A DNA stretch of 28,742 nt. It comes from a virus. The notes below the pieces were generated by a model. It was not told the origin of the DNA and ran no database searches. It saw nothing but the letters and a program-made list of their open reading frames with translations. The position numbers were made by a program, and so were the translations under genes. Shown here piece after piece: positions 1 through 28,742 of this stretch. The DNA lies in IMG/VR virus record IMGVR_UViG_3300011114_000101, positions 1-28,742 of that record. One strand, written 5' to 3'. Within the stretch, counting starts at the first letter, position 1, and each line of letters begins with the position of its first letter.

Positions 1-417
1 TTTGCCCGTGCCGCTTATGAGGCCGCACAAGGCGTTATGGTGGAAGAAGTGGGCTTTGTACCGCATCCAACAATTGAATGGGCTGGCGCGTCTCCTGATG
101 GCCTTGTCGGAGGTGAGGGAGAGGGGCTCGTAGAAATAAAATGCCCAAACACTGCCACGATGATTGAAGCACTGTTAACAGGCAAAGTACCAACTAAATA
201 CTTTACCCAGATGCAATTTCAAATGGCCTGTACTGGCACAAAGTTTTGTGACTACGTTGTATTTGATCCCAGAATGCCAGCCAAAGCTCAATTGTTTGTC
301 ACCCGTGTAAATCGGGACGATGCCTACATTGCAGAGATTGAGGCAGAGATTGTCAAATTCCTTGTTGAAGTCGAATCCCAAGTGCAACAACTTAACCAAA
401 TAATTGAAAGCAAATAA
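1..417 (+). CDS. YqaJ-type viral recombinase/exonuclease (5' end missing)
   Basis: The reading frame is open from base 1, so the N-terminus lies outside the window; the Met at 37 is probably internal. The visible part carries the core of the YqaJ (lambda-exonuclease-like, PD-(D/E)XK) fold: an SPDG motif with the conserved Asp (residue 21 counting from base 37), then EIKCP with Glu33 and Lys35, the usual metal-binding and catalytic set. The following YFTQMQFQM and the 'YVVFDPRMP' strand also fit the family. Such enzymes digest one DNA strand from double-strand ends to feed phage recombination. The stop overlaps the start of the next gene by one base (TAATG), and the SSB-like neighbour supports a recombination role. 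No single-strand annealing protein is visible; it may lie upstream. Confidence 0.88.
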   Translation, partial: FARAAYEAAQGVMVEEVGFVPHPTIEWAGASPDGLVGGEGEGLVEIKCPNTATMIEALLTGKVPTKYFTQMQFQMACTGTKFCDYVVFDPRMPAKAQLFVTRVNRDDAYIAEIEAEIVKFLVEVESQVQQLNQIIESK

Positions 418-653
418 TGTCAAAAATCAGAAAAGAAGTTTCCGCAATTGTCGGTCAATACACAAATAAAGACGGTCAGACAAAGAACCGCTACCAGCGT
501 ATCGGTAGCATTATTGAAACTCGCAATGGCGAAATGCTCAAACTGGATGTAATCCCCTTAAAGGAAAACGGGTGGGACGGGTGGGCATTTCTGAACGACC
601 CTAAGCCATTTGAACCCAAGGGTTTACCCGCTGACGATGATATTCATTTTTAA
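417..653 (+). CDS. Small SSB-like phage protein with acidic C-terminal tip
   Basis: This 78-residue protein has a basic N-terminal half (KIRKEV, then a QTKNRYQRIGSI strand pattern), a compact strand-rich middle, and a C-terminus reading PADDDIHF. The tail resembles the acidic tip of bacterial SSB proteins (DDDIPF), which docks replication and repair partners. I recall similar short phage proteins next to recombination exonucleases, several ending in DDDIPF. It starts one base inside the stop of the YqaJ-type gene, so translation is probably coupled. A single-stranded DNA-binding or recombination-accessory role is inferred from tail and position; no full OB-fold signature could be confirmed by eye. 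Confidence 0.72.
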   Translation: MSKIRKEVSAIVGQYTNKDGQTKNRYQRIGSIIETRNGEMLKLDVIPLKENGWDGWAFLNDPKPFEPKGLPADDDIHF

Positions 654-659
654 GGGGTA

Positions 660-962
660 ATGATGCTGCATTCTAGAGTCAGAAACACCGACCCTTTGAC
701 CAGTTGGCAGGCAGCAGGGTCTGCAAAAGACCTTGCCAGCCGCCATGCCCAGATCATTGTGGATTGCTTATCTAAGCACGGCGCACAGGGTAAAGATGGC
801 ATTGCCGCCCTAACAGGGTTAGAGTCGATGCAAGTAGCCAGGCGTTTGCATGAATTAGAACGTGACGGGGAAATTTGTCTGACGGGAAAGGTTGTTAAAT
901 CCAAATCAGGGCGCATGGAACGTGAATGGAAAATTATGCCTATTCAACGGGAATTGATATGA
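660..962 (+). CDS. Winged-helix DNA-binding-like protein
   Basis: This 100-residue protein opens with a phage-typical DPLTSWQAA segment. Residues of roughly 30-95 read like a winged helix-turn-helix: helices around HAQIIVDCLSKHG and GIAALTGL, a recognition-like helix MQVARRLHELERDGEI, then a strand pair (LTGKVVKSKSGR / EREWKI) as the wing. A GGGG-rich ribosome-binding site at 654-657 precedes two adjacent ATG codons (660 and 663), so the second may be used. Its stop overlaps the next start as ATGA at 959-962. Role unknown; a DNA-binding regulator or replication accessory is inferred. Confidence 0.75.
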   Translation: MMLHSRVRNTDPLTSWQAAGSAKDLASRHAQIIVDCLSKHGAQGKDGIAALTGLESMQVARRLHELERDGEICLTGKVVKSKSGRMEREWKIMPIQRELI

Positions 963-1048
963 GACAAACCTATATTTGCGGCAGATGCAAACGAAAAATT
1001 ATCAGCATTACGACAGCCTGTATGCATTGCGGAGGTAATCCACAATGA
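959..1048 (+). CDS. 29-residue zinc-ribbon mini-protein
   Basis: A short frame whose ATG overlaps the stop of the preceding gene (ATGA, 959-962) and whose stop overlaps the next start (ATGA, 1045-1048). It encodes Cys7-x2-Cys10 and Cys21-x2-Cys24, a classic four-cysteine zinc knuckle in only 29 residues, with a Lys/Arg stretch (KRK) after the first pair. The two coupled overlaps and the paired CxxC motifs argue that it is expressed. The sequence also contains the GGAGGT ribosome-binding site (1031-1036) of the following gene. Function unknown; a structural zinc ribbon binding nucleic acid or a protein partner is possible. Confidence 0.65.
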   Translation: MRQTYICGRCKRKIISITTACMHCGGNPQ

Positions 1049-1713
1049 CACAAGGTGAAATCATGACACAAGAAGTATTGAAGCTGGCACTTGATGCGTT
1101 AGAAACAGAGTTGTCTATTGATTGGACAAACAATGATGAGTTCAACGCATCAGCAGAAAAAATGTACAAAGCGATTGCCGCAATTAAAGAAGCCTTGGCA
1201 CAGCCAGAGCAAGAGCCTGTGGGTGATGATTGGACTCCATGTATGAAGTTGCCTGTTGTAGTTTATGTACGCAAGCAACGCTTTGGAGAATCTCATGTAA
1301 GCACTAGAGAAGGAATCACTCCTGTTAAGCCTGATGATTTAATCATGCGTGGCGTATCAGGGGAAGAATACCCAATAGGTCGAGCCATATTCGAGCAAAC
1401 ATATTCACTTAACACCACCCCACCAAAGCGCACAGAGCAAGAGCCTGTGGCGTGGAGAATGCCAAATTGGAGTAACTTACACGGTAAATATGGTTATCGT
1501 GATTTTGATGACCCCGTGTGTGGTATTGATGGTAAGCCTTCATCAAAAAACGAACCGCTTTACACCCACTCACAGCGCACATGGGTAGGGCTGACCAGTG
1601 AAGAAATTTGGGATGAGTGGATTGAGCAGTCAATACCAGAGCGCAACACGCACAACTTTGTTGCCGCTTTTGCCAGAGCCATTGAAGCCAAACTTAAGGA
1701 AGTCAACACATGA
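1045..1713 (+). CDS. Modular phage protein with EQEPV linkers and a PGDYG-like segment
   Basis: 222 residues that look assembled from separate modules. Residues 8-52 are helical (VLKLALDALE, IAAIKEALAQ). An EQEPV linker (55-59) leads to a segment resembling PGDYG-type domains (about 62-121: PDDLIMRGVSGEEYPIGRAIF). A second EQEPV linker (131-135) opens an 'EPVAW...EPLYT' module (133-174), followed by a C-terminal WVGLTSEEI...FARAIEAKLKEVN segment (180-221) that recurs in the next gene. GGAGGT at 1031-1036 supports the start at 1045; a second ATG at 1063 also has a purine-rich leader. Function unknown. Such mosaics are frequent in phages of Burkholderiales-type hosts, to my knowledge. It is coupled to both neighbours by ATGA overlaps. 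Confidence 0.8.
   Translation: MTQGEIMTQEVLKLALDALETELSIDWTNNDEFNASAEKMYKAIAAIKEALAQPEQEPVGDDWTPCMKLPVVVYVRKQRFGESHVSTREGITPVKPDDLIMRGVSGEEYPIGRAIFEQTYSLNTTPPKRTEQEPVAWRMPNWSNLHGKYGYRDFDDPVCGIDGKPSSKNEPLYTHSQRTWVGLTSEEIWDEWIEQSIPERNTHNFVAAFARAIEAKLKEVNT
1669..1713 (+). repeat. 45-bp imperfect direct repeat, copy 1 (FARAIE..KLKEVN gene end)
   Basis: This segment encodes the last 14 residues and the stop of the 222-residue protein. It matches 1878-1922 at 39 of 45 bases, in the same frame and at the same place in the gene. It includes AAGGAA, which serves as ribosome-binding site for the coupled next gene, whose ATG overlaps the stop. Confidence 0.85.
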
Positions 1714-1922
1714 ACATTGCAACAAGTGAACTTGAGCATTTGCGTGAGGAAGTAAAAAACTGTCATCGCATCATTAAAGATTTGCAAAAGAAACGTGAAT
1801 TTGTAGGGCTGTTTGATGAGGAGATTGAAGAACTTTTCCAAACGGCGGCTGGCGCTGATGAGGAAGTGCATATTCGCTTTGCTAGAGCCATTGAATCTAA
1901 GCTCAAGGAAGTCAACATATGA
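1710..1922 (+). CDS. Small coiled-coil protein sharing a C-terminal module with its neighbour
   Basis: 70 residues. The N-terminal half is a charged helix likely to form a coiled coil (ELEHLREEVKNCHRIIKDL). The C-terminal half (FVGLFDEEIEELF ... RFARAIESKLKEVNI) is clearly homologous to the last 45 residues of the preceding 222-residue protein. The start overlaps the upstream stop (ATGA at 1710-1713), and the stop overlaps the next start in the same way (1919-1922). Function unknown. It looks like a helical adaptor that acquired or kept the shared C-terminal module. Confidence 0.78.
   Translation: MNIATSELEHLREEVKNCHRIIKDLQKKREFVGLFDEEIEELFQTAAGADEEVHIRFARAIESKLKEVNI
1878..1922 (+). repeat. 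45-bp imperfect direct repeat, copy 2
   Basis: Second copy of the repeat at 1669-1713, with six differences, four at codon third positions. It encodes the C-terminal FARAIESKLKEVNI of the 70-residue protein and again ends in an ATGA stop/start overlap preceded by AAGGAA. Confidence 0.85.
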
Positions 1923-2140
1923 CATTAAAAGAATCAACAAGCAAATTCTTACGGGAAATCACCCGTACCAAAACAATCAGGGAAATCATTGCCATTGAAT
2001 TGCGGGAAGCCCACAAAAAGAAATTAGAAGCCGAATCAGGCGTTGAATATGCCAGGTCAATTGTCCAGTACAACGAGCAGCGCATCCAGCGTCTACAAAA
2101 GCGGTTAACAGAACACACTGAGGAGGGAGATTACGCATGA
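1919..2140 (+). CDS. Small charged helical protein
   Basis: 73 residues, almost wholly helix-forming and rich in Lys, Arg and Glu (LREITRTKTIREIIAIEL, AHKKKLEAESGVEYARSI, NEQRIQRLQKRLTEH). A coiled coil is likely. It is coupled to both neighbours by ATGA overlaps (1919-1922 and 2137-2140). No family is recognised. Its place in the early-type plus-strand cluster suggests an accessory role in replication or host takeover, but that is inference from position only. Confidence 0.7.
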   Translation: MTLKESTSKFLREITRTKTIREIIAIELREAHKKKLEAESGVEYARSIVQYNEQRIQRLQKRLTEHTEEGDYA

Positions 2141-2259
2141 AACCATTTGGATATGTTTGGGTCAAAGAAAATCACGAAGCTAAATTCTTTTGGACAGAGC
2201 AGCCTGCCAAAGAGATTCAAAAAAACTTTGGCGGTGAAATAGTGGCGGTTTACAAGTGA
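2137..2259 (+). CDS. 40-residue stand-alone 'PVAW...PLYT'-like module protein
   Basis: The ATG overlaps the previous stop (ATGA, 2137-2140) and follows an AGGAGGGAG ribosome-binding site (2120-2128). The protein begins PFGYVWVKEN and ends EIVAVYK. This parallels the EPVAW ... EPLYT module in the 222-residue protein (residues 133-174): an aromatic start strand, a variable middle, and a final strand ending in a hydrophobic-x-Tyr pattern. It may be a single-domain version of that module. The stop overlaps a GTG start of the next gene. Function unknown. Confidence 0.6.
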   Translation: MKPFGYVWVKENHEAKFFWTEQPAKEIQKNFGGEIVAVYK

Positions 2260-2447
2260 TAGACCGCCTTGTTTTGGTTGCGGTGATGGGCGTTACAGGC
2301 TGGCATGGGCTATATCCAACCTTGCTAAACCCGTTGACAAGCATTGAATTGCGGGAAAAAGCCAAGCACAAATCAATCAGCAAAGTCTGCAACAAGCCCC
2401 GCAAATCCAAAACCGTTAAGGAGTTATGCGCCAAATGGGAGAAATAA
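2256..2447 (+). CDS. Small protein with hydrophobic N-terminus and basic C-terminus
   Basis: 63 residues starting at a GTG that overlaps the upstream stop (GTGA, 2256-2259). The first ~20 residues are hydrophobic (LVLVAVMGVTGWHGLY) and may act as a membrane anchor or signal. The remainder is strongly basic with two Cys (KAKHKSISKVCNKPRKSKTVKELCAKW). The 3' end overlaps the next small membrane gene by 22 bases. An internal ATG at 2286 is an alternative start. No family recognised; expression is supported only by the coupled start and gene packing. Confidence 0.5.
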   Translation: MIDRLVLVAVMGVTGWHGLYPTLLNPLTSIELREKAKHKSISKVCNKPRKSKTVKELCAKWEK

Positions 2448-2530
2448 TTGTCACCATCCTTGTTTTGTCTCTTGGCGCTTTGATCGGCGTTGCTGGCGTT
2501 GTCCTACTGCTTTACATCTTTGCAGATTAA
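2426..2530 (+). CDS. 34-residue single-span membrane peptide
   Basis: ATG at 2426 (alternative ATG at 2435) preceded by TTAAGGAG (2416-2423). The product is almost entirely one hydrophobic helix: a short polar N-terminus (MRQMGE), then IIVTILVLSLGALIGVAG and VVLLLYIF, ending AD. It is the last plus-strand gene and its stop overlaps the stop of the convergent endolysin gene. It could be a small membrane toxin, holin-like or lysis-timing peptide, but there is no family evidence. The ribosome-binding site and clean transmembrane pattern make it a believable gene. Confidence 0.55.
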   Translation: MRQMGEIIVTILVLSLGALIGVAGVVLLLYIFAD

Positions 2531-2955
2531 GCAAACGCCCGTGTGCCTGATTTGTCAATAATCAGCGCCATTGCTCGAGGGTCAGCATCTTCAGTGTTTG
2601 GAATGCTTACATGAGTCCAGCGATCAAACTCACGAATTACTTGATCATATTCCAGATCAGAGCCAATAATTGCTTTGACAACTTCATCAGGTGTCATGCT
2701 TGGCACTCTAATATCAGCCGCACAGCCACGGCGATGTTGTGATTTATCTGATGATCCTACAGCCTTATTTACCTCTGCACTTCTAAAGGCAGAATTAATC
2801 ATAATAGGCTTACCGCCAAGCACAGTTTTAACTTGTTCTAAAAAATCAGCCAACCGATACAGATTTGCTAATTCATCTGCATCTGGCAGATTGTCAAATT
2901 CTCTGTGGTCAGTATGGGTCAATTCTTCCAAGGTAAAGTTTGGTGAAAGATTCAT
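2527..2955 (-). CDS. Endolysin, peptidase M15-type L,D/D,D-peptidase
   Basis: 142 residues with the peptidase M15A (VanY/zinc D-Ala-D-Ala carboxypeptidase-like) signature: SAFRSAEVN (55-63), then SQH (His74), AAD (Asp81), and the C-terminal EFDRWTHVSI with His115 as third zinc ligand and acidic residues at 109 and 111 as candidate general base. Such enzymes cut peptide cross-bridges in peptidoglycan. There is no signal peptide, so a holin should release it. ATG at 2955 follows AAGGA at a good distance and overlaps the Rz stop by four bases. Placement after spanins and holin-like genes supports a lysis role. It converges on the plus-strand cluster with a four-base stop overlap. Confidence 0.92.
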   Translation of the reverse strand: MNLSPNFTLEELTHTDHREFDNLPDADELANLYRLADFLEQVKTVLGGKPIMINSAFRSAEVNKAVGSSDKSQHRRGCAADIRVPSMTPDEVVKAIIGSDLEYDQVIREFDRWTHVSIPNTEDADPRAMALIIDKSGTRAFA

Positions 2956-3422
2956 GGTTTATTCCTTAGTGTTTGTCTGACTTCGTTGTAGGCGTTGATA
3001 CAGGTATTGTATTTTCTGGCAAGTTCGTCTGCTTCGTCTGTGATGGCGACAAGAGATTGAGCAAACGCTGGCTGAAGTTCGGCTGTACTGAGGTCAACTC
3101 CGCTGGTAGTGGGGGCATCTCCGGCGGGCTGTACGGCGCAGGACACCGGGACGCGCAGCCGGATAATGCCAGCAGCAATATCAGCATTGCGCTTGGTAAT
3201 TTGGACTCTTGCTTCATTGTTGGCTTTCACAAGTTGAACGGCTTGGGTGTTGACTGCGGCGACCAGCGCCTGTTCTTTCTGTCGGGCTTCTTCGTTGAGC
3301 TTGGCAATCTCAAGCTGCTGCTTCTCGACCTCAGCTTCAGCGCCCTTCCAGTACCCGCCAGAAAAGGCTGTAAGCACCGCTAGAGCGATGCCAAGCAGGA
3401 TGTAAGGGTTAAACAGGCTCAC
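2952..3422 (-). CDS. Rz: Rz-like inner-membrane spanin
   Basis: 156 residues with an N-terminal membrane anchor (about 7-22: YILLGIALAVLTAFSG), a long helical periplasmic coiled coil (about 28-90, repeated K/E/Q/A heptads), and a Cys-containing C-terminal part (Cys95, Cys141). This is the architecture of Rz-type i-spanins, which join an outer-membrane lipoprotein to fuse the two membranes at the last lysis step. The start is a GTG overlapping the stop of the upstream holin-like gene (GTGA). A complete Rz1-like lipoprotein gene lies inside it in another frame, which strongly supports the call. Identification rests on architecture and context rather than sequence identity. Confidence 0.85.
   Translation of the reverse strand: MSLFNPYILLGIALAVLTAFSGGYWKGAEAEVEKQQLEIAKLNEEARQKEQALVAAVNTQAVQLVKANNEARVQITKRNADIAAGIIRLRVPVSCAVQPAGDAPTTSGVDLSTAELQPAFAQSLVAITDEADELARKYNTCINAYNEVRQTLRNKP
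2966..3217 (-). CDS. Rz1: Rz1-like outer-membrane spanin lipoprotein, nested in Rz
   Basis: 83 residues in the +1 frame relative to Rz and wholly inside it. A lipoprotein signal peptide ends in the lipobox LSGC (Cys21) after LPSAMLILLLA. The mature part is short and proline-rich (CPAPYSPPEMPPLPAE), as in Rz1 proteins, which bind the Rz C-terminus across the periplasm. A weak purine-rich site precedes the ATG at 3217. Full nesting as in lambda Rz/Rz1 explains why the Rz C-terminal half also reads well in a second frame. Confidence 0.85.
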   Translation of the reverse strand: MKQESKLPSAMLILLLALSGCASRCPAPYSPPEMPPLPAELTSVQPNFSQRLLNLLSPSQTKQTNLPENTIPVSTPTTKSDKH

Positions 3423-3661
3423 GACTTGGCGCTTTCTTCATCGTCATGGGACAGCTTAATGCCTGCGAGCAAACCAATGAATCCGCCGCATATTGTTTGA
3501 AACGCAGGGCTAATGAGCTTGAAGATTTCGGAGTTGTCCACTTTCTCATCAAACAACCCCATCATTAGGGTAAAGACCATGCCGCACACCACAAGGCACA
3601 ATGTGGAGGCAACCATCAAAGTTACCCTGTAAGTCAGCTTACCTCGCAGCGTTTGTTCCAT
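3419..3661 (-). CDS. Two-span membrane protein, holin candidate
   Basis: 80 residues with two predicted membrane helices: about 12-36 (VTLMVASTLCLVVCGMVFTL) and about 47-69 (LISPAFQTICGGFIGLLAGIKL), then a short charged tail (HDDEESAKS). Size, topology and place directly before Rz fit a class II-type holin. ATG at 3661 is preceded by AAGGGGT. Its stop overlaps the GTG of Rz. The next gene upstream is also two-span and holin-like, so which of them forms the lethal pore cannot be told from sequence. Confidence 0.72.
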   Translation of the reverse strand: MEQTLRGKLTYRVTLMVASTLCLVVCGMVFTLMMGLFDEKVDNSEIFKLISPAFQTICGGFIGLLAGIKLSHDDEESAKS

Positions 3662-3670
3662 GTCTACCCC

Positions 3671-3934
3671 TTATGGCTTTGGTGATTCGTCGGCTTTAAG
3701 CATTGCGTCAGTTTTGTCTTTGCTGGATTTGCTTGAACCGTAAAAGAACGAAATGATTGTGGCTACTGCTGTACCCAGCAAGAACCCAAGGATAATATTT
3801 GCAAAGTCTCGTCCACCCTCTGGCAATGAAATGAACGTTACGCAAAAAAAATAAAGAACTGAAGTAACAGACCAAAACCAAGCAAAGTAATAAATAAAAT
3901 GTTTGGCAGTTGTGTCATTAGGGTCTATCTGCAT
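3671..3934 (-). CDS. Two-span holin-like phage membrane protein
   Basis: 87 residues from the ATG at 3934, chosen because AAAGGAAA sits just upstream; a longer frame would need a TTG at 3952 and would lose that spacing. Helix one covers FIYYFAWFWSVTSVLYFFCV, and helix two covers FANIILGFLLGTAVATIISFF, followed by YGSSKSSKDKT. I recall the LGFLLGTxxATII-x-FFxGSS pattern from a widespread group of aquatic-phage holin-like proteins. It overlaps the upstream gene by 17 bases. A role as holin or holin partner is inferred from topology, the lysis-gene context and this recalled family pattern. Confidence 0.75.
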   Translation of the reverse strand: MQIDPNDTTAKHFIYYFAWFWSVTSVLYFFCVTFISLPEGGRDFANIILGFLLGTAVATIISFFYGSSKSSKDKTDAMLKADESPKP

Positions 3935-4229
3935 TTTTTTCCTTTTGTTCAATTTTTCGTTTTAATTCTTCAATTTGTCGCTGAAGTTTTTCAGTTCTAT
4001 CCAAATTTTTTTCAGTTCTTTTGTTGACCGTCAGATTATCCATATACAGCATTGCGCCCAAGGGAAGCAGCAATCCTACGAGCAACACGGCGGCTACCCA
4101 GCCCATTATGTCTTTTGCCACCGACTGACTAGCAGTAACCACAGCCACAGGTATAGGAGGAAGATAAAAGTTGCTATTAGCCACGCTACTTTTAGGTGTA
4201 GATTTCTTACCTGTTGCCGCCGTTGCCAT
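3918..4229 (-). CDS. Single-span membrane protein with C-terminal coiled coil
   Basis: 103 residues: a polar Ser/Thr/Lys-rich N-terminus, one membrane helix at about 42-62 (MGWVAAVLLVGLLLPLGAML), and a heptad-patterned charged C-terminus (TEKLQRQIEELKRKIEQKEK). ATG at 4229 has an AAAGGGAAA ribosome-binding site. The first 124 bases overlap the 3' end of the upstream 221-residue gene in another frame, and the last 17 overlap the downstream holin-like gene. Function unknown. The topology resembles an XhlA- or antiholin-like accessory of the lysis cassette, or a spanin-like linker, and its place between lysis genes supports membrane action. Confidence 0.72.
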   Translation of the reverse strand: MATAATGKKSTPKSSVANSNFYLPPIPVAVVTASQSVAKDIMGWVAAVLLVGLLLPLGAMLYMDNLTVNKRTEKNLDRTEKLQRQIEELKRKIEQKEKNADRP

Positions 4230-4771
4230 GCTGTTTCCCTTTCCAGCTTTTCGTTTGCTACTCTGGCTTTTTCTTGTTGCTCACGAATCACGCCACGCAT
4301 TTCATACGTCTGGGTGTACAGGTCAGCAAGGCCAGGGGTCTGGTACACCATCAGTTCACGAATTGTCACTTCCAGCTTTGCAGCTTCTTGCTGGCACATG
4401 ATCCGGTTCATTGCGGTTTGCATTTGCTGGGCATTGGTGACGTTTGGATCATAGACTTTTGCCTTTGCTTCCTCTGCCCTCAAAAACTCCCCTAATTGAT
4501 CCTGCAACGTCCAGAATTTTGTCAGTTCGGCAACAATGTCTGCCATTGCTTGGCTTTCGTTGTAGTTAACAAACTTTTCCTTTTTCGCCACAGGCTTGGC
4601 GGCGGCTGGCGCTGATCCAAACAATCGCTGCCACCATGATCTGACTGCCTTGGCATCTGTGGCAATTTCTTCAGCAGTGGACTTGATTTTGATGAAGTTG
4701 GCTTTGCTTTGCTTGTACAGGTCGCACAGCTTGGTAATTCCTTGGACACAGGAGTTAGCAGCAATGAGCAA
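4106..4771 (-). CDS. Helical protein with C-terminal membrane anchor
   Basis: 221 residues, mostly helical with heptad-like stretches (KSTAEEIATDAKAVRSWW; EEAKAKVYDPNVTNAQQM; REQQEKARVANEKLERE), an Ala/Lys/Pro linker near residues 53-66, and a C-terminal membrane helix (LIATFIFLLYLWLWLLLVS). The only upstream start codon in frame is a TTG at 4771, 10 bases after the preceding stop; the ribosome-binding site is weak, so the exact start is uncertain. A cytoplasmic coiled-coil domain tethered to the membrane by its tail is predicted. Function unknown; its place between ejection and lysis genes would suit either module. Confidence 0.7.
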   Translation of the reverse strand: MLIAANSCVQGITKLCDLYKQSKANFIKIKSTAEEIATDAKAVRSWWQRLFGSAPAAAKPVAKKEKFVNYNESQAMADIVAELTKFWTLQDQLGEFLRAEEAKAKVYDPNVTNAQQMQTAMNRIMCQQEAAKLEVTIRELMVYQTPGLADLYTQTYEMRGVIREQQEKARVANEKLERETAWQRRQQVRNLHLKVAWLIATFIFLLYLWLWLLLVSRWQKT

Positions 4772-4781
4772 ACTGATCGGA

Positions 4782-5018
4782 TCAATTCTTGCCTACCCAA
4801 TTGCTTATATAGCCCACAGCTGACGATAAAGCAGACACCAGTGCCATACCCGCCCAGAACCCGCCACGGCCTTGATTTGCCAGTGCTACCAGCTTTTCAA
4901 TTGATGATTCAAGTTTGTCAATCTTGGTTTCCATCTGGTCAAATCGGCGCTCGTAGTCTTGAACTTTTTGCCAAAGAACGCCGTACTTAACTAAGTCAAT
5001 TTCAGGTGCTGCCATCAT
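4782..5018 (-). CDS. XhlA-like coiled-coil membrane protein
   Basis: 78 residues: an N-terminal amphipathic helix with heptads (VLWQKVQDYERRFDQMETKI, DKLESSIEKLVAL), a short Gly-rich turn, and a C-terminal hydrophobic helix (FWAGMALVSALSSAVGYIS). This is the layout of XhlA-type hemolysin/holin-accessory proteins. Two ATG codons stand side by side at 5018 and 5015; the first overlaps the stop of the large ejection-type gene as ATGA. It is the first gene after the ejection proteins and probably opens the lysis cassette. The family assignment is by architecture only. Confidence 0.7.
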   Translation of the reverse strand: MMAAPEIDLVKYGVLWQKVQDYERRFDQMETKIDKLESSIEKLVALANQGRGGFWAGMALVSALSSAVGYISNWVGKN

Positions 5019-7858
5019 TTGCCCAAGTCCTGTATTTTGTTTTTGCCTGTTTGCTGACCAAGTGCCTTAGATTTTTCCATTGCTTTTTCCATTTTTTTCA
5101 CTTCTTTGGCTTCAGCTCTTGCACCTAATTTTGTTTCAATTTTTTTGCCTAATTCTCGGCCTATATATGTTCCAGCAGCAATTGTGGTTGGATTTAAGTC
5201 ACTTGCATATCCAGCAACTGCCGCACCAAGACTACCGCCAACAGTTGTTGCGCCTTTTTCTAACAAACCAATACGTCTTGCTTGTTGACCAGCACCCTCA
5301 TATTTCATGCCTGGCGTAAATTGACCCACATAATTTAAAGCATGATATTTTTGCACTTCATTAGGCGGAAATGTTTCTAAAATCTTTTCGCCAACAATAG
5401 AATTTAATTTATTGTTTACAGCATTTGAATTCCATTCACCAACATTTGTAGCGCCTGCTTTATAAACTTCACGGGCTAATGCACCATCCATTTCAGCTAC
5501 AGCAGCAGCGGCAGATTGACGCAACTCAGGCGGTACTGGCGGCAAGCCCTCTGGCGCACCTCTAACACGACCATTGGCTAATTCGCTAAAAGTATCACGA
5601 ATGTGCCGCCATTCATCTTTACGCAAATTATTTAATGATGATAAAAGTTTTTCGGGCGCAACTTTTGAAGTTACAGTGCCATTTTCCCCAACTTCACCAA
5701 ATAATCTTTTGAATCCATTTGACCCAAGAATAGTTTTTTCAACTTGATGTATTTTGTCGCCAAGTTTGTATAACGCAGGATCAGCCACCGCCGCAATGTC
5801 TTTATCAATGGCTTGGTTAATTTTCCGAATAGTGTTAGCTCGTTCTGGAGTCCATGTTCCAGGCGCATTATTGCTTTTGCGAACAGCATCAAAAGCTGCA
5901 ACAGAACCAGGCGGGGCTATCGTTCCATCAGGTAATTCAAACCCTACTGTTTTTGCCAGTTCAAGTTCTTTTTGTGCGCCTTTTAAAAAACCCAAAGTTC
6001 CATCTTTTTCAGCAGTTGCTAATTGTTGAGCATTGCCAAAGAATGAATCAGCATGGTTAGTGTTAATTCGGTTGTCACCCATATTTTTATAGGCTGAATT
6101 GTAAATTTCTTTTTTAGATTGATTTAAATAACCTGTCAAACTTGATGATGCCATATCCTCACGGTCTACACCATGCGCCACATCATTGACAAAATTTCCA
6201 CGTTGCTCATCATTTGTAAAAGTTGATCTAGCGCCAGTAGCATTAACTCGATCTTCAGCATATTTAGATAAACCAACTTGTTCATTGGCAATTTGTTCTT
6301 TTAATTTCAAGCCCAATGGTGATGGTTCAGCCATGTTAGCCAAGCCATGCTCATTGCGTAGCAAATTATCGTTACCAGTTACAACGCCTGGCCTTGGTTT
6401 TAAATCAGGCAAAACTTCTTGAAACAGTTGTGATCGCAATTGCTGTTCGGAAACAGGTACATCTTTTGGAATTTTTGTAAGTTTGACTTGTGGGAAAACA
6501 CCCTCGCCACGAGCAGTTTCTTCGCCAGTAATCTTGCCAACAAAAGGATTGCTTTGCACGGCGGCTGCGCCAGCACTACCCGCTGGTGCTTGACGGGCTT
6601 CAAACTGTGCTTGCGCTTCTGCTTTGCTTAATTGACCAGGCCGTACAACTTCCAACTCACCCGCCATTTGGCGCAAAGGCTGAACGGCTTTGCTAATCAA
6701 AGGCTTTACTTGACCTACTACTTGCCCTGTCTCTTTAACAGCTTGAGGCAATGCAGTAGACCCAATAACCACCATGTTTCTTATATCTTCTGGCGGTAAG
6801 GTGACGTTAAATTTTGATTTCAAAGTTTCAGAAATTTGCTCTGGGGTCATTCCCATTGCATTAAACATTTTGTTTATTTGTTCAGCAATAGGCTGAGTTA
6901 TCCCGCCCAATGGTTGCTGATAAGTTTCTTTGCCTGTGATGCCCAAAACCTTACCTAAAGGCTGACTTGGCGCAATAAATTGACCAGCTTGTTTGCCTAA
7001 TTCTTCAGCTTTTTGAGGTGTAGTAAATGGACGCACAATAGCTTGTTGCACCGCACCATAGGTAGCAGGCAAAGCCTCATAAAGAGTATCAATAGCGCCA
7101 GCAGTTCTTTCGCCCAATTGCTGACGGGCTTCAAAGCCTTTTTTCAGCACATTGCCAAATATTTGTCTCACTGCTGTGCTTGGCTGGTCAATTGCACCTT
7201 GTACAGTAATAGGTGCAGCTTTGACTTTACCTCCAGCTTCACCCGCTTGACTATATCCCTCATAAGAACCACGACCAGCGCCTGCGGTACTTGTTGAGGC
7301 AATAGCAGCGGGTTGTGCGGCAACAGGTTTATTCAGAAAGAATGCTTCTAGAGGATCGTTAGCAACTGCTTGTGCTGGCGCAGCTTGTGTTTGTGCCGCA
7401 GGCGCAGCGGTTGGAGGTGGTTTAGCGGCGTTTCTTTCTTCAGCTACTGCATCTGGATACCCTGATGTATAACGATTAATCATTGATTTTTTCACATCAG
7501 CAGAAATTGTTTTATCTGCATTTGTTTTTGCCGCATACGCTTCTGGGGTTTGATATTGTGATACGAAAGGCGTTGCTTGGGTTTGTGCGGCTGGCGCAGC
7601 GGTTGCTGGTATTGCAGTTTTAGATTTACGGGCAATCTCTCGTTGCAGTGCAGCAATGTCGGCCTGATGCCTTATTTTTTCTTGTGGATCAGTTGCAGAT
7701 GCAAGTCTGCCTTGCGCTGCGCCTAATTCTTGTTGAATGATAGCCAGAGCATCTTGATCCCGCTTTGTCTGCACATCAGATGCAACGGTTTTGCCGCCAG
7801 TTGGCTTAGGTGGTGCAGCAACTGACCCACCAAAGAATTGTTCTAAAACATCAGCCAT
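5015..7858 (-). CDS. Large ejection/internal virion-type protein (gp16-like position)
   Basis: 947 residues. The N-terminal ~230 residues are low-complexity and Ala/Gln/Pro-rich, with a repeated AAPAAQTQA linker. The middle carries helical segments and a membrane-active-looking stretch, and the C-terminus has a Gly/Ala-rich hydrophobic segment (GGSLGAAVAGYASDLNPTTI) before a Lys/Glu-rich tail (EAKEVKKMEKAMEKSKAL). No enzymatic motif such as a lysozyme or transglycosylase signature was found. In P22 three ejection proteins (gp7, gp20, gp16) are encoded consecutively; here three such genes follow one another in the same direction and rough size order, with this the last and largest. A DNA-ejection channel role is inferred. 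ATG at 7858 follows GGGAG. Confidence 0.7.
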   Translation of the reverse strand: MADVLEQFFGGSVAAPPKPTGGKTVASDVQTKRDQDALAIIQQELGAAQGRLASATDPQEKIRHQADIAALQREIARKSKTAIPATAAPAAQTQATPFVSQYQTPEAYAAKTNADKTISADVKKSMINRYTSGYPDAVAEERNAAKPPPTAAPAAQTQAAPAQAVANDPLEAFFLNKPVAAQPAAIASTSTAGAGRGSYEGYSQAGEAGGKVKAAPITVQGAIDQPSTAVRQIFGNVLKKGFEARQQLGERTAGAIDTLYEALPATYGAVQQAIVRPFTTPQKAEELGKQAGQFIAPSQPLGKVLGITGKETYQQPLGGITQPIAEQINKMFNAMGMTPEQISETLKSKFNVTLPPEDIRNMVVIGSTALPQAVKETGQVVGQVKPLISKAVQPLRQMAGELEVVRPGQLSKAEAQAQFEARQAPAGSAGAAAVQSNPFVGKITGEETARGEGVFPQVKLTKIPKDVPVSEQQLRSQLFQEVLPDLKPRPGVVTGNDNLLRNEHGLANMAEPSPLGLKLKEQIANEQVGLSKYAEDRVNATGARSTFTNDEQRGNFVNDVAHGVDREDMASSSLTGYLNQSKKEIYNSAYKNMGDNRINTNHADSFFGNAQQLATAEKDGTLGFLKGAQKELELAKTVGFELPDGTIAPPGSVAAFDAVRKSNNAPGTWTPERANTIRKINQAIDKDIAAVADPALYKLGDKIHQVEKTILGSNGFKRLFGEVGENGTVTSKVAPEKLLSSLNNLRKDEWRHIRDTFSELANGRVRGAPEGLPPVPPELRQSAAAAVAEMDGALAREVYKAGATNVGEWNSNAVNNKLNSIVGEKILETFPPNEVQKYHALNYVGQFTPGMKYEGAGQQARRIGLLEKGATTVGGSLGAAVAGYASDLNPTTIAAGTYIGRELGKKIETKLGARAEAKEVKKMEKAMEKSKALGQQTGKNKIQDLGK

Positions 7859-9625
7859 TTACAAACTCCCAGTTTCAGACAGCTTTTTAATGTTCTGATA
7901 TTTCTTCAGAAAATCCTTGTATTGATTTGGATTTGGAAACAGTCTATTTAATTCAGCTTTTTGTTTTGCAGGATCAGCTATGTCCCGTGTGATGTTCATG
8001 GCTTCAAATATCTTGCTATCAGCATTGGCATTCCATGCTTGCTGATATGCTTTCATGTTGTTGTCGCCGTATTTCTCTGAAAACTTTTGTGCGCCAGTGG
8101 CTTGCATATCAATATTGGTTTGATCGGCTTGCCCTCTACGGGCGATTTTTATCAACACTTCGGGCGGTACTTTAATTGTTCCATTAGCTACGGCATTCAT
8201 ATCCAAGCCAGCTACAGTACCACCTGCGCCACCCATTGCTGTGGCATTAGACAAAGCCATTTGTGCTAAATCTTTGGCAAGCATATCGTATTCACTGCTT
8301 CTTAATGCAGACAATGCTTTTTGTTCTAATCGACCAAAAATGCCACCGCCTGGGAACATTAATTTTTCACCAACTCCAGAAGCTGTTTGGATAACTTCTT
8401 CCACATTTCTGCGACCTTGCGTTAATTTGCCTTGCGCTTCAATTAATCTATTACGGTAGTCAGCACCAGCGGTTTTATCTTTTTCTTCACTTTGTTCTGC
8501 AATAAAAGGTTGGCTTGCTGATCTGACGGTATAAGGCAATCTCATACCTGGCGCTACCTCTGTCCCTGCTTTGATTTGCGTTTCGGCTGTTGGGCCTGCT
8601 GGAAGCCTTACAGGTGCATTTTGAAGCACAGGTGCAGCGGCAGCTATTGGTGTACCAGTAGTTTGTAGTTGTGTCACGGGCGCAGATGTTGCAGCGCCAG
8701 CGGGTTGAGTAGTCGCAGGGACAGCGCCAGGCAATTGACTAGCATCAACTCCAGCGGGAACAGTTGTTTGACCAATTGCCCTGCCGTTTGCATCAAAAAC
8801 ATTGAAGATTGAATTGTTGTTCAAATCTTTTGTGCCTGTATCAGTCATGCGGCTGCCAGGCGGCAATTGTGAATATGCTAATGTTGCACCAACCTCAATC
8901 TTTGGCGCTTGACCACCAACGCTTGGTGTTGTTACTGTTTGCTTAATCTCAGCACCAGTAGCAAGTGTGCCTGCTTGCGGTGCAAATGTTGTTTGTTGTT
9001 GAGCAGGAGTCAATAAAGTTTGTGCGCCAGCTATTGCTTTACCAGGCAAATCAGGGCCAGATGGCATTTCATTCCAAGTTACTTTATATGCGTCAATTAA
9101 TTTATGCAAATCAGAATTGTCTGGATTTTCTTGTTTTAATAAATCCATTTCTTTAATATAAGCATTTTTATCTTGTACGCCCATTCGACCTAAGATAGAA
9201 AATCTTTGACCAATCATGCTACGTTGATCTTGAGTCAGTTTCTGTTTAGCATCAATTGCATTGGTTTGCGCCGTGCTTAACGTGCTCATTTTATTAATGT
9301 ACTCAGACCCAGTTAAAGGCGCATATTTAGGCACTTCGGCGTTTATTTTATCAATATCAATACGTCCATTTGTTTGATAATTAGCTGGATTAGAAAAAAA
9401 CGTTTGCATATCTAAACGTTCTTTATTTTTTTGTTCTTCTACGCTTAAAGCAATTTCTCCTGTACGAGTTTGCTGTTGCGCTTGTTTTGCTAAATATGGA
9501 TTGACTTGTGCTGCTTGTTGATATGCTTGTGAACCACGAGCAAGATTTATCATGTCACCAAGTGACATTTGTTGCGGCGGCTGAATTCCAGTAGCAACAG
9601 GTGTGATTGGATTGATGTCTGCCAT
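7859..9625 (-). CDS. Ejection/internal virion-type protein (gp20-like position)
   Basis: 588 residues, Gln/Ala/Thr-rich. Residues ~20-170 are helical and polar (QAQQQTRTGEIALSVEEQ; DKNAYIKEMDLLKQENPD). A Pro/Thr/Ala linker zone (about 205-360) carries TPAQQQTTFAPQ and related segments. The C-terminal ~200 residues form a helical domain (SGVGEKLMFPGGGIFGRLEQ ... FPNPNQYKDFLKKYQNIKKL). The linker-rich, extended composition is common for proteins that must unfold to leave the capsid. Its position between the 223- and 947-residue proteins matches gp20 in P22. AAGGT precedes the ATG; its stop abuts the next start exactly. The role is inferred from position and composition. Confidence 0.7.
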   Translation of the reverse strand: MADINPITPVATGIQPPQQMSLGDMINLARGSQAYQQAAQVNPYLAKQAQQQTRTGEIALSVEEQKNKERLDMQTFFSNPANYQTNGRIDIDKINAEVPKYAPLTGSEYINKMSTLSTAQTNAIDAKQKLTQDQRSMIGQRFSILGRMGVQDKNAYIKEMDLLKQENPDNSDLHKLIDAYKVTWNEMPSGPDLPGKAIAGAQTLLTPAQQQTTFAPQAGTLATGAEIKQTVTTPSVGGQAPKIEVGATLAYSQLPPGSRMTDTGTKDLNNNSIFNVFDANGRAIGQTTVPAGVDASQLPGAVPATTQPAGAATSAPVTQLQTTGTPIAAAAPVLQNAPVRLPAGPTAETQIKAGTEVAPGMRLPYTVRSASQPFIAEQSEEKDKTAGADYRNRLIEAQGKLTQGRRNVEEVIQTASGVGEKLMFPGGGIFGRLEQKALSALRSSEYDMLAKDLAQMALSNATAMGGAGGTVAGLDMNAVANGTIKVPPEVLIKIARRGQADQTNIDMQATGAQKFSEKYGDNNMKAYQQAWNANADSKIFEAMNITRDIADPAKQKAELNRLFPNPNQYKDFLKKYQNIKKLSETGSL

Positions 9626-9638
9626 TTTTTACCTTAAA

Positions 9639-10310
9639 TTAAGTTGCTAATGTTCCTGCTGGTCGGCTTAACATTCCATACATCATTGCCGCATTACCAA
9701 CTCCTTGCAAGCCTCCAGCCATAGCGTTAGCCGATCCAACTTGACCAGCAGCAATAGCATTTGCACCGCCAGTAGCAAGGTTGGCTAAGTTAGTCCCTGT
9801 TGACGAGCCAAGTGCTTGGGCTTGTCCTTGGGCTGTTTGACCAATGCCAGCAATGCCAGATAACCGATTAAAAATGTCGGTCTGCTGATTACGAAAATTT
9901 GTAAGCGCATCCTGATAACCGCTTTGGGCAAACTTTTCCGCAAAAATAGTTTTAGCAAGATCAACATTTGAGCCTGGGCTTGAGACGTTTGCACCTTGAG
10001 CAGTCGCCCCTAACCCTTGCTGTTTCATGAACTCATAGTTAGGCGCAAGATTGGCAGTTAAATCTTGAGGTGTAAAAGTCCTTGTAAACTGCGGCAGCAT
10101 TGTGTTGATTTTGCTCAACGCACCATAGCCAGCTTCTCGGTAGGGTTCTTGCTGTTTGTTTAGAAGATCAAACATTTCCCGTTGTTGTTGGGCAGCATAC
10201 TTTGTACCCTCAAGCTGAGTATTTGCGGCTGATCTGGCTGCATCTGATTGCATTTTGCCGCCAATTAATGCCGCCCCGCCGCCAATTAATGCTGCTGTTA
10301 CAAAAGTCAT
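9639..10310 (-). CDS. DNA transfer/ejection protein (gp7-like)
   Basis: 223 residues. It begins with a Gly/Ala hydrophobic segment (VTAALIGGGAALIGGKM), then a helical SDAARSAANTQLEGTKYAA region and QQEPYREAGYGAL, a motif I recall from phage 'DNA transfer protein' families in Burkholderia- and Bordetella-type podoviruses. The C-terminus is Ala/Gly-rich and amphipathic (NLATGGANAIAAGQVGSANA). Size is close to P22 gp7 (about 229 residues). It heads the three-gene ejection set. GGAAGGGAA gives a strong ribosome-binding site, and the start is one base from the upstream stop. Entry of phage DNA through the cell envelope is the inferred role. Confidence 0.8.
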   Translation of the reverse strand: MTFVTAALIGGGAALIGGKMQSDAARSAANTQLEGTKYAAQQQREMFDLLNKQQEPYREAGYGALSKINTMLPQFTRTFTPQDLTANLAPNYEFMKQQGLGATAQGANVSSPGSNVDLAKTIFAEKFAQSGYQDALTNFRNQQTDIFNRLSGIAGIGQTAQGQAQALGSSTGTNLANLATGGANAIAAGQVGSANAMAGGLQGVGNAAMMYGMLSRPAGTLAT

Positions 10311-10311
10311 A

Positions 10312-10770
10312 TCAATTCCCTTCCAATTCTTTTATTTGACTTACGATTTGTTTCAGTTTATTTCCAGAATCAAAAAGTGAAGTCTCATCAGGTTCAACCA
10401 ATTCAGCTTCAATCTCATCCAAATCTGTTTTATCAGTTTTGTGAATTGTGATTCCAATTGAATCCATTGTTGCCAAAGTTACCCGTTTCGTGCCTGGCTT
10501 GCTTTCTACAACATCGCCAGCTTGCAACTTCTTCATGCCGTTTTCTGTCCATGCGATTATTTCACCTTTAGCGCATAAAAAGAAGTGGGGTTCTTTATGA
10601 ACTTTGCCCACAATCAATGTTCCTGCTGGTCGGTAAACTCGGCGGCAATACATACCAGGACTAAAAAAATGTTCAGTTTGCAATTCAGCTTGAGGATATT
10701 TGACCATTTCAGCTTGCAAACGTTCTATTTGCTCTCGACTTACTTGTTTTGGCAATTCCAGATCGTTCAC
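10312..10770 (-). CDS. Cupin-like phage protein
   Basis: 152 residues with a double-stranded beta-helix (cupin) pattern: RPAGTLIVGKVHKEPHFF (about 47-64) with His58 and His62, a KGEIIAW turn, LQAGDVV (82-88), KPGTKRV (91-97) and a late SIGITIHKTD with His110. These residues fit cupin metal-ligand positions. The last 35 residues are acidic and helical. I recall very similar proteins in many podovirus structural regions, of unproven function. GTG start at 10770 preceded by AGGAAA. It sits between the ejection proteins and the tail fibre, so a virion or assembly role is likely, but an enzymatic role is not excluded. Confidence 0.8.
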   Translation of the reverse strand: MNDLELPKQVSREQIERLQAEMVKYPQAELQTEHFFSPGMYCRRVYRPAGTLIVGKVHKEPHFFLCAKGEIIAWTENGMKKLQAGDVVESKPGTKRVTLATMDSIGITIHKTDKTDLDEIEAELVEPDETSLFDSGNKLKQIVSQIKELEGN

Positions 10771-10819
10771 AATATTTCCTTTATGAAAACAAATGGACTA
10801 ATATGATTGTAATTCATCA

Positions 10820-12562
10820 TTATTCCAGCAACAAGATGTTATTAGGTATGTACTGAGTCATCAACCAGTTTGTGCCGTCCGATACCAGCGTAGCAGAATC
10901 GCCTGTGCTTGCCAGCAAAATGGAAGTAGCAGCCGACCCGCCCGTCAAAGGTACGACATTGGAAGATGCCGACACAACTGTTTGCGCTTGATAGTTCAAA
11001 AACCGCAAAACCCGCCCTGTCCAACTTGAAGCTGCTGGCAGAGTCGCCGTACAGGTTGACCCTGTTTTGTTATTAATCAGCCAAACGTCAGTGTCTGCAA
11101 CGGTGAAATTGGCGGTCTTGGTAACTGGCGCAGACGGTGCTAAGTAATCGGTGTTTACAACCGCAGCAGATATTGCCGTGCCGTTGCCTTTTAAAACACC
11201 TGTGACGCTGGTAGTTAGGGTAATGGCTGGGGTTGTTGTCGCCGTTGCCACAGTCCCTGCAAAGCCATTGGCAGACACTACAGAAACGCTGGTAACCGTG
11301 CCGCCCGATCCTGTGGCGCTAATTGTCAATACACCGCCAGCACTGGGGCTAATGCTTACGCCTGTACCAGCCGTTAAAGTTGTGTTTTTCCAATATGTAG
11401 CCGATCCATCGTAAGTCAAAATCTGACCGTTAGATGGTGCGCTAATCTGTACGTTGGAGTCTGTACCACCAAGCGTAGAACCACGAGAAATATTTACTTG
11501 AAAAGACCCAGAGCCGCCTGCCCCCGCTTTAATTACAAGGCCAACTTGCACCTTAATGTAAGGCGCAACAGGCGCAACTTTAGTGGGGTTGCCAGTTACG
11601 GGGTTGTACCAAATGACATCATCATCAGCCCAAACTTCACCAAAAGCAGTGCCGTTGGTTGTGATGCCACGCACCACGCCAAAAGACGTTACTCGTCCAA
11701 AACCATTAAGCGCCAAAGATTCAGTAGCTACACCAACAATTGCATTAACATCTGTAAGCCCTGCAATCGTTGGTGCAAATGTAATAACGCCACTAGCCCC
11801 TACAGTGCCTGTATGGTAAACAATTTGGAGGGGCGAATCTGTAATAGCAGCAGATGCTTTGCCATAAACAAACAGTTCTTCACCAACTTGCTGGGTAATG
11901 TTGCCGCCGCCCATGCCTAAATTCCACGCCCCAGTAGAGCCGTCATACCACATACGACCCGCAGCTAAAGTTACTGCCGACCCATTGCCCCAATCTAAAT
12001 ATGGTGCAGAACCGTCAACAATGTAGCCGCCAATATCATTACTCCAAATTGGAATTCCAGCGGCCTGAGACTTAAGAAAATAGCCTGATGTACCCGCAGC
12101 AGTAAAACCGTATGCCGTACCAGTGCCATACGCCACAGCGCCAGCAGTAGGGGTTGCAGAACCGTTTGTTCCACCGTTGGCAATACCCAATGTGCCAGAC
12201 AAAGTAACTACGCCCGTAGTTGCCGTGGCTGGAGTTAATCCAGTTGTACCGCCCGACCAAGACAAAACACCCGTATTTGTAACCGTAATTGTGCCTGCCG
12301 CATTTGTAACTGAGATACCAGCACCTGTGCCAAGAGTGTTTAAGGTATAGCCTGTTCCATTACCAATTAAAAGCTGCCCATTGGTGGGAATAGTGGTTAA
12401 CCCTGTGCCGCCAGATGTAACAGGTAATGCTGAACCAATATTTACCGAAATAAAATTTGGGTTCATCAACCACAGCAGCCAAGCCTGAGTAGGCCTGCCC
12501 GTAGAGTCATCAATAAACGCCGAATACGGGATATTGATATTGGTGTTTGGCATTGTTGCCAT
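10820..12562 (-). CDS. Long Gly/Thr-rich tail fibre-like protein
   Basis: 580 residues, dominated by short beta-rich repeats of the GTG/ITVTNTG type (SGGTGLTTIPTNGQLLIGNG; GTAISAAVVNTDYLAP), the pattern of trimeric phage fibres. An N-terminal segment (INIPYSAFIDDSTGRPTQAW) may be the virion-attachment part. Residues ~200-380 hold a less repetitive domain (GEELFVYGKASAAITDSPLQ), and the C-terminus (STGDSATLVSDGTNWLMTQY) is a typical fibre end. AGGGGAAA precedes the ATG at 12562, which overlaps the stop of the gp10-like gene. Its place after gp10 is where P22 encodes the tail needle gp26, so it may cap or extend the tail tube. Confidence 0.83.
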   Translation of the reverse strand: MATMPNTNINIPYSAFIDDSTGRPTQAWLLWLMNPNFISVNIGSALPVTSGGTGLTTIPTNGQLLIGNGTGYTLNTLGTGAGISVTNAAGTITVTNTGVLSWSGGTTGLTPATATTGVVTLSGTLGIANGGTNGSATPTAGAVAYGTGTAYGFTAAGTSGYFLKSQAAGIPIWSNDIGGYIVDGSAPYLDWGNGSAVTLAAGRMWYDGSTGAWNLGMGGGNITQQVGEELFVYGKASAAITDSPLQIVYHTGTVGASGVITFAPTIAGLTDVNAIVGVATESLALNGFGRVTSFGVVRGITTNGTAFGEVWADDDVIWYNPVTGNPTKVAPVAPYIKVQVGLVIKAGAGGSGSFQVNISRGSTLGGTDSNVQISAPSNGQILTYDGSATYWKNTTLTAGTGVSISPSAGGVLTISATGSGGTVTSVSVVSANGFAGTVATATTTPAITLTTSVTGVLKGNGTAISAAVVNTDYLAPSAPVTKTANFTVADTDVWLINNKTGSTCTATLPAASSWTGRVLRFLNYQAQTVVSASSNVVPLTGGSAATSILLASTGDSATLVSDGTNWLMTQYIPNNILLLE

Positions 12563-14037
12563 TAATTTTCCCCTGCGCTTGCTTTCAACTCAGCGGAAAC
12601 TATGACAGCTTTAACGGGATCGCTAACCACCACTTCAAAAATTCTATCCCTTGCGTAGCCCAAACGCCTCCAAAGCGCACGGTTGGCATACTGACCAATC
12701 TTGCCAATGGTTACCCAATGCTCATTTGACCAAGTAGAACCGCCGTCATTTGACCAGCGCAACATAGCCTGTGGGTCATCACCTTGGCCTGTACTGAGAC
12801 CAACGCCTGGCTGAAACTGAATCTGAAATGATTCAAAGTATTGTCTTTGCAAATCAGTGGTCAGATGCGGTGCTCGGCGCATACGGCGAATTGTTGCCCC
12901 ATCTTCTGTATATACCTCGTTTTGAATGGTATATAACTTGCCATTTTCATAGTCACCAACAATATATTCATTGTTAAAGTAACACCCGCAATTTGAACGA
13001 TGGCGCTTATAAACGGCAAGGTCAGAATCCCAAGCCAGCCATTTATGCCATTGCTGAGTTGAACCATCGTAAACCCAAGTCAGGCCATATTCGCCAACTG
13101 AGGGAAAAGTTACCACATACATTTCGTGACCCTCAATTTGGTAGGTATAAGCCACCGCATCGCTGGTCACTTCATTCATCAAAGACTGCTCTACCGCATG
13201 AGTAGAAAACTTTTTGTATTCATAGTTAACCATCGCTTCAATGGTTGAGTCGCCTCGGGTATCTTTACAAACAGCGGCAAAGGAAGTCCCAAAACGTGCC
13301 ACAGAAAACGCAGCACCAACACCAGATTGAACAGTTGTGCCAGGCACTCGAGCAAATGGAAAAGTCGTAATTCCCGCAATCGTATTACCTACATCTGTCC
13401 AAACCTCAGTAGTCACATCTTTGAGCAAATAGACTTGTCTGCGGTCAACAATAAGGCTCACAATGTTGTCAGGAAAGCCGTTAGCAGACCCGTAAAGGGC
13501 TTGACTAGATGAACTTGAATTCAAGTCAGTACAAGCCCAATTAAACGTGTTTGGCTGGTTATATATGTTGTATCCATCAATGGAATCAACCACCGTAGCG
13601 CCTTGCCACGGGCCATCTGTGCCTAACAATGTTGCAAACGTATTGGTAGTTTCAATCCATGTGTACCGATTGACTCCGTCCACAATGTAAGCCGTCATGC
13701 CATTATTAGTGACGTTATCGGATATGGAAACTTGCCCTGTGTTGGTGGCTAACGTTCCAATTTGGGTAGCGGTGTAACTAGCATCCACTTTGTACACATA
13801 ATTTCCAGCTACGGCAATAAAATAATTTTCATTTGACAAAGTATGCAAGCCCCGCACCTCTGCCGCCAAAAGCTGTGCAATCTTGACAAGGCCAGGCGTT
13901 GGATACATTGCCACCACCCCCCTTGCGCCCTGTTGTTTGGTAGGGTCAATCTCGCAAAAGAAGTTAATGCACTCCTGTGCATCTTGATAGATGGATGGCG
14001 CTTCATAGGAAGCCCCGACAAAACCAAAATCAGGCAT
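12562..14037 (-). CDS. P22 gp10-like packaged DNA stabilisation / tail hub protein
   Basis: 491 residues, close to P22 gp10 (472). The N-terminus (GASYEAPSIYQDAQECINFF; ARGVVAMYPTPGLVKIA) is characteristic of the phage stabilisation protein family, followed by beta-propeller-like repeats (FIAVAGNYVYKVD, YTWIETTNTF, VYLLKDVTTEVWTDVGNT) and a late RWSNDGGSTWSNE segment. In P22 gp10 forms the tail hub after gp4 closes the head and keeps DNA inside. The gene directly follows the gp4-like gene, as in P22, with a one-base stop/start overlap on each side. Confidence 0.9.
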   Translation of the reverse strand: MPDFGFVGASYEAPSIYQDAQECINFFCEIDPTKQQGARGVVAMYPTPGLVKIAQLLAAEVRGLHTLSNENYFIAVAGNYVYKVDASYTATQIGTLATNTGQVSISDNVTNNGMTAYIVDGVNRYTWIETTNTFATLLGTDGPWQGATVVDSIDGYNIYNQPNTFNWACTDLNSSSSSQALYGSANGFPDNIVSLIVDRRQVYLLKDVTTEVWTDVGNTIAGITTFPFARVPGTTVQSGVGAAFSVARFGTSFAAVCKDTRGDSTIEAMVNYEYKKFSTHAVEQSLMNEVTSDAVAYTYQIEGHEMYVVTFPSVGEYGLTWVYDGSTQQWHKWLAWDSDLAVYKRHRSNCGCYFNNEYIVGDYENGKLYTIQNEVYTEDGATIRRMRRAPHLTTDLQRQYFESFQIQFQPGVGLSTGQGDDPQAMLRWSNDGGSTWSNEHWVTIGKIGQYANRALWRRLGYARDRIFEVVVSDPVKAVIVSAELKASAGEN

Positions 14038-15005
14038 TATCTGAAACCTCCGTCCATGATAAAGCCAGCGTCTTTAGCTTTACCCATCATTAACGCATCT
14101 GGATAGCGTGAAACTTGCGGTGGGCGCATATTGGTGCGCTTGATCGTAGCCTTTGCCTGTGCTGCATAACTGGTAATCAACGCAATTTGCGTCTGGCTTG
14201 ATTTGCCATACATAGGCATCAAACGTTCAGCAAGACACCACCGCAAAGCCATGTTGTAGCCTTGTGGAAAAGTAATTGTGTCGTTTATGCTTTGATATTC
14301 CCTAAAAATGGTTTGTGTGAACAAGTGCAATTCACCCTGTGACGGGTTAGGAAAAACATACACCGTGCCAAGGGTTTCGGCAGGCATATAGTAGATCATC
14401 TTTGCCCAAGGGCCATTTAGCTGTTTGATACCAAGTGATTCGTATTCCTCAAGGCTTAGAATCGCCACAGGATAGTCCAAATACCCACCAGCAACACTAG
14501 ACCCGCCTTGCATTGTGGCAACCCGCACAAAAGCCGATTCAATGGTCAAGGGACGCTCATAATAGGCGCTGACAGTCGTGCTGGCTACCGTCTGATACTT
14601 GCTGACCGTGTATGTTCCCGCCTCAAGAACGTTACCGCCTGCGCCTGTGCCAAAGCCAACAATAGTTGTGCCAGCGGTAATACCAGTTCCCGATAAGGTC
14701 ATGCCCATCGTGATGCCGCCATTGGTAATTGCTGTAACGGTCAAGACGTTTCCAGAAATTGATCCCGTAAAAGTAGCCCCAACAGAACCGCCTGGCCCTA
14801 ACGTGTATTGCACGGTATTTTGCACAGTTGGAAAGATCAACTCTGTGCGATAGAAAACCATCATGTTTTCATTCGACCATTGTGCAATCATGTCGTTAAG
14901 CATATCCAGACCGTCTTGCGCTTCATCAGCCGTTGGATTTTCACCAGCAGCAATAGCGCCAATGTCTTTCATGGCTCGAGTAATGATGTCAATTGGTTGA
15001 GTCAT
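14037..15005 (-). CDS. P22 gp4-like tail accessory/head completion protein with inserted beta domain
   Basis: 322 residues, about twice P22 gp4 (166). The N-terminal helix region ([33 protein letters not shown]) and the later [25 protein letters not shown]-like and FPNPS segments fit the gp4 family, which docks on the portal and starts tail assembly. Between YTLGPGG (67-73) and RPLTIESAF (151-159) lies an inserted Gly/Thr-rich segment (about 74-148: [44 protein letters not shown]) resembling a promiscuous beta domain seen in other phage structural proteins. It overlaps the gp10-like gene by one base. Confidence 0.87.
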
Positions 15006-15014
15006 TTTTTATCC

Positions 15015-15254
15015 TTATGCTGGAATTTGGGCTGCTTGGTAAGTGGCAATCACTTCTGCCGTATGTACGGTAGCGCAAATGGCTTGAACCTTGGAATCTT
15101 CGGCACTGTAGTCATCGCCTGGCTTGATGTAGTTGCCTTTGATTTCTTGCGCCAAAAGATTACCATCTTCATTGATGGTCAAAATATAGCGAACCGCTAC
15201 GGTCTGGTCTTGCAAAATTTCGATGCGATCAATAACTGTTTGTTTTTCAAGCAT
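15015..15254 (-). CDS. Small conserved-type phage protein beside tail fibre
   Basis: 79 residues: MLEKQTVIDRIEILQDQTVA, a strand-rich middle (VRYILTINEDGNLLAQEIK), then PGDDYSAED and a helical end (TVHTAEVIATYQAAQIP). I recall short phage proteins with the same outline (EKQTVIDRIEI ... PGxDxSxxD ... TPEVVAAY) next to tail fibre genes, of unknown function. TAAGGAAA precedes the ATG. It lies nine bases before the gp4-like gene and just after the 350-residue fibre. Confidence 0.78.
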   Translation of the reverse strand: MLEKQTVIDRIEILQDQTVAVRYILTINEDGNLLAQEIKGNYIKPGDDYSAEDSKVQAICATVHTAEVIATYQAAQIPA

Positions 15255-15262
15255 AGTTTTCC

Positions 15263-16315
15263 TTAGACAAAGTATGTTGCCGAAAATGTGATCGTTCCTG
15301 TAGCAGCAATAGCGCCAGCAGACGTTAAGGTTGTACCTGTGTTACAGATAACCGCAGCAGAAGCAGTAATAGCGGCATTTGTTGCGTTTCCATGTCCTGC
15401 TGTTCCTATGGTAAATGGCAAATTGGTTGTGATGACACCAGCCGCAGTCACTGCAACACTGGTTGCCCCCGTAACTGTTCCGCTAATTGTTACGTTGCGA
15501 CCAATACGAGTATATTTGCCTGTTGAACTAAAAGCACCAACAAGAGTTAAGCCAGCGCCTTGGTTAGGAGTCCAAGTACCTTCTTCATACCAGTTCAACA
15601 CAGTGCTGGTCTTACCCGCCAAAGGTGTGTTTGCAGAAAAGTCAAATCCTTTAGCTGCTGTGCCTTGGACTACGTTGCCTGTCAGCGATAAGTTACCAGC
15701 GCCAGGGTTAGTTGTTGCACCAAGATTAACGCCACCAGCAAAATAATTACCCGCAGTACCACTAGCGTAGATATTCCATTTGGTTGCGCCGCTAGTAACT
15801 GCTAATGTAATACCGTAGTTGTTCGTTCCTGTTGTTTGGTTATCTATGTAAATACCATGTTGGTTGGTGATGGTTGAACCCGCACCTTTTGTCCAATCAT
15901 TTGCGTAATACCCAACGGCACTTGTCATCGTAAATGCTGTCGCCGCCGTTTGTGGCGCAGTAAATACACCTAACCCGTTTGTAGTAGCCGCACTAGAAAA
16001 TACGGGTCGTGAGTCATAACCAATTTGAGAAGCGCCCGTCAAAGCAGATGATGAGATTGATACTGCACGAGCAGCATTACCCGCACCACCAATTCCCATA
16101 TATCCATTTACTCGTACAGTGTCAGTAGAAGCATCCCCAAGGGTTGTGTTACCTGTTGACGCAAGGGTAGTAAACGATCCAGCATATCCACCGCCGTTAG
16201 TAATGTCAGCAACGGTGGTTTTTACCGTAGCCCCACCTTGAACAATCGGCAAAGTCTCCGTACCCACCAATGGGGTAGTAGCGGAAGTCAATGCTGATAT
16301 TTTGCTGTTAGCCAT
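15263..16315 (-). CDS. Tail fibre-like protein
   Basis: 350 residues. The N-terminus (NSKISALTSATTPLVGTETL, PIVQGGATVKTTVADI) is a common start of phage fibre proteins. The middle is Gly/Thr/Ala/Asn-rich and repetitive. Near residues 240-300 an EGTWTPNQGAG ... GKYTRIGRNVTISGTV segment matches a frequent C-terminal fibre domain that often ends receptor-binding fibres. No chaperone or peptidase domain is visible. It overlaps the 94-residue gene by eight bases. Host recognition is the likely role, alongside the tailspike. Confidence 0.85.
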   Translation of the reverse strand: MANSKISALTSATTPLVGTETLPIVQGGATVKTTVADITNGGGYAGSFTTLASTGNTTLGDASTDTVRVNGYMGIGGAGNAARAVSISSSALTGASQIGYDSRPVFSSAATTNGLGVFTAPQTAATAFTMTSAVGYYANDWTKGAGSTITNQHGIYIDNQTTGTNNYGITLAVTSGATKWNIYASGTAGNYFAGGVNLGATTNPGAGNLSLTGNVVQGTAAKGFDFSANTPLAGKTSTVLNWYEEGTWTPNQGAGLTLVGAFSSTGKYTRIGRNVTISGTVTGATSVAVTAAGVITTNLPFTIGTAGHGNATNAAITASAAVICNTGTTLTSAGAIAATGTITFSATYFV

Positions 16316-16592
16316 TATTTGACCAAGGCATCAAAGAAATGTTTTGCTTTGGGTACATACGGTTATATTGAGCTTCCACTTCGGTAGGCACAATTTTTTC
16401 TTTTGCCCAACGCAATACTAAAACTTCAGATGCGTCCTGATAAGGAATAAAAGCCTGATCTTGCGTATTTTGCTCAAGAGCTACAGCATAGGTGAAACTA
16501 TGTTCTGGTTGATCAGTTTTGTTAACCGTCAACCAAACCGCAACAATTTCATTGCCGTTCACATCTAATGATTTAATTTTGTACTCAAACAT
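16308..16592 (-). CDS. Small hypothetical phage protein between spike and fibre
   Basis: 94 residues: MFEYKIKSLDVNGNEIVAVW forms a two-strand start, then VNKTDQPEHSFTYAVALE, FIPYQDASEVLVLRWAKEKI and a tail with NRMYPKQNIS. The outline (beta N-terminus, 'F.PY....EV..W....' helix) matches small phage proteins I recall beside fibre genes, of unknown function. AAGGAAA precedes the ATG at 16592. It may assist assembly or attachment of the fibre, judged only from position. Confidence 0.72.
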   Translation of the reverse strand: MFEYKIKSLDVNGNEIVAVWLTVNKTDQPEHSFTYAVALEQNTQDQAFIPYQDASEVLVLRWAKEKIVPTEVEAQYNRMYPKQNISLMPWSNNG

Positions 16593-16601
16593 GATGTTTC
16601 C

Positions 16602-18251
16602 TTATGTCATTGAGCCGTTAATTGCCACAGCTTTAAATTCACGAGTTCCAAAATCAACTGATGCTGAATGTTCGTTTGTTAAGGTTATTCGGCAATTATT
16701 GTCAGTAATCATGTGACCCGTTAATTGAATAGGTGTTCCTCCTGTCCAATCAAAACCCACCACAATTGGGTTTCCAACATCGCCGTTTGTAACAGTCATG
16801 TTGAACTCAAACGAAGCGCCAGCAGCAACCGCCCCAACAACAACACCAGTGCTTTTACCACCTTGAATTCGGCTAATTTTTGCTGCACCATTACTGATTC
16901 GACCAAAATTAAACCCACTTGAATCTATGCCAAATTGCGCTTCTGAGCCAACATCGTAGACATATAAACGCTCAATAAATTGATTTCCTTGGCGACCAAC
17001 AAGTGTGCAGCGCCCAAAAGTACCGTTAAATCCTGTGTCAAATGATGATATGTTGCTCCCAATAAATCTGGTTCTTGCTGGATATTGAGCATTCCACTGC
17101 CATAAAAATGTACCATCCCAAGCGGCATAAACCATTGTCATTTGAGGCGCAGCTAAGTTTGAAGTGTAAATTCCAGTCACCACCCCGCTTGAATTGGTTT
17201 CCATGTACGGCATAATCCAAGTGGTGTTTGCGTTTCCACCGTCAACTGGAAAATATATACAGGCCGCATCAGCAATTACTGCGGGATACATCCAAACCTT
17301 GTTGTAAACGCTGTCATGACATTCTCGTCCTGATGTGTTATCCATGTAGATGGAATACTTGCCGCCCATCAAATTTAAGTTTTCAAAATATCCGTGTGTG
17401 CCGTTTCCGTTGAAATACGCAATTTGCGTACTTGTGCTAGTACTTGCCGACACATAAATATTCATCATGACAAAGTGATTGCACGATTCTTTTTTGACAC
17501 CAATTGCCGTTGAATGTGCGTTGGTAATATCAACTACTAAATTGTGCAATTCAATGTTTCCAAGTTCAGAAGCTAGGCCCGCTTGAATAACCGCCTTAGA
17601 ACCAGACAATGCACTAGCAGCAGCTTTTAATACTGCGCCAGTAACTTGTGAACGGCTATATTGATTCATTGCAGCAGAAACCCCAAAAACCGTTGTTCTG
17701 GTTGGAACTTGAAGCGTGTCACTTATGATGTAAACGCCTTCGGGAATAAAAATGCACGATGCGCCTGAATTTAAAGCCGCTTGAATAGCCGTAGTGTCAT
17801 CTGTAGCGCCATTACCAGTTGCCCCAAAGTCTTTGACACTAACAGTTTGACGCAACTTAGCTTGTACCGTGGTGGCTACAGCACCTGTACCACCTTGTGT
17901 ATACCCAACAAGAGATGATCCTGAAGAAGCCGCAAAAGCCGCATAGATGCCACTTGAATTGCCAGTTACATTGTCATACGTTCCAATTGTGGATGCGCCT
18001 GCCGTTTTCAAAACAAACTTATATGCAACTGCATCAGTTAGCCAAATCTCACCGCCAGATGGAGTGCGACCAGCAGAATCAAGCACAATTGGATTGGTGT
18101 GTGCTATTGATCCTGCGCTGGTTGTGTATGTAGCTTGAGGTGTATTAGTTCCTGCGGTGTAGGTATAAACAAGACCACCCGCTAAAGGGATGCCGTTGTT
18201 ATCAAAAAACTGCGCCCCTGCCCCCGCCAGCATTGAAAGATTGACAGTCAT
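16602..18251 (-). CDS. Tailspike with pectate-lyase-type beta-helix
   Basis: 549 residues. Residues ~10-95 form a head-binding-type domain (NGIPLAGGLVYTYTAGTNTP; IVLDSAGRTPSGGEIWL) found at the start of many phage tailspikes. Residues 138-190 (SVKDFGATGNGATDDTTAI, IFIPEGVYIISDTLQVP, TTVFG) are the signature of the pectate lyase superfamily (Pectate_lyase_3), the first coils of a right-handed parallel beta-helix. Later coils (IELHNLVVDITNAHSTAIGV, GTHGYFENLNLMGG) continue it, and a beta-rich C-terminal domain follows. Such spikes bind and usually cut capsule or O-antigen polysaccharide. Catalytic residues and substrate cannot be assigned by eye. Confidence 0.9.
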   Translation of the reverse strand: MTVNLSMLAGAGAQFFDNNGIPLAGGLVYTYTAGTNTPQATYTTSAGSIAHTNPIVLDSAGRTPSGGEIWLTDAVAYKFVLKTAGASTIGTYDNVTGNSSGIYAAFAASSGSSLVGYTQGGTGAVATTVQAKLRQTVSVKDFGATGNGATDDTTAIQAALNSGASCIFIPEGVYIISDTLQVPTRTTVFGVSAAMNQYSRSQVTGAVLKAAASALSGSKAVIQAGLASELGNIELHNLVVDITNAHSTAIGVKKESCNHFVMMNIYVSASTSTSTQIAYFNGNGTHGYFENLNLMGGKYSIYMDNTSGRECHDSVYNKVWMYPAVIADAACIYFPVDGGNANTTWIMPYMETNSSGVVTGIYTSNLAAPQMTMVYAAWDGTFLWQWNAQYPARTRFIGSNISSFDTGFNGTFGRCTLVGRQGNQFIERLYVYDVGSEAQFGIDSSGFNFGRISNGAAKISRIQGGKSTGVVVGAVAAGASFEFNMTVTNGDVGNPIVVGFDWTGGTPIQLTGHMITDNNCRITLTNEHSASVDFGTREFKAVAINGSMT

Positions 18252-18278
18252 ATTTTTTCCTCAAAAACTAAGTGGGTT

Positions 18279-18542
18279 TTATTCGTAGTAAACAGTGCAT
18301 TTGACCGTGCCACTAATCACAACATACAAGCCATTTGCGGTGTTCAATCCATCAAAAAAACTATAATTTGTTGCGGCGGTTGGTGTAAAAACACCCAAAA
18401 CAGTGGCAGATGTGCCTGATGTTTGCGTATCGTAAACGGTAATTGTTGGGGTGCTAGATGCCGCACTAACAAAAATTCCTTTTAATTTTGCGGGGGCGCT
18501 CTTAACCAATGTGGTCGCTTCAATATATGCAATATTGGACAT
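18279..18542 (-). CDS. Small beta-rich structural-type protein
   Basis: 87 residues, beta-rich and Thr/Ser/Ala-heavy (STPTITVYDTQTSGTSATVL; YSFFDGLNTANGLYVVISGT; ending CTVYYE). The AYIEATTLVKSAPAKLKGI start and 'ANGLYVVISGT' strand resemble small phage virion proteins (decoration or fibre-associated). It is the first gene after the terminator at 18589-18610 and a candidate promoter at 18566-18571, so it would open the receptor-binding block. Function unproven. Confidence 0.72.
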   Translation of the reverse strand: MSNIAYIEATTLVKSAPAKLKGIFVSAASSTPTITVYDTQTSGTSATVLGVFTPTAATNYSFFDGLNTANGLYVVISGTVKCTVYYE

Positions 18543-18565
18543 AACAATCCCTTTCAGTTCATCAA

Positions 18566-18571
18566 ATTATA
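18566..18571 (-). promoter_or_regulatory. Candidate -10 hexamer upstream of the receptor-binding block
   Basis: Read on the minus strand the hexamer is a perfect TATAAT. It lies just downstream of the terminator and about 24 bases before the ATG at 18542. No good -35 box is present (the expected position falls inside the terminator stem), and there is no TG extension. It may be a phage- or activator-dependent promoter, or chance in an AT-rich gap. Confidence 0.35.
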
Positions 18572-18582
18572 TGCTTCAAAAC

Positions 18583-18610
18583 AGAAAAAGCCACCCTTTT
18601 TAGGGCGGCT
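18583..18610 (-). terminator. Rho-independent terminator after the head genes
   Basis: On the minus strand a stem AGCCGCCCT / AGGGTGGCT (9 bp with one G-U pair, loop of four A) is followed directly by a run of T residues and then CTGTTTT. It lies 24 bases after the stop of the 142-residue decoration-like gene and separates the coat genes from the receptor-binding and tail genes. Partial readthrough is expected, since the genes beyond it also need expression. Confidence 0.85.
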
Positions 18611-18633
18611 CTTTCATTTACTTCATGCCAATG

Positions 18634-19062
18634 TTATGGCAGGAAAGTGAGGTCGTAACCGTAGATGAAAACATCAGCGGTTGCGGCAGCGCCTTGCGCT
18701 GTAGTGTTGCGAATGTACAGGTATTGGCCTGTAATCGCATCAGTTGAAGTTGCTGCGGTGTTCACAACCTTAGCCGCTGTGGTAGCGCCTGTGGGAGTGG
18801 TTGCAGACAGTACAGCAGTGCCGCCAGCAGCAGGCAGGGTGTAAACCGCAAATGCCGCTGTAGACAAGCTGGTGCTTGCATTGGTCAACAACACATAGGC
18901 AACGCTTACACGTCCTGCTACGAGGATTTGTGCAACGGTATCGCCTACGCTGTTGAGGTTGACCGATTGTGCTGATGCAATCAAACGAATTGCTTGATTG
19001 CTGGACAGGTTAATCGGATGGTTGGTGGTGGTTTGTGCTGCGCCTGGATTGATATTAGCCAT
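18634..19062 (-). CDS. Decoration/head-associated structural-type protein
   Basis: 142 residues, strongly Ala/Thr/Ser-rich and beta-like. It starts ANINPGAAQTTTNHPINLSS, with later QILVAGRVSVAYVLLTN and a C-terminal AATADVFIYGYDLTFLP. It is encoded directly after the coat gene and before a terminator, the usual place for head decoration or accessory virion proteins. AAAGGAAA lies upstream of the ATG. High abundance is likely, as it shares the coat transcript. No named family was recognised. Confidence 0.72.
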   Translation of the reverse strand: MANINPGAAQTTTNHPINLSSNQAIRLIASAQSVNLNSVGDTVAQILVAGRVSVAYVLLTNASTSLSTAAFAVYTLPAAGGTAVLSATTPTGATTAAKVVNTAATSTDAITGQYLYIRNTTAQGAAATADVFIYGYDLTFLP

Positions 19063-19089
19063 GATAGTTTCCTTTCTTTATGGGGTTGA

Positions 19090-20310
19090 TTAGGAAGCCA
19101 CTCGGCAAGCCAATTCGGGGTACAGAGGAGCCCAGCCATACAGCACATCAACACGAGTCGGGATCGAATCGTTGTTAATTGTGTATTGGCGAACAACACG
19201 CAGTGACAAGCCCAAGTCTTTGTCGCTTGCACGACCAGCGAAATGCACACCATCAGGCAATTCCAAATCGGCAGTAGCCAATGTGAAAGCATTTTTGTGC
19301 ATAACGATGTTTTGCGGTGACACTGCGCCAGCTTGGTTAAACGGGGTCACAGCAGAAGCGCCAGGGCTTGTGATGGACACGTTTTGGAACTGACCAGCAG
19401 AGATAACAGCAGGGCTAACGGTAACGGCATTACCACTGATGGCAGTGACAACGAAATTACGCAGCTTGTTGCTACCGTAGGCTTGACGGTTCTGAGGGTT
19501 GACAGCATACACGTTAGCGATGGTGAAAGTGTCACCAACGTTAGGAGTAAATGTGCCAGATTTTGTCAAGGTAAGTGCAGAAGTTTGCGCCCAACCAGAT
19601 GTCAAAATGCCAGAATCGGTGCTTGTGTTGATCGTTGCTGTACCAGTGTAAGTACCGAAAGTTTGAGCAGAAATGTTCTGATCCATCTTCCAGTTCATAC
19701 CAGCAGAGTCACGACCCATCATGCCTTTGGAATATTGCATACCAATACGGTCATTAGGCACAAACAGACCTTTCAAGCTATCCACGATTGTTGCGCCAGT
19801 AAACGGCTCAATAATGCATGAACGGCGACCATCACGAGGCGCACCCTCTGCATCCAAGTAGGCTTGGGCGGTCAGGTATGTCAACAGTGATGTAGGAGGT
19901 GTGCCAGCAGTACCAACGATGTTGGCAGTGTTCAGCTTCGCCATTGTTGTGCCGTCATAGTCAATTTTGTTGGCTACAGCAGCTACAGCAGGCTTCAGTA
20001 CACGGTCAGAGAACATATCCAAAGACAGAGCCAAGTCCTGAGTAGTGAACTGGGTATCAACGTGGAATTGTGTAGACAATGTAACGGGGGTGCTGGTTTC
20101 GTTGAAATCTTCGACATTCAGCGCAGGGCCAGATGTACCGATAAAACGACCAGGGCGGCGAACGTTCAAAGTTGCGCCAATCTTTGCGCCAGTGACGGCG
20201 AATTGATCATCATAGTTACGCATGACTTCAGAGGAGAAAGTCAACTCGTTTTCCAAGACCATCAACGCTTCGTTGGTGATCATGGAGATGGTAAGCAGAT
20301 TGTTGCTCAT
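19090..20310 (-). CDS. P22-type major coat protein
   Basis: 406 residues (P22 gp5 has 430). The N-terminus MITNEALMVLENELTF (10-25) and YDDQFAVTGAKIGATLNVRR (33-52) are diagnostic of the P22 coat family, with an HK97-like fold. The E-loop-like segment follows, and residues ~220-320 (SALTLTKSGTFTPNVGDTFT, FVVTAISGNAVTVSP) form an inserted beta domain analogous to the P22 I-domain. The C-terminal SLRVVRQYTINNDSIPTRVD and YGWAPLYPELACR are also family-typical. AAGGAAA precedes the ATG. Order scaffold then coat follows P22. Folding may involve GroEL, which makes the co-chaperonin at 27653-27910 of interest. Confidence 0.93.
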   Translation of the reverse strand: MSNNLLTISMITNEALMVLENELTFSSEVMRNYDDQFAVTGAKIGATLNVRRPGRFIGTSGPALNVEDFNETSTPVTLSTQFHVDTQFTTQDLALSLDMFSDRVLKPAVAAVANKIDYDGTTMAKLNTANIVGTAGTPPTSLLTYLTAQAYLDAEGAPRDGRRSCIIEPFTGATIVDSLKGLFVPNDRIGMQYSKGMMGRDSAGMNWKMDQNISAQTFGTYTGTATINTSTDSGILTSGWAQTSALTLTKSGTFTPNVGDTFTIANVYAVNPQNRQAYGSNKLRNFVVTAISGNAVTVSPAVISAGQFQNVSITSPGASAVTPFNQAGAVSPQNIVMHKNAFTLATADLELPDGVHFAGRASDKDLGLSLRVVRQYTINNDSIPTRVDVLYGWAPLYPELACRVAS

Positions 20311-20338
20311 TTCATTTCCTTATAAAAGATTTGATTTG

Positions 20339-21241
20339 TCAGCGGATTCGCCCTGCAAGTCGTGCTGCTTTCCAAGCCTGATAGTTGCCATGAAATTGAC
20401 GGTTTGAGTCAAGTTCTGTAACTGGCCCGTTTGCAGACGCTTTGATCGGGTTGATCGGCGCTGGCGCTTTACTTCTTCCAACAGTAGGCTTTGTCTGAGG
20501 CTCAGTCTTTTCAAACTTTGCTTCCAGTTTCCCAATTGTAGCCAAGGCTCTTGTCAAAGTCATGCCTTGCAGTTGTTCAGCTATGTCTGGATTTTCAGCC
20601 AAGTGATACAGGATTCGAGGGCCAACTTCTGATTCAAATATTGCGTCCCGCACTTCGTTGCTCACAACAACATCAGCAGAACCAACCATTGCTTCAAAAT
20701 CTGGTATCTCGCTCTTTGCAGAGTCAACCCGCTTTGCCCAAGTGTTTATCAATTGGTCTCGTTCGGCTTGAACCTTTGCCTGCACTTCTTTTTGCTTTTC
20801 ATCTTTCCATCGCTGATCTACTCGATAGTCTGTCAACGCCTTAGCGTATTCATACATATCGGAGAACTGCTCTGGCTGCGGCTCATCTTCGGTTACTTGC
20901 TCGGCTTTAGGCTTTGCTTTTTCCTCATAATCCCGCAACTTTGCTTCCAGTGATTGCCTAGCTTCACGTTCTTGTTGCGCTTCTTTACGCGCATCTTCAC
21001 GCTGCTTGGTGATCTCTGAAAACCTTTTCTCCAACTTAGGATTCTGTTTTCGATCCTCTACCGCTGTTGCCTCTTTCTCGCTCTCGGTTGGCTCACTCTG
21101 ATTGTGCGGCTCTGCTGGTGCAGCCTCGCTTGTATCAGCTAACCCAAGCCTCTTGGCGGTGAATTCAGCCATGTTCTCATTAGTAACCAGATTAGCGGCT
21201 ACTCTTGGCGGCGCTTGTGGCGCTTCCTGTACTTCTGACAT
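20339..21241 (-). CDS. Scaffolding protein
   Basis: 300 residues (P22 gp8 has 303), acidic-basic mixed, very rich in Glu, Lys, Gln and Ala. Long helical and coiled-coil stretches run from about 65 to 130 (EKRFSEITKQREDARKEAQQ; EREARQSLEAKLRDYEEKAK). The Pro/Ala-rich start and short basic C-terminal end (AWKAARLAGRIR) fit the coat-binding helix-loop-helix end of P22-type scaffolds. Position between portal and coat is decisive. A candidate promoter and leader hairpin lie upstream (21264-21322). No protease domain is seen. Confidence 0.83.
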   Translation of the reverse strand: MSEVQEAPQAPPRVAANLVTNENMAEFTAKRLGLADTSEAAPAEPHNQSEPTESEKEATAVEDRKQNPKLEKRFSEITKQREDARKEAQQEREARQSLEAKLRDYEEKAKPKAEQVTEDEPQPEQFSDMYEYAKALTDYRVDQRWKDEKQKEVQAKVQAERDQLINTWAKRVDSAKSEIPDFEAMVGSADVVVSNEVRDAIFESEVGPRILYHLAENPDIAEQLQGMTLTRALATIGKLEAKFEKTEPQTKPTVGRSKAPAPINPIKASANGPVTELDSNRQFHGNYQAWKAARLAGRIR

Positions 21242-21263
21242 AGGTTTGATCCTAAGAATTAAC

Positions 21264-21280
21264 CCAGTTGACCCAACTGG
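21264..21280 (-). promoter_or_regulatory. Leader stem-loop before the scaffold gene
   Basis: A perfect 7-bp inverted repeat, CCAGTTG / CAACTGG with a 3-base loop, lies 22 bases before the scaffold ATG and would fall in the leader of a transcript from the candidate promoter just upstream. No U-run follows on either strand, so it is not a terminator. It could be an RNA operator or stabiliser. A role in regulating scaffold synthesis is a hypothesis. Confidence 0.45.
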
Positions 21281-21293
21281 TAAGGTTTTGTGG

Positions 21294-21322
21294 TTTTTAC
21301 CACGAAATCATGAATCAGTCAA
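21294..21322 (-). promoter_or_regulatory. Candidate sigma70-like promoter for the head genes
   Basis: On the minus strand TTGACT (21322-21317, five of six to consensus) and TAAAAA (21299-21294, four of six) are separated by 17 bases. The -35 box starts right after the portal stop codon. The predicted start site is near 21287, about 45 bases before the scaffold ATG. It would raise scaffold and coat expression over that of portal and terminase. Confidence 0.45.
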
Positions 21323-23476
21323 TCACTGTGCCATAGGCGGTTGCGGTGGCTCAAGCAATGGGCTTTGGCCCATATCAATATCTTGGGCGGCAAACTGAAC
21401 ATACTGCTGCTGCTCGGCATTCCTACGGGCGATTTCCTCATTCAAACGGCTAGTGTCCATGCGGTGCAACAGCAGTTGAACAATTGCCTCAATTTCAGTC
21501 TTGTTCTGGCTAGTGATAGAACGGGTGTTTTGGTCATTAACCTTAACTTCAGCCATTGTTTCGGTGTTGTGCGCTTTGGCGGTCTGACGCATAAGTTCCC
21601 GCTTGGTCTCAGCATCTTGCTTGACTTGCTCGATGTCGGCACGTTGTTGCATCGCTAGTTGCATCGCTGCCATCTGGTTTTGCATATCCTGCACGGTTTT
21701 CTTGGCCTGTGCCAGTTCCATTTGAACTTGGGGCGGCACATCGGATTTTTCATCAATCTGCGCCAACGGATTCATGGCAGCAAGGCGGTCAGCAATTACG
21801 TCAGCGCCAGGGAAGTCCATATTCCTAAACACCAAGTCACCTGCCACATTGAACAATTCAGGCTTTGCCATCAGCGGCATTAACGCATCAACGGCTTGCT
21901 GGCGCTTAGTCATAAAGCCTGGCCCTGTGTCCATCACTACGTCATATTCACCCACTGTCACATCGTTTAGCACCGTTTGAATGCCATCATCTGTGGTTTT
22001 TTGCTCGTTGATAGTCTCCATGCTTGGCTGACCATCGCTGCCAATAATCCGCATTACCCGCTGGGTGTCGTAGATTTTTGGCACTAAATCAAGAATGATC
22101 TTGCCCGTGTGCCGAATGGAACGGGTCATGTTGTCGTAAAAGTGGAAGTTAGACAAATCAACCTGATTTTGCTGACCCGCCAAGGCTTTGCCCGATATAT
22201 TGCCGCTTGGCAACTGATTGGGATCAAGGATACCCAGCACCATCTGCAAATCAGCAGAAATAGCGCCTGCGGCTTCCATGATGCCCATTGGTGGCGGTTC
22301 AGGTTGTAGACGCTGCGGCACAGGTGCTGGTGCGCCGTCAATGTCTTTTTGCTTGTAGCGAAGCACAGGGCTTGACTTGATGTTAGCCAGCGCCCATTCG
22401 CTCTCGTGTCCCTCGTCTTGTCCCTCAGCCAGCAGCCATTTGGCTTTAGGTGCAAGGGCAATGCTCTCGGTCATACTGGTGCGCCAGAAGTTGTACATAC
22501 GCTGTGGGTCTTTTGCAAACCGCACCAAACCGTATTTCTTGCGCTTATCGTCCACAATGACCTGTGCGCCATAGCAAGGCACAACGGGGATATATTTACC
22601 CGCCCAAGTCTTCTCCTCAATAATCTCCATTGCGGTCATCTTGACCCATTTAACAGCCTTGCGAAACGATTCCCGTTGATCAAGTACCGTCAACCCTGCG
22701 GCTTCTACCCGTTCAAAGAACGAATTGGAGTCGGCAAAGTGTCTTGAACCATCACTCAGCAAATACAACTTGGCTTTTTCACGCTCAATATAGAAATACT
22801 CAGCAAGGCGAATGTCCTCTTTGGTCACCCAGCTTGCGGTGTCATCCCCTGTAGACCGCTGGGCAAACGATGCCCCGTCATCTGCATTCGGGTAATGTTC
22901 TCGAAATATCTTCTTGTCCATCACTGTTGTGATTAGGCAACGCTCGGCATCTGACCCATCAGGCAACACAGAATTGGGGTCAAAGTACACCGTAAACGGG
23001 TTGTCTATGGTGTCAATGTAGATTTCTTGATCAAACGAATCTTCACTTGTGTATCGAGTATTGATGCGCCAGTAGCCCCAACCCATCCTGACCGCATAGT
23101 CAAAGGCGGTGTCATAGGCAGTATCAGCATTGGAGTTGACCTCAATGTGCCGCATGATGCCCTCAATGACTTGGGCAACCTTGTAATCAGCCAAGTTATT
23201 AACAGCTTGTACCTTTAGGCGGGGGCGCTGCTGGCGCTGCTGATTGGTGACTTGGCGAATGTAGGCATCAATCTTGTTGATGGTCAGGCACGGTCTGGCT
23301 TCTACGTTTCGGCTGTTCTGTATCTCAACAGGCCATTGGTCACCAGCGGCAAACTTAATATCGTTCAGCGCCTCGGCTCGGTTGTTACTGTCAGCATCGT
23401 TAACCAGCCGCCAAAACTTAATGGCTTCGTTGATGCGTGTGTCGGCACTTGATGTTTGTGCTTGATAGTCAGACAT
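21323..23476 (-). CDS. P22-type portal protein
   Basis: 717 residues (P22 gp1 has 725). Family-typical segments: N-terminal INEAIKFWRLVNDADSNNRA and ALNDIKFAAGDQWP, then RPCLTINKIDAYIRQVTNQQ, the wing region with DAERCLITTVMDKKIF, and the crown/stem part with VVPCYGAQVIVDDKRKKYGL. The last ~150 residues are helical and Gln/Ala/Glu-rich (QMELAQAKKTVQDMQNQM; AMQLAMQQRADIEQVKQD), consistent with the long C-terminal barrel of P22 portals. It forms the dodecameric DNA port and binds the terminase during packaging. It is flanked by large terminase and scaffold. Confidence 0.93.
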   Translation of the reverse strand: MSDYQAQTSSADTRINEAIKFWRLVNDADSNNRAEALNDIKFAAGDQWPVEIQNSRNVEARPCLTINKIDAYIRQVTNQQRQQRPRLKVQAVNNLADYKVAQVIEGIMRHIEVNSNADTAYDTAFDYAVRMGWGYWRINTRYTSEDSFDQEIYIDTIDNPFTVYFDPNSVLPDGSDAERCLITTVMDKKIFREHYPNADDGASFAQRSTGDDTASWVTKEDIRLAEYFYIEREKAKLYLLSDGSRHFADSNSFFERVEAAGLTVLDQRESFRKAVKWVKMTAMEIIEEKTWAGKYIPVVPCYGAQVIVDDKRKKYGLVRFAKDPQRMYNFWRTSMTESIALAPKAKWLLAEGQDEGHESEWALANIKSSPVLRYKQKDIDGAPAPVPQRLQPEPPPMGIMEAAGAISADLQMVLGILDPNQLPSGNISGKALAGQQNQVDLSNFHFYDNMTRSIRHTGKIILDLVPKIYDTQRVMRIIGSDGQPSMETINEQKTTDDGIQTVLNDVTVGEYDVVMDTGPGFMTKRQQAVDALMPLMAKPELFNVAGDLVFRNMDFPGADVIADRLAAMNPLAQIDEKSDVPPQVQMELAQAKKTVQDMQNQMAAMQLAMQQRADIEQVKQDAETKRELMRQTAKAHNTETMAEVKVNDQNTRSITSQNKTEIEAIVQLLLHRMDTSRLNEEIARRNAEQQQYVQFAAQDIDMGQSPLLEPPQPPMAQ

Positions 23477-23503
23477 TTTTAGCCCTTTGTACTCATTGGG
23501 GGA

Positions 23504-24778
23504 TTATCCCATCCAACTGCCAACATTGGCAATCTGCTCTTGTTTCTTGCGCTTCGCAGGCTCTTTAATCATAAGGGCAATGTACCTAAATGCGTCAGCC
23601 CCGTGCGAATAATGATCATGCAGCGGTGTCCTGCTGAATTGCCCTGTGTCTACGTCTACCTCATATCTGTAGTGGCGCAGGCAAGCCAGGCCATCGGCGG
23701 CGTGTTCACGGTCAAACCAGCAGCTTGGGAATATCGTTCTAGCGGCGTTGATTGAGTCCACAATCGGCACTTTAGGCAGAATGCGGGTCTTGTACCCTGC
23801 CGCCCTCACAATATCATCAATTGACCGCCCTGCTGCCGCCAACGTCTTATTCTCTGCATCGTGCGGTAGCCAGATGGTGTCGTACACATACCCGTAGGTT
23901 TGCATAGTTGCCAGATAGTAGCTGATGGTTTTCTGGCTATCCTCAATGTATCTGATTAGCCTGGTCTCCATACCCACAAACTGCAAGAACCAGATAGCGG
24001 TGCTGTCTGACCAGCCCAAATCAAACACAGCATGAACTGGCTTGGTTGCGTCATAAGCCACACGGGTGATGCGCCCCTCTTTTTCGGCCTGCTGCATTTC
24101 CTTGGCAAAGATTGCACCATCCACTGTTTGGCGGCATAGCCCTTCCCAAACTTGGTTATAGGCTTCTTCGTCACGCTCTTTTAGCGCATCTTTTTCCAGC
24201 CGCAGGGTTTCGGGAAACCAAGGGTTATCTGACCAGTTGATCTTTATCTGGATGCAGTCATCAGGCGGTTTCAGGACAAACCGCTGGTAAGTCTCGTCTG
24301 TTTCCAACTCGGGGTTAAACGAAATCCATATCTCGCTGCCCTGCTTTCGGATGGTAGGTATTAGGATGTTCCAGCTTAGGCGGCTTACCGTTTGGGCTTC
24401 TTCTACCCAACAAATGTCCACACCCTCATAGGATTTGATGTTTGCAATGTTGTTCTTTAGACCAGCAAAGGCAAACTCAGTGCCATTTTTGCTGCGGATG
24501 CTGGCCTGTGTTATTTCATAAAAACCAAGTAATCCAAGGCTTTCAATCTGATCGCACAACAGCTTATGCACCGAATCCCGCATAGAAGTCATGAATTCTC
24601 GGGCGCACAGGATACGCATTGGGCTTTTAGCACCAAGGATAAGCAATGCCCTGGCTATGCCCCAACTTTTTGCCCCGCCCCTGCCGCCGTAGGCTACCTT
24701 GTAACGGCTCTTTTGAAACAGACCCTCTAGCTTTACAGGAAATTCTGCGTTAGCTATTGCGTCAAGTACTTCACTCAT
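23504..24778 (-). CDS. terL: Terminase large subunit (PBSX/Terminase_3-type)
   Basis: 424 residues, the usual length. The ATPase part has Walker A GGRGGAKS (31-38), Walker B VDICWVEEA (120-128) with catalytic Glu126 or Glu127, and coupling motif WISFNPE (151-157). The RNase H-like nuclease has VFDLGWSDST (Asp253), LPHDAEN (Asp307) and DHYSHGADAFRY (Asp388 and Asp395). The motor pumps DNA into the prohead and cuts the concatemer. Members of this family often package by headful (pac) cutting; that is family knowledge, not visible here. It overlaps the small terminase by eight bases. Confidence 0.96.
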   Translation of the reverse strand: MSEVLDAIANAEFPVKLEGLFQKSRYKVAYGGRGGAKSWGIARALLILGAKSPMRILCAREFMTSMRDSVHKLLCDQIESLGLLGFYEITQASIRSKNGTEFAFAGLKNNIANIKSYEGVDICWVEEAQTVSRLSWNILIPTIRKQGSEIWISFNPELETDETYQRFVLKPPDDCIQIKINWSDNPWFPETLRLEKDALKERDEEAYNQVWEGLCRQTVDGAIFAKEMQQAEKEGRITRVAYDATKPVHAVFDLGWSDSTAIWFLQFVGMETRLIRYIEDSQKTISYYLATMQTYGYVYDTIWLPHDAENKTLAAAGRSIDDIVRAAGYKTRILPKVPIVDSINAARTIFPSCWFDREHAADGLACLRHYRYEVDVDTGQFSRTPLHDHYSHGADAFRYIALMIKEPAKRKKQEQIANVGSWMG

Positions 24779-25109
24779 TGGGCTTTACAAAGGTTACTTG
24801 AATGCCCTGCAAAGGCTCACCATTTGCGCCTGTAACCTCGGCCTTAACGGTTTCTGACCATTTCATCTGCGTCTTTGTCCACCAGATCAGGCTGGTTGTG
24901 TCCCCAGATGTAGCCTTTTGAAACAGCGTCTTGGCTATCTGCCCGTTGGCCTTAGCCTTGCCCATATCCAATTCAGCACGGTAATGCTTGCGTAAAGTCT
25001 TGTCATCAATGCCTACCAATACCGCTATGGATTCATGCGGCAAGCCTAACCCACTGCTGGATTCAACCAGTTTCTGGCTTTCGGGCGTTGGAATGTGTTC
25101 GTCAGACAT
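24771..25109 (-). CDS. terS: Terminase small subunit-like protein
   Basis: 112 residues. Residues ~21-60 form a helix-turn-helix (GLPHESIAVLVGIDDKTLRK, HYRAELDMGKAKAN), followed by IAKTLFQKATSGDTTSLIWW and TQMKWSE, a pattern typical of small phage terminase-like DNA-binding proteins. It recognises the packaging start site and recruits the large subunit. It directly precedes terL and overlaps it by eight bases. The ATG at 25109 has no convincing ribosome-binding site (CTCTATAAA lies just before it), so translation may be weak or depend on upstream ribosomes. Confidence 0.85.
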   Translation of the reverse strand: MSDEHIPTPESQKLVESSSGLGLPHESIAVLVGIDDKTLRKHYRAELDMGKAKANGQIAKTLFQKATSGDTTSLIWWTKTQMKWSETVKAEVTGANGEPLQGIQVTFVKPNE

Positions 25110-25131
25110 TTTATAGAGGGGAAGTGTTACA

Positions 25132-26295
25132 TTAGTTTACTGATTCAGCAGGGATTGTCAACAGCACGGCTTTTTTTCCTGTAAAGTCTTCCCATCGTTT
25201 AACTATTACATCGCAATACTTGGGGTCTAACTCCATCAGTCTGGCATGGCGGTTCTGCTTTTCACAAGCAATCAATGTGCTACCGCTACCCCCAAAATAA
25301 TCCAACACAATGTTGTTTGCCTTGGTGCTGTTTTTAATTGCACGTTCACTTAACGCTGTTGGCTTTTGTGTTGGGTGGACATATTTGGTATCTTTGGCAA
25401 TGTTCCACAAATCAGATTCGTTCTTTATGCTTGGGTCAATTAAACCATCGAACAAAATAAATTCATGCTGATGCCTGTATCCCCGCCCCATACCAAATAC
25501 ATTTTTTGCCCAAACAATACAGGCTTTTGGCTTTAATGCTGTTTGCAATATGCCATAAAACGCCCAATTGCAACAAATGTAATAACTGTTTGGTCTAAAT
25601 GCTTCAAAGGTTTGCAACCAATCTTTTATAAAGTCGGCAAACTGCTCATCAGGCAAATCATCATTTTTAATTACATCAAACTTGCCGCTTCTACCGTTAA
25701 ATGCAACGTTGTAAGGCGGGTCAGTAAATACCATGTCCGCACGTTGCCCCATTAACAATTCTTGTACCGCATCCACGTTAGTGCTGTCGCCACACATTAA
25801 ACGATGGTTGCCCAATTTGTAAATGTCGCCTAATTTAGTGATTGGTTCATCAGGTACATCAGGCACAGCATCCTCGTCTGTTAACCCCTCAATTACTTTA
25901 GGCTCAAGCAGTGCGTCTAACTCCTTGGTATCAAACCCTAAAATTTCCAACGCAAACCCGTCTGCCAGCAAGTCGTTAAGCTCAATGGTCAGCATTTCAT
26001 TGTCCCAGCCAGCGTTAAGCGCCAAGCGGTTGTCGGCAATGATGTAGGCTTTCTTTTGAGTTTCGGTCAGGTCTGCCAGTTCTATGGTTGGCACTTCCTT
26101 GTAACCTAGCTTACGGGCAGCAAGCAGCCTGCCATGGCCTGCAATGATGCCGTTGCTGCCGTCCACCAGTATCGGGTTAGTCCAGCCAAATTCCTTAATG
26201 CTTGCCGCTATTTGTGCCACTTGCTCATCAGAGTGGGTGCGGCTGTTCTTTACATAAGGGATTAGTTCTGTAACTTTCTTTTGGGTGATTTTCAC
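25132..26295 (-). CDS. ParB-like domain fused to DNA methyltransferase
   Basis: 387 residues. The N-terminal ~130 residues are a ParB/Srx-type domain: NSRTHSDEQVAQIAASIKEF, then IIAGHGRLLAARKLGYKEVP with the GHGR motif (53-56). The C-terminal methyltransferase (about 155-375) has catalytic DPPY (192-195), HPTQKP (307-312) and the AdoMet-binding FGGSGST (334-340), with DPPY before the FxGxG motif as in beta-class N6-adenine/N4-cytosine enzymes. It probably modifies phage DNA to escape host restriction; no partner nuclease is in the window. The start is a GTG overlapping the upstream stop (GTGA). Recognition sequence unknown. Confidence 0.93.
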   Translation of the reverse strand: MKITQKKVTELIPYVKNSRTHSDEQVAQIAASIKEFGWTNPILVDGSNGIIAGHGRLLAARKLGYKEVPTIELADLTETQKKAYIIADNRLALNAGWDNEMLTIELNDLLADGFALEILGFDTKELDALLEPKVIEGLTDEDAVPDVPDEPITKLGDIYKLGNHRLMCGDSTNVDAVQELLMGQRADMVFTDPPYNVAFNGRSGKFDVIKNDDLPDEQFADFIKDWLQTFEAFRPNSYYICCNWAFYGILQTALKPKACIVWAKNVFGMGRGYRHQHEFILFDGLIDPSIKNESDLWNIAKDTKYVHPTQKPTALSERAIKNSTKANNIVLDYFGGSGSTLIACEKQNRHARLMELDPKYCDVIVKRWEDFTGKKAVLLTIPAESVN

Positions 26296-26408
26296 TTTTT
26301 ATTCTTGGCTTTGGCCTTTTCAGCCTCACGCTTTACGCTGTATGCGATGGCAACGGCTTGCTTTTGAGGCTTGCCTGCTTGCATCTCCTTGGCAATGTTT
26401 TTACTCAT
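26292..26408 (-). CDS. 38-residue basic phage protein
   Basis: MSKNIAKEMQAG then KPQKQAVAIAYSVKREAEK and a Lys/Ala tail. I recall small phage proteins carrying the same KPQKQAVAIAYSV core. The ATG at 26408 overlaps the stop region of the upstream gene, and its stop overlaps the methyltransferase GTG start (GTGA at 26292-26295), so translation is coupled. Function unknown; the basic helix may bind nucleic acid. Confidence 0.75.
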   Translation of the reverse strand: MSKNIAKEMQAGKPQKQAVAIAYSVKREAEKAKAKNKK

Positions 26409-26589
26409 TGCCTTGGGTGTCATTGATTTGATCAGTGGCATTTGCCATCTCCTTGGACATTTCTGCCAATTTTTGCTTTAACTCAGTGTTTTCCCTAAAA
26501 AGGGCAGCGGCCTGCGCCATCGCAGAGTCCCGCTGTCCCTCCAGCATCTCAACTAAAGCCTGAACTTCAATATCGGGATGTTTCAGCAT
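26401..26589 (-). CDS. Small coiled-coil protein
   Basis: 62 residues, essentially one long helix with heptad character (IEVQALVEMLEGQRDSAMAQ, ALFRENTELKQKLAEMSKEM), ending in a polar tail. It starts immediately after the stop of the 198-residue gene and overlaps the next by eight bases. No family was recognised. The compact coupling and codon pattern support a real gene; function unknown. Confidence 0.7.
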   Translation of the reverse strand: MLKHPDIEVQALVEMLEGQRDSAMAQAAALFRENTELKQKLAEMSKEMANATDQINDTQGNE

Positions 26590-27186
26590 TTAAGCAACCG
26601 TACTGACCATGACGTAGTAGGTTGTGCCGCCGCTGGTCACTGGAATGGTATGGGTAACCACTGGTGAACCGACTTTGGCTCTGAAAACGCCTGTTGCGCT
26701 AACCGCAGGCATTGCCGCAAAGTTTCCGACTTCACCTGTGCCTGAGTTTGTTACACGCAAAAATGATGTGTTTGACCATGTGCCGCCTGTTGCAAAATCA
26801 GAATCCAACTGCAATGCCGCCAATGTACCGCCTGGGTTTGTTGACGAACCGCCAATGGTTGCCCTGATTGCATTTGCTGCACCCGAAATTGTGCCTGATC
26901 CATTAATGGATGTGCTAATGTGTGATCCATTGATTGTTCCAGCAGTAGCAGCGCCAGCACCTGTAACCACAGAAAACGCTCTGAATGTTTCACCGCTACC
27001 TGTGCTACTAAATGTCAGCTTTTGGTAGGTTAAACGGGTGTCGCCACTTGTGGCGCTGGTTGTGGCATATGCGCCGTTGATGATGCCACTAGATGTAACA
27101 GCTACTGGAACGGCTGAATTGCCAACCTGTACTGATACGAACTCGGGGTCTGCGTAAGCTACGCCTGTTGCGATTGAATTTGCCAT
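26590..27186 (-). CDS. Beta-rich structural-type protein of unknown function
   Basis: 198 residues rich in Ser, Thr, Gly, Ala and Val, with strand-loop patterns throughout (FVSVQVGNSAVPVAVTSSGI; RLTYQKLTFSSTGSGETFRA; AIRATIGGSSTNPGGTLAAL; TTYYVMVSTVA at the end). The repeated NSGTGEVGNFA / TNPGGTLAALQLDS segments suggest a trimeric or jelly-roll-like virion protein. It sits far from the other structural genes, upstream of the methyltransferase. A good AAAGGAAAT site precedes the ATG at 27186. A decoration or fibre role is possible but unproven. Confidence 0.7.
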   Translation of the reverse strand: MANSIATGVAYADPEFVSVQVGNSAVPVAVTSSGIINGAYATTSATSGDTRLTYQKLTFSSTGSGETFRAFSVVTGAGAATAGTINGSHISTSINGSGTISGAANAIRATIGGSSTNPGGTLAALQLDSDFATGGTWSNTSFLRVTNSGTGEVGNFAAMPAVSATGVFRAKVGSPVVTHTIPVTSGGTTYYVMVSTVA

Positions 27187-27216
27187 GATATTTCCTTTAT
27201 TTTTTCCAAAAGGGAT

Positions 27217-27489
27217 TTAACAATTCCAGTTTTTTAGACTGGCCTTTGCCCGTTCTGCTGGGCCTTTAGAGTGTTTTACCACCCCCTCCATCCTAGCGCA
27301 AAAACTGGCTTTTCGTCCAGCATCTGCTTTGGTTTTTGGATTTGGGGCAGGCGGTTTGAGATTTGCATTGTTCTTTGCGTTGTATTCAGCACGACCTTTT
27401 GCCGTCATTCCAGCACCCTTTTCTGTCGGGTTATAGGTTTTACCCTTACCCGTGGTCTTGTGGGGAATAGGCTTGTCGTGCTTACTCAT
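27217..27489 (-). CDS. Small Lys/Asn-rich phage protein (DUF6321-like)
   Basis: 90 residues, very basic: KGKTYNPTEKGAGMTAKGRA, EYNAKNNANLKPPAPNPKTK, then ASFCARMEGV and a C-terminal AERAKASLKNWNC. The 'SFCARM.GV ... KGPAERAK.SL..W.C' end resembles a small phage family I recall as DUF6321. The two conserved-looking Cys (SFC and final C) and many Lys suggest a nucleic-acid- or capsid-interior-binding protein, but function is unknown. It overlaps the upstream gene by four bases (ATGA). Confidence 0.78.
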   Translation of the reverse strand: MSKHDKPIPHKTTGKGKTYNPTEKGAGMTAKGRAEYNAKNNANLKPPAPNPKTKADAGRKASFCARMEGVVKHSKGPAERAKASLKNWNC

Positions 27490-27650
27490 TTCTTTTTCGC
27501 CGTTTTTGCGGATTGTTTAAATGCTTCAGCAGTCGGTGCGCCCTTTGCGCCTGGCGCTCTCATACGCTCTGGCGTTTTACCCGCAGCCTTTTGGCGTTCT
27601 ATGCGCTCTTGCTTTGCATGAATGTTGGCGTAAAGCCCCTGTTTTGCCAT
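27486..27650 (-). CDS. Small basic phage protein
   Basis: 54 residues from the ATG at 27650: MAKQGLYANIHAKQERIERQ, then GKTPERMRAPGAKGAPTAEA and a SAKTAKKK tail. Small proteins with the same MAKQGLYANIHAK opening and APGAKGAPTAEAF middle occur in many phages, as I recall, with no known role. A longer frame to 27674 would read MRCCGGLK first and overlap the co-chaperonin gene; the internal ATG with an AGG site is preferred. It is coupled to the following gene by ATGA. Confidence 0.78.
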   Translation of the reverse strand: MAKQGLYANIHAKQERIERQKAAGKTPERMRAPGAKGAPTAEAFKQSAKTAKKK

Positions 27651-27652
27651 TT

Positions 27653-27910
27653 TTAAGCCTCCACAACAGCGCAAATGTCTGCTTCTTGAATGATCTGGTA
27701 ATCTTGCCCATCAATACGGTGTACAGGCCAATTAAGGTAATCCCCGTTCCCGTACTTAATGAAGTCGCCAACTTGTGTTTGAGTCACCATTGGGCCTGCT
27801 GCCACAATTGTTCCCTCATTAAACGGCTCTTTGTTGTTGACGTAGATTATGTCCGACAAATTGCGGGTAATTGGCTTTACCACCACCCTGTCACGCAACG
27901 GCTTGATCAT
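27653..27910 (-). CDS. GroES-like co-chaperonin (Cpn10)
   Basis: 85 residues (bacterial GroES is about 97). The N-terminal IKPLRDRVVVKPI and C-terminal ADICAVVEA match both ends of GroES. Between them, residues 16-30 (RNLSDIIYVNNKEPF) occupy the mobile-loop position, with IIYV in place of the GroEL-binding IVL tripeptide, then EGTIVAAGP, QVGDFIKYGNGDYL and YQIIQEADI. It would cap host GroEL and alter folding of phage proteins, as T4 gp31 does. AAGGAG precedes the ATG at 27910. It is short in the mobile loop and roof region, but all core strands seem present. Confidence 0.88.
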   Translation of the reverse strand: MIKPLRDRVVVKPITRNLSDIIYVNNKEPFNEGTIVAAGPMVTQTQVGDFIKYGNGDYLNWPVHRIDGQDYQIIQEADICAVVEA

Positions 27911-28121
27911 TTGATCTCCTTGTGTATTTGCGTTTCTGGGGGGCTTCAGTGGTCTGGTCGGTGGTTATGTCGTACACCTTTTTTGTGGTTTTTGGCTCAT
28001 GCTGACCACACCAATCAGATTTGTGTTTGTTCTGCTGGTGCGGATACCGGCGGCATACGCCCATAACTTGCTGGTCTCGAAAAAATCGACACCCGCCGCA
28101 ATTAGAATGTTCATCAGCCAT
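27891..28121 (-). CDS. Small four-cysteine zinc-binding-type protein
   Basis: 76 residues. The N-terminal half has Cys8-x2-Cys11, Cys23 and Cys38 (NCGGCRFFRD ... GVCRRYPHQQ ... DWCGQHEP), a likely zinc- or iron-binding knuckle, with His residues nearby. The C-terminal half is polar and basic (APQKRKYTRRSND). It overlaps the co-chaperonin gene by 20 bases. A strong AAGGAG site lies before the ATG at 28121, downstream of the hairpin at 28154-28173. I recall similar CGGCRF...C..YP small proteins in phages; function unknown. Confidence 0.78.
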   Translation of the reverse strand: MADEHSNCGGCRFFRDQQVMGVCRRYPHQQNKHKSDWCGQHEPKTTKKVYDITTDQTTEAPQKRKYTRRSNDQAVA

Positions 28122-28153
28122 TCAAAACTCCTTTTTTGTTTGGTTAGTAGACC

Positions 28154-28173
28154 CTGCCGATTCGCCTCGGCAG
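28154..28173 (-). promoter_or_regulatory. Intergenic stem-loop in accessory operon
   Basis: A perfect 7-bp inverted repeat CTGCCGA / TCGGCAG with a six-base loop lies in the 62-base gap between the 67-residue gene and the zinc-binding gene. Neither strand has a U-run after it, so it is not a standard terminator. It may be an mRNA processing or stabilising structure. Confidence 0.4.
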
Positions 28174-28183
28174 TGGTTTACGC

Positions 28184-28387
28184 TTAATCTTGGTAGCACT
28201 TGCGGTCATGGACATACGCCACACCGCTGGTTTTACCGCCGTCAAATTTCTTGTCTGCGCCCACAGCATTGGTAGCTGCGTTTGGAATATTCTTTTTGGC
28301 GCTGCCTTGTGAGCCAGTACCGTCAGAGGATGTTACGCCTTTGGGGATTGGAATGTTAGCGCCGTATTTGCCGTTCATATCTTTCAT
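28184..28387 (-). CDS. Small Gly/Lys-rich phage protein
   Basis: 67 residues, probably disordered: MKDMNGKYGANIPIPKGVTS, then GTGSQGSAKKNIPNAATNAV and a C-terminal GGKTSGVAYVHDRKCYQD with one Cys. TAAGGAG lies at a good distance before the ATG at 28387. It is the second visible gene of the minus-strand operon. No family named; I recall short phage proteins with a similar V.Y..DRKCYQ end, of unknown role. Confidence 0.72.
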   Translation of the reverse strand: MKDMNGKYGANIPIPKGVTSSDGTGSQGSAKKNIPNAATNAVGADKKFDGGKTSGVAYVHDRKCYQD

Positions 28388-28398
28388 GGGGTTTCTCC

Positions 28399-28742
28399 TT
28401 AGTTGAGGAATCGCAATTTATACAAAGTCGAATTGATCAAATCAGCGATTTCATCAACGAGATTTTGCAATTCTGAGTCTTGAGGCAGTTCTTTTCGTGC
28501 TTCTTCGACAAAATCTTTGAGGTTGTCCAAATACTTTACGGGGTCTTTTTCGAGATGAAACTCATCAGGAAACTTTTTAAGCTGCTCATAGCGACCCATG
28601 TACGCTTCGGCAAATTGATCAACCAATTCAATAATTTGGGCATAATATTCCCCTAGTGCCATGTGCTTGGCAAAGCTGTCAGTAGACCAGTGCATGAAAT
28701 GCGTAACCGTGCTGCTATGCAGCAAAGTGGCAACAAATTCGG
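28399..28742 (-). CDS. Ferritin/Dps-like helical protein (5' end missing)
   Basis: The frame stays open to the right edge (upstream codons read EFVATL), so the true start lies outside; a TTG at 28725 is only a formal start. The visible ~113 residues are helical. Counting from base 28725, His9, His21, Asp36 and Glu40 (TVTHF, AKHMALGEYY, VDQFAE) reproduce the spacing I recall for E. coli Dps ferroxidase ligands (His51, His63, Asp78, Glu82); the fifth Dps ligand (Asp67) is Leu here, with Glu26 one residue on. The HW pair and VDxxAE also resemble Dps. It may belong to a phage helical family of unknown function such as DUF5856. Metal or DNA binding is inferred. Confidence 0.75.
   Translation of the reverse strand, partial: EFVATLLHSSTVTHFMHWSTDSFAKHMALGEYYAQIIELVDQFAEAYMGRYEQLKKFPDEFHLEKDPVKYLDNLKDFVEEARKELPQDSELQNLVDEIADLINSTLYKLRFLN

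Follow-up and report, generated by a model that had tools for sequence, protein, structure and literature searches.

Dps and Dps-Like Proteins in Phages

The ferroxidase site of Dps forms from two chains at a two-fold contact. A BC helix lies between helices B and C of the Dps bundle, and the N-terminal tail of the 167-residue E. coli protein binds DNA, such a tail not being found in all Dps. Dps or ferritin-like proteins are already known in Lactobacillus phages (excerpt of PMC6669764) and in gut phages (excerpt of PMC8008677). The phage-borne Dps of Lactobacillus phage Semele and Streptomyces phage Gilson carry the Dps ligand set, like the phage genes of the DUF5856 family treated here, but are much closer to Dps and match PHROG 3636 at E-values of 4.4e-49 and 5.6e-33, respectively. 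The Gilson protein also matches PHROG 858 weakly (3.7e-4), as does E. coli Dps (0.0087), whereas the Semele protein gives no match to it at 0.01. DUF5856 is a family separate from, and shorter than, the phage-borne Dps of PHROG 3636.

DUF5856 (PF19174 and PHROG 858) includes RI.-1 (MobD.6) of phage T4, a protein of 128 residues with a longer N-terminus than the protein analyzed here, encoded directly after rI. RI.-1 and its relatives in Straboviridae share the Pfam and PHROG families and the predicted fold of that protein, to which they are 24–29% identical. In the excerpts of the literature on RI.-1, MobD.6 and the PHROG name that were available, no link of the protein to Dps or iron was found, and the term DUF5856 was not found in the literature searched. 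A Dps link is already hinted at by the name of the PHROG; what is added here is the residue mapping, a corrected ligand, the inclusion of T4 RI.-1, and two virion proteomes.

The Gene and Its Family

The window, that is, the whole stretch of DNA analyzed, is a virus record of 28,742 bases, and a DUF5856 gene on its minus strand (28399..28742) is cut by the window's end. The final frame (28399–28740, minus strand) is open up to the edge and comprises 113 codons, compared with 119 in eight identical loci. The first-pass annotation had placed the N-terminus outside the window, and this is borne out by these loci, which are 100% identical across the 113 residues: in all eight, an ATG lies 18 bases upstream of the first complete codon, which puts it about 16 bases past position 28742 and gives a protein of 119 residues that begins with MNEEVAEF (5983–6339 in one of them, L002). 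The TTG at 28725 is an unlikely start, as all eight have this ATG farther upstream. Residues are nevertheless counted below from this TTG, residue n corresponding to residue n+11 of the full protein.

Two profile comparisons had been proposed in the first-pass annotation, and they came out differently. The window protein matches DUF5856 (PF19174) with 88.1 bits against a gathering cut-off of 34.6 (E 8.6e-25, profile positions 1–94 of 94) and is, on this profile match, a member of that family. In contrast, at a threshold of E 0.001 the window's record yields no match to Ferritin (PF00210), which was detected in 14 of 14 control genomes, and this family is absent from the 25 of 38 Pfam families listed for 37 aligned members. 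These 37 members, 24–100% identical to the full protein, all match both PF19174 and PHROG 858, the latter being matched by the window protein at E 6.2e-28 (profile 17–128 of 129). Among NCBIfam models, 19 families matched weakly, the best being FlaG (E 0.0038), and three Dps models were each matched by one member (E 0.0094 to 0.087).

PHROG 858 bears the label "starvation-inducible transcriptional regulator." According to this name, the protein would be a DNA-binding regulator of transcription, and the ValerieMcCarty authors group it with DNA-associated proteins (excerpt of PMC13119998). Such a role is scarcely credible, since the label may be a name inherited from Dps, and the window protein, for which no Pfam family besides DUF5856 rises above its cut-off, is acidic (pI 4.66, charge −12) and begins at helix A.

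The family is common in phages. Of the 50,697 phage records in a collection, 1,351 were hit by the 113-residue part (E 0.001) and 1,382 by the full protein (E 0.1), mainly enterobacterial phages. Searches of bacterial genomes with close patterns gave 128 and 62 pattern matches, none of which was confirmed as a DUF5856 relative; plasmids searched with a single query (L124) gave no match at E 0.01; and PF19174 left a signal below its cut-off in one of the 14 control genomes (B. subtilis). In these searches, such a mini-Dps was thus found only in viruses, as a family separate from canonical Dps.

By family search, other window genes that were tested encode a P22-like portal, large and small terminase subunits, a major head protein, an endolysin and an Rz-like spanin, and the region 20000–28742 has no near match among named phages. 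The spanin frame (2952–3422, minus strand) contains a frame opening with a lipoprotein-like signal (2966–3217, minus strand), by eye possibly a nested Rz1, and is followed by a frame matching endolysin PHROG 894 (2527–2955). Elsewhere, a ParB N-terminal domain is fused to an N6/N4 DNA methylase (25132–26295, minus strand), and a small protein (27217–27489, minus strand) matches DUF6321 (PF19846, E 2e-16).

Kinship with Dps in Profile Searches

The window sequence alone finds no Dps in the PDB, its best match being a Plasmodium protein (0.14). A family profile built from 37 sequences gives three rows of neutrophil-activating protein, a Dps, in the first places (E 3.8e-4 to 5.8e-4), followed by CAIP (0.002), a Dps family protein (0.006) and a designed protein (0.017), after which additional Dps rows are interspersed with other helical proteins; Dps-type names account for 12 of the 44 rows obtained at E 10. 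The same leaders appear from 1.9e-4 with a profile led by T4 RI.-1, in which the designed protein (0.0077) precedes the Dps family protein (0.015).

The reverse search leads to the same kinship. A profile of 12 Dps proteins was run over 9,605 distinct frames, including 201 of the family, and DUF5856 frames occupied places 1–117, the best with E 4.8e-6. At E 0.01, it recovered 50 of the 201 family frames and no others; the corresponding numbers were 142 and one at E 1, 193 and 33 at E 10, and 200 and 305 at E 100. Among reversed frames the best E-value was 0.11, itself from a reversed family frame. Profile–profile comparison of DUF5856 with Dps gave E 2.8e-5 and a probability of 74%, and PHROG 3636, which E. 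coli Dps matches at 3.5e-27, is matched by 11 of the 37 DUF5856 members at 0.01 and by the T4-like member L174 at 8.3e-7.

Predicted Fold

The full protein is predicted with high scores (pLDDT 93.2, pTM 0.87) as four helices, at residues 2–25, 29–56, 73–88 and 95–117 of the full numbering. The four-helix bundle expected in the first-pass annotation is therefore what the model contains, and no other fold was found. Two features of Dps are lacking in this model: residues 57–72 form no helix that could be the BC helix, the block 61–70 having a pLDDT of 76, and no N-terminal tail precedes helix A, which starts at residue 2 of 119.

In a Foldseek search against the PDB, Dps chains make up most of the best 50 matches listed, the first being 1dps_D (TMq 0.70, E 0.087), although no match reaches E 0.001; the same list includes ferritins, bacterioferritin and a pectin methylesterase inhibitor. 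Dps chains also dominate the best 50 matches listed by VIA-align 2, where M. smegmatis Dps2 (Z 14.4, 2.3 Å, 119 residues aligned) and E. coli Dps (Z 13.1, 2.4 Å, 118 aligned) are to be read against five mostly helical models that lack a clear match, for which the best Z is typically 14. Because such unmatched models reach Z values of about 14, sequence and residues were weighed as much as Z. Other ferritin-like proteins, including bacterioferritin, YciE/YciF and PA2169-type proteins, have the same kind of bundle (Z 11.6–13.6), but the DUF5856 profiles reach Dps first in this comparison, which covers fold and profile. A library of viral structures gave 17 matches at 0.001, with phage proteins without a telling name in the top rows and, among others further down, a pithovirus protein, the "DpsA" of uncultured phage cr106_1 and a fadolivirus protein (1.1e-3). 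The model of T4 RI.-1, covering 127 of its 128 residues with the last one missing (pLDDT 89.8, pTM 0.84), reaches Z 14.2 with Dps2; its Foldseek list is led by Brucella Dps (0.021), with pectin methylesterase inhibitor third and CopM also listed, none at 0.001.

The weak Foldseek E-values and the general similarity of helical bundles would be in keeping with an unrelated four-helix bundle whose likeness to Dps is fortuitous. This explanation is already disfavored and highly improbable, since the Dps profile ranks DUF5856 above all other frames down to place 117 and puts four Dps ligands on identical residues in the family.

Correspondence of Residues

The first-pass annotation had noticed that His9, His21, Asp36 and Glu40 are spaced 12, 15 and 4 residues apart, together with HW and VDxxAE motifs. 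These spacings are present in the frame 28399–28740, with HW at residues 12–13 and VDQFAE at 35–40. Its equation of His9 with Dps His51, based on the equal spacing of 12, does not hold. Three printed alignments (the PDB profile search, the profile–profile comparison and the Dps-profile scan) place His12 (His23 of the full protein; 28690..28692, minus strand) on His51, which rules out His9 (His20; 28699..28701, minus strand) as the counterpart of that ligand; it is Dps Lys48 that aligns with His9, and phage VR7 has Lys at this position. Except for L174, the three alignments have a gap of three in the A–B loop, which is three residues shorter than that of Dps in 181 of 182 sequences, and because of this shorter loop the equal spacing of 12 is accidental. 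The other three residues are assigned as before: His21 (His32; 28663..28665), Asp36 (Asp47; 28618..28620) and Glu40 (Glu51; 28606..28608), all on the minus strand, are the counterparts of Dps His63, Asp78 and Glu82, respectively. In the structural alignments, the first pairs set model residue 1 on E. coli Dps residue 28 or 29, and residue 12 of the T4 model on Dps residue 30; if helix A is ungapped, these pairs would favor His12 in most rows.

The mapping was extended to 50 domains above the HMMER inclusion limit, comprising 48 that came from an initial scan centered on the window protein, plus L174 and L252. His63, Asp78 and Glu82 of Dps fall on identical residues in all 50, and His51 falls on His in 49, with one gap. 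Dps Lys48 is likewise replaced by His in 49 domains with one gap, and Trp52 is kept in 48, with one Phe and one gap. H. pylori NAP also carries HxxHW. In contrast, the place of Asp67 is taken by Gly (40), Lys (5), Arg (2), Ala (1), Glu (1) or Gln (1), and that of Arg83 by Ala (41), Ser (6), Arg (2) or Thr (1). L174 (locus 2986–3381), a T4-like member, has three extra loop residues, aligns with Dps without gaps from His51 to Glu82 and carries Glu at the place of Asp67; it is a good bridge for structure work.

DUF5856 is thus supported as a remote homolog of Dps by profiles in both directions, by the four-helix model and by the residue mapping. It shares the predicted four-helix fold and counterparts of His51, His63, Asp78 and Glu82 with Dps, and the window member also has that of Trp52. 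It is shorter, however (119 versus 167 residues in E. coli), and the window protein lacks Asp67, Arg83, the BC helix (in the model) and the N-terminal tail. Relative to Dps, it has His9 and Asp91 (Asp102; 28453..28455, minus strand) in addition, the latter matching no Dps-conserved residue in the profile alignment. Because Asp67, the BC helix and the tail are not found, the window protein is not filed as Dps. Of the earlier reading, the ferritin-like prediction stands, specified as remote homology with Dps, and His9 as the ligand counterpart of His51 falls.

Conservation

The pattern H-x11-H-x14-D-x3-E occurs in one of the 164 stop-to-stop frames of 60 or more residues in the window, namely the DUF5856 frame. 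Among 11,201 frames of the collected loci, counted with copies unmerged and Dps loci excluded, it occurs in 266, of which 258 belong to DUF5856 (253 by script and five by eye) and the remaining eight look, by eye, like one unrelated protein. Judged from these frames, the pattern would rarely be produced by chance alone, and at the level of aligned sequences it is conservation that shows the residue set to be no accident.

Conservation was assessed in 182 distinct sequences, obtained from 258 loci by merging identical proteins, dropping the short L123 and L173 and including the window protein; they form 11 clusters at 60% identity. His12, His21, Asp36 and Glu40 are invariant in all 182, as are His20 and Gly55 of the full numbering, and Asp102 is identical in 180 with gaps in the other two, this invariance being partly built in as the sequences were gathered by likeness to a few queries. 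T4 RI.-1 has the same six conserved residues as the window protein. The position of Dps Asp67 had been described as unconserved, and indeed it is Gly25 in the window protein and varies widely among the 182 (Gln 62, Gly 58, Arg 27, Asn 21, Lys 5, Glu 5, Asp 3, Ala 1).

As a counter-check, eight further records from a lower ranking were read by eye in a 13-row alignment. His12, His21, Asp36 and Glu40 are kept in all eight; in full numbering, His23, His32, Asp47, Glu51 and Asp102 are present in 13 of 13 rows and His20 in 12, the more distant relative VR7 having Lys, and Gly55 is replaced by Ala in one row. Variation among homologs had been named as evidence that would speak against the first reading: none of its four residues changes in the 182 sequences, but its His9 does in VR7.

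Genomic Context and Virion Association

The gene following the DUF5856 gene in the window encodes 67 amino acids (28184..28387, minus strand), and its counterpart in L002 has no Pfam or PHROG match at 0.01. Further downstream lies a gene for a GroES-like co-chaperonin (27653..27910, minus strand; PF00166, E 1.6e-7; PHROG 3188). A GroES-like gene also occurs two genes after the DUF5856 gene in MW202520, and in DSL-LC05 a portal gene lies between the two.

The position of the T4 gene points to an alternative, in which a Dps-derived protein retains a metal site of structural function, such as a zinc site, and acts not as an iron oxidase but as a protein partner, for example of antiholin RI or of RIII during lysis inhibition. 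In all seven annotated Straboviridae records viewed (RB16, T4, S16, PSTRCR_121, VR7, L9-6 and ValerieMcCarty03), the DUF5856 gene directly follows rI or a lysis-inhibition gene, which it overlaps by 4–20 bases in six. It adjoins genes annotated as endolysin in GB2A, "holin" in P19250A and peptidase M15 in MW202828, and over-expressed T4 rI.-1 slightly prolongs lysis inhibition (Golec et al., 2010, as reported in an excerpt of the review PMC6832632). The loss of Asp67 would also suit a structural site. Other neighborhoods argue against this alternative: judged on L002, the window gene adjoins a small gene and, upstream, an HNH nuclease gene, unlike the T4 gene beside rI, and elsewhere a portal gene or a gene for a RusA-type nuclease lies upstream. 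RaK2 has a DUF5856 protein but no recognized T, RI, RI.1 or RIII according to its authors, who doubt lysis inhibition in this phage (excerpt of PMC3622015). The conserved residue set, moreover, is the Dps center minus Asp67. This alternative is accordingly possible, yet unlikely.

A constant lysis neighborhood was rejected. Among 42 representatives (one without neighbors and one without a downstream neighbor), lysis-type genes adjoin the T4-like members and a few others; five have an upstream frame of 709–722 residues whose start resembles that of the portal annotated in L278, and others have nuclease-like frames as neighbors. Neighbors were surveyed by eye except in annotated records, the family searches covering the frames of the window and L002. 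The "holin" gene of Methylophilaceae phage P19250A (L085, 5345–5782) comes directly after DUF5856, and its annotation may be wrong because the frames at the same place in the related L101 and L104 start as Cys-rich proteins.

Two virion proteomes contain members of the family. ORF78 of LIMEstone1 (13.15 kDa) was detected in the virion with three unique peptides and 28.21% coverage (PMC3296691, Table 2) and is labeled "confirmed structural protein" in the phage record. ValerieMcCarty03 gp108, whose gene adjoins a lysis-inhibition gene, and ValerieMcCarty04 gp100 gave 26 and 27 spectra in CsCl-purified virions, which exceeds the authors' limit of 15 spectra and places them among 40 high-confidence virion proteins (excerpt of PMC13119998). 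ORF78 and gp108, the two proteins covered by the family check, match PF19174. These detections could mean that the bundle is a building block of head or tail in which the metal site serves stability alone. The spectra are few, however, compared with 1126 and 1158 for the capsid protein (excerpt of PMC13119998), and T4 propagates as a subline whose rI.-1 is frameshifted. As one or possibly both of two T4 sublines carry this frameshift (excerpt of PMC8573959), rI.-1 seems dispensable in the laboratory. A role as virion building block is therefore very unlikely, and the detection may reflect co-purifying cages or contamination.

Proposed Site and Function

The reading we favor, with a probability of roughly 0.58, is that of a shortened phage relative of Dps with an inter-subunit metal site, at which Fe(II) would be oxidized by peroxide so that phage DNA is protected; the analysis itself bears on family, predicted fold, homology with Dps and residue conservation, and pairing, metal, oxidation and protection are what we infer by analogy with Dps. 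An α-helix rises 1.5 Å per residue, and His21 and Asp36, 15 residues apart on one predicted helix, would thus be about 22 Å from each other, so that a single site made of the four residues needs two chains. Two chains would most likely pair in such a way that His12 and His21 from one come together with Asp36 and Glu40 from its partner and form a metal site akin to the Dps ferroxidase center, in which the extra His9 perhaps substitutes for the missing Asp67. This putative site would most likely bind and oxidize Fe(II), consuming peroxide without producing hydroxyl radicals, and iron would thereby be kept from damaging phage DNA during infection; zinc or manganese may be alternative metals. The DUF5856 protein probably works like Dps, and in some phages it is detected with the virion.

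A wider version of this proposal is a long shot. It holds that a minimal Dps-derived iron oxidase, present in many phages and delivered with the DNA in some, would disarm Fenton chemistry near the phage genome as it enters or replicates, and that in T4-like phages the same iron or peroxide chemistry would be coupled to lysis inhibition by way of the rI operon.

One of the members of this family, which is common among the phage records searched, is a T4 gene; no biochemical role was found for it. A Dps-like site in this family names the residues to mutate and the reaction to assay, and it raises the question of whether phages control iron and peroxide while they infect, and of a link between such control and the delay of lysis in T4.
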